A DNA stretch of 64,000 nucleotides from Novosphingobium kunmingense (GTDB taxonomy: Bacteria; Pseudomonadota; Alphaproteobacteria; Sphingomonadales; Sphingomonadaceae), in assembly GCF_002813245.1 (NCBI RefSeq), contig NZ_PHUF01000002.1, positions 744,001 through 808,000 of the forward strand. The letters are read 5' to 3'. The translations under genes and the position numbers were made by a program. Below the pieces are notes generated by a model that was given only the letters and a program-made list of their open reading frames with translations, ran no database searches and was not told the DNA's origin. Positions 1 to 64,000 of the stretch are shown here, piece by piece (within the stretch, counting starts at the first letter, position 1; every line of letters starts with the position of its first letter).

Positions 1-752
1 AGGACCAGTTCGACAACGGCGCCTCGCTGACAGACGTCGCCAGGGAACTTGGCCTGACCGTCTCCTCGACCCCGCCGCTGCTTGCCAACGGCGCCGTGTT
101 CGGCCCGCAGGGCGGCCAGACCCCACCGCAGCTGGCCCGCGTGGTCGAAGCGGCCTTTGCCATGGAAAGCGAACGCCAGCCCCAGCTTGCCGAAGTGGAA
201 GCCGGCAAGACCTTCGTCGTCTTCGACGTCGCCGCGATTGCCGCTTCGGCGCCCCCGCCGCTGGCCCAGATCCGCCAGACGGTGGTCAACGACATCCAGT
301 TGTCGAAGGGCGCAATTGCAGCCAAGGCCGTCGCCCAGAAGATCGAGGACCAGGTTCGCAAGGGCGGAGACCTGCGCGCGCTGGTGGCCGGGCTCGGGGT
401 CAGCCTGCCGCCGGTCGAAAGCGTCGACATGTCCCGCCAGCAGTTCCAGGCGATGGGTCAGCAGACCCCGCCGCCGCTCTCGCTCCTGTTCCAGATGGCC
501 AAGGGCAAGGTCAAGCTGCTGGGCGCGCCGCGCTCGCGCGGTTGGTTCGTGGTTCAGCTCAAGGATGCGATCCCCGGCACGGTTGCGGCCGACGATCCGC
601 GCCTCGGCGAACTGGCCCGGTCGATCGCACAGCTTCAGGGCAACGAGTTCTCCGAACAGCTGCGCGCGGCCATGCGCGCCGATGTCGGGGTCAAGCGCAA
701 CGACGCCGCGATCAACGGCCTGCGCGGCCGCCTGACCGGCGCCGCCAACTGA
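1..752 (+). CDS. Peptidyl-prolyl isomerase, PpiD/SurA-N type, C-terminal part
   Basis: The frame is already open at base 3, so only the last 249 residues are present; the membrane anchor and main parvulin domain would lie upstream. The visible part holds a region resembling a degenerate parvulin repeat (roughly the first 80 residues), then a Gln/Ala-rich helical segment and a tail rich in charged helices, as in periplasmic foldases that help outer-membrane protein maturation. No catalytic residues can be judged. A PpiD-type gene in front of trpE is, to my knowledge, a common arrangement in sphingomonads, and this supports the call. The stop lies 14 bases before the proposed trpE start, so the two may be cotranscribed. 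Confidence 0.7.
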   Translation, partial: DQFDNGASLTDVARELGLTVSSTPPLLANGAVFGPQGGQTPPQLARVVEAAFAMESERQPQLAEVEAGKTFVVFDVAAIAASAPPPLAQIRQTVVNDIQLSKGAIAAKAVAQKIEDQVRKGGDLRALVAGLGVSLPPVESVDMSRQQFQAMGQQTPPPLSLLFQMAKGKVKLLGAPRSRGWFVVQLKDAIPGTVAADDPRLGELARSIAQLQGNEFSEQLRAAMRADVGVKRNDAAINGLRGRLTGAAN

Positions 753-766
753 CGGCGGACCGATCG

Positions 767-2284
767 GTGGGGGCGGCTCGACTGGAGAACAGCGAGGCGG
801 CACGCGCCGCACTCGAAGACGGGCGCAGTTCGCTCGTCTGGCGCCGCCTGATCGCCGACAGCGAAACCCCGGTCGGCGCCGCCGCCAAGCTTATCGTAGA
901 GGGGCGCGGCGACTTCCTGCTGGAGTCGGTCCAGGGCGGCGAAGTGCGCGGGCGCTATTCGATGCTCGGGCTCGATCCCGATCTGGTGTTCCGCGCGACA
1001 GGCGCGGAGGCCGAAGTCAACGCGGACTGGGCCCATGATCGCGGCGCCTTCCGCCCGCTTCCCGGCAATGCGCTCGATGAGTTGCGCGCCCAGGTCACCG
1101 CCTGCCGCATCGCCATGCCCGAAGGCCTGCCGCCAGCGCTGGCCTTTCTGGTCGGCTATTTCGCGTACGAAACCTACGGCCTGGTCGAGGACCTCCCGCG
1201 GCCTGCCGAAAACCCGCTCGACCTGCCCGACATGCTGTTCGTGCGGCCGACGCTGGTTCTGGTGTTCGACCGGCTGCGCGACGAACTGTTCTGTATCGCT
1301 CCACTCTGGCCGGGCGCCACGGCTTCCGATGTGGCGATCGAACGCGCAGGCGACCGGATCGACGCCGCGTTGCGCCGCCTCGAGCAGGCACCACCCTCGC
1401 CGACTGCCGGGGCCGTGCTGGCAGAGCCGCATCTGACCCCCACAATGCCGGCGGCGGACTATGCTGCGATGGTCCGCCAGGCTAAAGCCTATATCGAGGC
1501 GGGCGACATCTTCCAGGTCGTGCTGGCGCAGCGCTTCACCACACCCTTCACCCTGCCCCCGCTGGCGCTGTACCGCGCGTTGCGCCGGGTCAACCCCTCG
1601 CCGTTCCTCTATTTCCTCGACCTGCCCGGCTTCGCCCTGACCGGATCAAGTCCGGAGATTCTCGTCCGCGTCCGCGACGGCGAAGTCACGATCCGACCGA
1701 TCGCCGGCACCCGCCCGCGCGGTGCCACGATAGAAGAGGACCGCGCCAACGAGGCCAGCCTGCTCGCCGATCCCAAGGAACGCGCCGAACACCTGATGCT
1801 GCTCGATCTCGGCCGCAATGACGTAGGCCGGGTCGCCGCGGCCGGGACGGTCGAAGTGACCGAAAGCTACACGATCGAACGCTACAGCCACGTGATGCAC
1901 ATCGTCTCCAATGTGGTGGGACGTCTCGACACCGCGAAGCACGACGCGATCGACGCGGTCTTTGCCGGCTTTCCGGCCGGAACGGTCAGCGGCGCGCCGA
2001 AGGTCCGCGCCTGCCAGATCATCGCAGAACTGGAACCCGAAACGCGCGGCGCCTATGCCGGCGGGGTGGGCTATTTCGCGCCAGATGGCAGTCTCGATTC
2101 CTGCATCGTCCTGCGCACCGGGGTAGTCAAGGATGGCGTCCTCCACGTCCAAGCCGGCGCCGGGATCGTCGCCGACAGCGATCCCGCCTACGAACAGCGC
2201 GAGTGCGAGGCCAAGGCCGGCGCCCTCATCGCTGCCGCCAGGGAAGCGGTAAGGGTGGCGTCCGATGCCAGTTTCGGGCAGTAG
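767..2284 (+). CDS. trpE: Anthranilate synthase component I
   Basis: Converts chorismate and ammonia (supplied by TrpG) to anthranilate, the first committed step of tryptophan synthesis. From the GTG at 767 the protein is 505 residues, normal for TrpE. The N-terminal region contains FLLESVQGG, matching the LLES element of the tryptophan feedback site. The C-terminal chorismate-binding domain has IAGTRPRG, DLGRNDVGRVA and FPAGTVSGAPKVRA. The open frame extends upstream into the previous gene, but 767 is the first start after that gene ends and gives a normal length; no strong ribosome binding site is visible, so the start is uncertain. It heads a trpE-G-D-C-moaC run with trpG 9 bases downstream. 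Confidence 0.93.
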   Translation: MGAARLENSEAARAALEDGRSSLVWRRLIADSETPVGAAAKLIVEGRGDFLLESVQGGEVRGRYSMLGLDPDLVFRATGAEAEVNADWAHDRGAFRPLPGNALDELRAQVTACRIAMPEGLPPALAFLVGYFAYETYGLVEDLPRPAENPLDLPDMLFVRPTLVLVFDRLRDELFCIAPLWPGATASDVAIERAGDRIDAALRRLEQAPPSPTAGAVLAEPHLTPTMPAADYAAMVRQAKAYIEAGDIFQVVLAQRFTTPFTLPPLALYRALRRVNPSPFLYFLDLPGFALTGSSPEILVRVRDGEVTIRPIAGTRPRGATIEEDRANEASLLADPKERAEHLMLLDLGRNDVGRVAAAGTVEVTESYTIERYSHVMHIVSNVVGRLDTAKHDAIDAVFAGFPAGTVSGAPKVRACQIIAELEPETRGAYAGGVGYFAPDGSLDSCIVLRTGVVKDGVLHVQAGAGIVADSDPAYEQRECEAKAGALIAAAREAVRVASDASFGQ

Positions 2285-2293
2285 GGCCGGATC

Positions 2294-2878
2294 ATGATCC
2301 TCGTCATCGACAACTACGACAGCTTCACTTGGAACCTCGTCCATTACCTGATGGAACTGGGCGCCGAGGTTGAGGTCGTCCGCAACGACGCGATGAGCGC
2401 CGGTCAGGCCATTTCCAGCGGCGCGCAGGGCTTTCTCATCTCGCCCGGCCCCTGCACCCCGGACGAGGCCGGGATCAGCCTCGACCTCGTCGGTGCGGCG
2501 GCGGATGCCAAGGTTCCACTGCTCGGCGTGTGCCTGGGTCACCAGTCGATCGGGCAGTACTTCGGCGGCAAGGTTGTGCGCGGTGGGCTGATGCACGGCA
2601 AGGTCTCGCCGGTCAGCCATGACGGCACGGGCCTCTTTGAAGGCTTGCCCTCGCCCTTCATCGCCACCCGCTATCACTCGCTCATCGTCAAGGACATTCC
2701 CGATACGCTGATCGTGAACGCGACGAGCGACGACGCACACGTCATGGGCATGCGCCACCGCGAATTGCCGATCCACGGGGTGCAGTTCCACCCCGAAAGC
2801 ATCGCCACCGAGCACGGCCACGCCATGCTGGCAAATTTCCTGGCGATCTGCGGGGTGCCGACCCGCCAGCTGGCATGA
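2294..2878 (+). CDS. trpG: Anthranilate synthase component II (glutamine amidotransferase)
   Basis: The glutaminase subunit that feeds ammonia to TrpE. It is 194 residues, a stand-alone TrpG (not fused to TrpD). It opens with [15 protein letters not shown], typical of class I amidotransferases. The nucleophile elbow is GVCLGHQ (catalytic Cys), and the His-Glu pair is in GVQFHPES near the C-terminus. Its stop overlaps the trpD start in an ATGA arrangement, implying translational coupling. The same fold also serves PabA; the position between trpE and trpD favours TrpG, although a shared TrpG/PabA role is possible. Confidence 0.94.
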
Positions 2879-3840
2879 TCGCCGACCTCACCGACGCCGA
2901 GGCACTGTTCGGGCGAATGCTAGACGGCGCCATGGACGACGCCGAGATCGCCCATACCCTGCTTGCCATTGCCGATCGCGGCGAAACCGCGCGCGAGATT
3001 GCGGGCCTGGTCCGCGCGATGCGCGCGCGGATGATCGCCGTTGACGCGCCAGCAGGGGCAATCGACGTCTGCGGCACCGGCGGCGACGGGCAGCACAGCG
3101 TCAACGTCTCGACCGCGGTGGCGCTCGTCGTCGCCGCCTGCGGTGTGCCGGTGGCCAAGCACGGCAACCGCGCCGCCTCGAGCCTGGCCGGCGGCGCGGA
3201 TACCCTCGAAGCGCTTGGCCTCGACCTTGCGAAAGCCAGCGCGATGGCCGGCGAAACCCTGCCCGATCTCGGTATCGGGTTCCTTTTCGCGCAAATCCAC
3301 CATCCGGCGCTGGCGCGGGTCGGGCCGATCCGCAAGGCGCTGGGCCGCCGGACGATCTTCAACCTGTGCGGCCCGCTGGCCAATCCGGCCAAGGTAACGC
3401 GCCAGCTGGTTGGCGTCGCCCACCCCGACCTCATTGCGCTCTACCGCGATGCGATGGACCTGCTTGGCACCGAACGCGCGATGGTCGTGTCGGGGGCAGA
3501 AGGGCTCGATGAACTGTCGATCGCCGGCCTCAGCTACGTCGCGCCGATCGGTTTCGGTCCGCTCCCCGCCGAGCTGCGGCCCGAGGATGCCGGCCTGCCC
3601 TCGCACGATCTCGGCGCCCTTCGAGGTGGCGATGCGGCATTCAACGCCGAGGCCTTGCGCCGCCTGCTGAACGGAGAGCCGGGCGCCTACCGCGACGCGG
3701 TTCTCCTCAACGCCGCGGCCGCACTGCTGGTCGCTGACGAGGTGGGCGACCTGCACGAAGGGGTCGAAGAAGCCGCCGAGGCCATCGACCGCGGGCTTGC
3801 CAAAGCGCTGCTCGACTGCTGGATCGCGACTTGCTCATGA
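2875..3840 (+). CDS. trpD: Anthranilate phosphoribosyltransferase
   Basis: Transfers phosphoribosyl from PRPP to anthranilate, step 2 of the tryptophan branch. It has 321 residues, slightly short of the usual 330-345. The PRPP-binding loop is [15 protein letters not shown] and the anthranilate-side motif is [21 protein letters not shown]. It overlaps trpG (ATGA, 4 bases) and trpC (4 bases). trpF, trpB and trpA are not in the window, so the pathway is split, as is usual in alphaproteobacteria. Confidence 0.94.
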
Positions 3841-4625
3841 CCGACAAGCTTGCCGAGATCTGCGCGACCAAGCGCCAGGAGGTCGCGGTGCGCAAATCGG
3901 CGACCTCGCTCGACGCGCTCGACGTGCTGGCCCGCCGCCAGACGCCGCCCCGCGGTTTTGAAGCGGCGCTTCGCCAGAAGGCCGAACAAGGCTTTGCCCT
4001 GATCGCCGAAATCAAGAAGGCATCGCCTTCGAAGGGCCTCATACGCCCCGACTTCGATCCGCCCAGCCATGCCCGCGCTTACGAGGCCGGCGGAGCCGCC
4101 TGCCTCTCGGTCTTGACCGATGCGCCCTATTTCCAAGGGCACGAGGACTACCTGGTTGCCGCCCGCGCGGCGTGCAGCCTGCCCGTGCTGCGCAAGGACT
4201 TCATGGTCGACCCGTGGCAGGTCGCCGAAGCCCGCGCGATCGGGGCTGACGCTATCCTGATCATCGTCGCCGCACTCGACGACGCGCAGATGGCCGAGAT
4301 CGAGGCCGCGGCGCACGATCAGGCCATGGATGTCCTTGTCGAAGTGCACGACGAAAGCGAAATGGATCGAGCTGCGCGACTGAAATCACGCCTGATCGGA
4401 GTAAACAACCGCGATCTCAAACGTTTCGTCACCGATCTTGCCACCACGGAGCGGCTTTTGCCGCTGGCGCCTGCCGGCACCTTGCTGGTCGCCGAAAGCG
4501 GCATCAACAGCCACGCCGATCTGCTGCGGCTGGAGGCCAGGGGCGTGCGGACCTTCCTGGTCGGCGAAAGCCTGATGCGGCAGGCCAACGTCACTGCGGC
4601 GACCCAGGCGCTGCTGCATGGCTGA
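3837..4625 (+). CDS. trpC: Indole-3-glycerol phosphate synthase
   Basis: Closes the ring of CdRP to indole-3-glycerol phosphate. The protein is a 262-residue TIM barrel with [15 protein letters not shown] (catalytic Lys and phosphate contact), [12 protein letters not shown] (catalytic Lys) and VAESGIN near the end. I chose the ATG at 3837, which forms an ATGA overlap with the trpD stop, over an in-frame TTG two codons earlier. It is not fused to TrpF. The end overlaps moaC by 8 bases. Confidence 0.94.
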
Positions 4626-5091
4626 ACTCACCCACCTCGACGCCGAGGGCAAGGCGCGGATGGTCGATATCGGCGGCAAGCCCGAGACCCGGCGCGTCGC
4701 GATCGCCGAAGGGCGAATCGCCATGTCGGATGCCGCTCTTGCTGCGATCCGTGACTGCACGGTCCTCAAGGGCGATGTGCTGGCTGCGGCGCGGATTGCG
4801 GGCATCATGGCGGCCAAGAAGACGGCCGAATTGATCCCCTTGTGCCACCCCCTCGCGCTGGACAGTGTCACGATCGATTTCGACTTTGACGACAGGGGCT
4901 TGCGCGCCGTTTCCGCGGCAACCTTGACCGGCCGGACCGGCGTCGAAATGGAAGCCCTGACCGCCGTCTCGGTCGCGCTCCTGACGATCTACGACATGGT
5001 CAAGGCAATCGACAAAGGCATGATCATCGGCGGCATCCGCCTGATCCAAAAGCGCGGCGGCAAGTCGGGGACTTGGCGCGCCGTCGACTGA
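4618..5091 (+). CDS. moaC: Cyclic pyranopterin monophosphate synthase
   Basis: Acts after MoaA in molybdopterin synthesis, making cyclic pyranopterin monophosphate. The 157-residue protein shows [26 protein letters not shown] and the C-terminal [11 protein letters not shown], all signatures of the family. It overlaps trpC by 8 bases and so is translated from the trp message. In many alphaproteobacteria moeA follows moaC and precedes lexA; here lexA comes next, 126 bases downstream, and moeA is absent from this place. Confidence 0.95.
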
Positions 5092-5142
5092 TTGCGCAAG
5101 AACGGCGGAATTGCTTGACGCGACCTCTTTTGTTGCTTAGTT

Positions 5143-5157
5143 GTTCTGCATTCGTTC
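5143..5157 (+). promoter_or_regulatory. LexA (SOS) box upstream of lexA
   Basis: The sequence is exactly GTTC-N7-GTTC, the direct-repeat operator known for LexA in alphaproteobacteria. It sits 61 bases upstream of the lexA start. A TTGACG at 5115-5120 with 17 bases of spacing to TAGTTG (5138-5143) could be the promoter, which would place the box on the -10 region, the expected geometry for autorepression. Confidence 0.8.
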
Positions 5158-5217
5158 ACTGAACGATGCGCAAACATCGCCCGGATGTTCCGCTCGTTCC
5201 ATCGGAGTGCCCGGCGC

Positions 5218-5910
5218 ATGCTGACCCGCAAGCAGCACGAACTGATCCGCTTTATCCAGGCCCGCCTCGAAGAGACCGGTGTGTCCCCTTCGTTCGAGGA
5301 AATGAAGGAAGCGCTGGACCTCAAGTCGAAGTCGGGCGTGCACCGGCTGATTTCCGCGCTGGAGGAACGCGGCTTCATTCGGCGCCTGCCCAACCGGGCA
5401 CGCGCGCTCGAAGTGCTGCGGCAGCCGGATGATGTCGGTGCCAAGCCTGCCGTGCCGAGAGCGGCCAACGCCAACCCGGCTGCCGTGGCAGTTCGCCCGC
5501 CTGAGGCGCGACCCGCGCCCGCCAACGACGTGATCGAGATTCCGCTCCACGGCCGCATCGCCGCCGGCGTTCCGATCGAAGCACTGGAAACCGCCGCGAC
5601 CCTGCCGGTGCCGGCTGCACTGCTGGGTGCGGGCGAACACTACGCGCTGGAAGTTTCCGGTGATTCGATGATCGAAGCCGGCATTCTCGACGGCGACTTT
5701 GCGCTGATCCGCCGCACAGATACCGCGCGCGACGGCGAAATCGTGGTGGCTCTGGTCCGGGGCGAGGAAGCGACACTCAAATACCTGCGCCGCGAGGCCG
5801 GGCGCGTCCGTCTCGATCCGGCCAACGCCGCTTACGAACCGCAGATCTACGATCCGCGCGAAGTGGTGGTGCAAGGCAAACTGGCGGGATTGCTGCGCCG
5901 CTACCACTAA
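5218..5910 (+). CDS. lexA: SOS response repressor LexA
   Basis: Represses DNA-damage genes and is inactivated by RecA-stimulated self-cleavage. From the ATG at 5218 the protein has 230 residues and starts [14 protein letters not shown], the standard LexA N-terminus; an in-frame ATG at 5185 would add 11 unlikely residues. The winged HTH covers residues 1-65. A Pro/Ala-rich linker (70-105) leads to the cleavage site Ala116-Gly117, and the S24 peptidase pair is Ser150 (SGDSM) and Lys188 (EATLKYL). The linker is longer than in E. coli, as in other sphingomonads. The gene has its own promoter with a LexA box and converges on comEC. Confidence 0.95.
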
Positions 5911-5925
5911 TTCAAGGTATGGGGT

Positions 5926-8178
5926 TCAATCGCGGGGCGTCGGGCCGGTGGGTCGCGGCGCCCTGCTTGCGTCTGGAGCCAAGGGGCGGACGCTGAAGAC
6001 CCGCGCCTGCGGGTTCCACCAACCGTGTTGCCCCTGTCCCTGCGCCACCGTGCGAATGTTTGCATCATCGAGGTCTATCGCCAACCCGCCGCTCCGGTCG
6101 AGCAGGCGCCTGTCGGCCTTGATCCAGCGCGGCCGGCATGACCGGGGCAGGTAGCGGGCGGCGATCACCACATCGACGCGGTCGCAGACCGCGGCCAGCG
6201 CGCGCTCGTCGACGTAATCCTTGCCGCGCGCAATCAGCAGGTCCCAGGCGCGGCCGGAGCGATCGAGCCGCAAAGCGCAGAAGTCGGCATTGCATTCGCC
6301 GCCCGGCCAATCGGCGATAAGCCGCACTTCGCCGTTCATCCCGGCCAGTTCGCTCAGGTTGTCGCGGGCAAAGTCGCTGCGGCTATCGCGCAGGACCAGC
6401 AAGTCTCTCCCCTCGCCCGTAATCCCGACGTGGCGCCCGTCGCCCGAGACAAGAACGTCCGGCGCCTCTGTTGCCGACAGCAGGACCGCACCGAGAATAG
6501 CGGGGGCAAGGCCGAGCAATCGGACGCGATCGCGCCACAGGGCCAGCCACAGACCGCCAAGGACAAACAGCGCAAGGGCGCCGCCGCCCATAGCTGGCAG
6601 CAGCGTCACCGCGCCAGGGAACGAGGCGGTCCAGTGCGCCAGGGCAAGCAGAAGTTCGAGCGACTTGCCCGCCAGCCACCACAGCGGCGCGCCGAGCCCA
6701 AGCGTGTCGAACAGCAGCGCGAGCGCAATCAAGGGCATGGACACGAAGGTGGTGAGCGGGATCGCCACGACATTGGCGAGCGCCCCGTAGACCCCGGCAC
6801 GGTGGAAATGGAACAGGCCGATCGGCATCAGCGCCAGTTCGATCACGATGCCGGTCAGCAGCAACGAGCCGACCTGGCGACCGAGCTTTGCGTACCAAGG
6901 CTCCTCCCGCGCCTGAAACAGCGCCTTGATGCGCGGCGCGGAATGCAGGGCGACAATGGCGGTAACGGCGGCAAAGCTCATCTGGAAGCTGGGGCCGACC
7001 AGGGCTTCGGGCCAGATCAGCAGGATCGCGCCCGCGCCCACGGCCACCATCCGCATCGACAAGGCTTCGCGGCCTAGAGCGAGCGCGACAAGCACCAGGA
7101 GCGCGCCAATGCACGACCGGATCGTCGGCACTTCGGCTCCGGTCAGCAGGGTGTACCCGATCCCCGTCACCGCGCCGCTGGCCGCCGCGACAAGGGGCAG
7201 GCGCACCCTTAAGGCGAGCCACGGGATCAGTCCGAGCAGACGTAGGGCGAGAACATAGGCGGCCGCGATGACGGCGCTGACGTGCAGACCACTGATGGAC
7301 AGCAGGTGGGTCAGTCCGGCGTCGCGCATCGCCTCTTCGTCGGCAGCCGCGATCGCGCCGCGATCCCCGCTGGCGAACGCCGCCGCAATCGTCCCCGGCG
7401 AACCGCCCAGGTTGGCGCGAACGTGCTGCGACAGCGCCTGCTGGATGCGCGCGAGATCATGGTCCGACCCGCCCCGCGACAACACGGTGACGTCGCCCAA
7501 CACGCTGCCCGTCGCGGCGAGACCCGAAAACCACGCCGAACGGGCGAAATCGTACCCGCCCGGCAACATTGGCGGAGCCGGCGGGACGAGCCTCGCGCGC
7601 AACTTAAGCGTGGTGCCACGCACCAGGTCCATGCGGTCTCGGGCAAGGTCGAGATTGAGCCGCACCTTGATCGGCCGGGCGGTCCCGGGCTCGCGCGTCG
7701 CCAGGGTCAGCCGCACCCGGTGCTGGGCGGGCTGTTCGTCCCGGTCGAGCACGGTCCCATCGATGACCGCGACCATCGGCCGCGCAATGGGCGGTGTGCC
7801 CACCAGCGACGACTTGCCCCAGACCAGAAGTGTGCCTGCCGCAGCCACAGAAGTCATGACCACAAGCGATTGCCGGATATAGGGAAAGTTGCCGCTTGGA
7901 CCGATCAGCGCCAGCCCGAGCAGGCCACACGAGAGGCACAGGCTGGCCCAGGCTAGCCAGTGCCACGATGTCGGCAGCAGGAACCACGCCGCGATTCCCG
8001 CGCCGAGCGCGACGATTGTCCACGGAGCCCGATCGAAACCGGCCCGCGAAAGGAACGATTCGCCATGCGCGAGTGCGCTGGACAAGTCGATCCGGTTGCG
8101 CCAAGGGCCGTGTTGCAGTGCAGCGCCGTCGGGCTCTGCATCGCCCATCGGCACAGTTGGCGGAACTCGGCTGGCCAT
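5926..8178 (-). CDS. comEC: ComEC/Rec2 family DNA uptake channel protein
   Basis: Predicted polytopic inner-membrane protein that would carry transforming single-stranded DNA into the cytoplasm. The N-terminal part has several membrane segments and a DUF4131-like soluble region. The central competence domain has the hallmark [17 protein letters not shown] followed by many hydrophobic helices. The C-terminal segment resembles the metallo-beta-lactamase-like part but its metal motif is not evident, so it looks degenerate. I chose the ATG at 8178 (750 residues); an in-frame TTG at 8214 would overlap the divergent gltX start. No other competence gene is in the window, so natural transformation is not shown. 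Confidence 0.88.
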
Positions 8179-8207
8179 GGCTCGCAAGTGACAGGAAGGG
8201 ACGGTCG

Positions 8208-9665
8208 ATGGCAAGCGGAAGCGGACATGACGCGGGAGGCACGGGCACGTCCGTGGTCACGCGCTTTGCTCCCTCGCCCACCGGCTTCCTTCATATCGGC
8301 GGCGCCAGAACCGCGTTGTTCAACTGGCTCTACGCGCGGCATACCGGCGGCAGGTACCTGCTACGGATCGAGGATACCGACCGCGCCCGTTCGACCGAGC
8401 CGGCGATCGAGGCGATCTTCGACGGGCTCGACTGGCTTGGCCTGATGGGCGACGAGCCGGCGACCTTTCAGTTCGCTCGGTCCGGTCGCCATGCCGAGGT
8501 GGCGCATGCCTTGCTCGAAGCGGGCCATGCCTATCGCTGCTATCTGACCAGCGAGGAACTGGCCGCCCGCCGCGAGCTAGCCCAGGCCGAGCGGCGGCCG
8601 TTCCGCATAGACAGCGAATGGCGCGATTCATCGCCCGAAGCCTGGCCCGCCGACAAGCCCTACGTCGTGCGGGTCAAGGCCCCGCGCGATGGCGAAACCA
8701 CGATCGACGACCTGGTCCAGGGGTCGATAACGGTCGCCAATGCCGAACTCGACGATTTCATTCTGCTGCGTTCGGACGGCACGCCGACGTACATGCTGGC
8801 CGTGGTGGTCGACGATCACGACATGGGCGTCACCCACGTCATTCGCGGCGACGATCACATCAACAACGCCTTCCGCCAGTTGCTGATCATTCGCGGAATG
8901 GATGCGGTCGAGGGGGGCTGGCCGGATCCGGCTTATGGCCACGTGCCGTTGATCCACGGTGCGGACGGGGCCAAGTTGTCCAAGCGGCACGGCGCGCTGG
9001 GAGTCGATGCCTATCGCGATGAGATGGGCATCCTGCCCGAAGCGCTGTTCAACTACCTGCTCCGGCTCGGCTGGGGGCATGGCGACGATGAGATCATCAG
9101 CCGCGAACAGGCGGTCGAATGGTTCGACATCGGCCATGTCGGCAAGGGCGCGTCGCGCTTCGACCTGGCGAAACTGCAGAACCTCAACGGGCACTACCTG
9201 CGCGAGGCCGACGATGCGCGTCTGGCAGCTCTCGTCGCGCCGCGCATGGCGGGTGCGGTCGATCAGGCCTTGCTCGCCAGGGCCATGCCGGTGCTCAAAG
9301 TGCGGGCGAAGAATCTTAACGAGCTGGCGTCCGGCGCGGCTTTCCTGTTCGCCCGGCGCCCTCTGGCGATTGAGGACAAGGCCGCCGCTCTGCTGACCGA
9401 CGAGTCCCGCAGCCTGCTTGGCGCCGTGGCGCAGCGGTTGGGGATGACAAACGACTGGTCGCTCGAAGCGCTGGAAGAAGCACTGAAGGCCATGGCGGCC
9501 GAACGCGGCCTGGGCCTGGGCAAGCTTGCCCAGCCGCTGCGCGCCGCGCTGACCGGACAGACGACATCCCCGGGAATTTTCGACGTTTTGGTCTTGCTGG
9601 GTCGGGAGGAAAGCCTCGCGCGGATCGACGCGCAGGCCCTTCCTGCCACGGCAATACACGATTGA
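8208..9665 (+). CDS. gltX: Glutamyl-tRNA synthetase
   Basis: Charges tRNA-Glu (and possibly tRNA-Gln, as alphaproteobacteria often carry two GltX copies and use transamidation). The start is the ATG at 8208, preceded by GGAAGGGA; the open frame runs further upstream but without family similarity. The 485-residue protein has the class I signatures: [17 protein letters not shown] (HIGH motif) and KLSKRHGA (KMSKS motif). The anticodon-binding helical domain fills the C-terminal third. It is divergent from comEC and followed 12 bases later by gltA. Confidence 0.95.
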
Positions 9666-9677
9666 GGAGCAAGAACG

Positions 9678-10961
9678 GTGTCTAAGACTGCATCACTCAA
9701 CACCGAAGGCGGCCAGTTCGACTATCCGGTCGTGTCGGGTTCGGTCGGCCCAGACGTCATCGATATACGCAAGCTCTATGGCCAGACCGGGATGTTCACC
9801 TTCGATCCCGGCTTCACCAGCACGGCCAGCTGCGAAAGTGCACTGACCTATATCGACGGTGACGAAGGCGTGCTGCTGCACCGCGGCTATCCGATCGGGC
9901 AGCTGGCCGAACATTCGAGCTTCATGGAAGTGAGCTACCTTCTGCTCAACGGAGAGCTGCCGAGCGCGGATGAGCTCAAGACCTTCGAGACGACGATCAC
10001 GCGGCACACCATGCTGCACGAGCAGCTTGCAACGTTTTACCGCGGGTTCCGGCGCGATGCGCACCCGATGGCGATCATGTGCGGCGTCGTCGGGGCCCTC
10101 TCGGCATTCTACCACGACAGCACCGACATTTCCGATCCGCAGCACCGCAAGATCAGCAGCCATCGCCTGATCGCAAAGATGCCGACCATCGCGGCCATGG
10201 CCTACAAGTATTCGGTCGGGCAGCCGTTCCTCTATCCCGACAACAACCTGTCCTACACCGGCAACTTCCTGCGCATGACCTTCGGCGTGCCGGCCGAGGA
10301 ATACGAGGTGGTCCCGGCAGTCGAGAAGGCGCTGGACCGGATCTTCATCCTCCATGCCGACCACGAGCAGAACGCCTCGACCAGCACGGTGCGCCTCGCC
10401 GGCTCGTCTGGTGCGAACCCCTTCGCTTGCATCGCGGCAGGCATCGCATGCCTGTGGGGACCCGCCCACGGGGGTGCCAACGAAGCCGCGCTGAACATGC
10501 TTCACGAGATCGGCACGCCCGACAAGATTCCGCATTACATCGAACGCGCCAAGGACAAGAACGACCCGTTCCGCCTGATGGGCTTCGGCCACCGCGTGTA
10601 CAAGAATTACGATCCGCGCGCGACCGTGATGCAGAAGACCGTGCGCGAGGTGTTCGATGCCCTGAAGGTCAGCGATCCGGTCTTCGAAGTTGCCCTGCGG
10701 CTCGAGGAAATGGCGCTGAACGACGACTATTTCGTCGAGAAGAAGCTGTTCCCCAACGTCGATTTCTATTCGGGCGTCATCCTCTCGGCGATCGGGTTCC
10801 CGACCACCATGTTCACGGCGCTTTTCGCCCTCGCCCGCACCGTCGGCTGGGTTGCGCAATGGAACGAGATGATCAGCGATCCCGGCCAGAAGATCGGTCG
10901 ACCGCGCCAGCTCTACACCGGGCCGACGCAGCGCGACTACGTTCCGCTCGACAAGCGCTGA
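9678..10961 (+). CDS. gltA: Citrate synthase (type II)
   Basis: Condenses acetyl-CoA and oxaloacetate at the entry of the TCA cycle. The GTG start at 9678 has a clear GAGGAG upstream. The 427-residue length and the N-terminal beta domain mark the hexameric type II enzyme of Gram-negatives. Catalytic features are [28 protein letters not shown] (His) and NVDFYSGV (Asp). The gene follows gltX closely but probably has its own translation signals only. A strong hairpin lies 23 bases downstream. Confidence 0.96.
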
Positions 10962-10983
10962 ACAGTCGCGCAGGTTCGCTTCC

Positions 10984-11010
10984 GGCGGCGGCTATCGGAT
11001 AGTCGCCGTC
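10984..11010 (+). terminator. Hairpin after gltA (possible terminator or attenuator)
   Basis: A stem of about 12 pairs (two of them G-U) with a 3-base loop CGG, centred at 10997, lies just after gltA and just before the GGGAGGGA ribosome binding site of the next small gene. There is no T-run, so this is not a classical intrinsic terminator; it could cut down read-through or protect the gltA 3' end. Confidence 0.45.
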
Positions 11011-11024
11011 CGGGAGGGAATAGG

Positions 11025-11237
11025 ATGGCAATCGCGCGCGCGGTGCTGCTCGTCGTCGGCACCCTGATGGTCCTCATGGGGCTGCTCTGGACCGGTCAGG
11101 GCCTTGGCCTCATCATGTGGCCCGGTTCAAGCTTCATGCTGGGCGACCCGCAATGGGCGCTCTACGGCTCAGTCACCGCTGCCGTTGGCGGCCTGCTCGT
11201 CTGGCTTGGGGCACGTGACGGGAGCGGCGGCGAGTAG
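11025..11237 (+). CDS. Small membrane protein, unknown function
   Basis: A 70-residue protein with two hydrophobic segments (about 5-33 and 46-62) and a short charged tail; probably an inner-membrane hairpin. A very good ribosome binding site (GGGAGGGA, 8 bases before the ATG) supports it being real. I do not recognise a family. Its last 69 bases overlap the end of the convergent histidine-kinase-like gene on the other strand. Confidence 0.75.
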   Translation: MAIARAVLLVVGTLMVLMGLLWTGQGLGLIMWPGSSFMLGDPQWALYGSVTAAVGGLLVWLGARDGSGGE

Positions 11238-12614
11238 ATCGCCCGGCACGTCGAGGATGAACCGTGCGCCTTGTCCCGGCGCGCTTTCCACTGTCAGTTC
11301 GCCGCCCATCGCCCGCGCCAGCCGGCGCGAGATGTAGAGGCCGAGCCCCGACCCGCTTTCGTCGCTGCGGCCGAGCCGCTCGAACTTCTCGAACACGCGG
11401 CCCTGCTGCTCCTGGGTCAGGCCCGGCCCTTGATCCGCGACAATTACCTTGGCCCGCGCGCCGTCGGGTTCAAGCCGGATCCAGACCTGCGAATTGTCGG
11501 GCGAATAGCGGATCGCGTTTCCGACGAGATTGAGCAGGACCTGCAGCACCCGGCGAAACTCGGCGATGGCCGGCAGGTGTTCGCCAATTCGCGGCGGATC
11601 GATCGCGATACCGCGTTCCTGTGCGCGGACCGCAAGGATCCCGGCTGCGCGCCGCGCCACATCGGCCAGGTCGATGCGGTCAGGCGCGGTGTTGAAATCA
11701 TCCGCTTCGACCACCTCGAGATCGGCCAGATCCTCGACCAGCGAGAGCAGGTGCTGCCCAGCCGAGGCGATGTCGGCAGCGTACTGGCTGTACTCCTCGG
11801 CAAGGGGCCCGGCCATGCGGGTGCGGATGGTCTCGGCATTGGCGATGATCCGCGCGATCGGCTGGCGCAAGACGGGCGCTATGTCGCGTCCGACCAGGCC
11901 GGGTTCGTTCTGCGGCAGGACCGGAGCGGCTGGAACCAAAGGGACAGCAGACTGCGCCGCCAGCGGCTGTTCGGCGGTCAGGCACAACTCGAAGCCCGTC
12001 GGCTCCTGCCCCGGAGCCTGCTGCGGAAAGAGCGCCGCTCGCCAGGAACGGTCCGATCCGGCAACGGTCAGGTTGGCCCCGTCGAGAAGGCGCCAATGCA
12101 TCGGTTGCTGATGGCTGCTACCGGCAATCGATACAAAATCGGTCCACGGCCGGCCGAACCCGGCCTGCATCGCGGCGGTAAGGTCGGCAAGGTCAGGCGC
12201 ATCGCTTTCGACGGTCAGCACGCCTTGCTGCGCGTCAAGGCGCGCGGATAGTTCCGCCAGGGTGCGATCGATCGCGGCCCGGTGCTCGGCGACCTCGGCC
12301 GGATCCTCGGCCGGCAACGGGACCGTCTGCCACGAACGGATCGCAATGGCGACGCCTTCGCCTTCGGGCTGCGCCTCGATCCAGGCGGTGATGCTGTCGC
12401 GCCCGTCCGACGCTCGGATCGTTCGTGCCAGCTTGAGGTTGTAGGCGCGCACCTTGCGCACCAGTTCGAGCAGGGCGGGGATCGCAATTTCACCGGGGAT
12501 TTCGCCGCCGCACCGCATCTGCAGGCCGGCCAGCGGCTCTTCCGCGCTGATGAGGCGATCGGCGCCGTCGCATAGCGCCTGCGCCTGGGATGAGGCTGGG
12601 TGCTGCACGTTCAA
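11169..12614 (-). CDS. Histidine-kinase-like protein lacking the phospho-accepting His
   Basis: A 481-residue soluble protein with no membrane segment. Residues 1-225 form a sensor-like N-terminus of unknown type. Residues about 236-300 align with a DHp/HisKA domain, but where the family has SHELRTPL this one reads APVLRQPI, with Pro247 (codon 11874-11876) in place of His. The HATPase domain looks intact: LLNLVGNAIRYS (N box), VADQGPGL (G1) and GSGLGLYISRRL (G2). It can probably bind ATP but not autophosphorylate in the usual way. The start is a TTG forming a TTGA overlap with the upstream gene's stop; a GTG two codons later is the alternative. Confidence 0.85.
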   Translation of the reverse strand: MNVQHPASSQAQALCDGADRLISAEEPLAGLQMRCGGEIPGEIAIPALLELVRKVRAYNLKLARTIRASDGRDSITAWIEAQPEGEGVAIAIRSWQTVPLPAEDPAEVAEHRAAIDRTLAELSARLDAQQGVLTVESDAPDLADLTAAMQAGFGRPWTDFVSIAGSSHQQPMHWRLLDGANLTVAGSDRSWRAALFPQQAPGQEPTGFELCLTAEQPLAAQSAVPLVPAAPVLPQNEPGLVGRDIAPVLRQPIARIIANAETIRTRMAGPLAEEYSQYAADIASAGQHLLSLVEDLADLEVVEADDFNTAPDRIDLADVARRAAGILAVRAQERGIAIDPPRIGEHLPAIAEFRRVLQVLLNLVGNAIRYSPDNSQVWIRLEPDGARAKVIVADQGPGLTQEQQGRVFEKFERLGRSDESGSGLGLYISRRLARAMGGELTVESAPGQGARFILDVPGDLLAAAPVTCPKPDEQAANGSGD

Positions 12615-13591
12615 TAGCCGGCGTAGTGACCGGCACCGGCAAGCAGCGCCGCCGCACGATCGGCACCAAGTTGGTCGAAGTCATCCGGCAACGTGACGTC
12701 GGGGAACAGCGCCATGAACTGTTCTTCCACCACATGCGGCTTTAGCCCCGCGGCGCGCAGCGAAAGGTACAAGCGGGCATACTGGCCCTCGCTGGTTGTC
12801 ATGACCACATGGTCGCGGTCCTGCCCCGTCGCCATGGCGAGAGCCGAGAGAAACAGACCTGCGCCGGCATGGCTGACCGACAGTGCGGCCGTCAGGCCTG
12901 CGCCCATCCCTGTCAGCAGACGCGACATCAGGCCAAGCCGGCTGCGTCCTTCGTCGAACCTGGCGCGAATCGCGCTTTCGGCACGGGCGCAGGCGTCGGA
13001 TCGCTGTGGATCTTCTGCACCGTAGGCTCGGAGCGCGACGAGGACGGCGAACAAGAGGTCGCCGGGCAGTTCCGCAAGCGGCAACTGCATGCGCCGCTGC
13101 GTCTGGGCAAAACGCGCCTGGGCGGCGAGCAAGGCCATGGCCTGCGACGCTGTCGTGGTCTCGCTCGACGCGATCAGCGCCTGCAGCAACGGTGAGAGCA
13201 CCGGATCTAGTGCCAGGCGCCCTTGCAGGGTCTGGGTCAGATGCCACTCCAGCGCGAGCGCATGACAGTGCTTCAGCAGGCCTTCGTGGCCGGCGAAACG
13301 GGCGACGAGCGCGCCTATCGCGACTGGATCATGGCTGCGAAGCATATCGTCTTCGGTCGAGGCAGCCATATCCTCGACCACCTGACGGGCAAGGTCCGCC
13401 ATCATTCCACGAACGCGGGCGATGATCTCGTCGCTGAAGACCGAATGTTCGTCGCTGGCCAGCAGGTGGCGCAAGATGGGTGCGTAGGTTCCAAGCTGTG
13501 CATCTCCCACGGCCAGTTCGTCACGCAGAAGGTCTTCGGCGCTGGGTGGAGGCACGGCAGGGACATCGCTGGCGATCATTCCCTTCCCCAT
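12611..13591 (-). CDS. Alpha-helical protein, unknown function
   Basis: A 326-residue, mostly helical, Ala/Leu-rich protein with no signal peptide; one moderately hydrophobic stretch near residues 228-256 could be a buried helix. It may be a distant relative of the alphaproteobacterial DUF2336 proteins, but I see no decisive motif. It starts at an ATG (13591) 13 bases downstream of the preceding gene's stop and is coupled by TTGA overlap to the kinase-like gene, so the two products probably work together. A TTAA-N7-TTAG motif lies just before its start. Confidence 0.75.
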   Translation of the reverse strand: MGKGMIASDVPAVPPPSAEDLLRDELAVGDAQLGTYAPILRHLLASDEHSVFSDEIIARVRGMMADLARQVVEDMAASTEDDMLRSHDPVAIGALVARFAGHEGLLKHCHALALEWHLTQTLQGRLALDPVLSPLLQALIASSETTTASQAMALLAAQARFAQTQRRMQLPLAELPGDLLFAVLVALRAYGAEDPQRSDACARAESAIRARFDEGRSRLGLMSRLLTGMGAGLTAALSVSHAGAGLFLSALAMATGQDRDHVVMTTSEGQYARLYLSLRAAGLKPHVVEEQFMALFPDVTLPDDFDQLGADRAAALLAGAGHYAGY

Positions 13592-13603
13592 ATAGCGATA
13601 GGG

Positions 13604-14797
13604 TTAAGGCCGCGTTAGCCGCTTTGTGAGACGCGGAACAAGGATTCCTGCCAGCGCCGCCGCCACCGCGCCGGCGTGGACGGCGATGGTTCCAACCCCC
13701 GCGCCAAGCGCCGCCGCAAGGCCGAGCGCGAGAGCTGCGCGGTCACCCAGCCAGGCAGTCCACCGCGCCTGGGAAAGCCCGGGAATGATCCTCATCAGCG
13801 CGACAAGCATGAAGGCCGGGAAGAAGCGATAGGGCAGATCCTGCAAGGGAAGCGTTGTCGACCCCCAGCCGACAAGGCCAATAATGATCGCATCGACCAT
13901 CCAGCCATAGCTGCCGACCTGCGCCAACACTTGGTGCCGACCCTGCAACAGGCCCGTCTCAACCCGCGCCAGAAGGGCCGCAATCTCGCGGCACAGCCAG
14001 CCGACCGCGCAGAATATCAGGCCAGTGGCAAAGAAGCCGAGCCAGCCAGCAGCCACTGCGATTGCCGCCATCATCGCCGCCCCGATCGCAAGGTGCGTGG
14101 CGCCGCTGCCGGCATGGAGCAGGCTGGGGCCAAGGCCGCGAACGAATGCCAGAGCCAGGAACCGCGAAGGATAGAGCGGTCGATCGTCGCTGGTCCGTTG
14201 CCGAATCCATTGCGGTTCAAGGCTCTGCGCCTCGGCATCGCTACGCACTAGCGACCAGAACTGCTGACCACCGTCGACACCGGGCAGCGACCGCTGCCGA
14301 ACTCCGCTCTGCAGGGCCAGGCGCTGCAGCGACGATGCTGCATCGCAGTCCGGCGGCAATTCGCCGAGCCCATCGACCAGCCGACCCGGCACACGCATGG
14401 CCGAAGCACTGGCAGTCGTCAGGTCGATGCGCTCGAAACCCGCTGCGAGTCCCTGCTCTATCGGTTGGACCAGCACGGCCTGCCCTTGTCCGAGGAGATC
14501 GGTGGCAAGGCCCGCCGAGGCGAACAGTCCGTCGCCCAGCACGAGCAGCTCGTCAGACGATGTGACCAGACCGAGCAGCGCCCGCGCCCCGGCGACGACA
14601 TGGAATTGCGCTCCACGCGCTTCGGCAAGGTGCTGGAGCTCGATGATCTCCGGCCTCATGCCGGGAGCGATGCAGACGATCCGCTCGCACCCGAGGTCGA
14701 GCGCAAGCGCGACCTGCTGACGTGCCACCGTTGTTCCGCCCACGCGCAGAAAGGCGCGCGGCACGCCGGCGTCGGCCAGTTCCAGGAAGGTCAGCAA
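13604..14797 (-). CDS. Membrane protein with decayed nucleotidyltransferase and CDP-alcohol transferase-like halves
   Basis: A 397-residue protein. Residues 1-190 resemble a sugar-nucleotidyltransferase fold (FLRVGGTTVARQQVALALD, ERIVCIAPG, DELLVLGDGLFA), the order seen in inositol-phosphate cytidylyltransferases. Residues 215-395 hold about six membrane helices. At 270-278 the sequence reads REIAALLAR, in the place where CDP-alcohol phosphotransferases have D-x2-D-G-x2-A-R, so the metal-binding Asp residues are gone, leaving a later VDA near 301. The start is uncertain: TTG 14797 is the first usual start, but the frame is open back to a CTG overlapping the stop of the upstream Hpt-like gene. 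Confidence 0.7.
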   Translation of the reverse strand: MLTFLELADAGVPRAFLRVGGTTVARQQVALALDLGCERIVCIAPGMRPEIIELQHLAEARGAQFHVVAGARALLGLVTSSDELLVLGDGLFASAGLATDLLGQGQAVLVQPIEQGLAAGFERIDLTTASASAMRVPGRLVDGLGELPPDCDAASSLQRLALQSGVRQRSLPGVDGGQQFWSLVRSDAEAQSLEPQWIRQRTSDDRPLYPSRFLALAFVRGLGPSLLHAGSGATHLAIGAAMMAAIAVAAGWLGFFATGLIFCAVGWLCREIAALLARVETGLLQGRHQVLAQVGSYGWMVDAIIIGLVGWGSTTLPLQDLPYRFFPAFMLVALMRIIPGLSQARWTAWLGDRAALALGLAAALGAGVGTIAVHAGAVAAALAGILVPRLTKRLTRP

Positions 14798-14898
14798 GGC
14801 TACTCGCAGCGTTCGTCTCCGCGCTGGAACGAGCGCGGGTTCTAGGGGAGCGGTCCTGCCCTGCCAAGCCTGACGCGAAGCGGCGTGCCCGGCAACGC

Positions 14899-15201
14899 TC
14901 AGGCCTGGGCGAAGTCGTCGAGGTAGGCCTGGATACGGCGCACGACGGTCGGCTCACCGGGCGCCGCCTCAAGCGCCTCCTCGGCCATGCCGATCAACGG
15001 TTCGGCGTGAAAACTGGCCGCCAAGCCTTTGAGTCGCAACGCCGCGATCTGCCAGTTGCCGTCGCAGCGCGACCGGCGAAGAAGGTCGACCTGATTCGAA
15101 AGGCTATCGATAAATGCCTGTCGTAACTCGGAAAAAAGCGCAGGATCCTCGCCCGCCGCAGCGGCAAGGGTCGCATCCAGGGCTCCTGCTTCGTATGCCA
15201 T
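14899..15201 (-). CDS. Hpt-like domain protein lacking the phospho-accepting His
   Basis: A 100-residue helical protein from the ATG at 15201. The Hpt core motif H-x-L-K-G appears as LRLKG: the histidine is replaced by Leu55 (codon 15037-15039, read directly from the sequence). The rest of the helix, LAASFHAEPLIGMAEEALE, fits an Hpt four-helix bundle. It could act as a docking or regulatory module but not as a normal phosphotransfer protein. It is the first gene of the minus-strand group and is divergent from the coiled-coil gene, with 71 bases between them. Confidence 0.75.
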   Translation of the reverse strand: MAYEAGALDATLAAAAGEDPALFSELRQAFIDSLSNQVDLLRRSRCDGNWQIAALRLKGLAASFHAEPLIGMAEEALEAAPGEPTVVRRIQAYLDDFAQA

Positions 15202-15272
15202 GGTATACACGGCTAATCGCAAACTCTTAAAGTGGGGTTTAAAGCGCAGCGCTTCATGGTAAACCTTCGGAC

Positions 15273-17897
15273 ATGACCGGGGGATCGCGCATCGTCGCCA
15301 TCGATGCCGGCGCGCCTGATGCCGCGCCGGCCCAAACGCAGCCTGACGAACGGGACGAAGACGTCCTTGTCGTCGACCAGGTGTGGGAGCCCGACGAAGA
15401 GGCACCGAGCCTTTCCGGTCGCAGCCGTCTGGCGGTTGCCGTCGCCGCAATCGCCGGAACTGCCGTGCTTGCCTGGACAGCGCTGTTCGTGTCCGTCAAC
15501 AAAGGCGGGATGCTCACCGGCGGCAGCCCCGCCGAATGGCTCGCCTGGATCCGCGACTGGTCGGTGCCGGTATTGCTCGTCGGGGTTGCCTGGCTGATCG
15601 CGATGCGCAGCAGCCGCCGCGAGGCCTACCGCTTCGGGCAGGCTGCCCGGCTGCTGGGCGACGAATCTGCCCGGCTCGAGCAGCGGTTGTCGATCGTGAA
15701 CAGCGAACTCAGCCTCGCCCGCGAATTCCTTGCCTCGCAGGCCCGCGACCTCGATTCCCTCGGTCGCCAGGCGACTGACCGTCTGTCGCAGCATTCGGAC
15801 CGCCTGTCCGGCCTTATCCAGGACAACGGTGCCCGGCTCGACACGATCGGGACTGTCAGCGCAGCCGCGCTCGACAACATGGAGCGGCTGCGCGGTCAGT
15901 TGCCGGTCATCGCCAGCGCCGCCAAGGACGTCACCAACAACATCGCCACGGCAGGCCGCACCGCGAAAGGCCAGCTTGAAGAAATGGTCCAGGGGTTCAA
16001 CCGGCTGAACCAGTTCGGCCAGGCTAGCGAACGCCAGGTCGCCGCCCTGCGCGACATGGTCGATTCCACCATTGCCGAGTTCACCCGCCGCGCCGAACAA
16101 CTCGACGCGATCGCGACCGAACGCTTTGCCGCTTTGTCGAGCCGCAGCGAGGAGTTTCGCACCCAGATCGATTCGGACGAGGTCGAAGCTCTCGCCGCGA
16201 TCCGCACGCGCGCCAAGGCCTTGGTCGACGAACTGACCGAGGCGCGCAGCGCGCTTGACGGTCACGAAGAAGCCAGCCTTGCATCGCTGCGTTCGCGCCT
16301 GTCCGCGGTGCGCGACGAAAGCGCGGCGATTACCCGCTCGGTGCGCGACGGTGAAAACGCCGCCATCGAAGTGTGGCACGTCGCCACCACGAGGCTCGAG
16401 GAAGACCTGCGCCTCGCGATCGCTAAGGTCGCCGAAATCGATGACAAGGCAATGGAAGCGGCACGGGCCCGTATCGTGGCCATCTCGACCGAGGCTGAGC
16501 AACTCGACGCACGCATGGCAGAACGCGACCGTCTGTTCGTCGAGGAAGTCGACAAGCGCGGCGCCGATTTCGAACGCCGTCACGGCGAGTTCGCCCAGAG
16601 TCTGGCAAGTCGGCTCGAATTGCTCGACGCCGACATCGCCGCCCGCCAGCGGGCGCAGGACGCCCATGCCCAGCGCTTGTTCGGCCAGTCGCAAGATATT
16701 GCCGAGCAACTTGACCAGTTCGCCGCGCGGATGGACGCCATCGCCGCGCACGGGACCGCGGCCGAAGCAGCTCTGGCTTCGGCCCTTGCCAGCCTGGCAG
16801 AAAAGCTGGTTTCGAGCCGCGATGCGCTCGAAGGCACCGACAGCGCCGTCGCGGCGCTGACCGATGGCAGCGTGCGCTTGCTCGAACTGATCCGCGCCAG
16901 CGTCGATCACAGCACCAAGGACTTGCCACAGGCGATCGCCGTGGGCGAAGCGCGTCTGACCGAACTTGAACAGCGCGCGGTCGCGCTGCGCGGCACGGTC
17001 GCCGAGGCGGAAAGCCACGGCGAGGCGCTGTCCGACTATGTCCTGAAGACCAGTGACACGCTGTCGGGCACCATGGACGCGGTCCAAGCCTTCCACGGCG
17101 ACATGGCCCGGACCAATGCCGAGCATGCCAGCACGCTCCAGGGCTTGCGGCAGTCGCTCGAAGCGGTGCGCGCCGAAAGCATGGCGGTCGCCGCGCTGGC
17201 CCAGGACCAGCTTGAGCAGGCCATCGAACAGCTCAACAGCTCGGCCCGCGCCGCTGTGTCGGGCATCGAAGACATGAGTGCCAAAGCGGTTGCCGACCTT
17301 GCCTCGCGTCTGGGCGAGGAAAGCGGTGCGGCTATCGATGCCGTGATGCGCAGCCGCGCGGCGGACGTCGCCGGCCAGCTCGAGGAAGCAACGGCCAAGG
17401 CCGCGGACGTCAGCCGCGCCGCGGCGATCCAGCTGCGCGACCAGCTTGCCAAGGTCAATGACCTGGCCGGAAATCTCGAGCGGCGCGTCGCCCATGCCCG
17501 CGAACGGGCGCAGGAACAGGTCGACAACGATTTTGCGCGGCGCGTCGCGCTGATCAATGAATCGCTCAACTCGAACGCGATCGACATCGCCCGCGCCATG
17601 GACACCGACGTGTCCGACACCGCCTGGGCCGCCTATCTCAAGGGCGATCGCGGTATCTTCACCCGCCGCGCGGTGCGCTTGATCGACGCGCCGGACGCCA
17701 AGGCCATCGCGCAGCTCTACGATGGCGACCGCGCCTTCCGCGACAACGTCAGCCGCTACATCCACGATTTCGAGGCGATGCTGCGGCAGTTGCTTTCGAC
17801 CCGCGACGGTCATGCTCTGGGCGTGACCCTGCTGTCTTCGGACATGGGCAAGCTCTACGTGGCGCTAGCCCAGTCGATCGAGCGGCTGCGCGCCTAG
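15273..17897 (+). CDS. Large membrane-anchored coiled-coil protein (TipN-like layout)
   Basis: An 874-residue protein. The acidic N-terminus (1-50) is followed by two membrane helices (about 52-75 and 96-111), then roughly 650 residues of heptad-rich, Ala/Glu/Arg coiled coil, and a conserved-looking C-terminal domain (about 785-874; AWAAYLKGDRGIFTRRAVRL and LLSSDMGKLYVALAQSI). Two N-terminal membrane helices plus a long coiled coil match the polarity factor TipN of Caulobacter in architecture and size; homology is not proven. It starts at an ATG and shares a short divergent promoter region with the Hpt-like gene. Its last 4 bases overlap the convergent DUF1467 gene. Confidence 0.85.
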   Translation: MTGGSRIVAIDAGAPDAAPAQTQPDERDEDVLVVDQVWEPDEEAPSLSGRSRLAVAVAAIAGTAVLAWTALFVSVNKGGMLTGGSPAEWLAWIRDWSVPVLLVGVAWLIAMRSSRREAYRFGQAARLLGDESARLEQRLSIVNSELSLAREFLASQARDLDSLGRQATDRLSQHSDRLSGLIQDNGARLDTIGTVSAAALDNMERLRGQLPVIASAAKDVTNNIATAGRTAKGQLEEMVQGFNRLNQFGQASERQVAALRDMVDSTIAEFTRRAEQLDAIATERFAALSSRSEEFRTQIDSDEVEALAAIRTRAKALVDELTEARSALDGHEEASLASLRSRLSAVRDESAAITRSVRDGENAAIEVWHVATTRLEEDLRLAIAKVAEIDDKAMEAARARIVAISTEAEQLDARMAERDRLFVEEVDKRGADFERRHGEFAQSLASRLELLDADIAARQRAQDAHAQRLFGQSQDIAEQLDQFAARMDAIAAHGTAAEAALASALASLAEKLVSSRDALEGTDSAVAALTDGSVRLLELIRASVDHSTKDLPQAIAVGEARLTELEQRAVALRGTVAEAESHGEALSDYVLKTSDTLSGTMDAVQAFHGDMARTNAEHASTLQGLRQSLEAVRAESMAVAALAQDQLEQAIEQLNSSARAAVSGIEDMSAKAVADLASRLGEESGAAIDAVMRSRAADVAGQLEEATAKAADVSRAAAIQLRDQLAKVNDLAGNLERRVAHARERAQEQVDNDFARRVALINESLNSNAIDIARAMDTDVSDTAWAAYLKGDRGIFTRRAVRLIDAPDAKAIAQLYDGDRAFRDNVSRYIHDFEAMLRQLLSTRDGHALGVTLLSSDMGKLYVALAQSIERLRA

Positions 17898-18157
17898 CGG
17901 CTGTAGAAGTCGAACATGTCCATGGTGATCCAGCCGAACCGGTAGTTGGCGAAGAACGCCGCGAACAGGATCACGGCAAGGATCGTCGCGCGCTTCGCAA
18001 CGCGCCAGGGACGGAAGATAACCGGCGCGCTGTCGGCCTGGCCGGGAACCTTCGCCTCGCCGGCCTCATCGTGGGTACGCACGCCAAAAGGCAGCACAAG
18101 GAACGCCGCCAGCACCCAGAACAGGGCGAAGATCGCAATGATGGACGTCAGCTTCAT
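17894..18157 (-). CDS. DUF1467 family membrane protein
   Basis: An 87-residue protein with two membrane helices (about 5-27 and 58-77) and a short loop containing LPFGVRTHDEAGE, typical of DUF1467 proteins. Its function is unknown. It is the last gene of the complex I transcription unit, 5 bases after rnj; this rnj-DUF1467 order is widespread in alphaproteobacteria. Confidence 0.9.
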   Translation of the reverse strand: MKLTSIIAIFALFWVLAAFLVLPFGVRTHDEAGEAKVPGQADSAPVIFRPWRVAKRATILAVILFAAFFANYRFGWITMDMFDFYSR

Positions 18158-18162
18158 TGCGA

Positions 18163-19797
18163 TCAGTATTCCGGCATGATGACGCGGACCTGCGGCTTTT
18201 TGCCAGACCAGCGCTGCGCCGCGCGCCGCGCTGCAAGCCGAGCCGCTTCCGTTATTGCCTCGCGGTCGTGTCGCTGCCCCTTCTTGAGGCGTGTCAGCGC
18301 CGCAGCGACGTCCTCCTTGGCTTCCTGCAGGAACTCGTCGAGATCCTCGTCGAGCGGCAGGCCGATCGCTTCGACATGGGGACGGCCCTTGGTGTCGAGC
18401 ACGACTACCACCAGGCCGTTGTGTGCCAGGCGCCGACGCATGACCTGCGCCTCGCCATCCGCTGGCGCGATGATGTCGCCGTCCAGCACCAAACGGCCCG
18501 CCCGCGTCTCGCTGATCTTGCCGGGTTTGCCAGGGGCGAGCCGTATCAGATCGCCGTTCTGCTGGACAATCGCCTTGGGAACGCCGCTGGCCTTGCCCAG
18601 CCGGGCCTGCTCGCGCATGTGCCTCACCTCACCGTGAACAGGCACGAGGATTTGCGGCCGTAGCCAGCCATATAGCGCTTCCAGTTCCGGCCGACCCGGA
18701 TGGCCGGAAACGTGAATGTGGCTCTGCCGATCTGTAACGATGGTGATGTCGCGCGCGGCGAGGCGGTTCTGGATCCGGCCGATGGCGATCTCGTTGCCCG
18801 GAATCTGGCGGCTGGAAAACAAGACGACGTCACCTGCTTCGAGCGCGATCTGGTGGGTGTCCTCGGCGATGCGGCCCAAGGCGGCGCGCGGCTCGCCCTG
18901 CCCGCCGGTGGCAAGGATCAGAACCTCGCCGCGCGGCAGGCCCATCGCCGTGTCAAAATCGACCAGCGGCGGCAGATCCTTGAGATAGCCACTCGCCTGC
19001 CCCGTGCGAATGATCCGGTCGAGCGAGCGGCCCGCCACGCAAAGCTGGCGCCGGGTTGCACGCGCCACCTCGCCCAGCGTCTGCAGCCGTGCCACGTTCG
19101 AAGCGAACGTGGTGACCACCACCCGTTTGCCGTGATGGCGCGCCACTTCGTCGAGCAGCCCGTCGCGCACGTCTCCTTCAGATCCCGAAGGCTCGGGGTT
19201 GAACACGTTGGTCGAATCGCAGACCAGCGCCAGCACGCCCTCGTCACCAATGGCGGTGAGCTGTTCGGTGGTCGCCGGCTCACCGATCAGGGGCTGGTCG
19301 TCGAGCTTCCAGTCGCCGGTGTGAAAAATGCGCCCATGCGGGGTATCGATCAGCAGGGCGTTGCCCTCGGCGATCGAGTGGGCCAACGGGACGTAACGCA
19401 CGCCGAAAGGCCCCAGCTCGAACCGGTCGAGGTGGTCGATGACCGTAAGTTCGACATTCGCCGCGTTACCGGCCTCTTCAAGCTTGGCCGCGACCAGTCG
19501 CGCGGTGAACGGTGTCGCGTAAAGAGGAACGCCCAGTTCCTCGGCGAAATAGGGTACCGCGCCGATGTGATCCTCATGCGCGTGGGTAAGAACGATGCCG
19601 ACGAGGTCCTGCTTGCGCTCCTCGATGAACTCGAGGTCGGCAAAGACCAGATCGATGCCCGGATATTCGTTCATGCCGAAGGTCATGCCCAGATCGACCA
19701 TCAGCCATTTGCCGTCGCACCCGTAAAGGTTGACGTTCATCCCGATCTCGCCCGAACCGCCGAGCGCAAGGAACAGAAGTTCGTTGCCCGGCTTCAT
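18163..19797 (-). CDS. rnj: Ribonuclease J
   Basis: Predicted RNA-degrading enzyme with 5'-3' exonuclease and endonuclease activity, of the metallo-beta-lactamase/beta-CASP type. It has 544 residues from the ATG at 19797, which overlaps the coaX stop as ATGA. The zinc motif [10 protein letters not shown] is near residue 75; further metal ligands lie in FHTGDWKLD, and the beta-CASP and C-terminal parts include [11 protein letters not shown]. Together with rne in this window the cell has both main decay nucleases, as is usual for alphaproteobacteria. Confidence 0.94.
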
Positions 19798-20576
19798 GCG
19801 CCGGCCCGGTTGGCATAGAGCAGCGCGATCCCGCGCAGGGTAAGTTCCGGCTCGACCCGGTCGAACAGGTCGGCGTGCATCTGGAACAGGGGTGCAAGGC
19901 CGCCTGTGGCGATTACCTTGACCGGACGGCCGATTTCCTTCTTCAGCCGCGCGATCATGCCTTCGATCATCGAAACATAGCCCCAATAAATGCCGATCTG
20001 CATCTGGCTGACCGTGTCGCGGCCGATCACACTGTCGCTCGGCGGCGGTTCGATCGCGATGCGCGGGAGCATGGCAGCGGCGTTGTACAGCGCGTCGAGC
20101 GAAAGGCTGACGCCGGTTGCGATCGATCCGCCGAGATAGGCACCATCCGCTCCGATATGGTCAAAGGTGGTCGCAGTGCCGAAGCTGATCACGATCTTGT
20201 CGCCCGCTTCCAGCGCCTGCGCGGCGATCGCGTTGACCGCGCGGTCTGCACCGAGCGCGCGGGGCTCGTCGACCTTGAGTGCAATGCCCCATTCAACCGG
20301 GGCGCGGCCCCCGATGAGCGCCTCGACCCCGAAATACTTGCTCGCCAGCTCCTGCAGGTTGTGCAGCGCGCGGGGTACGACCGAAGCGATGACCACGGCC
20401 GTGACGTCTTCGCGGGCATAGCCCTCCATCTCGAGCAGCTGTACCAGCCACACGGCGTATTCGTCGGCGGTGCGCTTGATGTCGGTGGCAATGCGCCAGC
20501 GCTGGACGATGCCGCCGGCATCATCGACCAGGGCGAACTTGACGTTGGTATTGCCGTTGTCGATCGCAAGCAGCAT
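19794..20576 (-). CDS. coaX: Type III pantothenate kinase
   Basis: Phosphorylates pantothenate in the first step of coenzyme A synthesis. The 260-residue protein has the ASKHA-fold phosphate loop [25 protein letters not shown] (catalytic Asp) and [11 protein letters not shown]. CoaX needs a monovalent cation and resists CoA feedback. It lies between birA (20 bases upstream) and rnj (ATGA overlap). Confidence 0.94.
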
Positions 20577-20596
20577 TCGCGCGCTTTCCTTTGGCC

Positions 20597-21307
20597 TCAG
20601 GCGAGACGGACTTCGCCCGCGTGGATCGTGCGCGTCGTGCCGTCTGCGAGCCGCAGTTGCAAGGCTCCATCGTCGGCCAGCCCGGCAAAGTGCCCTTTGA
20701 GCGGCTCTTCACCAGATTCTCCCACCTGCAGCGGTGTCCCTGCAGGATGGGCCAACGCCAGCCAGCGCGCGATGATCGGGGCAAGGCCATAGGTGCGCCA
20801 GCGCGCCAGTTCGGCATCGACGTGACGAGCCAGATACGCCGCGAACAGGTCCCGGTCCGGGGCAGCGCCAAAGCGGGCCAGGGCAATCGTTTCACGGTCC
20901 GGCAAGTCGGGCGCGGCGGCGAGGTTGACGCCGATCCCGACGATCACCGTGGAGCCGACCATTTCGAGCAGCACGCCGCTGAGCTTGGCCGCTCCGATCA
21001 TCACGTCATTGGGCCATTTCAGCACCGGACGGAGCGGCGGCGGAATATGCGGCGCAACGGCTTCGGCCACTGCCAGCGCCACCGCCAGGGCCAGGGTGCC
21101 GGCGGGGGGATCGCCCGCGCCGATGTGCACCACGGTCGAACCCATGAAATTGCCTGCGCCGTCGAACCAGGTGCGCCCCTGCCGTCCCTTCCCGGCGCGC
21201 TGCCGGTCGGCAACCAGCCAAGTACCCTCCGTGATCCGTTCGCCCGAAGCGATTCGGGCGGCGAGGTCGGCGTTGGTCGAGCCGGTTTCGGAAACGACCT
21301 CGATCAA
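20597..21307 (-). CDS. birA: Biotin-[acetyl-CoA-carboxylase] ligase
   Basis: Attaches biotin to the carboxyl carrier protein. It is a monofunctional form of 236 residues without an N-terminal HTH, so not a repressor. Visible motifs are [23 protein letters not shown] (biotinyl-AMP loop) and LKWPNDVMI (catalytic Lys). I place the start at the TTG 21307, which overlaps the nuoN stop as TTGA; a GTG at 21358 is possible but would overlap nuoN by 55 bases and add residues without family similarity. Confidence 0.9.
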
Positions 21308-22770
21308 GCGCCCGGGGTCAGCGTGCCAGCGGCCAGCGCCGCCAGGGTGCCGAGGCACTTGGTCAGTAGGTACCCGAGCGGTGAAATGAACAGGGCCGCG
21401 ATCAGCAGAAGCGCGTGGTGGATCCAGTCGCTCTTGCCGACAACCACGCCAGCAGGCTCATCGAAATACATCACCTTGACGACCTTGAGATAGTAGAACG
21501 CCCCGATCACGCTGGCTGCGATGCCGATGACGGCCAGCGGCAGGAGCCCCGCGGCGACCGCAGCCTGGAAAACCACGAACTTGCCCCAGAAGCCGAACAG
21601 CGGGGGAATGCCAGCCAGGCTGAACATGACCATGGCAAAGCACAGCGCGAGCACCTTGCGTTCGCGCGAGAGGCCCGCGATCTGGTCGATCTGTTCGACC
21701 TGGTTGCCGTCTCGGTCCTTGAGCATGAGCAGTGCGACGAAGCCGCCAACGGTCATGGCGACGTAGATCGCGAGATAGACCAGCATGCCTTCCACGCCAG
21801 CGCGGGTCGCGGCGGCAAGGCCGATCAGCAAGAAGCCGACATTGTTGATCGACGAATAGGCCAGCAGACGCTTGAGGTTGCTCTGCCCGATCGCGCCGAG
21901 CGCCCCGATCACGATCGACATCAGCGAGACGACGATAACGATCTGCTGCCACGCCGCAATCTGCGTTCCGAACGCGACAAGCGCGACGCGGATGGTCAGC
22001 GCGAGCGCCGCGACCTTGGGTGCCGACGCGAAGAACATCGTCACCGGGGTCGGCGCACCTTCGTAGACGTCCGGCGTCCACATGTGGAACGGCGCGGCGC
22101 TTATCTTGAAGGCCAGGCCCGCGAGCACGAAGACCAGCCCGAACAGCGCGCCGGTCGAAATCTCGCCCGACAGCGCGGCGGCAATTCCGGTGAAGCTGGT
22201 CGTGCCGGTAAAGCCATAGGTCAGGCTCATGCCGAACAGCAGTATGCCGCTGGCAAGAGCGCCAAGCACGAAGTATTTGAGGCCCGCTTCTGCCGAGCAC
22301 TGGTCGTTGCGCAGGAACGCAGCCAGCACGTATGCAGCCAGCGAGTTGAGCTCCAGACCGACGTAGAGCGTCAGCATGTCGGTGGCCGAAACCATCATGC
22401 CCATGCCGGCAACCGCGAAAAGGACCAAGACCGGGTATTCCGGGCGCATCGAGCGCGCCTTTTCGAAGAACACCGGCGCAACCAGCAGGCTGGCGCCCGC
22501 GGCAGCATAGATCAGCAGCTTGGCAAAGGCGGCGAAGGCGTCGCCGGAATAGAGCCCGTCGAAGGCGTTGGCGGCTTCACCCGACAGTCCCGACCACAGC
22601 GGCTTGACCACCAGGGCGGCGGCAATCGCAAGGGTAAGGACCGCAAGCCAGGTGATCGCGCGGGCATCGCGCTTGCCCTTGGCCCAGGCAGAGCCGAGCA
22701 GCAGGACGAGACCCGAAACGCTCAGCAATTCTTCCGGCGCAACGAGGCGCAGCGAGTGGGACCAGTCCAT
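21304..22770 (-). CDS. nuoN: NADH-quinone oxidoreductase subunit N
   Basis: One of the three antiporter-like proton-pumping membrane subunits of complex I. From the ATG at 22770 it has 488 residues and about 14 membrane helices, with SATDMLTLYVGLELNSLAAYVLAA-type helices near residue 115 (the conserved Glu lies in VGLEL) and KISAAPFHMWTPDVYEGAP carrying the key Lys. It overlaps the nuoM stop by one base (TGATG) and the birA start by 4 bases. Confidence 0.95.
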   Translation of the reverse strand: MDWSHSLRLVAPEELLSVSGLVLLLGSAWAKGKRDARAITWLAVLTLAIAAALVVKPLWSGLSGEAANAFDGLYSGDAFAAFAKLLIYAAAGASLLVAPVFFEKARSMRPEYPVLVLFAVAGMGMMVSATDMLTLYVGLELNSLAAYVLAAFLRNDQCSAEAGLKYFVLGALASGILLFGMSLTYGFTGTTSFTGIAAALSGEISTGALFGLVFVLAGLAFKISAAPFHMWTPDVYEGAPTPVTMFFASAPKVAALALTIRVALVAFGTQIAAWQQIVIVVSLMSIVIGALGAIGQSNLKRLLAYSSINNVGFLLIGLAAATRAGVEGMLVYLAIYVAMTVGGFVALLMLKDRDGNQVEQIDQIAGLSRERKVLALCFAMVMFSLAGIPPLFGFWGKFVVFQAAVAAGLLPLAVIGIAASVIGAFYYLKVVKVMYFDEPAGVVVGKSDWIHHALLLIAALFISPLGYLLTKCLGTLAALAAGTLTPGA

Positions 22771-24314
22771 CAGTGCGCCCCCCCGTGCGCGGCAGGTTCG
22801 TGTTCGGCTTCCGCCGCCGCTCCGGGTTTGGGCGCGGTCAACTTGGCATCGCTGGCGGGCTTCGCGCGGGCCAGGCGGGCGTCGAGCGAGGCGATGTCCT
22901 GACGCATCGGCTTCAGGAAGCTTTCGGGATAGATACCCATCCACAGCACGGCTGCGGCGAGCGGCACCATCATCAGCCATTCACGCAGGTCGAGATCGGG
23001 CATAGCGGCCGCATCGGCGTTCTTCTGTTCGCCGAAGATGACCCGGCGATATAGATAGAGCATGTACGCGGCCCCTAGGATCACGCCGGTTCCGCAAACC
23101 GCTGCGACCCAGCTGTTGAGCTGATAGATCCCCGAAAGCGCCAGCACTTCGCCGACGAAGCCGCTGGTGCCCGGCAGGCCGACCGAGGCCATGGTGAACA
23201 CCATGAAGAACAGCGCGTATTTCGGCATGTTGACGGCAAGGCCGCCATACCGCGCGATCTCGCGGGTGTGCAGGCGGTCGTAGATCACGCCGACGGCAAG
23301 GAACAGCGCGCCCGAAACCAAGCCGTGGCTGAGCATGACGATCATCGAGCCTTCGAGCCCCTGGACGTTGAAGGCGAACAGGCCGATCGTCACGATCGCC
23401 ATGTGCGCGACCGAGGAATAGGCGATCAGCTTCTTCATGTCGTGCTGGACCAGTGCGATGAGGCTGGTGGCAACGACCGCGATCATCGACAGCGCGAAGA
23501 TCAGCGGCGCAAACTGCGCGCTGGCCTCGGGAAACATCGGCAGCGAGAAGCGGATGAAGCCGTAGCCGCCCATCTTGAGAAGCACGCCGGCCAGGATCAC
23601 CGAACCGGCCGTCGGCGCCTGGACGTGCGCGTCAGGCAGCCAGGTGTGCACTGGCCACATCGGCATCTTCACAGCGAAGCTGGCAAAGAAGGCCAGCCAC
23701 AACCACTTCTGTGCCCCGGCCGGGAAATCGTAGGCCATCAGGGTCGGGATATCCGTCGTACCGGCTTCGTTCACCATCCACAGCATCGCGATCAGCATCA
23801 GCACCGAACCGAGCAGCGTGTAGAGGAAGAACTTGTAGCTGGCGTAGATGCGGTCCGCCCCGCCCCAGACGCCGATGATCAGATACATCGGGATCAGGCC
23901 GGCTTCGAACATGATGTAGAACAGGAACAGGTCCTGTGCCGCGAAAACGCCGATCATCAGCGTTTCCATCAGCAGGAAGGCCGCCATGTATTCGCCCACG
24001 CGCTTGTCGATCGACAGCCACGAGGCGCCGATGCAGATCGGCATGAGGAACACCGACAGCATGATCAGCAGCAAGGCGATCCCATCGATGCCGAGCTTGT
24101 ACGAGAAGCCGGCGAACAGCGCGACGCTTTCGGTAAACTGCCACTGCGCGCCGCCAACGTCGTAATTTGCCCAGAGCATCACGCCGAGCGCGAAATCGAC
24201 CAGCGTCGCCAGCAGCGCGATCCAGCGAGCTGACTTGGCGTCGGAGAACAGACAGGCCAGCGCCGCGATCAGCGGCACGGCAAGCATCACCGAAAGGATG
24301 GGAAAACCGGTCAT
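22770..24314 (-). CDS. nuoM: NADH-quinone oxidoreductase subunit M
   Basis: Antiporter-like proton-pumping subunit of complex I, 514 residues with about 14 membrane helices. Landmarks are FLFYIMFEAGLIPMYLIIG (conserved Glu), VKMPMWPVHTWLPDAHVQAP (Lys and loop) and LIALVQHDMKKLIAYSSVAH. A C-terminal soluble tail of about 50 residues (SLDARLARAKPASDAK onward), rich in Ala, Pro and His, extends past the usual end. It lies one base after nuoL. Confidence 0.95.
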   Translation of the reverse strand: MTGFPILSVMLAVPLIAALACLFSDAKSARWIALLATLVDFALGVMLWANYDVGGAQWQFTESVALFAGFSYKLGIDGIALLLIMLSVFLMPICIGASWLSIDKRVGEYMAAFLLMETLMIGVFAAQDLFLFYIMFEAGLIPMYLIIGVWGGADRIYASYKFFLYTLLGSVLMLIAMLWMVNEAGTTDIPTLMAYDFPAGAQKWLWLAFFASFAVKMPMWPVHTWLPDAHVQAPTAGSVILAGVLLKMGGYGFIRFSLPMFPEASAQFAPLIFALSMIAVVATSLIALVQHDMKKLIAYSSVAHMAIVTIGLFAFNVQGLEGSMIVMLSHGLVSGALFLAVGVIYDRLHTREIARYGGLAVNMPKYALFFMVFTMASVGLPGTSGFVGEVLALSGIYQLNSWVAAVCGTGVILGAAYMLYLYRRVIFGEQKNADAAAMPDLDLREWLMMVPLAAAVLWMGIYPESFLKPMRQDIASLDARLARAKPASDAKLTAPKPGAAAEAEHEPAAHGGAH

Positions 24315-24315
24315 C

Positions 24316-26340
24316 TTAGTGCACCATCACCCAGCTGATTGCCGCGGTGAGACCGAGCAGCATGACCAGCGCGTAGCTGTAGACATATCCCGACTGGAAG
24401 CGCTGGGCGCCGCGACTGCCCTGGGCGACGACCCAGGCCGCGCCGTTGGGGCCGAAGCGGTCGATCAGGCCGATGTCGCCCCACTTCCAGAACTTTTCGC
24501 CAAGCCAGAAAGCCGGACGCACGAAAATGCGATCGTAAAGCTCGTCGAAATACCACTTGTTGTAGACGAAGCGGTAGATCCCGCCGAGCTGCGCCGCAAC
24601 CTGCGCCGGCGTTTCGGGCTTGCGGATATAGAACTGGTAGGCGGTCAGCAGGCCGGTCAGCATGACGGCAAACGGTGCCCACTTCACCCAGGTTGGTACC
24701 TCGTGCAGCGCGTGGATGGTGTGTTCGGCAAAGGCGATGCTGCCCTTCCAGAAATGGCCGGTGCCTTCGCTGATGAACTCGTGGTGGAACACGAAGCCGG
24801 CCAGCACCGCACCGAGCGAAAGGACCACCAGCGGCACCCCCATGTTGAGCGGCGCTTCGTGCGGACGATAGCCGGCGGTACCGTCGTCATGGTGACCGTG
24901 GGCATGAGCGTGATCGTCATGACCGTGGTGATCGTCGTGGACCGCGTGCTGGATATGCTCCGACCCGGCCCAGCGCGGCTTGCCGTAGAAGGTCAGGAAG
25001 ATCAGACGCCACGAATAGAAGCTGGTCAGCAGCGCGGCGAAGATCCCCATCCAGAAGCCGAACAGGCCGGCCTGGCCCGACGAGGCGTAGGCCGCTTCGA
25101 GGATCGAATCCTTCGAGTAGAAGCCCGCGAAACCGAATACGTCGACGATGCCGACCCCGGTGATGGCCAGGGTGCCTGCCATCATCGCCCAGTAGGTCAG
25201 GGGGATGTGCTTACGCAGACCGCCATAGAAGCGCATGTCCTGCTCATGGTGCATGGCATGGATCACTGCGCCGGCGCCGAGGAACAGCAGCGCCTTGAAG
25301 AAAGCATGGGTGAACAGGTGGAACATCGCCGCGCCCGGCGCGCCGACACCGGCTGCAACGAACATGTAGCCCAGCTGCGAGCAGGTCGAATAGGCGATGA
25401 CGCGCTTGATGTCCCATTGGGTCGTGCCGATCGTCGCGGCGAAGAACAGCGTGCAGGCGCCGACCACGGTTACGACGGCCATGGCGGTCGGGCTCGCCTC
25501 GAACATCGGCGAGAGGCGGCAGACCATGAAAACGCCGGCAGTGACCATGGTTGCCGCGTGGATCAGCGCCGAAACCGGGGTCGGACCTTCCATCGCGTCG
25601 GGAAGCCAGGTGTGCAGGCCAAGCTGCGCCGATTTGCCCATCGCGCCGATGAACAGCAGGATGCACAGGATCGTCATCGTATCCCACTGCATCCCCAGGA
25701 AATGGATGGTCGAACCAGCCATGCCCGGCGAGCCGGCGAGAATTTCTGGGATCGAGACGGTGTTGAACACCAGGAACGTGCCGAAAATCCCGAGCATGAA
25801 GCCAAGGTCGCCGACGCGGTTGACCACGAAGGCCTTGATCGCCGCCGCGCTGGCCGAGGGTTTCTTGAACCAGAAACCGATCAGCAGGTACGAGGCAAGG
25901 CCAACCCCTTCCCAACCGAAGAACATCTGGACCAGGTTATCGGCGGTCACCAGCATGAGCATGGCGAAAGTGAACAGCGACAGATAGGCGAAGAACCGCG
26001 GCTGATCCGGGTCTTCGGCCATGTATCCCCACGAATAGAGGTGCACCAGCGCCGAGACCGAAGTCACGACGACCAGCATGACCGCGGTCAGCGTGTCGAC
26101 CCGCAGCGCCCAGTCGAACACCATCGAGCCGGACTGCACCCACTGCAGCACCTGCACCACGTGCGGTTCGGCATGACCGCCAAGGAACGACAGGAAGATC
26201 GGCCAGGACAGCGCGCAGGACACGAACAGCGCGCCCGTCGTCACGGACTTGGCAGCGACGTTGCCCAGCGCCCGGTTGCCCAGCCCCGCGATGATCGCAG
26301 CCGCCAGCGGGAGGAAGACGATGAAGAGGATCGGATCCAC
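24316..26340 (-). CDS. nuoL: NADH-quinone oxidoreductase subunit L
   Basis: The distal antiporter-like subunit of complex I, with the long lateral helix at its C-terminus. It has 674 residues from a GTG start. Conserved features are [19 protein letters not shown] (Glu) and [21 protein letters not shown] (Lys). Unusually, a loop at about residues 459-492 (24862-24966) has 12 histidines mixed with Asp, giving a metal-binding look. It is 7 bases downstream of nuoK. Confidence 0.95.
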
Positions 26341-26347
26341 TGGTACC

Positions 26348-26653
26348 TTACCCCTTCAGGTTGTGGACGTCGTCGACCGCGATGGTGCCGCGGTCACGGA
26401 AGTAAATGACGAGGATGGCAAGGCCGACAGCGGCTTCGCCGGCGGCCACGGTCAGCACGAACATGGCGAACACCTGGCCAGTGAGATCCCCTAGGTAGCT
26501 CGAGAACGCGACCAGGTTGATGTTCACCGCCAGCAGGATCAGTTCGATCGCCATCAGGATGATGATGACGTTCTTGCGGTTGAGGAAAATCCCCAGCACG
26601 CCCAGCACGAACAGGATCGTGCTGACCGTCACGTAATGACCGATGCCGATCAT
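26348..26653 (-). CDS. nuoK: NADH-quinone oxidoreductase subunit K
   Basis: Small 101-residue membrane subunit of complex I with three helices; the two membrane glutamates needed for proton coupling are in [14 protein letters not shown] and [13 protein letters not shown]. It overlaps the nuoJ stop by 4 bases (ATGA). Confidence 0.96.
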
Positions 26654-27267
26654 AGCTGAACCCCCTTGCCCACTTCGGGGCTGGCGTTGACCGTCGCCTC
26701 GTCGGGGCGGCGGGCGATCTGCCGACTGATGTTCTGGCCGCGCACGCCGGCGCGCTGGCGGTGGGTCAGCACGATCGCGCCGACCATGGCAACCAGCAGC
26801 AGGACGCCGGCCGCTTCGAACAGGAACAGGTAGCGGCTGTAGAGCAGCAAGCCGATCGCCTCGATGTTCGAGGCGCCCTGGGGCACGGCGGCAGCACCGC
26901 TCGGCTCGCCGAGTTCAATTCCGCCGACGCTCCACGCGCCGATGCCGATCAGCAACTCACCGAGCAATGCAACGGCCAGCAGCAGGCCCAGCGGCATATT
27001 GCGAATGAAGCCGGCGCGCAGCTGCGCGAAGTCGATGTCGAGCATCATGACGACGAACAGGAACAGCACTGCGACCGCGCCGACGTAGACGATCACCAGC
27101 AGCATGGCGATAAACTCGGCCCCGGCGAGGACCATCAGGCCCGCGGCGTTGAAGAATGCAACGATCAGCCACAGCACCGAATGGACCGGGTTGCGGGCGA
27201 GGATCGTCACCGCGCCGGCCAGCACGGTGAGTGCGGCGAACAGGTAGAAGGCGATTACCGTGATCAT
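26650..27267 (-). CDS. nuoJ: NADH-quinone oxidoreductase subunit J
   Basis: Membrane subunit of complex I, 205 residues with five helices. Helix 3 carries [20 protein letters not shown], the segment that contains the pi-bulge in known structures. The C-terminal 40 residues are polar. It begins at an ATG 12 bases after nuoI and overlaps nuoK by 4 bases. Confidence 0.95.
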
Positions 27268-27279
27268 GGTCGCGCGCCC

Positions 27280-27765
27280 CTAGCGATACGGCGCATCGGC
27301 TTCAAGGTTCGCGGCAATCGCCCGCTCCCACTTGTCCCCGTTCGCCAGCAGCTTGGCCTTGTCGTAGAGCAGTTCTTCGCGCGTTTCGGTCGCGTATTCG
27401 AAGTTCGGCCCTTCGACGATGGCATCGACCGGGCAGGCTTCCTGGCAAAAACCGCAGAAGATGCACTTGGTCATGTCGATGTCGTAGCGCGTGGTGCGGC
27501 GGCTGCCGTCGTCGCGCGGTTCGGCCTCGATCGTGATCGCCTGGGCCGGGCACACCGCTTCGCACAGTTTGCAGGCAATGCAGCGTTCCTCGCCGTTGGG
27601 ATAGCGGCGCAGCGCGTGCTCGCCGCGGAAACGCGGGCTTAGCGGGTTCTTTTCGAACGGATAGTTGATCGTCGCCTTGGGCTTGAAGAAGTACTTCAAG
27701 GTCAGCCAGTGCGCCTTGACGAACTCCCACAGCGTGAAGCTCTTGATCAGTTGAGCCGGGCTCAT
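27280..27765 (-). CDS. nuoI: NADH-quinone oxidoreductase subunit I
   Basis: Peripheral-arm subunit of 161 residues that carries two [4Fe-4S] clusters (N6a and N6b), bound by [16 protein letters not shown] and [16 protein letters not shown]. The N-terminal amphipathic helix docks on the membrane arm. The start overlaps the nuoH stop by 4 bases. Confidence 0.96.
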
Positions 27766-28871
27766 ACGCCGTACCTCGTGAACATCAGGTAGCCGCTGAC
27801 GACGACGACGAACAGCAGCGAAACGGGGAGGAACACCTTCCAGCCCAGGCGCATCAGCTGGTCATAGCGATACCGCGGGACCGTGGCCTTGACCCACGAG
27901 AAGATGAAAAAGAAGAAGAAGATCTTCGCGAACAGCCACAGCCAGCCCGGGAAAGGGTCAAACAGCCCAAGGACAGCAGCAAGCCATCCCATGTGATGAC
28001 TGGCCAAAAATGCTATGATTGGCGTTAAAACATTTCCGACGTTTAGCGGCGGCAGCCATCCGCCCCAGAACAGCGTGGCGTTGAGCGCGCACATCAGCAG
28101 GACGTTGGCGTATTCGCCCAGCCAGTAGAGCGCGAAGCTCATCGAGGAATATTCGGTCTGATAGCCGGCGACGAGTTCACTCTCCGCTTCGGTAAGGTCG
28201 AACGGCGCGCGGGCGGTTTCGGCCATGCCGGAAATGAGGAACATCACCCACATCGGGAACAGCAGCGGGTTGGCGACAAAGCCGTTGATCGGCCCGACAT
28301 GCGCCTGCTGCGCCTTGACGATGTCATTCAGGTTGAAGGTTCCCGCCCACATCACCACGCAGATCAGGATGAAGCCGATCGACACTTCATAGGATATCAT
28401 CTGCGCAGAGGCGCGCATCGCCGAGAAGAACGGATACTTCGAATTCGATGCCCAGCCTGCGATGATCACGCCGTAAACGCCAAGGCTCGAGATCGCGAGA
28501 ACATAGAGCAGGCCGACGTTGACGTTGGCCAGCACCGCGTCCGAATTGAACGGGATCACTGCCCATGCCATCAGCGCGACGGTAAAGGTGATGATCGGCG
28601 CGATCAGGAACAGACCCTTGTTCGCCGCCGATGGAACGATCGTTTCCTGCAGGAACACCTTGAGCCCGTCGGCAAACGACTGCAGAAGCCCCCACGGCCC
28701 GACCACGTTCGGTCCGCGCCGCAGCGCCATTGCGGCCCAGACCTTGCGGTCGACATAGATGATCATGGCCACCGCCAGCATCAGCGGCAGGGCGATCAGC
28801 AGGATTCCGCAGATGGTCGCCAGCAGCCACGCGGCCTCGTAGCTCATCCACTGGTTGAAGAACTCGGTCAT
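27762..28871 (-). CDS. nuoH: NADH-quinone oxidoreductase subunit H, with an AT-rich insertion
   Basis: Membrane subunit at the quinone chamber, 369 residues, about eight helices. Conserved loops include [20 protein letters not shown] and [26 protein letters not shown] sequence (quinone site), and [17 protein letters not shown] near the end. Between GGWLPPL and [10 protein letters not shown], where homologues I know have a short linker, there are roughly 25 extra residues (about 278-303); bases 27991-28046 coding for part of this are only about 40% GC by my count. The reading frame is intact. Confidence 0.94.
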
Positions 28872-30871
28872 TCCGCGGCCTCCGCGAAAGTTTCCCCGTG
28901 GAGCAGCTCGGCCGAGCAGCGCTGCATCGTTTCGCTCGCGCGGGCGATGGCGTTGGTGAGGTAGAAGTCCTTGATCGGATAGGCCTCGATCGAGCCGCTG
29001 ATCCCGGCCTTGCCCTTGGGCAGGGCGCCATATTCGGCGAGGCCTTCGCGGCCCAGCGCGGGAACGGCTGCGATCATCGCGGCGCGCAGCTGGTCGAAGC
29101 TGTCGAAGCCGACCGTCACGCCCAGCGCATCGGCCATGGCGCGCAGGATCGTCCAGTCCTCGCGCGCGTCGCCCGGCGCGAACACGGCCTTGTCGGCAAA
29201 CTGCACCCGGCCTTCAGTGTTGACGTAGGCGCCCGGCTTCTCGCTGAACGCGGCGGCCGGCAAAATCACGTCGGCGGCATGCGCGCCCTTGTCGCCGTGG
29301 TGACCGATGTAGACGATCATGCTGTCGGCGAACCGGGTGTAGTCCACCTCGTCCGCGCCGAGCGAAATCAGCATCTTGGGCTTGGCGGCAACCAGATCGG
29401 CGATGCCGCCCTTCTGCGCATAGCCGAGCATCAGGCCGCCCATGCGGGCTGCGGCCATGTGCAGCACGTTGAAGCCGTTCCATCCATCCTTGACGAGGCG
29501 ATTGGCCGCCGCGAAGGCGAGGCAGGCATCCAGCGCCCCCTTGCCCAGCGCCGCGCCGCCCATGATCAGGGCCGGACGCTCCGCCTTGGCAAAGGTATCC
29601 GCGGCTTCCTTGGGCAGATTGCCAAGTACCGACAGATCGGTGCCGAGGAAGGTCGCCGGGAAAGTCGTTTCCCATTCGGGACCGATCAGGAAAACCTTGC
29701 CGCCCTTCTTGGCCACCTTGCGGAGGCGCGCGTTAAGCACGGCCGCTTCCCAGCGGACATGGCTGCCCACGATCAGCAGCGCGTCGGCTTCTTCGATACC
29801 GGCAAAGCCCGAATTGAAGTTGACGGCAGCCAGGCTCGAACAATCGTAGTCGAGGCCGGTCTGGCGGCCTTCGAGCTGGGTCGAACCCAGCGCGCCGGCC
29901 AGCGCCTTGGCCGCGAACATCGTCTCGCAATCGACCATGTCACCGGCGACCACGGCCACCGAGCTGCCCGGATTGATCTTCGCAACCGCGGCAAAGGCTT
30001 CGTCCCAGGTCGCGGCGACGAGCTTGCCATCACGGCGCAGCCAAGGCTTGTCGAGGCGGCGGCGGGTCAGCCCGTCGACCATGTAGCGGCCCTTGTCGGA
30101 CAGCCATTCCTCGTTCACGTCGTCGTTGATGCGCGGCAGGATGCGCAGCACTTCGCGCCCGCGGCTGTCAAGCCGGATGTTCGAGCCGAGCGCGTCCGAT
30201 ACGTCGATCGACAGCGTCTTTTTCAGCTCCCACGGCCGCGCTTCGAAGGCATAAGGCCCGCTGGTCAGCGCGCCGACCGGGCACAGATCGATCACGTTGG
30301 CGGACAGCTCGTGCTTGGCCGCCTTTTCAAGGTAGGTCGTGATCTGCATGTTTTCGCCGCGGTAGAGCGCGCCGATTTCATCCACGCCCGCCACTTCCTC
30401 GCTGAAACGCACGCAGCGAGTGCACTGGATGCACCGCGTCATCGTCGTCTTGATCAACGGGCCCATGTATTTTTCGGTGACCGCGCGCTTTTCCTCATGG
30501 AAACGCGAGGCGCCGCGGCCGTAGGCGACCGACTGGTCCTGCAGGTCGCATTCGCCGCCCTGGTCGCAGATCGGGCAATCGAGCGGGTGGTTGATGAGAA
30601 GGAACTCCATCACCCCTTCGCGTGCGGCCTTGACCATCGGGCTGTCGGTCTTGATCACCTGTCCGTCGGTCGCGGGCAGAGCGCAGGACGCCTGCGGCTT
30701 CGGCGGCCCGGGAGCAACCTCGACCAGGCACATGCGGCAGTTGCCGGCAATGCTGAGGCGCTCGTGGTAACAGAAGCGCGGGATTTCCTTGCCGGCCAGC
30801 TCGCACGCCTGCAGGACGGTAGCGCCCTGCGGGACCTCGAGTTCAACGCCGTCTACGGTGACTTTAGGCAT
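28868..30871 (-). CDS. nuoG: NADH-quinone oxidoreductase subunit G
   Basis: Iron-sulfur subunit of the peripheral arm, 667 residues, the shorter alphaproteobacterial form. The N-terminal ferredoxin domain binds [2Fe-2S] with [30 protein letters not shown] and [10 protein letters not shown] follow (N5 and N4 clusters). The rest is a molybdopterin-oxidoreductase-like domain without a cofactor. It overlaps nuoH by 4 bases and begins on the last base of the nuoF stop (TAATG). Confidence 0.95.
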
Positions 30872-32154
30872 TACTCAGCGGCCTCCCGCACGTTTTCGGC
30901 AATCCGGCGCTCCAGTTCGGGGCGGAAGTGCTTGATCAGGCCCTGGATCGGCCAGGCGGCCGCGTCGCCAAGCGCGCAGATGGTGTGGCCTTCGACCTGC
31001 TTGGTCACTTGCTGCAGCATGTCGATCTCCTCGATAGCCGCATCGCCGGTGCGCAAGCGGTTCATCACGCGCCACATCCAGCCGGTGCCTTCGCGGCACG
31101 GGGTGCACTGGCCGCAGCTTTCGTGCTTGTAGAAGTACGACAGGCGTTCGATCGCGCGGACGATGTCAGTGGACTTGTTCATGACGATGACCGCCGCGGT
31201 GCCAAGGCCCGAGCCGACAGCCTTTAGGCCGTCGAAATCCATCGGCGCGTCCCAGATTTCGGCTGCCGGAACCAGCGGGACCGAGGATCCGCCCGGGATG
31301 ACCGCCAGCAGGTTGTCGCGTCCGCCGGTGACGCCGCCGCAGTGCTTTTCGATGAGTTCCGAGAACGGAATGCTCATCGCTTCCTCGACCACGCAGGGCT
31401 TGTTCACGTGGCCCGAGATCTGGAAAAGCTTGGTGCCTTTGTTGTTCTCGCGCCCGAAGGAGGAGAACCACGCCGCGCCGCGGCGCAGGATCGTTGGGGC
31501 GACCGCAATCGATTCGACGTTGTTGACCGTGGTCGGGCAGCCATAGAGCCCAGCACCGGCCGGGAACGGCGGCTTCAAGCGCGGCTGGCCCTTCTTGCCC
31601 TCAAGGCTTTCGATCATCGCGGTCTCTTCGCCGCAGATGTAGGCGCCCGCGCCGCGGTGGACGAAAACGTCGAAATCGTAGCCGGACTTCGATGCGTTCT
31701 TGCCGATCAGGCCGGCGGCATAGGCCTCGGCCACGGCCGCTTCGAGCACCTCGGCTTCGCGGATGTATTCGCCGCGAATGTAGATATAGGCGGCGCGCGC
31801 GCGCATCGCATAACCGGCCACCAGCGCACCTTCGATCAGCTTGTGCGGATCGTGGCGGATGATCTCGCGGTCCTTGCACGAACCCGGTTCGGACTCGTCG
31901 GCGTTGATGACCAGGAAGCTGGGACGGCCGTCCTTCGATTCCTTGGGCATGAACGACCACTTCAGGCCGGTCGGGAACCCTGCCCCGCCGCGCCCGCGCA
32001 GGCCCGACGCCTTGATTTCCTCGATGATCGCGTCCTGGCCGCGGGCCATCAGCGCCTTGGTATCGTCCCAGTCCCCGCGCGCCTGAGCGGCGCTGAGGTT
32101 CCACGGCTGATAACCGTAGAGATTGGTGAAGATGCGGTCCTTGTCAGCCAGCAT
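30871..32154 (-). CDS. nuoF: NADH-quinone oxidoreductase subunit F
   Basis: NADH-binding flavoprotein of complex I, 427 residues. [16 protein letters not shown] binds [24 protein letters not shown] completes the site, and [12 protein letters not shown] holds the N3 [4Fe-4S] cluster. Its ATG lies inside the end of the preceding 35-residue peptide gene (11-base overlap). Confidence 0.96.
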
Positions 32155-32251
32155 TGCCGCTGTCCTTGTTCTTCTGCTTCGCCGCGTGGACGGCGATGAA
32201 CACCGTGAGCACGCCCATGAACGCGGCCCCGAGCGCGATCCAGACCGCCAT
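32144..32251 (-). CDS. 35-residue single-helix membrane peptide between nuoE and nuoF
   Basis: Reads [18 protein letters not shown], then [17 protein letters not shown]: one membrane helix (about residues 3-21) and a short basic tail. The ATG (32251-32249) overlaps the nuoE stop as TAATG, and the TGA (32146-32144) lies 11 bases inside nuoF. This double overlap in a coupled operon is what supports it, as it is too short for ordinary gene calling. Function unknown; an accessory or assembly factor of complex I is a reasonable guess. The possibility that it is only spacer sequence cannot be excluded. Confidence 0.65.
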
Positions 32252-32919
32252 TACCACTCACCCCGGTAGTCGTGGTTTTCCGAAACCATGGCTTGCAGGG
32301 TGCTTAGTGCGCCGACCGGTTCGACCGTGTGGCGCGCGGGATCCTGCGTGCCTTCCTTGGGGGTCTGCCCAGCCGCCAGCGCATCGAGAACGGCATCGAA
32401 GCGATCGACCGTCAGGTCCTCGTAGTTGCCGTCGTTGATCTGGACCATCGGCGCCGACGAGCAGTTGCCCATGCATTCGACCTCGGTCAGGGTCCACATT
32501 CCGTCATCGGTTGTATGGCCCTTGTGCATTCCGCGCTTCTTGCAGGCAGCGAGAATATCGTCCGACCCACGCAGCATGCAGGGCGTGGTGCCGCAGACCT
32601 GCACGTGAAACTTCCCCACCGGGACCAGGTTGTACATCGTGTAGAACGAGGCGACCTCGACCACGCGGATGATCGGCATGTCGAGATACTTCGCGACATA
32701 TTCCATCACCGGGATCGGCAGCCAGCCCTGGGTGCCGGTTTCCTCGCCCACCTGACGCTGGGCGAAGTCGAGCAGAGCCATCACCGCCGAGCGCTGGCGG
32801 CCATCGGGATATTTGGCGATTGCCGTCTTCGCCTTCGCTTCCCACGCAGGAGCAAAGGAAAATCCACCCCAACGGGCGCGCAATTCCGGCGTATCGGCTT
32901 CAAGGTGACGGTCAGCCAA
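32251..32919 (-). CDS. nuoE: NADH-quinone oxidoreductase subunit E
   Basis: Carries the N1a [2Fe-2S] cluster, with ligands in VCGTTPCMLRGSDD and VECMGNCSSAP. From the TTG at 32919 (GGAGAG 6 bases upstream) it has 222 residues and begins with ADRHLEAD; the longer frame upstream has no family similarity. It overlaps the preceding small membrane gene by 8 bases. Confidence 0.93.
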   Translation of the reverse strand: MADRHLEADTPELRARWGGFSFAPAWEAKAKTAIAKYPDGRQRSAVMALLDFAQRQVGEETGTQGWLPIPVMEYVAKYLDMPIIRVVEVASFYTMYNLVPVGKFHVQVCGTTPCMLRGSDDILAACKKRGMHKGHTTDDGMWTLTEVECMGNCSSAPMVQINDGNYEDLTVDRFDAVLDALAAGQTPKEGTQDPARHTVEPVGALSTLQAMVSENHDYRGEW

Positions 32920-33112
32920 CGGAGTCTCTCCGCTTCTTGAGCAAGTCCTGGCCGAATAGCGCCAGCTCGAATCCGGCAATGCAGACTGCGAGCTGCGCTA
33001 TCACGTGGGGCAGGTCGCCGCCCTCATAGGACGCGCCCAGATAGCATACCGCCAGAAGCAGGCCGGTGATGCAGGCCCAGACGCGCACAATGGCAAAATC
33101 GACGTGTTTCAA
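32912..33112 (-). CDS. Small two-helix membrane protein inside the nuo operon
   Basis: A 66-residue protein from a TTG start that overlaps the stop of the upstream gene as TTGA. Two hydrophobic helices (about 7-22 and 33-53) are followed by a basic end (LLKKRRDSVG). I do not recognise a family. The tight coupling to nuoE and to the SnoaL-like gene argues that it is translated. Confidence 0.6.
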   Translation of the reverse strand: MKHVDFAIVRVWACITGLLLAVCYLGASYEGGDLPHVIAQLAVCIAGFELALFGQDLLKKRRDSVG

Positions 33113-33444
33113 CGGACAAACTCCACGCGAGAGCACTTGTCGCCCTCGAACGAGTAGATGGACATTACTTCGAAAGGTTCGGCATCGTCGGAACGCCAAA
33201 CCTTTTCGTGCAGCACGGCATAGTCGCCCAGATGATAGCCTTCGATAATCTCCGCGCGGTTTTGCGGAAACTCGGCGAACATCTTCTTCAGACCTTCGCG
33301 CACGCCTTCCTTGCCCTCGCGCAGGACCGCGCCGCGATAGGCCGCTTCACAGGCATCGTCGGTCATCAGCGCAACGTAGGCGTCGGCGTCCTGCGCGTTG
33401 TAGTGAGCGATCATCTGGGTCGCGATTTGCAGGCGGTAGGGCAT
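33109..33444 (-). CDS. SnoaL/NTF2-like protein
   Basis: A 111-residue cytoplasmic protein with the cone-shaped NTF2-like fold signature: MIAHYNAQDADAYVALMTDDA at the start and a later beta-sheet (AVLHEKVWRSDDAEPFEVMSIY). Such proteins are steroid-isomerase-like enzymes or binding domains; the specific role is unknown. It sits in the nuo operon, one base after the periplasmic-protein gene. Confidence 0.8.
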   Translation of the reverse strand: MPYRLQIATQMIAHYNAQDADAYVALMTDDACEAAYRGAVLREGKEGVREGLKKMFAEFPQNRAEIIEGYHLGDYAVLHEKVWRSDDAEPFEVMSIYSFEGDKCSRVEFVR

Positions 33445-33445
33445 G

Positions 33446-33802
33446 TTAGAATTTGTTGCTCAAAAATGCCGTGGTGATCCGGGTCACCTGGCCGTCTTTA
33501 GGGTAAATTATCATCGCGCTTGGCTGATCTTTTGGGCGCAAACCCTTGCACTTGAACTGGACGCCATACGATCCATTCATCAGCCTATCGAATGCGAAAA
33601 CCTTGCAGCCTTTAACCTTCGCGACTGTCTCGTCCAGATCAGGGAACTTTTGCTTGGCGGCAAGCTGCCGATCGAGAATTTCGGGCGGAAGCGTCTCACC
33701 GACGATCATCTTGGCGAGAACTAGATGGACAGCCTGCTCGTCTGGCGACGCAGCAACTGCCGAATTTGGCACCAGCAAAAGGCCAAGGAGGGCTTTCCTC
33801 AC
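33446..33802 (-). CDS. Secreted protein of unknown function inside the nuo operon
   Basis: 118 residues with a signal peptide ([18 protein letters not shown], cleavage after about residue 18). The mature part has two Cys (in VKGCKVFAF and QFKCKGLRP) that could form a disulfide. The GTG start overlaps the nuoD stop as GTGA. The gene is about 53% GC by my count over 33481-33660, clearly lower than its neighbours, which suggests later acquisition. No family recognised. Confidence 0.7.
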
Positions 33803-35010
33803 CGGTCGCACTCCCCGAACACGACGTCGATCGCGCCGAGTATGGCTGTCGCGTCGGGGAGCATGTGGCCCTTGCACATGAAATCCATAGCCTGGAGATG
33901 GCTGAAAGCGGTCGGGCGGATCTTGCAGCGGTAGGGCTTGTTGCTGCCGTCGCTGACCAGGTAGACGCCGAATTCGCCCTTGGGGCTTTCGGTGGCGACA
34001 TAGACCTCGCCGGCGGGCACGTGAAACCCTTCGGTGTAGAGCTTGAAGTGATGGATCAGGCTTTCCATCGAGCTCTTCATTTCGGCGCGCTTGGGCGGCG
34101 CGACCTTGCGGTCGTCCGAGGCGATCGGGCCGGAAGGCATTTCGGCGATGCACTGGCGGATGATGCGGGCCGACTGGCGCACTTCTTCCACGCGGACCAT
34201 GAACCGGTCGTAGCAGTCGCTGCGCGTGCCGACCGGGATTTCGAAGTCCATCCGGTCATAGACGTCGTAGGGCTGGCTCTTGCGCAGGTCCCACGGAATG
34301 CCCGCGGCGCGGATCATCGGGCCGGAAAAGCCCCAGGCCAGCGCGTCTTCCTTGCTGACCAGCGCGATATCGACGTTGCGCTGCTTGAAGATGCGGTTGT
34401 CGACCACCAGGCTCATCGCGTCTTCGAACAGCGGCTTGAGACGCGTGTCGAGCCAGGCGTCGATATCGTCGAGCAGATCCTGCGGCACGTCCTGGTGTAC
34501 GCCGCCGGGCCGGAACCAGGCCGAGTGCATGCGGGCACCCGAGGCGCGTTCGAAGAAGTTGAGGCAATCCTCGCGAATTTCGAACAGCCACAGGTTCGGC
34601 GTCATCGCGCCGACGTCCATCACGTGCGACCCCATGTTGAGCATGTGGTTGCAGATGCGGGTCAGTTCGGCGAACAGCACGCGCAGGTACTGGGCGCGGA
34701 TCGGCACTTCGACGTTGAGCAGCTTTTCGACCGCGAGGACGTAGCTGTGCTCCATCCCCAGCGGCGAGCAATAGTCGAGCCTGTCGAAGTAGGGCAGCGC
34801 CTGCAGGTAGGTCTTGTGCTCGATCAGCTTTTCGGTGCCGCGGTGCAGCAGGCCGACGTGGCAATCGACGCGTTCGATCAGTTCGCCGTCAAGCTCCAGC
34901 ACCATGCGCAGCACGCCGTGCGCGGCCGGGTGCTGCGGGCCGAAGTTGATCGTGTAGTTGGAAATGACCTCGTCACCGGTGGTCGGTGACTGTTCGAGAG
35001 TGAAGCTCAC
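33799..35010 (-). CDS. nuoD: NADH-quinone oxidoreductase subunit D
   Basis: The 49-kDa-type subunit that forms the quinone pocket with NuoB and NuoH. It has 403 residues, with [22 protein letters not shown] (the quinone-contact His lies in HPAAHG) and DVVFGECDR at the C-terminus. NuoC and NuoD are separate here, unlike the fused E. coli protein. It overlaps nuoC by 4 bases. Confidence 0.96.
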
Positions 35011-35810
35011 GCCTTGTCTCCCTTTTTCGGCCGGCTGTCGGTCTTCTCCGGCGGAGCGGGATCGGCCTTGGCGATCGGCTCGACGGCCGGAGCCCCGGTA
35101 GAGGCCTTGTCGGCGGCTTTTTCGTTAGCCTTGTCGCCGGCGCCGGTCTGCGCCTTGCTTTCGGTTGCCTTGGGAGTCGGCGCGGCCGTTGTAGGGGTGG
35201 CCTTCTCGTCGCCCGGGAGGACGTAGTCGGCCCCTTCCCACGGACTCATGAAATCGAACTGGCGCAGGTCCTGGGCGAGCTTGACCGGTTCGTAGACGAC
35301 GCGCTTGTCTTCTTCCGAATAGCGCAGCTCGACATAACCGGTCAGCGGGAAGTCCTTGCGGAACGGGTGCCCTTCGAAACCGTAGTCGGTCAGGATCCGG
35401 CGCAGGTCGGTATTGCCCTCGAAGATCACGCCGTAGAGGTCGAACACTTCGCGCTCGAGCCAACCGGCGTTGGGCCACAGGTGCGTGACGGTCGGCACCG
35501 GGGTGCTCTCGCTGGCGGTCACCTTGACGATCAGGCGGTGATTGCGGGTCACCGAAAGCAGCATGTAGACGACGTCGAAACGCTCGGCCCGGCTCGGATA
35601 GTCGGCGCCGGCAATTTCCATCAGCTGCTGGTATTCGTGGGTGTCGCGCAGCGCGGCAAGGCAGGTGCCGATCTGGTCGCGGGCGACGGTGAGGATGATC
35701 TCGCCATGCTCCTCGCGCGCGGCAAGCAGCTTGCCGCCCAGAGTCTGGGTAACGGCGTCGATCACCCCGTCGTTCGGGGCCATGCGCGGAGCGGAATGCA
35801 AAACCGTCAT
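35007..35810 (-). CDS. nuoC: NADH-quinone oxidoreductase subunit C with low-complexity tail
   Basis: The 30-kDa-type subunit, 267 residues. The core (1-200) shows [17 protein letters not shown] and [17 protein letters not shown], the family signature. Residues 201-267 are an added Ala/Lys/Thr/Pro-rich tail without predicted structure, as is found in some alphaproteobacterial NuoC. It starts at an ATG 7 bases after nuoB. Confidence 0.95.
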
Positions 35811-35817
35811 GCCGCCC

Positions 35818-36375
35818 TCACCGCTCGATCGTGCCGACGCGGCGGATCTTCCGCTGCAACTGCATCACGCCGTAGAGCAGCGCCTCGGCAGTTGGCGGGC
35901 ACCCGGGGACATAGATGTCGACCGGAACGATCCGGTCGCAGCCGCGCACCACGCTGTAACTATAGTGATAATAGCCACCGCCATTGGCGCAGCTGCCCAT
36001 CGAGATCACGTACTTGGGGTCCGACATCTGGTCGTAAACCTTGCGCAGCGCCGGCGCCATCTTGTTGCACAGCGTGCCCGCCACGATCATCACGTCCGAC
36101 TGGCGCGGGCTGGCGCGCGGCGCGACGCCGAACCGCTCCATGTCGTAGCGGGGCATGTTGACGTGGATCATCTCGACCGCGCAGCAGGCGAGTCCGAAGG
36201 TCATCCACCACAGCGAGCCGGTGCGGGCCCACTGGAACAGCTCTTCGGTGCTGGTGACGAGGAAGCCCTTGTCGTGCACTTCGGCGTTGATGTCGTTGAA
36301 GAAGCCCTGGTCGGGCGCGGTCACGGTCTGGCCGGCAGCCAGCGGCTGCCCCGCGGAATTGACGAGAGTGCTCAT
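35818..36375 (-). CDS. nuoB: NADH-quinone oxidoreductase subunit B
   Basis: Carries the N2 [4Fe-4S] cluster that reduces quinone. It has 185 residues; the cluster ligands are in GLACCAVEM (tandem Cys), [10 protein letters not shown] and [11 protein letters not shown]. The N-terminal 30 residues are an extension. The start overlaps the nuoA stop by 4 bases. Confidence 0.96.
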
Positions 36376-36746
36376 TCCCAGTCCAGTGCTCCGACTTTCC
36401 AGGCGTAGATCAGGCCGACCACCAGTTCGCCGATGAAGATCATCATCGTGATCCAGGCAGGCCAGCCCAGATCGGTGAAGGTTACCGCCCAGGGAAACAG
36501 AAATGCGGCTTCAAGGTCGAAGACCACGAACAGGATCGCCAGCAGATAGAAGCGCACGTCGAACTGTCTGCGCGGATCCTCGAAAGCGGGGAAGCCGCAT
36601 TCGTACTCGCTCAGCTTTTCGGCGGTCGGGTTATGGGCGCCGGTCAGGCGCGCCACGCCCATCGGCAGGAACACGAAGGCCGTCGACAGGCCCAGCGCCA
36701 CGCCGAGGAAGATCAGGATCGGCAGATATTGCGAAAGGTCGACCAC
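36372..36746 (-). CDS. nuoA: NADH-quinone oxidoreductase subunit A
   Basis: First gene of the complex I operon, 124 residues with three membrane helices; [28 protein letters not shown] sequence is the conserved loop at the quinone-chamber entrance, and [17 protein letters not shown] is helix 2 with its conserved acidic residues. It starts at a GTG with GAGGGA 6 bases upstream. Confidence 0.95.
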
Positions 36747-36848
36747 GCGAAGTCCCTCGGCGCCGGAATCGGCTTTGCGAACGTTGTGGGCGCCCTAATC
36801 CCGCGACACCGCAGGCGCAAGTGGGCTCGGCCCGATTAGGCCCAAGAA

Positions 36849-36863
36849 TTGCAACATTTGCAA
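36849..36863. promoter_or_regulatory. Tandem TTGCAA repeats in the nuo promoter region
   Basis: TTGCAA-CAT-TTGCAA: two copies of a self-palindromic hexamer, together forming a larger dyad, 103 bases upstream of nuoA in the 151-base gap after the aldehyde dehydrogenase gene. It is a good candidate operator for the whole 22-gene run; the factor is unknown. No convincing -35/-10 pair was identified. Confidence 0.35.
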
Positions 36864-36897
36864 CTGACCAGAAGGGCGATGCGGCCCCCGCAACCGG

Positions 36898-38325
36898 TCA
36901 GCCCAGTTCGCGCGCCAGGGTCTTCTGGGTGGTCTTGCCGTAGGGCGGCATCAGCCCGGCAAGCTTGGCCACGTTCATCTTCGGCTGGTGATACACCGAG
37001 CGGGCGTGGCTGAAGGTCTTGAACCCTTCCGGCCCATGGTAGCTGCCCATGCCCGAGGGGCCGATTCCCCCGAACGGCAAATCGTCGATCGATACGTGGA
37101 AGACAACGTCGTTGACCGTTACCCCGCCTGAAATCGTGCGGGTAAGCACCTGTTCGCGCTCACCGCTGTCCTCGCCGAAATAGTAAAGGCCCAGCGGACG
37201 GTCGTGCGCGTTGACGTAGTCGATCGCCTCGTCGATCGCCTTGTAGGTCTTGACCGGCAGGACCGGTCCGAAGATCTCGTCCTGCATCACCTTCATGTCA
37301 TCGCTGACCCCGCGCAGGATCGTCAGCGGCATCTTGTGGCCGTTCGAGGCCGCAAAATCCTCGTTCCCCGGATTGACCTCGATCGCCTCGGCGCCCTTGG
37401 CCTTCGCATCGTCGATCAGTCCCTGCAGGCGATCGCGGTGGCGGGCGTTGACCACGGATGTATAGTCATCGTTGGCAAGCAGCGTCGGATACATCGCGCC
37501 GACCGCCTTGCTGACCGCGCCAATGGCCCGGTCTTCCAGGTCCTGGGGCACCATCATGTAGTCGGGCGCAAGACAGATCTGTCCGGCGTTGAGCATCTTG
37601 CCCATGGCGATCCGCTCCCCCGCGCGCTCGATATTGGCGCTGCGGCCTAAAATGGTCGGCGACTTGCCCCCCAGTTCGAGCGTCACGGGGACGAGGTTGT
37701 CGGCGGCGGCGTGAAGCACGTGCTTGCCGATCGGCGTCGCGCCGGTGAACAGCAGGTGATCGAAGGGCAGCGAGCAGAACGCCTGGCCCACGTCCGGGCC
37801 GCCGGTGCAGACCGCCAGCTCTTCCTCGGCAAAGTGCTTGGCGAAGACCGTCTTCATCATCTCGGAGGTGTCTTCGGTGAACTCGCTAGGCTTCACCATC
37901 ACGCGGTTGCCTGCGGCGAAAGCCTGGACCATCGGCGCGACGGTTAGGCCGACCGGGAAATTCCACGGGCTGACCACGCCGATCACGCCCTTGGGCTCGT
38001 AGCGCAATTCGGCCCTCGCCCCGAGGAGGCCCAATGGAAACGGCGGGCTGCGCCGCTCGGTGCGGGCCCACTTGTCGATGTTCTTGAGACAGTACTTGGC
38101 CGCCGTGACCGATGGCATGATATCGGTCATCAGGCTCTGTTCGTGGCTGCGGTGCCCGAAATCGCGGCTGATCGCCCGTGCCAGGTCGTCACCGGACTCC
38201 TTCATCATCGCGATGACCCGCTGCAGCCGGTCCTTGCGCACCGACAGCGATTCCGGCCGGGCAAGGGTGAAGGCGCTGCGCTGCGCTTCGAGTATCGCGG
38301 TCATAGCGGCGGCTTGGGTGGTCAT
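36898..38325 (-). CDS. Aldehyde dehydrogenase, coniferyl-aldehyde dehydrogenase type
   Basis: NAD(P)-dependent oxidation of an aldehyde to its acid. From the ATG at 38325 (GGAGAG upstream) it has 475 residues, without the N-terminal extension of class 1/2 enzymes, so the short class 3 type. Catalytic residues are in LELGGKSP (Glu) and NAGQICLAPDY (Cys), with nucleotide binding at LLFTGATPIG. The overall sequence resembles coniferyl-aldehyde dehydrogenases (CalB), but substrate cannot be told from sequence. It is divergent from the thiolase gene with 143 bases between the starts. Confidence 0.88.
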   Translation of the reverse strand: MTTQAAAMTAILEAQRSAFTLARPESLSVRKDRLQRVIAMMKESGDDLARAISRDFGHRSHEQSLMTDIMPSVTAAKYCLKNIDKWARTERRSPPFPLGLLGARAELRYEPKGVIGVVSPWNFPVGLTVAPMVQAFAAGNRVMVKPSEFTEDTSEMMKTVFAKHFAEEELAVCTGGPDVGQAFCSLPFDHLLFTGATPIGKHVLHAAADNLVPVTLELGGKSPTILGRSANIERAGERIAMGKMLNAGQICLAPDYMMVPQDLEDRAIGAVSKAVGAMYPTLLANDDYTSVVNARHRDRLQGLIDDAKAKGAEAIEVNPGNEDFAASNGHKMPLTILRGVSDDMKVMQDEIFGPVLPVKTYKAIDEAIDYVNAHDRPLGLYYFGEDSGEREQVLTRTISGGVTVNDVVFHVSIDDLPFGGIGPSGMGSYHGPEGFKTFSHARSVYHQPKMNVAKLAGLMPPYGKTTQKTLARELG

Positions 38326-38468
38326 GGCGCTCTCCGTTTCACTTTGCCACCTTGTTTCCCATAGGCACGCCGATGGCAAGGGCCGATGCTTTTGATCAAT
38401 TGCCTTTGCCGCAACGCAACATTAATACGCCGGTCGAAATCCCCGCCCGAATAGAGAGACTCAACGCC

Positions 38469-39665
38469 ATGGCCCAGCTTTCCGCCAACGATCCGATCGT
38501 CATCCTGTCCTATGCCCGCACACCGATGGGCGCCATGCAGGGCGCGCTTGCCGATGTCGCCGCCACCGATCTCGGCGCAACCGCGATCAAGGCCGCCGTT
38601 GAGCGTGCCGGGGTCGACGGGGCCGACATTGACCGCGTCTACATGGGCTGCGTGCTGCCGGCCGGACTCGGCCAGGCGCCCGCCCGCCAGGCGACGATCA
38701 AGGCCGGCCTGCCCAAGTCGGTCCAGGCCACGACCGTCAACAAGGTCTGCGGATCGGGCATGCAGACCCTGATCATGGGTGCCGAAGCCCTTGCCGCAGG
38801 GACCATCGACCTGGTGGTCGCGGGCGGCATGGAAAGCATGACCAACGCCCCCTACGTTCTCAAGAAGCACCGCTCTGGCGCGCGCATCGGCCATGACACA
38901 GCCTATGACCACATGTTCCTCGATGGCCTCGAAGATGCCTATGAACCGGGCCGCGCGATGGGCACCTTTGCGCAGGATACCGCCAACGAATACCAACTGA
39001 CCCGCGAAGCGCAGGACAGCTACACCATCGAATCGCTGCGCCGCGCCCAGACGGCGATCGCCGACGGCGCCTTTGTCGAGGAAATCGCTCCCGTGACCGT
39101 GGTGAGCCGCGCGGGTGAAACCGTGGTCGATACCGACGAGGCCCCCGGAAAGGCGCGCCCTGAAAAGATTCCGTCGCTGAAGCCCGCCTTCGCCAAGGAC
39201 GGCACGATCACTGCGGCAACGAGCAGTTCGATCTCGGACGGCGCGGCTGCGCTGGTCCTCACCCGCGAGAGCGAAGCCAAGGCCAAGGGCCTGTCACCTG
39301 TCGCCAGGGTAATTGCCGTGGCGGCTCACGCGCAGGAGCCCAAGGATTTCACCGTGGCTCCGGTCGGCGCGATCACCAAGGTGCTCGACAAGGCCGGCTG
39401 GTCGCTGGGCGACGTCGACCTGTTCGAAGTGAACGAAGCCTTCGCCTGCGTTGCGATGTTCGCGATGCACGATCTCGGCATCCCGCACGAAAAGATCAAC
39501 GTCCACGGCGGCGCAACCGCGCTGGGCCATCCGATCGGCGCGTCTGGCGCTCGCATCGTCACCACGCTGATCGCAGCGCTCAAGCGTCACGGCAAAACCA
39601 AGGGCGTCGCCAGCCTGTGCATCGGCGGCGGCGAAGCAACTGCAGTCGCGCTCGAACTGGCCTAG
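38469..39665 (+). CDS. Acetyl-CoA C-acetyltransferase (thiolase)
   Basis: Thiolase II type enzyme joining or splitting acetyl-CoA units. From the ATG at 38469 (AGAGAG upstream) it has 398 residues; an upstream in-frame ATG adds 39 unlikely residues. Active-site elements are TTVNKVCGSGMQ (acyl-enzyme Cys), NEAFACV, GGATALGHPIGASGAR (His) and SLCIGGGEATA (second Cys). Length and motifs fit a biosynthetic thiolase (PhaA/AtoB type), but a beta-oxidation role is possible as no phaB or fadB is adjacent. Confidence 0.9.
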   Translation: MAQLSANDPIVILSYARTPMGAMQGALADVAATDLGATAIKAAVERAGVDGADIDRVYMGCVLPAGLGQAPARQATIKAGLPKSVQATTVNKVCGSGMQTLIMGAEALAAGTIDLVVAGGMESMTNAPYVLKKHRSGARIGHDTAYDHMFLDGLEDAYEPGRAMGTFAQDTANEYQLTREAQDSYTIESLRRAQTAIADGAFVEEIAPVTVVSRAGETVVDTDEAPGKARPEKIPSLKPAFAKDGTITAATSSSISDGAAALVLTRESEAKAKGLSPVARVIAVAAHAQEPKDFTVAPVGAITKVLDKAGWSLGDVDLFEVNEAFACVAMFAMHDLGIPHEKINVHGGATALGHPIGASGARIVTTLIAALKRHGKTKGVASLCIGGGEATAVALELA

Positions 39666-39675
39666 GGACACCGAA

Positions 39676-39703
39676 TGCCGGCGGGCTTCAGGGCTCGCCG
39701 GCA
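39676..39703. terminator. Inverted repeat between thiolase and SH3 gene
   Basis: TGCCGGCG and CGCCGGCA form an 8-base perfect stem with a 12-base loop, 10 bases after the thiolase stop. There is no T-run. It overlaps the last codons of the convergent SH3 gene, so it could serve as terminator for the + strand only. Confidence 0.4.
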
Positions 39704-40155
39704 CCCCACAGGCGGTCCTGGCGGATATAGCCGGCGCGCTCGCCGATCCTGACCCCGCACCAACCCTTGTCGCAATCATCCAGCAGTACGACCACGCCTG
39801 GCTCTACCCGCCACAAAAGGCGCGCGTTGGCGGCGCCCATCTCGCGCATGTCGGTCAGGCCCTGCCCCTTGACGAAAGCGCTGCGCTGACGGGTAAGGAA
39901 GCGCGCGAGCATCCAGCCACGCGTGCCGTCCGGTTCTTCGACGAGGCGCCACCCATCCAGCAGCCGTACGACCTTCACCGGAAGTTGCGGCCGGCGGTAG
40001 ACCCAGTCGATGCGGTAATCTTCGCCGGGCCCTGCGCGCATGTTGACTTCGCCGGCGCGGATCGAGGCCCAATACGGCACCGAAACCTCCTGCGCAGCGA
40101 CTGGAGCGGCGATGGCGGCGGCCGCGACGGCCAGCAGGATGCGTAAACTGTTCAT
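39688..40155 (-). CDS. Secreted SH3-domain protein
   Basis: 155 residues with a signal peptide (MNSLRILLAVAAAAIAAPVAAQ, cleavage near 22). The mature part contains a bacterial SH3 domain (VNMRAGPGEDYRIDWVYRRP, then GWRLVEEPDGTRGWMLARFL) and a second SH3-like half ending GYIRQDRLWG. These proteins sit in the periplasm and probably bind cell-wall material. Two Cys in DDCDKGWCGV may pair. Confidence 0.88.
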   Translation of the reverse strand: MNSLRILLAVAAAAIAAPVAAQEVSVPYWASIRAGEVNMRAGPGEDYRIDWVYRRPQLPVKVVRLLDGWRLVEEPDGTRGWMLARFLTRQRSAFVKGQGLTDMREMGAANARLLWRVEPGVVVLLDDCDKGWCGVRIGERAGYIRQDRLWGAGEP

Positions 40156-40240
40156 GACAATTGATTCCCCGATAGCCGCGGTTCGCCATGCGCTTCAAGT
40201 CGCTTGACCGGATGGCACGTCGCGGCATAGCGACCCTTGC

Positions 40241-41260
40241 ATGACCGTCGTGACCGAAACACCCGCCGGACGACGCCTGACCGGGCGCCCCCGCGTCCAC
40301 GTCACCCGCCGGCTGGTCCCGGCGGTCGAAGCGCGCATGGCGGAACTGTTCGACGTCACGCTCAACACCGATGATCGCCCGTTGTCGCGCGAAGAAATGG
40401 TTGCGGCAATGCGGGACTGCGACGTCCTGGTGCCCACCGTCACCGACCGCATCACCGGGGACATCATCGCCGAGGCCGGCGACCGGATCGGCCTCATCGC
40501 CAATTTCGGCGCCGGAACCGAACACATCGACCTGTCCGCGGCACGGCAGCGCAAGATCATCGTCACCAACACCCCGGGGGTGTTCACCGACGATACCGCG
40601 GACCTTGCCATGATGCTGATCCTGTCGGTGCCGCGACGGCTGGGCGAAGGCAGCCGGCTGGTGCGCGACGGCGGGTGGACCGGCTGGGCCCCGACCGCGA
40701 TGCTGGGCCACTGCCTGGGCGGCAAGCGGCTGGGCATCGTCGGCATGGGCCGAATCGGCCAGGCCGTGGCGCACCGTGCGCGCGCCTTCGGTCTCGACGT
40801 CGTCTATCACAACCGGCACCGCCTGCCCCCCAGCATCGAGAACATGTTCGGCGCGCGCTACGAACCCGATCTCGAAATGCTGATCGCCGAAGCGGACATC
40901 CTCACGCTCCATTGTCCATCGGGGCCGCACACCCGGCAATTGCTGAACGCCGCGCGGCTGGCCACGATGAAGCCGGAAGCCTATGTCATCAACACCGCCC
41001 GCGGCGACCTGATTGACGAGGAAGCCCTCATCGCTGCGTTGCAGGAAGGCCGTCTGGCTGGCGCCGGGCTCGACGTCTTCGCCCATGAACCGGATGTCGA
41101 CCGCCGGCTGATCGACCTGCCCAACGTCATCACCCTGCCCCACCTCGGCAGCGCCACGATAGAGGGGCGTTCGCACGCGGGCGAAAAGATCATCGCCAAC
41201 ATCCGCTTCTGGGTCGATGGCCATCGCCCGCCCGATCAGGTGCTCGAAGGCTGGGCATAA
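40241..41260 (+). CDS. D-isomer-specific 2-hydroxyacid dehydrogenase
   Basis: NAD(P)-dependent reductase or dehydrogenase of 2-oxo/2-hydroxy acids, most like glyoxylate/hydroxypyruvate reductases. It has 339 residues; the Rossmann loop is LGIVGMGRIGQAVAHRA, and the catalytic Arg, Glu and His are in NTARGDLID, VFAHEPDVD and LPHLGSAT. Its neighbours give no pathway hint. Confidence 0.88.
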   Translation: MTVVTETPAGRRLTGRPRVHVTRRLVPAVEARMAELFDVTLNTDDRPLSREEMVAAMRDCDVLVPTVTDRITGDIIAEAGDRIGLIANFGAGTEHIDLSAARQRKIIVTNTPGVFTDDTADLAMMLILSVPRRLGEGSRLVRDGGWTGWAPTAMLGHCLGGKRLGIVGMGRIGQAVAHRARAFGLDVVYHNRHRLPPSIENMFGARYEPDLEMLIAEADILTLHCPSGPHTRQLLNAARLATMKPEAYVINTARGDLIDEEALIAALQEGRLAGAGLDVFAHEPDVDRRLIDLPNVITLPHLGSATIEGRSHAGEKIIANIRFWVDGHRPPDQVLEGWA

Positions 41261-41383
41261 TCCCGTGCTGACGCAATTTGCCCATAGCGCACGGCTTGCA
41301 GACTGACGGAACGTTGCCCTATTGGACCGCAGGACGCACGAATGCGGTCAAGTTGGGCCGCCTTGGGGGACAATCGAGACGCC

Positions 41384-42688
41384 ATGCGCAAAACCGCTGC
41401 CCGTTGCGCTGCCACGCTTGCCCTCGCCCTCCCATCGCTGGCCTTCGCCCAGGAAACGGTCGTGGATGTGGCCGACACCGGCGACACCGCCTGGATTCTG
41501 ATTTCCGCAGCGCTTGTCCTGATGATGACCATGCCCGGCCTGACGCTGTTCTACGGCGGCCTGGTCCGGGCAAAAAGCTTCCTTGCCGTGCTGGTCCAGG
41601 TCGGCACAATAGCGGCATCGGCCTCGCTGTTGTGGATCGCGCTCGGCTATACCATGGCGTTCGGCCCGGTCGGCAGTGGCTGGATCGGCGGATTCGGCAA
41701 CGCGATGCTGGGCAACCTCGGCAATGTGCGCGATGGCTACATGGTGCCGGAAAGCGCCTTTGTTCTGTTCCAGATGACCTTCGCCGCGATCACGCCTGCG
41801 CTGATGGCCGGCGCCTGGGTCGATCGGGCACGGTTCGGCTGGGTGGTCGGGTTCTGCGCATTGTGGGGCCTCGTCGTCTATGCGCCGGTCGCGCACTGGA
41901 TCTGGGGCGGCGGCTGGCTCGCGACAAAGGTAGGCACGCTCGATTTCGCGGGCGGGATCGTGGTTCACACCACCGCCGGCGTATCGGCGCTGGTCGCGGT
42001 CATCCTGCTCGGCAGTCGCAGCGGCTTCCCCAGGACGCTGATGCTGCCCCACGCTCCGTCACTGACCATGGCCGGGGCGGCTTTGCTGTGGGTCGGCTGG
42101 TTCGGGTTCAACGGCGGCTCGGCCCTTGCCGCGAACGACGATGCCGCCAGCGCAATCATCAACACCCATGTCGGCGCAAGCATGGCCGCACTGGTCTGGC
42201 TGCTGATCGAGCGGTTCACGGTCGGAAAGCCGACCAGCGTGGGCTTTGCTACCGGTGCGATCGCCGGCCTCGCCACGGTGACGCCGGCCGCAGGCTTCAT
42301 CTCGCCCGGCGCGGCCTTCGCCTTCGGAGCCGTTGCGGCGCTGGTCTGCTACCCGATGATCCAGATCGTCAAGCAGCGGCTGAAGATCGACGATTCGCTT
42401 GACGTCTTCGCGGTCCACGGCGTCGGCGGCATCACCGGTTCGCTGCTGCTTGCAGTGTTCCTCTCACCCGATCTGGGCGGCACCGGTTATGCCGATGGCG
42501 CGACGATGATCAGTCAGCTGGCCGCGCAATTCGTCGGGATCGGCGTGGTGGCGCTGTGGTCGGCGATCGCCTCGGCGATCATTGCAGTGGGCGTTTCGCT
42601 GCTCCTCCCGATGCGGGTCAGCGAGGACGACGAGCGCGAAGGCCTCGACCTTGCCAGCCATGGCGAACGGGCGTGGGAGTTCGATTGA
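41384..42688 (+). CDS. amtB: Ammonium transporter
   Basis: Channel-type ammonium transporter of the inner membrane, 434 residues, eleven helices after a cleavable signal peptide (ending near SLAFAQ, residue 23). The pore twin histidines are in DFAGGIVVHTTAG and DVFAVHGVGGITG. I chose the ATG at 41384, directly before the signal peptide, over one 14 codons upstream. glnK, its usual partner regulator, is not adjacent. No clear sigma-54 promoter was seen in the 123 bases upstream. Confidence 0.93.
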   Translation: MRKTAARCAATLALALPSLAFAQETVVDVADTGDTAWILISAALVLMMTMPGLTLFYGGLVRAKSFLAVLVQVGTIAASASLLWIALGYTMAFGPVGSGWIGGFGNAMLGNLGNVRDGYMVPESAFVLFQMTFAAITPALMAGAWVDRARFGWVVGFCALWGLVVYAPVAHWIWGGGWLATKVGTLDFAGGIVVHTTAGVSALVAVILLGSRSGFPRTLMLPHAPSLTMAGAALLWVGWFGFNGGSALAANDDAASAIINTHVGASMAALVWLLIERFTVGKPTSVGFATGAIAGLATVTPAAGFISPGAAFAFGAVAALVCYPMIQIVKQRLKIDDSLDVFAVHGVGGITGSLLLAVFLSPDLGGTGYADGATMISQLAAQFVGIGVVALWSAIASAIIAVGVSLLLPMRVSEDDEREGLDLASHGERAWEFD

Positions 42689-43176
42689 GCGACGCCGCCG
42701 AACCGCATCGGCCCTGGCGCGCCTATGTGCGCGGCGCGCTTGCAGGAACCCTGCGCTTTTCCGGACGGTCGCGCCGTGGCGAACTGGTCAGTTATCTGGT
42801 CTTCCAGCTCTTGCTTGGCGGCCTGCTCACCTTCATTGCCGGGTTCTGGCTCGACCCGCTGGCTCGGGACGGGTTCGGGCGGGCCTGCGCGGCGCTGCTC
42901 GCCATTCCCATGATCGCGCTGCTGGTGCGGCGCTTGCACGACGTCGGCCTTGCCGGATGGTGGTCCGCGCCGATAATCGCGCTGGCGCTCTATAATGCAG
43001 CCCTGTCGGCCACCGCGATGGTGCGCGGGGCCGAAGCGCGGCTCGCGGTCGAACGCATCCTTTGGCCACTCGACCTGATCGCCATCGGCATCGCGCTAGG
43101 TGCCCTGGCCCTGATCCTGGCGCCGGGCACCAGGGGCCCGAACCGGTTCGGCCCGGACCCGCGCACGGACGGCTGA
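42685..43176 (+). CDS. DUF805 family membrane protein
   Basis: 163 residues, four membrane helices. It has RFSGRSRRGEL near the N-terminus, the invariant RRLHDVGLAGWW and a C-terminal GPNRFGPDP, all marks of DUF805. Function unknown. It begins at a TTG that overlaps the amtB stop as TTGA, so it is coupled to amtB. It converges with the next gene, 6 bases away. Confidence 0.87.
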   Translation: MSDAAEPHRPWRAYVRGALAGTLRFSGRSRRGELVSYLVFQLLLGGLLTFIAGFWLDPLARDGFGRACAALLAIPMIALLVRRLHDVGLAGWWSAPIIALALYNAALSATAMVRGAEARLAVERILWPLDLIAIGIALGALALILAPGTRGPNRFGPDPRTDG

Positions 43177-43182
43177 ACCCGG

Positions 43183-44601
43183 TCAGTCCCCGGTCAGGAT
43201 GCGGTCGACCAACTGCTTCACTGTGGGGGTGAAATTGTTCGAATAGAACGGATCCTGCTTGAAGCGGTAGGCGGCATGGCCGGCGAAGGCCAGGTTGTCG
43301 TCCGGATCGCCACCGTGGGCGATGTCCTGCAGCGTCTTCTGGATGCAGAAACTGCGCGGATCGGCGAGGCGACCGGTGGTGTAGTCGTCGTGGTCCTTCC
43401 AGCTCGAGAACTGGCAGTGCGACAGGCAGCCCATGCAGCCCTGCTGATCGGCACGGATCTGTTCTGCGCTTTCGGGGGTGACGAATACCACGGTGTCGTC
43501 CGGCGTCTTGAGCGCCTCGGTGAAGCCTTCGTGGATCCAGGCGAGCGCCTTGCGCTGGTCGCCGGGGTGGACCCAGAAGTACTTGGCCTTGCCGTGGTCG
43601 GCCAGGGGCACCGTGCCATCTTCTTCGTCGCGCTTGAAAATCGGGATCTGGCGCTCCGATCGGTGCATCAGGTCATAGAGGAACGGCGTCTTGACCGCGC
43701 TGGAATAGAAACCGGTCGGGCTGAATTGGTGGAGCAGGACGTCGCCCGGTTCGACCGTTCGCAGCATGTCCTTCCACACCTGCGGAATCGGGCTTTCCTC
43801 GGTCAGCAGCGGGCGGGTTCCGAATTGGAACATGATCGTTCCCAGTTCCGGGTTGTCGATCCAGTTGTTCCATTCGCGCAGGAACCAGACCCCGCCGGCC
43901 ATGACGATCGCCGTGTCCTCCGAAACGCCTTCGGCGCGCATCGTATCGCGCAGCGCCTTGACGCGGGGGTAGGGATCTTCTGGCTTGCGCGGATCTTCGG
44001 CGTTGGACAGACCGTTGTGCCCGCCTGCCAGCCACGGATCTTCATAGACCACCGCCGCCATCAGGTGCGGAACCTTCGAATAGCTGCGTTTCCACAGTGC
44101 GCGGAACGCCCGGGCCGAACTGACGATCGGCAGGTAGTGGACGTTGTGACGCTCGGCGATCTCGGCCAGCTTGTAGGGCATGCCCGCACCGCAGGTGACG
44201 CCGGTGATCATGCCTGGGCAGTTTTCCAGCACGCCTTCCAGCACCTGCTGCGCGCCGCCCATTTCCCACAGCACGTTGATGTTGATCGCGCCCCTGCCGC
44301 CCGCGATGGCGTGGGCGCGCTTGACCTGTTCCGTCGCGCCGTCGATCGCAAAGCGGACCAGCTGTTCGAACCGCTCCTTGCGCGTCGCCTGGGGATAGAC
44401 CTGCGGAATCGGATTCCCGTCCTGATCATAGCTGTCGGCGTTGACCGCGCTGACCGTGCCGATGCCGCCCGCTGCCGCCCAGGCGCCCGAGGACATGTGG
44501 TTGGTGGCCGAAACCCCCTTGCCGCCCTCGACGATCGGCCACACCTCGCGGCCACCGTAAAGTACGGGCTTCAGCCCCTTGAATGGTTCAGCGGCAGTCA
44601 T
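43183..44601 (-). CDS. Nitronate monooxygenase-like flavoprotein with a Cys cluster
   Basis: 472 residues, FMN-dependent TIM barrel of the nitronate monooxygenase (2-nitropropane dioxygenase) family: NHMSSGAWAAAGGIGTVSAVN, PYKLAEIAERHNVHYLPIVSS and IVMAGGVWFLREW are visible in order. The C-terminal 85 residues are an extension with Cys389, Cys392, Cys396 (CMGCLSHC) and Cys419, which suggests a metal or Fe-S site not needed in classical members. The ATG at 44601 overlaps the methyltransferase stop (ATGA). Its true substrate is unknown. Confidence 0.82.
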   Translation of the reverse strand: MTAAEPFKGLKPVLYGGREVWPIVEGGKGVSATNHMSSGAWAAAGGIGTVSAVNADSYDQDGNPIPQVYPQATRKERFEQLVRFAIDGATEQVKRAHAIAGGRGAININVLWEMGGAQQVLEGVLENCPGMITGVTCGAGMPYKLAEIAERHNVHYLPIVSSARAFRALWKRSYSKVPHLMAAVVYEDPWLAGGHNGLSNAEDPRKPEDPYPRVKALRDTMRAEGVSEDTAIVMAGGVWFLREWNNWIDNPELGTIMFQFGTRPLLTEESPIPQVWKDMLRTVEPGDVLLHQFSPTGFYSSAVKTPFLYDLMHRSERQIPIFKRDEEDGTVPLADHGKAKYFWVHPGDQRKALAWIHEGFTEALKTPDDTVVFVTPESAEQIRADQQGCMGCLSHCQFSSWKDHDDYTTGRLADPRSFCIQKTLQDIAHGGDPDDNLAFAGHAAYRFKQDPFYSNNFTPTVKQLVDRILTGD

Positions 44602-45332
44602 GGCGTCTGTGTCTTTCCTTTTGCCGCAGTGCACGGCTTGATGTCTTTTGCGGCGGGCCGCGGTCCGACCGCTTCGAATTGCGCATAATAGCCCTTCAGT
44701 TCGGGCTTACGGACAAATTCCACGAGGCGGAAGCCCACGGCATTGAATTCACAGAACAATAGCGACGGCGGAATGCCGTGCTTGTCGGTCGCCCGGTCGG
44801 CATCGACGACGATGACCTGGCCGCCCTGCCGCAGCGCCGGGCGCAGGTGCCACAGGAACGCGTAGGGCTCGGCGACCTCGTGGTACATGTGGACCAGAAA
44901 GATGCGATCGAAGCTGTTCTGGGGCAGGCGCGGATCTTCGGGCGCGCCGACCTTGATCGACACGTTGTCGAGCCGCTCGCGCACGATCCGCTGGCCAAGA
45001 CGTTGCATCGCCTCTCCGTCGATGTCCTGCGCAAGGACACGGCCCTTCGAGCCGACCCGTTCGGCCAGGCGTACTGTGTAATAGCCCTCGCCCGCGCCGA
45101 TGTCGGCCACGGTCGTGCCGGCCCGGATTGCGGCAAGGTCCATCACGACCTGCGCCTCGCCCAGGTTGTCACGCTGGTCCTCGGTGCTGAACTCGGTCGA
45201 GACGACCTTCGAGATCGGACGATCGGCGCGTGGAAAGCCGCGCGCGCCTTCTGCGCGCGACACGTCCGGTTCGGCGCTGTTGCACGCGACCAGAACCAGC
45301 GGCAGGACGAGGGCCGCCGCGCGCCGTATCAA
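44598..45332 (-). CDS. SAM-dependent methyltransferase with lipoprotein signal
   Basis: 244 residues. A class I methyltransferase fold is clear (VADIGAGEGYYTVRLAE, residues 75-91; FDRIFLVHMYHEV; GQVIVVDAD). The N-terminus is a lipoprotein signal peptide with lipobox LVAC (Cys17), which would send the enzyme to the periplasmic side, where SAM is not expected. The TTG start overlaps the prfB stop (TTGA); an internal start would remove the signal, but none with a good binding site is obvious. It is coupled to both neighbours. Confidence 0.8.
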   Translation of the reverse strand: MIRRAAALVLPLVLVACNSAEPDVSRAEGARGFPRADRPISKVVSTEFSTEDQRDNLGEAQVVMDLAAIRAGTTVADIGAGEGYYTVRLAERVGSKGRVLAQDIDGEAMQRLGQRIVRERLDNVSIKVGAPEDPRLPQNSFDRIFLVHMYHEVAEPYAFLWHLRPALRQGGQVIVVDADRATDKHGIPPSLLFCEFNAVGFRLVEFVRKPELKGYYAQFEAVGPRPAAKDIKPCTAAKGKTQTP

Positions 45333-46456
45333 TCGACGTCCTCCACAGCGACCTTCTCGCCCGTGACGCGCTGCGCAAGCGCGGCGGCCATGAACGGATC
45401 GAGCGCGCCGTCGAGTACGTCTGACGGCGTCGGACTGGTCACGCCGGTGCGCAGGTCCTTGACCATCTGGTAGGGCTGCAGGACGTAGGAACGGATCTGA
45501 TGGCCCCAGCCGATGTCGCTTTTCGCGGCGTGTTCGGCGTTGGCGGCTTCTTCGCGCTTGCGCATTTCCTCTTCGTAGAGGCGCGACTTCAGCATCCCCA
45601 TCGCGATTTCGCGGTTCTTGTGCTGGCTGCGGTCCTGCTGGCTCGCGGCGATGATGCCCGACGGCACGTGGGTGATGCGTACTGCGGAGTCGGTCGTGTT
45701 GACGTGCTGCCCCCCCGCACCCGAAGCGCGGTAGGTGTCGATCTTGAGGTCGGCCGGGTTGATTTCGATCTCGAAGCTGTCGTCGATAACCGGGAACACC
45801 CAGACTGAACTGAAGCTTGTGTGGCGCCGCGCCGAGCTGTCGTAGGGCGAAATGCGGACGAGCCGGTGCACGCCGCTTTCGGTCTTGGCATAACCGTAGG
45901 CGTTCTCGCCCTTGACCTGGATCGTGGCCGACTTGATGCCGGCCTGCTCGCCCGCCTGGTATTCGATCACATCGACCTTGAAGCCGCGCTTTTCGGCCCA
46001 GCGGCTGTACATGCGCAGCAGCATTTCGGCCCAGTCCTGGCTTTCGGTGCCGCCCGCCCCGGCGTGGATTTCGATGAAGGTGTCGTTTGCATCGGCCTCG
46101 CCGCCGAGCAGGGCCTGCACCTTGTCGGCATCGGCGCGCTCGGCCAGCGCGGCAAGAGCGGCCACGCCCTCGTCGATCGTCGCTTCATCGCCTTCCATCT
46201 CGCCCAGTTCGACGAATTCGATCGCGTCGGCCATGCGGGCGGAAATGTCCTTGACGGTGGTTACCGCCGCGTCGAGGCGGCGGCGTTCCTTCATCACCGC
46301 TTCGGCTTCCTTGGGGTTGTTCCACAGGTTCGGGTCCTCGACCCGGGCGTTGAGCTCGTCGAGCCGGCGCAGCGCGCGATCCCAGTCCAGAAACTTGCGA
46401 ACGAGGGCCAGAGCCGCCTCGATCCTCTCGATATGAGCCTGCCCTTCGGCACGCAT
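45329..46456 (-). CDS. prfB: Peptide chain release factor 2
   Basis: Terminates translation at UGA and UAA. It has 375 residues from the ATG at 46456 (GGAG upstream; an in-frame GTG three codons earlier is less likely). The GGQ loop is GAGGQHVNTTDSAVR. The codon-reading tripeptide is SPY (in VRISPYDSSARRHTSF) where E. coli has SPF. The N-terminal region is in one continuous frame, so no programmed +1 frameshift is needed. It overlaps the methyltransferase start by 4 bases. Confidence 0.95.
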   Translation of the reverse strand: MRAEGQAHIERIEAALALVRKFLDWDRALRRLDELNARVEDPNLWNNPKEAEAVMKERRRLDAAVTTVKDISARMADAIEFVELGEMEGDEATIDEGVAALAALAERADADKVQALLGGEADANDTFIEIHAGAGGTESQDWAEMLLRMYSRWAEKRGFKVDVIEYQAGEQAGIKSATIQVKGENAYGYAKTESGVHRLVRISPYDSSARRHTSFSSVWVFPVIDDSFEIEINPADLKIDTYRASGAGGQHVNTTDSAVRITHVPSGIIAASQQDRSQHKNREIAMGMLKSRLYEEEMRKREEAANAEHAAKSDIGWGHQIRSYVLQPYQMVKDLRTGVTSPTPSDVLDGALDPFMAAALAQRVTGEKVAVEDVD

Positions 46457-46565
46457 GACACCCACACTCCGTCAAATCGCGCGGCAATTTCGGCGCGCGC
46501 CAAGCAATGGCGCCCCGCTTAGCGCACGTTGGCCGATTGTAAAGCCGGTGCGCTCGTGGGCGCGG

Positions 46566-47111
46566 CTACTTGCCGCGCAGCGACTTGACCGCGGCGAGCG
46601 TCAAACGCACGTGATCGCGGTAGTTCATGTCGGTGAAGGCGAACTTGATCCGCCCGTCGCGCCCGATGACATAGCTGGTCCGCGTGGTCAGCCCGGCGGG
46701 CATCCCTTCGCGCTTGAGCGCGACGTCGTAGGCTGCAACGATGGTCGGACTGGCTACGCCGACCGGAAAGGCATCGCGGCAGGCTTCGCGGGAAAACTTC
46801 TGCTGGGTGGCGATGTCGTCGGCCGATAGCCCGATCACCGTGGCGCCGCTGGCACGGAACTGGTCCATCGCTTCGGCAAAGCCGTGGGCTTCCAGGGTAC
46901 AGCCCTGGGTGAAGCTCTTGGGGTAGAAATAGAGCACCACCGGCCCCTTGCGCAGCGCGGCCTTGAGGTCGAAGCCGAAGACCTTGCCAGCCAGCGCGCC
47001 CTGCGTGACGAAGACCGGAGCCTTGGCCCCCTTGGGAAGGTCGGCCTGAACAGCCGGAGCCAGTGCGAATGCGGCCAGAGCGGTGGCGGCGCGAAGGTAG
47101 GTCCTGATCAT
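46566..47111 (-). CDS. Exported peroxiredoxin, BCP/PrxQ type
   Basis: 181 residues with a signal peptide (about 1-23, ending PAVQA), so a periplasmic thiol peroxidase. The peroxidatic Cys is in YPKSFTQGCTLEAHGF (the usual T-P-G-C is T-Q-G-C here); a second Cys in REACRDAFP is a likely resolving residue. Start at the ATG 47111. It lies 36 bases after the PBP1a gene on the same strand. Confidence 0.85.
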   Translation of the reverse strand: MIRTYLRAATALAAFALAPAVQADLPKGAKAPVFVTQGALAGKVFGFDLKAALRKGPVVLYFYPKSFTQGCTLEAHGFAEAMDQFRASGATVIGLSADDIATQQKFSREACRDAFPVGVASPTIVAAYDVALKREGMPAGLTTRTSYVIGRDGRIKFAFTDMNYRDHVRLTLAAVKSLRGK

Positions 47112-47147
47112 CGCCCGATGCTGCGCCAAGGCGCGCGCTATGTCCAC

Positions 47148-49748
47148 CTACTGCGTGCCGATGACGTCTTCCGAGGCGGACGTGGGAAGCGCGTCAGGTT
47201 CGGACGAAGTGCTGCCTGCAGAAGACGACGACGAGCGCTGCGTGGTCCGCGACGCGCCGCGCCGCAATGCAGCCAGCAGGGCATCTCGCTGCTTGGCAAT
47301 GTCTTCGAGGCCCGTGCTGCGCTTCGCCTCGGCATCGGCCTTGAAGGCTTCCCAGATGATCCCGGCCTTGGGCTCGTTCGTGGCGATCCCCTCGAACACG
47401 CGCTTGCCGCTCACCCGGTCGATCTTGACCATGTGGACGTCGGGCGGCGCGACGAACGGGCGCGTGTCCCAGCGGCTGCGGGTTTCCTGGATGAATTGCT
47501 TGAAGATCGGGGCCGCGAAGGTGCCGCCCTGGACATAACCGCCCAGCGATCGCGGCTGGTCGAAGCCGATATAGACCGCGCCGACGATATTCTGCGATCC
47601 GCCGGCGAACCACACGTTGGTCGGCCCCGTGGTGGTCCCGGTTTTCCCGAACAGCGGCATGTTGAGATCGCGCAGCACGGTCGCCGTGCCACGGGTCACC
47701 ACGCCTTCGAGCATGTGGACGACCTGGTAGGCGGTGCGCGGGTCGAGCACCTGCTTGCCGCGCTTGGCAAGGCGCGGCATCGGCTTGCCGTCCCACTGCG
47801 CCATGTTGCAGCCCGCGCAGCGGCGGGTGTCGGCGCGCCAGATCACCTTGCCGTTGCGGTCCTGGACGAAGTCGATCGTGGTCGCGGGATACTGGACGCC
47901 GTTGTTGGCCAGCGCGGCATAGGCGTTGGTCAGCTGCAGCACCGTCGTGTCGCCCGCGCCCAGCGCATAGGACAGGTACGGCGTGTACTTGCCGATCCCG
48001 ACCCGGTCGATCGTCTTCACGACGTTTTCCATGCCGGTGTCGTTGGCAATGCGGATAGTCATCAGGTTGCGCGACTGTTCAAGGCCCCAGCGCATCGTGT
48101 GAGTGCCGCCGGCGCCGCGCATGTCGAAGTTGCGAAAGCATTTCTGACCCAAAGCCGCGCCCTGCCAGACGCAGAACTGCCCGTCGACCACCTCGCTGGC
48201 CGGGGTCATTCCGAAATCGAGTCCGGTGGCATAGACGAACGGCTTGATAGTCGAACCCGGCTGGCGTTCGGCCTGGGTCGCGCGGTTGAAGCTGTCGAGC
48301 CCCGAATCGAAGCCGCCCTGCAGCGCCAAGACCCGGCCCGAGCGCGGATCGACCGCGGCCATGCCGCCCGATACGGTCGGTATCACCCGCAGCGCCCAGG
48401 CGCCGCCCGTCGGCGCGGCGGCAACGACGTCGCCCACCTTGACCGCGTCGACCAAGCCAACCAGCGGCGCGGTCTTGCCATCGACGAACCCGATCGTTGC
48501 CTGCGACCCGCGCCGCGTCAGGACCACGCCGACGCGCCAGTCCTTGTAGGTGATCGACTTGTTGAGGAAGGCAAGCTGGCCCTGCCACTTGTCGTCATCG
48601 AGATCGATGTGCGCGATCGGCCGCGTCCAAGGACGTCCGCCCTGATAGCGCATCAGACCGGCGCGCAGCGCGTTCTGGGCACCCTTCTGCAGGTCCATGT
48701 CGAGCGAGGTGCGCACCCACAACCCGCCGCCATAGATGCTGTTGGGCCCGTCCTCGGCCTTTTCGCCGTACTTGTCGATCAGGCGCCGGCGCACTTCTTC
48801 GACGAAATAGCCGGCCGCAGAATCGTAGACCTCTACCCGGCGCGGAACGATAGCCAGAGGCTGGGCCTTGGCCTGCTCGGCCTCGGCCTGGGAGGCGGCA
48901 CCGTTCTTGACCATCTGGTCGAGCACCCAGTTGCGGCGGATCACCGCCTCATCGGCGAAACGGGCCCGTCCGTATTTCTCCGGAGCCTTGGGCAGGATCG
49001 CCAAAAACGCGCTTTCCGCCAAGGTCAGATCGCCGACGTCCTTGCCGAAATAGGCGCGCGCGGCGGCCTGAACGCCAAAGCTTTGCCGGCCGAGCGGGAT
49101 CTCGTTGAGGTACAGTTCGAGGATCTGCTGCTTGGTCAGCACGTCCTCGATCCGCCGTGCCAGGATCATTTCCTTGACCTTGCGGGTGATCGAATATTCG
49201 TTGCCTATCAAGATATTCTTGGCGACCTGCTGTGTGATGGTCGATCCGCCACGGGCGCGCTCGTTCGATCCGAACTTGGTGGCGTAGTCGACAACGGCAC
49301 CGGCCAGCCCGGTGTAGTCCACTCCGCCGTGGGTCCAGAACGTCTTGTCCTCGGCCGAAAGGTACGCGTTGATCAGGGGCTTCGGAAAATCGACGAAGCG
49401 CAGCTGCACGCGTCTTTCGCGGGCATAGCTGTAGACAATCTCGCCGTTGATGCCGCGCACCATGGTGGGCAGTGGCGGCTGGTAAGTCAGTAGGGTGTCG
49501 GCCGACGGCAGGTTTCGCGTAACCGTGGCCCACAGCACCAGGTTGAAGGCCAGCAGCGCGGCGACAAGGTAGCCGACAATGCGAAAGCCACGGCTGGCAT
49601 GCCAGCGCCGCACGAACCATTCGCCCATGTCGCTTTGCCGGGCCTGGTCGCCAACCGCGGCGATGCCATGGCGCAGTCGGGCCATCAGGCCCCCAGCCTC
49701 GCGCCGGATACGCAGGCGGATCGATTCAGGCTCTTGTGGCTCGGACAT
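47148..49748 (-). CDS. mrcA: Penicillin-binding protein 1A
   Basis: Bifunctional glycosyltransferase/transpeptidase that builds peptidoglycan, 866 residues. One membrane helix (about 56-76) follows a basic cytoplasmic start. The glycosyltransferase domain has SAEDKTFWTHGG (catalytic Glu133) and RGGSTITQQVAKN. The transpeptidase has PGSTIKPF (Ser near 499), SRN and GKTGTTTG. A CAGC pair around residue 640 and a Ser/Thr-rich tail (last 35 residues) are extra. It lies 86 bases downstream of the amidase gene, so the two wall genes may form an operon. Confidence 0.94.
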   Translation of the reverse strand: MSEPQEPESIRLRIRREAGGLMARLRHGIAAVGDQARQSDMGEWFVRRWHASRGFRIVGYLVAALLAFNLVLWATVTRNLPSADTLLTYQPPLPTMVRGINGEIVYSYARERRVQLRFVDFPKPLINAYLSAEDKTFWTHGGVDYTGLAGAVVDYATKFGSNERARGGSTITQQVAKNILIGNEYSITRKVKEMILARRIEDVLTKQQILELYLNEIPLGRQSFGVQAAARAYFGKDVGDLTLAESAFLAILPKAPEKYGRARFADEAVIRRNWVLDQMVKNGAASQAEAEQAKAQPLAIVPRRVEVYDSAAGYFVEEVRRRLIDKYGEKAEDGPNSIYGGGLWVRTSLDMDLQKGAQNALRAGLMRYQGGRPWTRPIAHIDLDDDKWQGQLAFLNKSITYKDWRVGVVLTRRGSQATIGFVDGKTAPLVGLVDAVKVGDVVAAAPTGGAWALRVIPTVSGGMAAVDPRSGRVLALQGGFDSGLDSFNRATQAERQPGSTIKPFVYATGLDFGMTPASEVVDGQFCVWQGAALGQKCFRNFDMRGAGGTHTMRWGLEQSRNLMTIRIANDTGMENVVKTIDRVGIGKYTPYLSYALGAGDTTVLQLTNAYAALANNGVQYPATTIDFVQDRNGKVIWRADTRRCAGCNMAQWDGKPMPRLAKRGKQVLDPRTAYQVVHMLEGVVTRGTATVLRDLNMPLFGKTGTTTGPTNVWFAGGSQNIVGAVYIGFDQPRSLGGYVQGGTFAAPIFKQFIQETRSRWDTRPFVAPPDVHMVKIDRVSGKRVFEGIATNEPKAGIIWEAFKADAEAKRSTGLEDIAKQRDALLAALRRGASRTTQRSSSSSAGSTSSEPDALPTSASEDVIGTQ

Positions 49749-49834
49749 AGAAGGCGCGCCTTAGCATGGCCCCTTCGCAGATTGCCAGAGGCAAGGCCGC
49801 AACCTGCGGCAGCCCGTTGGCGCACCACGGGCGC

Positions 49835-50734
49835 TCAATATTGGAAGCCGGGAACCGCGTTGCGATCGAGCGGGCCGCGCCGAGCGAAATAGACCTGAAG
49901 CGCGCGTGCGGTCACCTCGGCAAAGGCCTTCTGCCCTTCTGGCGAAGACAGCCGCGAGGCATCGTTCTCGTTGCTGATATAGCCGGTCTCGAAGAGAACC
50001 GAGGGCACGTCCGGCGCCTTGAGCACAACGAATGCGGCCGATTGCTCGGACCGTTCGCGGAACGGGATCCGTCCCGCCCCTTCGCGCAGGATGAGGTCGG
50101 CGAACTGCGCGGCGCGTTCCAGCGATTCCCGCTGCGACAGATCGACCAGGATCGAACTGACCGCGTTGGTCTGCTTGCCGAGGTCGACGCCGTTGATCAC
50201 GTCAGCGGCATTCTCGCGCGCGGCGATGCGGTCGGCAGCCTCGCTCGTCCCCTTGTCGGACAGGGTGTAGACCGAGGCCCCGCTCGCCTCGGCATTGGTG
50301 CCGGTGCTGTCGGCATGGATCGAAATGAACATGTCGGCGCCAAGGCGGCGCGCGATGTCCGACCGCTGCCCAAGAACGAGAAAGCGGTCGTCCGACCGGG
50401 TCAGAGCGACGCGAATGCCCCCGCGTTTGAGCAATTCGTCGCGCAGCGCCGTGGCAAGCTTCAGGGTGAGGTTCTTTTCGATCAGCCCCGCGCTGCCGGC
50501 GCCGGGATCCTTGCCCCCATGCCCGGCGTCGATCACGACAAGCGGACGGCTGGCATCGTGGGGACCTTCGACAGGAGGCAACCCCATGATCCCTTCGGCC
50601 GGTTCAAGATCGACCCCGACAACATAGTCGAAACCCCTTCCCGGCGAACTGAACAAGCGGTCGACCGCGATCATCGCCCCGAACACGGCGGCCGGCGCGG
50701 CAAACAGCAACAGCAAGGCAATGGGGCGGCGCAT
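49835..50734 (-). CDS. N-acetylmuramoyl-L-alanine amidase
   Basis: Splits peptide stems from glycan during cell separation. From the ATG at 50734 it has 299 residues with an N-terminal hydrophobic signal or anchor (RPIALLLLFAAPAAVFG). The amidase_3 zinc site is visible: IDAGHGGKDPGA (His), LIEKNLTL (Glu), ISIHADS (His), and the catalytic Glu in VLFETGYISN. There is no AMIN domain, so this is a short AmiC-type enzyme. A GTGCAA-N5-TTGCAC dyad lies 32-48 bases upstream. Confidence 0.9.
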   Translation of the reverse strand: MRRPIALLLLFAAPAAVFGAMIAVDRLFSSPGRGFDYVVGVDLEPAEGIMGLPPVEGPHDASRPLVVIDAGHGGKDPGAGSAGLIEKNLTLKLATALRDELLKRGGIRVALTRSDDRFLVLGQRSDIARRLGADMFISIHADSTGTNAEASGASVYTLSDKGTSEAADRIAARENAADVINGVDLGKQTNAVSSILVDLSQRESLERAAQFADLILREGAGRIPFRERSEQSAAFVVLKAPDVPSVLFETGYISNENDASRLSSPEGQKAFAEVTARALQVYFARRGPLDRNAVPGFQY

Positions 50735-51231
50735 CGGATCCGGACTTAAGAAATAGGGCTGCACCGTGCAATGACCTTGCACTCGTGCCAAGCGCCTTGC
50801 CGCGCTCGATAAGCTTTGCTAGGCAGCGCTTTGCCGGGGCAGACCTGTCCCGATCCAGCCGCAGCAACCGCGCAGATTTCCGCGTCCTGCAGCATATTCC
50901 GGATCGGCACGGACCCCCTGGAGCAAGAACCCGGCCCGGTTGGCCGGTTTCAGTCAGGTTGATGCAGTAATGAAAAGCCTTTTGCCGTTTTGTCCGTCGC
51001 AGCCCGCAAGGGCGCTGGCGGTGCAGGCGGCTGGTTGTGCGCGCACCCAATCGCCGCGCCTTTCCATCTCTGCAGACACGCAACACGCCGCCGGACCGCG
51101 CCTGCGCGCCGGCAATTCACATGCTGTCGCCCGTTGCACCGTACCGGGCGGAGTACTCGCACAAAGCCGCGCCGCATCCTGGGCCGCCCTTCACGGGCCG
51201 GCCCCATCCCGGCGCGCACGGAGAATAAACG
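50735..51231. other. Intergenic region: amidase promoter and rne leader
   Basis: The only gene-free stretch over 300 bases (497). On the left, the dyad GTGCAA-TGACC-TTGCAC (50766-50782) lies upstream of the amidase. A hairpin (AACCCGGCC, loop CGGTT, GGCCGGTT; 50928-50949) lies in the middle. The right-hand 250 bases contain no convincing gene and end in ACGGAGA 7 bases before rne. The length fits a long structured 5' leader, which in E. coli rne mediates autoregulation; that role here is inference. Confidence 0.5.
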
Positions 51232-53994
51232 ATGACCACGCGCATGCTGATCGATGCGCGCCACCAGGAAGAAACCCGGGTGGCGGTGCTCAAGGGCAAC
51301 CGGATTGACGAATTCGACTTTGAATCGGCCGAACACAAGCAGATCAAGGGCAACATCTACCTAGCCAAGGTTACGCGCGTCGAACCGTCGCTGCAGGCGG
51401 CCTTCGTCGATTTCGGCGGCAACCGGCACGGGTTCCTCGCGTTCAGCGAAATCCATCCCGACTATTACCAGATCCCCAAGGAAGACCGCGAAGCGCTCCT
51501 CGCCGAAGAGGCCGCCCATGCCGAGGAAGAGGCCGCCCTGCGCGCCATTGCCGAGGGTGAGGAAGACTTTGTCGGCGACGACGAACTCGGCGAAAGCCTG
51601 GCCGACGAAATGGCCGGTACGAGCCACGACCATCACGACGACGACCTCGGCGGCGTGACCGAGGTCGACACCGACGAGAAGGACGAGGTCGCGACGATCG
51701 AAGACGGTCTCGTCGAGAACGGCTTTGACCACGACGCCGAAGAGGAGCGCGAAGCCGAGGGCGAAACGGGCAACGAAGGCGACGGCGCCGACAAGGGCCG
51801 CCGCGGTCGCGGACGCCGTCGTCAGAGCGGCAATGCCAACCGCGGCCACGCCAAGGAGGCCGACGAACTGCGTGCCAAGCGCATGGCGCTGCGCCGTCGC
51901 TACAAGATCCAGGACGTCATCCAGCGCCGCCAGGTGCTGCTGGTCCAGGTCGTCAAGGAAGAGCGCGGCAACAAGGGCGCGGCGCTGACCACCTACCTCA
52001 GCCTCGCCGGCCGTTACTGCGTGCTAATGCCCAATTCGAGCCACGGTGGCGGCATCAGCCGCAAGATCAGCTCGGCCGCCGACCGCAAGCGGCTGAAGTC
52101 GATCATCGCCGAACTCGACCTGCCCAAGTCGATGGGCTGCATCGTCCGCACCGCCGGGCTCCAGCGCACCAAGACCGAGATCAAGCGCGACTTCGACTAC
52201 CTCGCCCGCCTGTGGGACGGAATCCGCGAGACCACGCTGAAGAGCGTCGCGCCGGCGCTGATCCACTCCGACAGCGACCTCATCAAGCGCGCGATACGCG
52301 ACATCTACAACCGCGACATCGAAGACGTGGTCGTCGAGGGCGAACACGGCTACCGCGCTGCCCGCGACTTCATGAAGCTGCTGATGCCCAGCCACGCCAA
52401 GCGGGTGAAGCAGTATGCAGATCCGGTTCCTCTGTTCCAGCGCTACGGCGCCGAGGACCAGCTGACCGCGATGTACGATCCGGTCGTCCAGTTGAAGAGC
52501 GGCGGCTACATCGTCATCAACCCGACCGAAGCGCTGGTGTCGATCGACATCAACTCGGGCCGCTCGACCAAGGAGCACGGGATCGAGGCGACCGCACTCA
52601 ACACCAACCTCGAAGCCGCGCGCGAAATCGCCCGCCAGCTTCGCCTGCGCGACATGGCTGGCCTCGTCGTGATCGACTTCATCGACATGGAGTACAACTC
52701 CAACGTCCGTAAGGTCGAAAAGGCGATGAAGGACGCGCTCAAGAACGATCGCGCCCGGATCCAGGTCGGCCGCATCTCCAGCTTCGGCCTGATGGAAATG
52801 AGCCGCCAGCGCCTGCGCACCGGCGTGCTGGAAGCCACCACCCGTGGCTGCCCGCATTGCGACGGCACCGGTCTTGTCCGCACCGCGTCGAGCGCCGGCC
52901 TTTCCGCGCTGCGCCTGATCGAGGACGAGGCCGCCAAGGGCCGCGGCTCGATCATCTCGCTCTACGCCAGCACCGAGGCGGCGGTTTACCTGCTCAACGC
53001 CAAGCGCGCCGACCTTGGCGAGATCGAGGAGCGTTACGGCGTTCGCGTCGAAGTGCTGCCCGAGGGCGAGAACGAAGGCGCAAAGATGCGCGTCGGCTCG
53101 TCCGGCCCGCGGCCCGAGTTCACCCCCCGCTTCGAAACGATACAGCTCGACGAAGACGATGACGACCTTATCGAGGACGAAGACGAATTCGAAGGCGAGA
53201 ACGAAGAGCGCAGCAATCGCGACGACGATGACGGCGACGGTCGCGGCAAGCGCCGCCGCAAGCGCCGTCGCCGGGGCGGACGCCGTGAACGCGAGGATGG
53301 CGAGGTTCGCGAAGCCGACGAGACCGTCGACGAGTATGACGACGCCGAAGCCGAAGCTGAAGACGGCGAAGAGGGCACCGAAGCCCGCGGCGAAGGTGAC
53401 GAGGATGGCGAGGCGCCGCGCAAGCGTCGTCGGCGCGGACGCCGCCGGCGCGGTGGCCGAGGCCGGGGAGAAGGTGAAGGCGACGGCGAAGGCCAGGCCG
53501 AAGGTGAAGCGGTCGGCGATGAAACCGAGGGCGAGGCTCCGGCCGAAGCCGAGGCTGCCGTGAGCGAAGTTGCAGCGGAGCCAGTCGCCGATGCGGCAGA
53601 TGCGGAACCGCCGGCAAAGCCGAAGCGGACCCGCAGGAAGAAGGCCGACATCGCGGTAGAGGCCGAGACGGTCCCTGTCCCCGAACCGGTCGCCAATTCC
53701 GAGGAGGCTGAAGCACCTGCCAAGCCCAAGCGCACCCGCAAGAAGAAGGCCGAAGCCGAAGCAGAGGTCGAAGCCGTCGCGGAAACGCTCGAAGAACCGG
53801 CAGCTGAAGCGCCCGCCAAGCCGAAGCGCACCCGCGCGAAGAAATCCGTGCCTGCCGAAGCCGCGCCCGAAGCTGCGGTGGCGCCCGCAGCCGAGCCCGC
53901 TGGCCAGGCGGAGCCCGAACCGGTCGCAGCCGATGGTGACGCCGACGATGGCAAGCCGCGTCGTGGCTGGTGGCAGCGCACCTTCGGCGAATAG
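51232..53994 (+). CDS. rne: Ribonuclease E
   Basis: Main endonuclease of RNA decay and rRNA processing, 920 residues. The S1 domain is split by an acidic, partly Arg-rich insertion (about 88-220). The catalytic DNase-I-like region has SIDINSGRSTKEHG and LVVIDFIDM (the two metal-binding Asp), and TRGCPHCDGTG is the zinc link. From about 640 the protein is disordered: acidic, then Arg-rich blocks (KRRRKRRRRGGRR and RKRRRRGRRRRGGRGRG) for RNA binding, then three copies of PAKPKRTR-x-KK, and an end GWWQRTFGE. It starts at an ATG with GGAGA upstream. Confidence 0.95.
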   Translation: MTTRMLIDARHQEETRVAVLKGNRIDEFDFESAEHKQIKGNIYLAKVTRVEPSLQAAFVDFGGNRHGFLAFSEIHPDYYQIPKEDREALLAEEAAHAEEEAALRAIAEGEEDFVGDDELGESLADEMAGTSHDHHDDDLGGVTEVDTDEKDEVATIEDGLVENGFDHDAEEEREAEGETGNEGDGADKGRRGRGRRRQSGNANRGHAKEADELRAKRMALRRRYKIQDVIQRRQVLLVQVVKEERGNKGAALTTYLSLAGRYCVLMPNSSHGGGISRKISSAADRKRLKSIIAELDLPKSMGCIVRTAGLQRTKTEIKRDFDYLARLWDGIRETTLKSVAPALIHSDSDLIKRAIRDIYNRDIEDVVVEGEHGYRAARDFMKLLMPSHAKRVKQYADPVPLFQRYGAEDQLTAMYDPVVQLKSGGYIVINPTEALVSIDINSGRSTKEHGIEATALNTNLEAAREIARQLRLRDMAGLVVIDFIDMEYNSNVRKVEKAMKDALKNDRARIQVGRISSFGLMEMSRQRLRTGVLEATTRGCPHCDGTGLVRTASSAGLSALRLIEDEAAKGRGSIISLYASTEAAVYLLNAKRADLGEIEERYGVRVEVLPEGENEGAKMRVGSSGPRPEFTPRFETIQLDEDDDDLIEDEDEFEGENEERSNRDDDDGDGRGKRRRKRRRRGGRREREDGEVREADETVDEYDDAEAEAEDGEEGTEARGEGDEDGEAPRKRRRRGRRRRGGRGRGEGEGDGEGQAEGEAVGDETEGEAPAEAEAAVSEVAAEPVADAADAEPPAKPKRTRRKKADIAVEAETVPVPEPVANSEEAEAPAKPKRTRKKKAEAEAEVEAVAETLEEPAAEAPAKPKRTRAKKSVPAEAAPEAAVAPAAEPAGQAEPEPVAADGDADDGKPRRGWWQRTFGE

Positions 53995-54006
53995 GCGCGC
54001 AGGTCC

Positions 54007-54987
54007 ATGCTGAAGACCCCCGCCAGGCTGGATGAGCGCCCCGCGCATCACCGGCCCGGCGGGGGTTTTCGCAATCCGCCAGGCAGTCCGCTTCAGAAGG
54101 CCGGGTTGCGCGACTTTCTCAAGTTCTTCTTCCTCGACATGCGGCGGGCCAAGCTCCCCCCTCTCCCGCCCGACCTTGTAGCGACGAAACCGCTCGACCT
54201 TGCGACGCTGGCGGACAACGAAGTGGCCTGGCTTGGCCACGCCTGCTTTGCTCTGCGTCTGTCCGGAAAACTGGTCCTGACCGACCCGTTCCTCGGCCCG
54301 ACCGCCGGGCCGATCGGCCTTGGTCCGCGCCGGTTCCTGCCTCCCCCTGTCACGGCAGCGCAATTGCCCCGGCTCGACGCGATCGTCATCAGCCACAACC
54401 ACTATGACCACATCGATACAGGCGCCCTGCGTGCCTATCGCTGGCGGGTGGATACTCCAGTGATCTGCCCGCTGGGCAACGGGGCGCTGCTGCGCCGGCT
54501 CGGTTACGGGCAGGTCCACGAACTCGACTGGTGGCAGACCTGGACCCTCGGTGACCTCGCGATCACGGCCCTTCCTGCCGTGCACTTTTCGGGCCGTGGA
54601 CTGTTCGACCGCAACCGCGCCTTGTGGGCCAGCATGGCCATCGCCTCGCCTGCGCGCCGGGTCTGGTTCGGCGGCGACACGGCCGCGGGTCCCGTCTTTG
54701 ACGAGGTTGGCCAGGCCGCAGGACCGTTCGACCTCGCCCTCATCGGCATCGGTGCCTACGAACCGCGCATCATCATGGAAGCGAGCCATGCGACCCCCGA
54801 GGAAGCGATTGGAATTGCCCGGCAACTCAAGGCGCGGCGCACCATCGGCATGCATTGGGGATCAATCATGCTGACCCCCGAAGATCCCTTCGAGGCGCCC
54901 GGCCGGTTCCGCCGCGCCGCGCTCGAACAGCAGTATGGCGAGGACAACGCCTGGATTCTCAGGGTTGGCGAATCCCGCGCGTTCTGA
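54007..54987 (+). CDS. MBL-fold hydrolase, NAPE-PLD/UlaG-like
   Basis: 326 residues. The metal site is SHNHYDHID (130-137), with WLGHACFAL before it, VHFSGRGLFDRNRALWASM after it (as in N-acyl-phosphatidylethanolamine phospholipase D relatives) and MHWGS near the end. The N-terminal GGFRNPPG also fits that family, so the ATG at 54007 is kept although the first 60 bases coincide with the likely rne terminator hairpin. Possible role in lipid or phosphodiester hydrolysis; substrate unknown. Confidence 0.82.
   Translation: MLKTPARLDERPAHHRPGGGFRNPPGSPLQKAGLRDFLKFFFLDMRRAKLPPLPPDLVATKPLDLATLADNEVAWLGHACFALRLSGKLVLTDPFLGPTAGPIGLGPRRFLPPPVTAAQLPRLDAIVISHNHYDHIDTGALRAYRWRVDTPVICPLGNGALLRRLGYGQVHELDWWQTWTLGDLAITALPAVHFSGRGLFDRNRALWASMAIASPARRVWFGGDTAAGPVFDEVGQAAGPFDLALIGIGAYEPRIIMEASHATPEEAIGIARQLKARRTIGMHWGSIMLTPEDPFEAPGRFRRAALEQQYGEDNAWILRVGESRAF
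54016..54069 (+). terminator. Intrinsic terminator of rne, inside the next gene
   Basis: ACCCCCGCC (54016-54024) pairs perfectly with GGCGGGGGT (54058-54066), followed by TTT, so the run after the stem is TTTT; the 33-base loop can fold further. This is the best intrinsic-terminator candidate in the window, 21 bases after the rne stop. Confidence 0.6.
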
Positions 54988-55033
54988 CCGTCGCACCGGC
55001 AGCCCGTCTGGCAAGAAATAGGTTTGCCCCCAC

Positions 55034-55054
55034 CTGGCCCCTCCCCTAGGCCAG
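55034..55054 (+). promoter_or_regulatory. Inverted repeat before the HTH-TM gene
   Basis: CTGGCC-N9-GGCCAG ends 5 bases before the ATG of the LuxR-type gene and covers its expected ribosome-binding region, so it could limit translation or be an operator. Evidence is only the symmetry. Confidence 0.25.
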
Positions 55055-55059
55055 CCGCG

Positions 55060-55587
55060 ATGGACGATATCTTCGAACAGACCGCCACGCTCGACGGATT
55101 AACCGACAAGCAGAAGGAAGTGCTGTCGCTGGTCGCCGAAGGCATGACCAGCAAGGAGATCGCGCGTCGCCTTCGCATTTCGGAATCTGCGGTCAATCAG
55201 CGGATAGAAGTTATTCGCCAACGGCTTGGCGGCCTGCCCCGCAGTCACATCGCGCGGCTCTACCGCCGGATGAGCACCGTTGTCCTTACTGTTCCGCCCA
55301 GTAATCCGGTTACAGGTAACTCAATCCACCTTATGGCCGATGCCGACGACGGGCAGCAATCGGCGCCGGAAGGTCCCGAAGTTTCTACCGCGTTGTCGCA
55401 GGCGCAAAACTCCGTCGGGTCGCACACCTTCTCCGGGGTCTTCACGGATCTCTCCAGCGCCCTGGACGGACCGTCCGGGCGCTGGATTCGTTTCACCCTC
55501 CTGTGTGCCGGCTTGTTCCTGCTGCTCGCCGCGGTCGCGTTGGCGATCGACATCGTCCAGGGACTGCGCGCCCTGCTCGGTTCATGA
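55060..55587 (+). CDS. Membrane-tethered LuxR-type HTH protein
   Basis: 175 residues from the ATG at 55060. The N-terminus (about 10-70) is a LuxR/GerE helix-turn-helix: LTDKQKEVLSLVAEGMTSKEIARRLRISESAVNQRI. Residues 75-140 are a polar linker; about 146-166 is a single membrane helix, then a short end. There is no receiver or ligand domain. This makes a DNA-binding head tied to the inner membrane, with only a few residues beyond the helix. The target is unknown; it lies 116 bases upstream of sdhB. Confidence 0.82.
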   Translation: MDDIFEQTATLDGLTDKQKEVLSLVAEGMTSKEIARRLRISESAVNQRIEVIRQRLGGLPRSHIARLYRRMSTVVLTVPPSNPVTGNSIHLMADADDGQQSAPEGPEVSTALSQAQNSVGSHTFSGVFTDLSSALDGPSGRWIRFTLLCAGLFLLLAAVALAIDIVQGLRALLGS

Positions 55588-55703
55588 AGCCCTCGATCGC
55601 CCGAAAGCGGCATAATTTTCTCCCTCGTCGCGCTTGCCCCCCGGCAATGAATCGCTAGAGAGAGCGGCAAGACGGGCACGACCGCAGAGCGACAGGGACC
55701 AGC

Positions 55704-56486
55704 ATGGCGACCTTTACACTTCCCGCGAACAGCAAGATCACCGGCACGGGGCGCCACAATTCCGCTGCGACCCATGTCCGCGTCAAGAAGTTCAAGGTCT
55801 ATCGCTATGATCCCGATTCGGGTGAAAACCCGCGCTACGACACCTTCGACATCGATCTCGACGCCTGCGGGCCGATGGTGCTCGACGCGCTGATCAAGAT
55901 GAAGTCGGAACAGGATCCGACGCTGACCTTCCGGCGCTCGTGCCGCGAGGGGATCTGCGGTTCCTGCGCAATGAACATGAACGGCCGCAACGGTCTGGCC
56001 TGCACCACCGCGATCGAGGATCTGCCCGGCGAGGTGCGGATCACACCGCTGCCGCACATGGACGTGATCAAGGATCTGGTGCCCGACTTCACGCACTTCT
56101 ACGCCCAGTACGCCTCGATCCGGCCCTGGCTGCAGACCGTCAGCACGACGCCGTCGGGCAAGGAGCGGCTGCAACGCCCCGAACAGCGCGAGAAGCTCGA
56201 CGGGCTTTACGAGTGCATCCTGTGCGCCTGCTGCAGCACCGCCTGCCCGAGCTATTGGTGGAACAGCGACAAGTTCCTGGGTCCGGCGATCCTGCTCCAG
56301 GCCTATCGCTGGCTGGCAGACAGCCGCGACGAGATGACCGGCGAACGGCTCGACGAGCTGGAAGATCCCTTCCGGCTCTATCGCTGCCACACGATCATGA
56401 ACTGCGCCAACGTCTGCCCCAAGGGACTCAGCCCGGCGCGCGCGATCGCCGAAATCAAGAAAATGCAGGCCGAGCGGCACGTCTAG
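55704..56486 (+). CDS. sdhB: Succinate dehydrogenase iron-sulfur subunit
   Basis: 260 residues. Passes electrons from SdhA flavin to quinone through three clusters, bound by [31 protein letters not shown] and [18 protein letters not shown] start with AGGGA upstream. sdhC, sdhD and sdhA are not found upstream in this window, so sdhB is separated from them or they lie elsewhere. It is followed without a gap by a PaaI-type gene. Confidence 0.96.
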
Positions 56487-56948
56487 GTGAGCGACGACCG
56501 CGGTTTTCGGAGCGAGCCGGATCCCGACAATCCGGGATGGCACACCTGGCAGCTCAATGATCCGACGCGCTTCAACAGCTGGATGTTTCCCAGGCTGCTG
56601 GTCCGCGCCGATCCGGACGGCAAAGCGCGGCTGCGGATGTTTCCGGAACACCGCCACACCAACCTGGCCGACAACATCCACGGCGGCACTGTCCTTTCGC
56701 TGATCGATATCGGCCTGTTCGCCTGTTCGCGAATGTTGGGCATTATCGAGGCCGGGACCGCGGTGACGCTGGATCTATCGGTCCAGTTCATCGGCGCTGG
56801 CAAACCCGGCGAACCCTGTGACGCGGTGACCGAGCTCCTCAAGGAGACGCGGCGGCTGGTCTTCCTGCGCGGTGTGGTCGAACAGGGCGAAGGCCAACTC
56901 GTCGCTGCTTTTTCCGGAACAATCCGCAAGCCAACCAGCCCGCGATGA
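56487..56948 (+). CDS. PaaI-family hotdog thioesterase
   Basis: 153 residues with a single hotdog fold; HTNLADNIHGGTVLSLIDIG carries the family's catalytic region (the HGG motif and the Asp of the helix). Probably hydrolyses an acyl-CoA, substrate unknown. It starts at a GTG directly after the sdhB stop and overlaps zapE by 4 bases (ATGA). Confidence 0.86.
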   Translation: MSDDRGFRSEPDPDNPGWHTWQLNDPTRFNSWMFPRLLVRADPDGKARLRMFPEHRHTNLADNIHGGTVLSLIDIGLFACSRMLGIIEAGTAVTLDLSVQFIGAGKPGEPCDAVTELLKETRRLVFLRGVVEQGEGQLVAAFSGTIRKPTSPR

Positions 56949-58054
56949 AGGTCCTTGCCGCGTACGAGGCGCTGGTGGCAGCCGGTGAACTGCGCCCCGA
57001 TCCCGAACAGCGCGCCGCCGCCGAACGCCTGACGCACCTTCAGGCCGAGCTGGAACGCCCTGCCCCGTCCGGCATCGTCTCACGCCTGCTGGGCCGCAAG
57101 GCGACGGTGCCGCGCGGACTGTACCTGTGGGGCGGGGTCGGACGCGGCAAATCCATGCTGATGGACCTGTTCCACCACAACCTTGCCATCGCTGAGAAGC
57201 GCCGCACCCATTTTCACGCCTTCATGCTGGGCATCCACCAGGCCATGCGCATCTGGCGCGCGAAGGATCCCGGCGATCCCATCCCCAAGGTCGCCGCCGA
57301 GATCGCCGCAAACGTGCGCTGCCTCGCGTTCGACGAAATGGTCGTCAACAATTCGGCCGACGCCATGATCATGAGCCGGCTGTTCACCGCGCTGATCCGC
57401 GATGAAGGCGTTGTTGTGGTCACCACTTCGAACCGCGCGCCGGGGGAACTCTACAAGGACGGTCTCAACCGCGAGCATTTCCTGCCGTTCATCGCGCTGA
57501 TCCAGCGCGACCTCGACGTGCTCCCGCTCAACGGACCGGTCGATTACCGCCTCGAGCGTCTGGCGGGAATCGACACCTGGCACACGCCGCTGGGCGATGC
57601 CGCAACCGCGCAGGTGCGCGAGGCCTTTTTCCGACTGACCGATTACCCGCCCGAAGACAGCGCGCACGTGCCCTCCGCCGATCTCGACCTTGGCGGTGGC
57701 CGCTTCCTGCATGTGCCCAAAAGCCTCAAGGGCGTGGCGGTGTTCAGCTTCAGGAAGCTTTGCGGCGAAGCGCGGGGCGCGGCCGATTACCTGGCCGTCG
57801 CACAGACCTACCATACCGTGATCCTGGTCGGCATTCCGCGAATGGGACCGGAAAACCGCAACGAGGCGGCCCGCTTCGTCACCCTGATCGACGCGCTTTA
57901 CGAGAACAAGGTCAAGCTCTTCGCGACGGCCGCCGCCGAACCGGAAGACCTCTACGAAAAAGGCGATGGCCGCTTCGAGTTCGACCGCACCATCAGCCGC
58001 CTCAACGAGATGCAGAGCGAGGAGTACCTCGCCGCCGGTCACGGCGAGACCTGA
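56945..58054 (+). CDS. zapE: Cell division ATPase ZapE (AFG1 family)
   Basis: 369 residues, a AAA-like P-loop ATPase. Walker A is GGVGRGKSM (63-71) and Walker B is CLAFDEMVV; HREHFLPF-type sequence (NREHFLPFIALIQ) is a family mark. In E. coli it acts at the division ring under stress; in mitochondria AFG1 helps respiratory-protein turnover. Neighbouring sdhB fits the latter link. It converges with the TonB receptor gene, 6 bases away. Confidence 0.92.
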   Translation: MKVLAAYEALVAAGELRPDPEQRAAAERLTHLQAELERPAPSGIVSRLLGRKATVPRGLYLWGGVGRGKSMLMDLFHHNLAIAEKRRTHFHAFMLGIHQAMRIWRAKDPGDPIPKVAAEIAANVRCLAFDEMVVNNSADAMIMSRLFTALIRDEGVVVVTTSNRAPGELYKDGLNREHFLPFIALIQRDLDVLPLNGPVDYRLERLAGIDTWHTPLGDAATAQVREAFFRLTDYPPEDSAHVPSADLDLGGGRFLHVPKSLKGVAVFSFRKLCGEARGAADYLAVAQTYHTVILVGIPRMGPENRNEAARFVTLIDALYENKVKLFATAAAEPEDLYEKGDGRFEFDRTISRLNEMQSEEYLAAGHGET

Positions 58055-58060
58055 TCGCCC

Positions 58061-60211
58061 CTACAGGTCGAGCCGTGCCGTCAGGCGAATGTCGCGTCCT
58101 GCCAGAGGCGCATAGTCCTTGGCGAAGGAAGCGTGGCGGCGCGCGTCGACGTCGAACAGGTTGTTGGCGCTCAGCACCAGGCTGAGCGGCCGATCACGGC
58201 CCCACGGCCGCCACCCGATCTCTGCGTTGACCATCGTATAGCCCGGCGTCACCGTTTCGAAGGCGGCAGTGCGGCTCTGCGCGGTGACTCGCTCGATTTC
58301 GCCACGCAGGTTGAGGTGCGAGGACGACAGTTCCAGTCCACCCTTTACCCGCAGCGGCGGGATCCGCGGCGCCGGCCCTTCCCCCGCGATGGTCGCGTGG
58401 ACATAGTCCGCCAGAGCATCCGCTTCGACCGTCCACGGACCGAACCTGGCGAGCGTCACCGTGCCTTCGGCTTCGAAGCCATAGAGCCGGGCATCGGCCT
58501 GGCCGATCTGAAAGACCGGCAGACCGTCCTCGATCGTGCCCGTCGCACGCTCGAAGATGAAGTTGCCGAACCAACTGTGGTAGGCGCTCAATTCAAAGCT
58601 GTAGCCAGCCCCCTTGCCGCGCAGGATGCCTTCGAGGCTCCAGGCGCGCTCCTTGCGCAGATCGGGATCCCCTATCTCGAATGCCGAGGTGCCAGCATGA
58701 GGCCCGTTGGCGAACAGTTCCTCCGCCGCAGGGGCGCGTTCGGTCCGCGACAGGTTGACGCCGAGACGCCATTCCGGTGCCAATTCGTAGGATGCGCCCA
58801 ACGCGCCCGATAAGGCATCGAAGGTGCGCTTGCCGGACAGGAACTGTGGCTGGTCGCTGCGCGGTGTGGCGGTCAGGACCGAATGCTCCCAGCGCCCCCC
58901 GGTCTCCAACCGCAATGGCCCGGTGTCGATGCTCTGCATCGTGAACAGGCCGAATTGCCCGGTGTCGTTGCGCGGCAGGAACGCCTCATCGCCCTCTACG
59001 TCGAAAGCTCGGCGGACGAACTGCAGGCCGCTGATCCCGCTCCACCCCCCCGACTTGGCCTGACGCAGTTCGAGCCGGCCCTCCATGCCCTTGTTGTAAA
59101 AAGTCGTGCCGATCGCCCCGTCAGGCTCCAGTTCGGCATGGGTGTAATCGGCATATCCGAAGCGAAAGGCGATCTGTTCGAACGGGCCCGCATAGGGACG
59201 CACCTCGGCGCGAGCATCGATCCGGTCCTGCTTCTGCTGCAGGCGCGGCGACTCCTCACCTTGGCCGGACAGGGTGGCGAGACGCACCGGAACGCCATAG
59301 AGGCTATCAAAATGGCTGTAGGCCAGTCCCAGCGAGCCGCCGTCATTGATGTAGGCGAACCCTGCCGCTGCGCTCCAGGTGCGCGCGGCAGTGTTGGGCA
59401 GCACGCCGCGCAGGTTGGCATTGCGGACGAAATCGATGTCAGATCCATCCTCGGGGGGCAACAGGCTCGATTGCAGCGCCTGCGCGCGCAACGCGGGCGT
59501 GAGGGCATAACCGCCGATGCGCATGTCGTCAGCCTTCAGGTAACTGCCATCGACGTGCGCCACGAAGCCGCCGCCAAGGCGCAGGTTCGCTGCAAGCGAG
59601 GCGTTGCGTTCCTTGGCCGCGGTGGCGTAGCCCGCAAGCGCCGAGAGATGCAGGGGCTCGTCCGGAATGGCGTTCGGGATGCGGCTGTCGACGACGTTGA
59701 CCACGCCGCCGATCGCCGATGAGCCGTAGACCAGCGATTGCGGGCCGCGCAGCACCTCGATCCGTTCGGCGAGCAGCGGATTGACCACCGGCGCGTGATC
59801 GGCGGAGGTGTTGGATACGTCGATCGATCCGATGCCGTTGGTCAGAACGCGTACGCGCTCACCCTGCAGTCCGCGCAACACCGGACGCGAGGCGGTCGGT
59901 CCGAAGGAGGTCGAACTGACTCCCGGGACATCCGCCAGCGTATCGCCGATCGACGGACGAAGCGAGGCGGTCAGATCCTGCGCACTTAGGACCGCAACGC
60001 CGGACAGGCTGTCGATCCGCGCGGTGCGCAGCGGCGCGGTGACGACGATCTCTTCGGGGCGGGAGTGATAGCTATCGTTCGGAGAGTTGTGATCGACCTG
60101 TCCGGATCCGCCCTCAGGCGGCGTTTGCACTTCCTGCGCAATAACCGGGCCTGCGAAGCAAAGCGCAGAGGCAGAAATGACGAGGGGCAGAAGTCGCTTG
60201 GGGGAAATCAT
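58061..60211 (-). CDS. TonB-dependent receptor, ZnuD-like
   Basis: 716 residues. Signal peptide 1-25 (ending GPVIAQ), a TonB box EEIVVTAP at about 53, the plug domain (LRGLQGERVRVLTNGIGSID, then ERIEVLRGPQSLVYGSSAIGG) and a 22-strand barrel ending RLTARLDL. The plug segment with SADHAPVVNPLLAERIEV is very like zinc receptor ZnuD, so zinc uptake is the best guess. The last residue is Leu instead of the common Phe. The 148 bases upstream include a weak AT-rich dyad that could be a Zur site. Confidence 0.88.
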   Translation of the reverse strand: MISPKRLLPLVISASALCFAGPVIAQEVQTPPEGGSGQVDHNSPNDSYHSRPEEIVVTAPLRTARIDSLSGVAVLSAQDLTASLRPSIGDTLADVPGVSSTSFGPTASRPVLRGLQGERVRVLTNGIGSIDVSNTSADHAPVVNPLLAERIEVLRGPQSLVYGSSAIGGVVNVVDSRIPNAIPDEPLHLSALAGYATAAKERNASLAANLRLGGGFVAHVDGSYLKADDMRIGGYALTPALRAQALQSSLLPPEDGSDIDFVRNANLRGVLPNTAARTWSAAAGFAYINDGGSLGLAYSHFDSLYGVPVRLATLSGQGEESPRLQQKQDRIDARAEVRPYAGPFEQIAFRFGYADYTHAELEPDGAIGTTFYNKGMEGRLELRQAKSGGWSGISGLQFVRRAFDVEGDEAFLPRNDTGQFGLFTMQSIDTGPLRLETGGRWEHSVLTATPRSDQPQFLSGKRTFDALSGALGASYELAPEWRLGVNLSRTERAPAAEELFANGPHAGTSAFEIGDPDLRKERAWSLEGILRGKGAGYSFELSAYHSWFGNFIFERATGTIEDGLPVFQIGQADARLYGFEAEGTVTLARFGPWTVEADALADYVHATIAGEGPAPRIPPLRVKGGLELSSSHLNLRGEIERVTAQSRTAAFETVTPGYTMVNAEIGWRPWGRDRPLSLVLSANNLFDVDARRHASFAKDYAPLAGRDIRLTARLDL

Positions 60212-60359
60212 CGCAGGGCCTGGCTGTGATCGGGAGTTGGCGCTCCCTATCGCGAGACCGGCGATGATACAACATTACTTTGCCAGGGACCGAACGACTC
60301 CCCGCGCCATACCAACGCTTCAACGGACTGGATGATGAAACGGAAGGCGCCTGCCCGCG

Positions 60360-61331
60360 TCACGCGGCGGCGGAGACCTGCGGCCTGATCCTGACCTGTG
60401 CGGCTGCAAGCCGCTGCATCAGCTTGAGGTCCTGCTCGCGCAGCTTGATGGCCGAATCGGCCCAGTAGTCGACGATGTCGCGCAGTTCGTGAAGCGTAAC
60501 GTTTTCGGACCGCTTGCTGGCCCGCCGGGCTCCGACTAGCCCCGCGTGGCGCCTCTCGGCCTTGGCCATGAAGGCGCGGACTGCCGCCTCCCCCTGCCCC
60601 GGCTCGGCCAGCACATGGACGATGCCACGCTCGTAAAGTTCCTCGGCGGTGAAGGTCTGATCGTCCATGATGACGCGATCCGCCAGCGCCGAGCCAAGTT
60701 TCCTTGTCAGGAAGGCGTGGGCCCCCATGCCGGGGAACAAGCCGAACTTGACCTCGGGAAGGCCGAACGTGGCGCCGCGTTCGGCGACGATATAGTCGAA
60801 CGAGAGCAGCGCCTCGAACCCGCCGCCGAGCGCCTGGCCCTGGACAAGGCCGATGGTCAGGATCGGAAGGTCGAGCGAGTGGAGGTTGCGGCTGAGAATT
60901 TCGACGCAGCGATAACCGTAAGCGGCAAGACCGTCGCGGTTGCCTTCGCGGATGAGCGTGGCGAACAGCTCGAGATCCCCGCCAAAGCAGAACACGCCGG
61001 GCGCGCGGCTGCCCAGGACCAGATAGCGCAGCGGCGCGCGGCCTGGGCCGAAGTGGCTGCCGATCAGATCCTGCCAGGTGACGAAATCGCCAAGCATCTG
61101 CGGGGTGAAACTGGGCCGGCCGACCGGCCGCATGTAGGTCCACAGCGCCTGTGCGTCGTCATCGTAGAGCACGTCGAGCTGGTCGAGCCGGAACAGGGCG
61201 TCGGGCACCTGCAGCCGGGCCTGCGACTGAACGAGCAAATCTTCCGCCGTCTGACTGAACGCGATTGCCGGGGCCGATGAAGTTTCGGCCATTTCTTCGC
61301 GTCCATCAAGACCGCCCGCAAGTCGATCCAT
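60360..61331 (-). CDS. RpfF-like crotonase, predicted DSF (cis-2 fatty acid signal) synthase
   Basis: 323 residues of the enoyl-CoA hydratase/crotonase superfamily. FCFGGDLELFATLIREGNR, GLVQGQALGGGFEALLS, GLPEVKFGLFPGMGAHAF and the C-terminal YWADSAIKLREQDLKLMQRL match the Xanthomonas RpfF pattern segment by segment. The two RpfF catalytic glutamates correspond to Glu173 and Glu193, with the same 20-residue spacing. Such enzymes make cis-2-unsaturated fatty acids used as cell-cell signals. The ATG at 61331 has AGAGGGG upstream. No rpfC or rpfG lies in the window. A perfect inverted repeat is in the promoter region. Confidence 0.85.
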   Translation of the reverse strand: MDRLAGGLDGREEMAETSSAPAIAFSQTAEDLLVQSQARLQVPDALFRLDQLDVLYDDDAQALWTYMRPVGRPSFTPQMLGDFVTWQDLIGSHFGPGRAPLRYLVLGSRAPGVFCFGGDLELFATLIREGNRDGLAAYGYRCVEILSRNLHSLDLPILTIGLVQGQALGGGFEALLSFDYIVAERGATFGLPEVKFGLFPGMGAHAFLTRKLGSALADRVIMDDQTFTAEELYERGIVHVLAEPGQGEAAVRAFMAKAERRHAGLVGARRASKRSENVTLHELRDIVDYWADSAIKLREQDLKLMQRLAAAQVRIRPQVSAAA

Positions 61332-61363
61332 ATGCCCCTCTTTTCGCGACCTAAGTATTCTTC

Positions 61364-61383
61364 GGGTGATGCCCCCATCACCC
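61364..61383. promoter_or_regulatory. Perfect inverted repeat upstream of the rpfF-like gene
   Basis: GGGTGATG-CCCC-CATCACCC, 8-base arms with a 4-base centre, 33-52 bases upstream of the rpfF-like ATG in a 135-base gap. The position fits an operator at the promoter or a hairpin in the leader. Confidence 0.45.
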
Positions 61384-61466
61384 CGTCGTTTTCGAAGGTA
61401 TGCGCGTTATGAGTCTCTTGGCAAAGGAAAAGTCATACTGACAGATTCTACCAGTTTCATTTCGGA

Positions 61467-62579
61467 TCACTCGCTGCGCCATTTAAGCAACAGGTTAGCC
61501 AGCCCGAAGGCCATCACTGCGACGGCCAGCATCGGCAGCATTTGCCGCACGACGAGGTCCGCCGGCATGGCCTTCAGGAACAGGCCGTGACAGATGATCA
61601 GCATATGGCTGAGCGGATCGATCAGGGCGACGGGCTGCAGCCAAGAGGCCATGGAATCGACCGGGCTGGCATAGCCCGAAAGCAGCATCATCGGCACGAT
61701 GACCAGAAAACCGCCCAGAAATGCCTGCTGCTGGTTCTGCGCCAGACTCGAGACGCACAGGCCGATCGCCGTGACGGAGAGGCTGAAGCAAGCGACAGCA
61801 AGCAGCATCATTCCCAGCGATCCGTTGAACGGCACGTCCGACACGAGCGGGATCATGAGGACATAGAGCGCGCCGTTGAACAGACCCACGGACAGCGCCG
61901 GCGCGCATTTGCCGGCAAGGATTTCCCACGAACGGATCGGCATGGCCATGAGCTGATCCCAGGTGCCCGCCTCGCGCTCCCGGGCGATCGCCTGAACCGA
62001 AACCGACAGCACGATGACCGTCGTGATGAGCGTGATCATGCCCGGCAGGGTGAACCAGCGATACTCGAGGTTGGGGTTGAACCAGTGCCGCGCGGCGATC
62101 TGCGGCGTGGCAACGGCAGCCTCGGGGCGCAGTTGCGTTCCGGTCTGCAGTGCGACCTCGCCAAGATAGCCCGCTACGATCTGCGCCGCGTTGACCCGTC
62201 GCCCATCGAGCAGCAGCCCTACCTGTCCCGGCTCGCCGCGCGCAATCCGCGCCGACAGATCGGCCGGAATGATCAGGCCGGCAATGACCTCACGCCGCTC
62301 GATCGCGACGGCGAGCGCCCGTTCGTTGGGATAGGCGGTGACTGCGCGCACATTGCGCACGGCGGCCGTCGCAGAGAGAAGCCGTTCCGAGGCAATCCCG
62401 GCGTCGCGGTTGACCACGCCGATATCGATGTTGCGCACTTCGAGCGTCGTCGCAAAGCCGAACAGGATGAGCTGGATGATCGGCGAGGCTACCAGCGTCG
62501 TCAGGACGCGCCGGTCGAGCAGGACGACGCGCAGTTCCTTCAGCGCCATCGCCGCGATGCGGGTCAGCGCCCCGGTCAT
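61467..62579 (-). CDS. ABC-2 type transporter permease
   Basis: 370 residues from the ATG at 62579: one N-terminal membrane helix, a large extracytoplasmic loop (about 45-175) and five C-terminal helices, the YbhR/YhhJ layout. AIAREREAGTWDQLMAMPIRSWEILAGK is the coupling region. It is translationally coupled to the second permease (ATGA overlap). Likely a drug or lipid exporter. Confidence 0.88.
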   Translation of the reverse strand: MTGALTRIAAMALKELRVVLLDRRVLTTLVASPIIQLILFGFATTLEVRNIDIGVVNRDAGIASERLLSATAAVRNVRAVTAYPNERALAVAIERREVIAGLIIPADLSARIARGEPGQVGLLLDGRRVNAAQIVAGYLGEVALQTGTQLRPEAAVATPQIAARHWFNPNLEYRWFTLPGMITLITTVIVLSVSVQAIAREREAGTWDQLMAMPIRSWEILAGKCAPALSVGLFNGALYVLMIPLVSDVPFNGSLGMMLLAVACFSLSVTAIGLCVSSLAQNQQQAFLGGFLVIVPMMLLSGYASPVDSMASWLQPVALIDPLSHMLIICHGLFLKAMPADLVVRQMLPMLAVAVMAFGLANLLLKWRSE

Positions 62580-63709
62580 GCGATGGTCCGCTTGATCGCG
62601 CGCGTGACGCGCAGGAAGAAGAAGGCTCCGAAACCGAGCAGGACTACGATGTTCGGCAGGAACAGCGACCAGACGTCGCCGACCAGGAAGACGCTTTGCA
62701 GCGGCGGAATGAGGTAACGCGCCGGAACGATATAGGTCAGCCACTGGATCGCCCGCGGCATCGAATCGATTTCGAACAGGAAGCCCGACAACAGCAACGA
62801 GGGCAGGAATCCCGACAGCAGCGCGAACTGAGTCGATACGAACTGGTTCTTCGTCCCCGCCGAGATCAGCAGACCCTGTCCGAGGACTGCGGCGAGGAAA
62901 GCCGAGGCGATCAGGAACAACGCCAGAAGCGATCCGCGGAACGGCAAGCCGTAGCCCAGTACCGCGACGGCCACGCAGATTCCAGTCGAGGCGAGACCCA
63001 GCACGTAATACGGCAGCAGCTTCGACAGGACGAGCGAGGGAATGGCGATCGGCGTCGACAGCAGCCCTTCCATCGTGCCGCGCTCGTACTCGCGGGCCAT
63101 GATCAGTGCCGTCAGAAGACTGCCGATCATGGCCATGACGATGCCGATTGCGCCCGGCACCAGCATGAACCGGCTCTGCAGACCGGGGTTGTAGGTGTAG
63201 CGGGCGACCACTTCGAGTACCGCTGGCGCGGCGACACCCCCTTCCCCAGCCCGTGCTGCGACCCAGGCGCGGACCGCGTCGCGCAAGTGTCCGGTCAGGA
63301 AGGTGGCCGTGTTGACCTGTGCCCCGTCCGTGATCAATTGCAGGTCCTGCGTCTGTTCGCGCAGCAGAGATTCGCCGAAGCCTTCAGGGATGACCGCGAC
63401 CCCGCGCAGGGTGCCATCGACCAGGCCTCGCTCAAGTGCGCCAAGCGACGGGCCTTCGACAACAGCGAAGCTCTCGTTGTTCCGCAGAATACCGACCAAC
63501 TCGCGAGACGCCTGGCTGTGGTCGCGGTCGACCACGCCGAGCCGCGAATGCCGTACGTCGAGGCTGACCGCGTTGCCGAACAGGATCATCAGGATCAGCG
63601 GCATCAGCACGACGAGCCCGAAGGTCGAGGGATCGAGCCAGACCTGCGCCCATTCCTTGGCACGGATCGCGGCGGCGCGGCGGCGGGCGAACGGATCGCG
63701 CGCGATCAC
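62576..63709 (-). CDS. ABC-2 type transporter permease
   Basis: 377 residues, same layout as its neighbour (helix, long external domain, five helices): REYERGTMEGLLSTPIAI is the equivalent coupling region. The GTG start overlaps the ATPase stop as GTGA. The ATPase plus two permeases resemble the YbhF-YbhS-YbhR export system; a membrane-fusion partner would be expected upstream, outside the window. Confidence 0.88.
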   Translation of the reverse strand: MIARDPFARRRAAAIRAKEWAQVWLDPSTFGLVVLMPLILMILFGNAVSLDVRHSRLGVVDRDHSQASRELVGILRNNESFAVVEGPSLGALERGLVDGTLRGVAVIPEGFGESLLREQTQDLQLITDGAQVNTATFLTGHLRDAVRAWVAARAGEGGVAAPAVLEVVARYTYNPGLQSRFMLVPGAIGIVMAMIGSLLTALIMAREYERGTMEGLLSTPIAIPSLVLSKLLPYYVLGLASTGICVAVAVLGYGLPFRGSLLALFLIASAFLAAVLGQGLLISAGTKNQFVSTQFALLSGFLPSLLLSGFLFEIDSMPRAIQWLTYIVPARYLIPPLQSVFLVGDVWSLFLPNIVVLLGFGAFFFLRVTRAIKRTIA

Positions 63710-64000
63710 GCCGCCGCGCTTTCTGAACGCGCCTGCGCCTCGATCAGGGTGACGAAGGCCTGTTCGAGCGTCGGGTCAGGATTGCCGAGCACCGCGCGCT
63801 TCAAGTCATCCGGAGTTCCGCTGGCAATGGCCTGGGATCGGTTGATCAGCAACAGGCGGTCGCAGTTTTCCGCCTCGTCCATGAAATGGGTGGTGACGAG
63901 CACGGCGGTCCCCCGCGCGGCAATTGCATTGATGTGATGCCAGAACTCGCGCCGGACAAGCGGATCGACGCCCGATGTCGGTTCGTCGAGAAACAGCACC
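63706..64000 (-). CDS. ABC transporter ATP-binding protein, C-terminal part
   Basis: Only the last 97-98 residues are in the window; the gene continues past the right edge. It opens with the Walker B and D loop LFLDEPTSGVDP, then the switch His in LVTTHFMDEAENCDRL, then a short regulatory end. Walker A and the signature motif are outside. Partner of the two permeases downstream. Confidence 0.9.
   Translation of the reverse strand, partial: VLFLDEPTSGVDPLVRREFWHHINAIAARGTAVLVTTHFMDEAENCDRLLLINRSQAIASGTPDDLKRAVLGNPDPTLEQAFVTLIEAQARSESAAA

Follow-up and report, generated by a model that had tools for sequence, protein, structure and literature searches.

Introduction

Characterized RpfF enzymes act on 3-hydroxyacyl-ACP as combined dehydratases and thioesterases, according to excerpts from two reports (PMC4504480, PMC6361424), and the portions available of the literature describe DSF signalling from gammaproteobacteria and betaproteobacteria, with few receptor types (PMC4504480, PMC8846402, PMC13220807). 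In Burkholderia and Cronobacter, a crotonase-type synthase is accompanied by a single GGDEF-EAL protein, RpfR, which in Burkholderia is the convergent neighbour of rpfF, binds the signal and changes c-di-GMP, as stated in parts of the relevant articles (PMC8846402, PMC13220807). In Xanthomonas, RpfF is associated with RpfC and RpfG. Among the matches listed for open-licence PMC texts, no title dealt with a sphingomonad DSF synthase or with RpfF together with an exosortase, and the texts pairing such terms hold them in unrelated passages.

The stretch of DNA analysed here (the window; 64,000 nucleotides of the Novosphingobium kunmingense genome) contains a gene that a preliminary description had likened to rpfF. 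New in the present account are the apparent relocation of rpfF to an XrtA cluster in one clade, the GGDEF-EAL and kinase neighbours of rpfF in other sphingomonads, and the proposed split synthase–receptor pair.

The rpfF-like gene and its product

The gene is an open frame on the minus strand, the plus strand of the same interval being interrupted by stops.

60360..61331, minus strand: rpfF-like gene, 323 amino acids, with catalytic glutamates E173 and E193 (profile scores, structure matches, tree and alignment)

Its ATG at 61331 is preceded by an AGAGGGG stretch; the second Met, residue 14, is a possible alternative start. An MDR[LI] start stands at the same place in seven of 11 aligned relatives, and a simple pattern finds an MDRL-like start in 25 of 58 XrtA-linked loci. 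The named close relatives are mostly from Novosphingobium and several are called 'DSF synthase' by JGI, so an automatic label, given without genomic context, already exists. In-frame stops in six rpfF matches of one genus, considered as possible signs of pseudogenes, proved to be the C-terminal stop codons of the match.

With NCBIfam NF006452 (PRK08788; cut-off 177) the protein reaches 341.6 bits; with the narrow, xanthomonad-type RpfF model NF053515 it stays, at 189.2 bits, below the cut-off of 550. The other families shown in the profile search reach at most 69.7 bits. The best solved structures are 7zq7, the RpfF structures 3m6m and 6dgn, and 5fus (E 6e-52 to 7e-42); ordinary hydratase structures match only from E 1e-16. 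The match to RpfF stands, as a single alignment over residues 68/70-314 to 7zq7/3m6m and not as the four separate blocks described earlier. Relative to the 3m6m chain, the start of the aligned part is shifted by 15 residues towards the C-terminus, an offset that may be affected by a tag on that chain; by RpfF numbering the shift is 32 residues. The N-terminal extension first remarked upon is therefore present; to call it unusual is not justified, since many of the listed close relatives have 320-324 residues (others about 299) and long variable N-termini also occur in other RpfF-like loci. The predicted structure (pLDDT 44) was too poor for use.

The catalytic glutamates were correctly recognized at the outset, as E173 and E193 align with the glutamates of 3m6m and lie 20 residues apart in both proteins. 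In the alignment, L168, G169, G170, E173, E193, M202, W290 and L308 match catalytic or acyl-pocket positions of RpfF; none of the 59 XrtA-linked rows departs from the two glutamates or the six further positions. A tree with 108 rows in total was calculated from the 88 loci fetched for the order (described below), the window, 12 beta/gammaproteobacterial or similar loci, three RpfF-type structures and four ordinary hydratases from the window's own genome (a fifth hydratase row, which was empty, was dropped). The RpfF-type rows split from the four hydratases with support 100; as the tree comes from a quick search and has several long branches, those of the solved RpfF rows among them, its finer branching is untrustworthy.

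Pfam detects only the generic ECH_1 and ECH_2 domains, and relatives are often named in databases as crotonase/enoyl-CoA hydratase family proteins, both of which would suit an ordinary enoyl-CoA hydratase of fatty-acid breakdown. Such an identity is scarcely credible in view of the score gap of 341.6 versus at most 69.7 bits, the position in the tree, and W290 and L308, which are common to RpfF and missing from the four aligned hydratases of the same genome; it was rejected on profile score, residues and tree together. The gene thus encodes an RpfF-clade protein, the earlier preference for RpfF over a generic crotonase being borne out by its place in the tree, and by analogy with the characterized enzymes the protein is predicted to release a cis-2-unsaturated fatty acid from 3-hydroxyacyl-ACP.

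The PRK08788 family is found over cut-off in 85 of 396 Sphingomonadales genomes, each time with at least 318 bits, RpfF occurs in 24 of 385 genomes of the class, and eight of 61 close and sampled relatives carry it over cut-off. Its distribution is therefore patchy, and the preliminary view of rpfF as exceptional in sphingomonads does not hold. In four Sphingomonadales genomes of other families, RpfF forms part of a protein of 628-688 amino acids (L260; L262; L263, 13285-15351, plus strand; L264, 4104-5996, minus strand), and in the two fusions scanned with Pfam, L263 and L264, the C-terminus is Haem_oxygenas_2, an iron-containing redox enzyme domain; a fatty-acid-releasing enzyme fused to such an oxidase could yield a modified product. 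Gene clusters of gammaproteobacterial or similar MAGs (L053, L055, L058, L064, L065, L068, L075) place rpfF-like genes near ACP, ketoacyl synthase-like and GGDEF-EAL genes, the ACP being identified by Pfam in L053 and the synthase named from a reading of the L053 sequence.

Genomic context of rpfF

In the window's genome, rpfF lies at the 3' end of an exosortase A (XrtA)/PEP-CTERM exopolysaccharide cluster, which escaped the preliminary description because the XrtA core begins beyond the window end.

61467..62744, minus strand: ABC-2 permease upstream of rpfF, separated by a 135-nt gap, belonging to an exporter of HlyD, ABC ATPase and two permeases (profile and Pfam)
62576..63709, minus strand: second ABC-2 permease of the same exporter (profile and Pfam)
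58061..60211, minus strand: TonB-dependent receptor downstream of rpfF; best model ZnuD, below cut-off (profile and Pfam, relatives)
56945..58054, plus strand: zapE, conserved flank of XrtA-linked rpfF loci (profile; used for a species-proxy tree)

Past the window edge, the same strand carries the ABC ATPase and HlyD genes of the exporter (genome C1:807706-810459), an XrtA amidotransferase, exosortase A with an EpsI domain, a glycosyltransferase, FemAB, a deacetylase and an ATPase; further on follow a TyrKin-like gene, whose score is below its cut-off, genes for chain length and export, a decarboxylase and an acyl-CoA ligase, and the opposite strand encodes an ACP and the hydrolase 1 that belongs to the exosortase A system. 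The locus shares with the XrtA/PEP-CTERM cluster eleven exosortase A-associated families over cut-off, which lie next to rpfF, and the XrtA, amidotransferase, glycosyltransferase, FemAB, deacetylase and ATPase families by which an XrtA locus was recognized all exceed their cut-offs beside it. Unlike the rest of such a cluster, rpfF is an accessory addition, XrtA being over cut-off in 46 of the 61 relatives and RpfF in eight. N-acyl amino acid synthases are another kind of enzyme said to be linked to the exosortase system, reportedly by Craig et al. in 2011. The TonB-dependent receptor is present in some relatives only and is therefore probably outside the system; zapE, on the far side of rpfF, is conserved too, so that a shared gene order by itself says little about function.

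Eighty-eight loci were fetched, from 84 of the 85 RpfF-positive genomes of the order (the window's own being omitted) and from G004, G008, G010 and G022 among the 61 relatives. In 58 of them rpfF adjoins the XrtA system: the amidotransferase lies upstream at >55% identity in 52 and some XrtA core gene is present in 55, and the three further loci keep the ligase and decarboxylase beside rpfF, the XrtA core being gone. A separate set of named genomes has the same gene order wherever the loci are long enough to tell; cultured strains that share the locus include N. arvoryzae KCTC 32422 (L015) and N. ovatum FSY-8 (L029). The other 30 loci have a membrane GGDEF-EAL gene (18) or a histidine kinase (12) beside rpfF, as typed by Pfam on examples and by sequence clustering for the remainder; their genomes carry XrtA over cut-off elsewhere in 28 cases and yield no match to it in two. 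Eight of the 12 kinase-type loci encode an RpfC-like hybrid kinase and a REC-PAS-GGDEF-EAL protein, and four a REC-PAS-histidine kinase. Some loci have two GGDEF-EAL genes around rpfF (L193, L220, L045, L047-L049, L051), the extra one in L193 carrying a 7TMR-DISM_7TM domain.

In the 108-row tree, the XrtA-linked rpfF rows form one group nested among the GGDEF-EAL type, which suggests one relocation followed by inheritance: in the window's clade, a single move apparently brought rpfF to the 3' end of the XrtA cluster. L231, L257, L258, L225, L241 and L244 have lost all or most of the XrtA core but retain rpfF close to the system's genes for ACP, ligase and decarboxylase; genome-wide searches found no XrtA match in five genomes of the XrtA-linked group (G354, G265, G237, G361, G217) and only a remote, sub-cut-off match in G066.

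In the window's genome, the amidotransferase and rpfF are separated by the exporter genes (HlyD, ABC ATPase and two ABC-2 permeases). Nine of the 58 fetched XrtA-linked loci share this arrangement, which occurs in two or more distinct regions of the RpfF tree. How DSF leaves the cell is described as unknown in one review of the field (PMC4504480), so the adjacent exporter is, as a guess, a candidate DSF exporter.

The 135-nt gap before rpfF contains a conserved promoter-like element.

61388..61425, minus strand: promoter-like element, consensus tTTGCCAag.gactc.....t.G.tTAg..T (matrix trained on XrtA-linked loci)

The element is found upstream of rpfF, at a steady distance, in 55 of 59 XrtA-linked loci, with scores of 10-41 where 295 shuffled sequences reach at most 8.2, the matrix having been trained on these same related loci, the window's included. 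At 61425-61388 it is the sole match >9 bits in the 64-kb window; two other genome stretches (L090, L289) have matches of 10.3-10.4 bits, above the shuffled maximum, so weak matches occur by chance. No match >9 bits precedes the GGDEF-EAL gene introduced below (L290), and a standard sigma-70 scan of the element region returned nothing. Transcription of the relocated rpfF likely starts at a promoter of its own. A perfect hairpin of 8 bp, at 61364-61383 of the window, was rejected as a conserved feature, as it was not seen in the upstream stretches of relatives.

These neighbourhoods bear on the main rival to a signalling role, foreshadowed in the earlier suggestion of recruitment for other acyl chemistry and retained here: rpfF may have been recruited to the XrtA/PEP-CTERM system and, with the ACP, ligase and hydrolase of that system, make or release an acyl group of a surface polymer, no longer serving as a signal synthase. 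The adjacency in 58 of 88 loci to a system encoding these three proteins fits this reading, as do the acyl-ACP substrates of RpfF enzymes and the XrtA-less genomes (the five named above and, similarly, G066), which keep rpfF near ACP, ligase and decarboxylase genes; in Xanthomonas, moreover, the acyl-CoA ligase RpfB counteracts the RpfF thioesterase, as excerpts from one source have it (PMC4504480). We regard recruitment as unlikely, since the relocation looks like a single event, rpfF has its own conserved promoter-like element, and the ligase family, which exceeds its cut-off in 82 of 147 Sphingomonadales genomes, occupies a larger share than RpfF with 85 of 396 (the samples differ); the ligase module thus does without RpfF, and the ligase was rejected as an RpfF-specific partner.

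A candidate receptor encoded elsewhere in the genome

As first described, rpfF has no rpfC or rpfG beside it: the scanned neighbours include no rpfC-like gene and no rpfG-like gene for a REC-HD-GYP response regulator. RpfC is a kinase with membrane sensor, HisKA, HATPase, REC and Hpt parts, and the window's genome also lacks a match to the RpfC-type sensor or Hpt part, with 32 matches to the one relative's kinase used as query, none covering residues 1-190 or Hpt, a search that might overlook a strongly diverged sensor part. The synthase clade and its residues are those of the Xanthomonas system, and the eight sphingomonad loci with an RpfC-like hybrid kinase resemble that system further. Their response regulator is a GGDEF-EAL protein, whereas RpfG carries an HD-GYP domain.

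For the different receptor initially envisaged there is now a concrete candidate, a membrane GGDEF-EAL protein of 652 amino acids (genome C1:1309-3267; L290) encoded about 800 kb from rpfF. Among the eight EAL proteins of the genome it is the one full-length homologue of the rpfF-adjacent GGDEF-EAL protein, which it matches in 18 of 18 loci from near the N-terminus at 36-53% identity. Both the GGDEF and EAL motifs are present, and Pfam, up to E 0.1, detects the GGDEF and EAL domains only and no PAS domain. The N-terminus of a relative is modelled as long helices, and we infer that this six-helix domain senses the RpfF product.

The domain gave no Foldseek match at E 0.001 or better. ImcA from Pseudomonas aeruginosa (8wcn), a membrane diguanylate cyclase, differs from it with 7% identity, a value within the chance range for helical bundles that says nothing about the ligand. 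Kinship with the RpfC-type sensor and with the rpfF-adjacent GGDEF-EAL proteins of the gammaproteobacterial MAGs was rejected, each at a probability of at most 0.5% in profile comparisons built on 11-12 sequences of the domain and five MAG proteins.

Co-occurrence of synthase and sensor domain

With the N-terminal 200 residues as query, the sensor domain was matched in 90 of the 396 genomes of the order: 73 have RpfF and the sensor, 12 RpfF only, 17 the sensor only and 294 neither. The sensor domain thus follows RpfF across the sample, and the 12 RpfF-only genomes are those with a kinase beside RpfF (12/12). In the 73 genomes with both, the genes lie within 10 kb in 18, on different contigs in 13, and on the same contig at least 193 kb apart (median 232 kb) in 42. 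Among 37 genomes of the genus, all six with RpfF have the sensor domain, and the 31 without RpfF yield two strong matches and one weak one. Genomes with the sensor domain and no RpfF over cut-off include G063, G086, G113, G127, G136, G165, G170, G176, G185, G204, G263, G286, G319 and G398; sensor-only genomes may belong to listeners to the signals of other species or reflect recent loss of the synthase.

Kinship was taken into account with a zapE tree of 137 genomes, 59 with RpfF and 78 without, which includes all 13 sensor-only genomes with a listed zapE position and a full match; G176 and G296 have no listed position, and G385 and G405, with weak matches in short frames, were included but scored as lacking the domain. 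The remaining RpfF-negative rows were hand-chosen from the listed genomes, and the RpfF-positive genomes of the 30 unlinked loci were left out. On this tree RpfF must have changed 19 times and the sensor 23 times, and all 59 RpfF-positive genomes have the GGDEF-EAL sensor domain, a count that also speaks against recruitment to acyl chemistry. On supported branches there are six independent pairs, 4.5 changing in the same direction, 0 in the opposite and 1.5 with no difference (median p 0.06); when every branch is used, with our own pairing script, 19 pairs divide into 15.6, 0 and 3.4 (p 3e-5, from the mean after rounding). A tree built on the exosortase for 33 genomes gives two same, none opposite and one without difference.

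Co-inheritance might produce this pattern: the protein could be a DSF synthase and the GGDEF-EAL protein merely travel with it, the signal being sensed by another protein or by neighbours. The 17 of 396 genomes with the domain and no RpfF would accord with this, as would the seven other EAL proteins and many kinase-type matches in the window's genome and the diversity of known DSF sensors, as described in parts of two sources (PMC4504480, PMC13220807). We consider it decidedly unlikely, since the two genes are adjacent in 18 genomes, RpfF lacks the sensor domain only where a kinase adjoins it (12 of 12 in the sample), and no tree-based pair is opposite.

Proposed circuit and its history

Gene adjacency elsewhere, taken with the co-occurrence, points to a circuit leading from DSF to c-di-GMP in which the gene for the synthase has parted from that for the receptor. 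Probably, the cis-2 signal of the RpfF-clade synthase acts on the unlinked membrane GGDEF-EAL protein and changes c-di-GMP, the pair having been separated later. The RpfF-like enzyme would release a cis-2-unsaturated fatty-acid signal from 3-hydroxyacyl-ACP, the six-helix N-terminal domain would sense it, and the GGDEF-EAL protein, predicted to make and break c-di-GMP, would then alter its level, an output that may matter for the neighbouring exopolysaccharide system. The trees suggest that the two genes once lay side by side, like rpfF and rpfR of Burkholderia, and that a single move then took the synthase gene into the XrtA cluster, leaving the receptor gene at another site.

The 18 adjacent sphingomonad loci are convergent, as is rpfF/rpfR in the available portions of its descriptions (PMC4504480, PMC6361424), and because of this layout the split pair is taken to work like RpfF/RpfR. 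The sphingomonad partner is nevertheless not a member of RpfR: RpfR has FI and PAS domains ahead of GGDEF-EAL, the sphingomonad protein has a six-helix membrane N-terminus and no PAS domain by Pfam, and in the window's clade the two genes lie far apart.

A more far-reaching reading is put forward tentatively and with some doubt, namely that the six-helix membrane GGDEF-EAL protein represents a DSF receptor class not described before, which has no PAS part like that of RpfR and no detectable likeness to the RpfC-type sensor and which converts a fatty-acid signal directly into c-di-GMP turnover at the membrane, that the relocation of rpfF in one sphingomonad clade tunes signal output jointly with the building of exopolysaccharide/PEP-CTERM surfaces, and that the ABC exporter is a candidate for export of the signal.

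Conclusions

If the pairing of synthase and GGDEF-EAL protein holds, part of the Sphingomonadales uses DSF with a receptor type that lacks a family name, and receptors for 'orphan' rpfF genes could be found by co-occurrence even when the genes lie far apart. The XrtA/PEP-CTERM exopolysaccharide system would, on the same condition, gain a possible cell-to-cell signal input.
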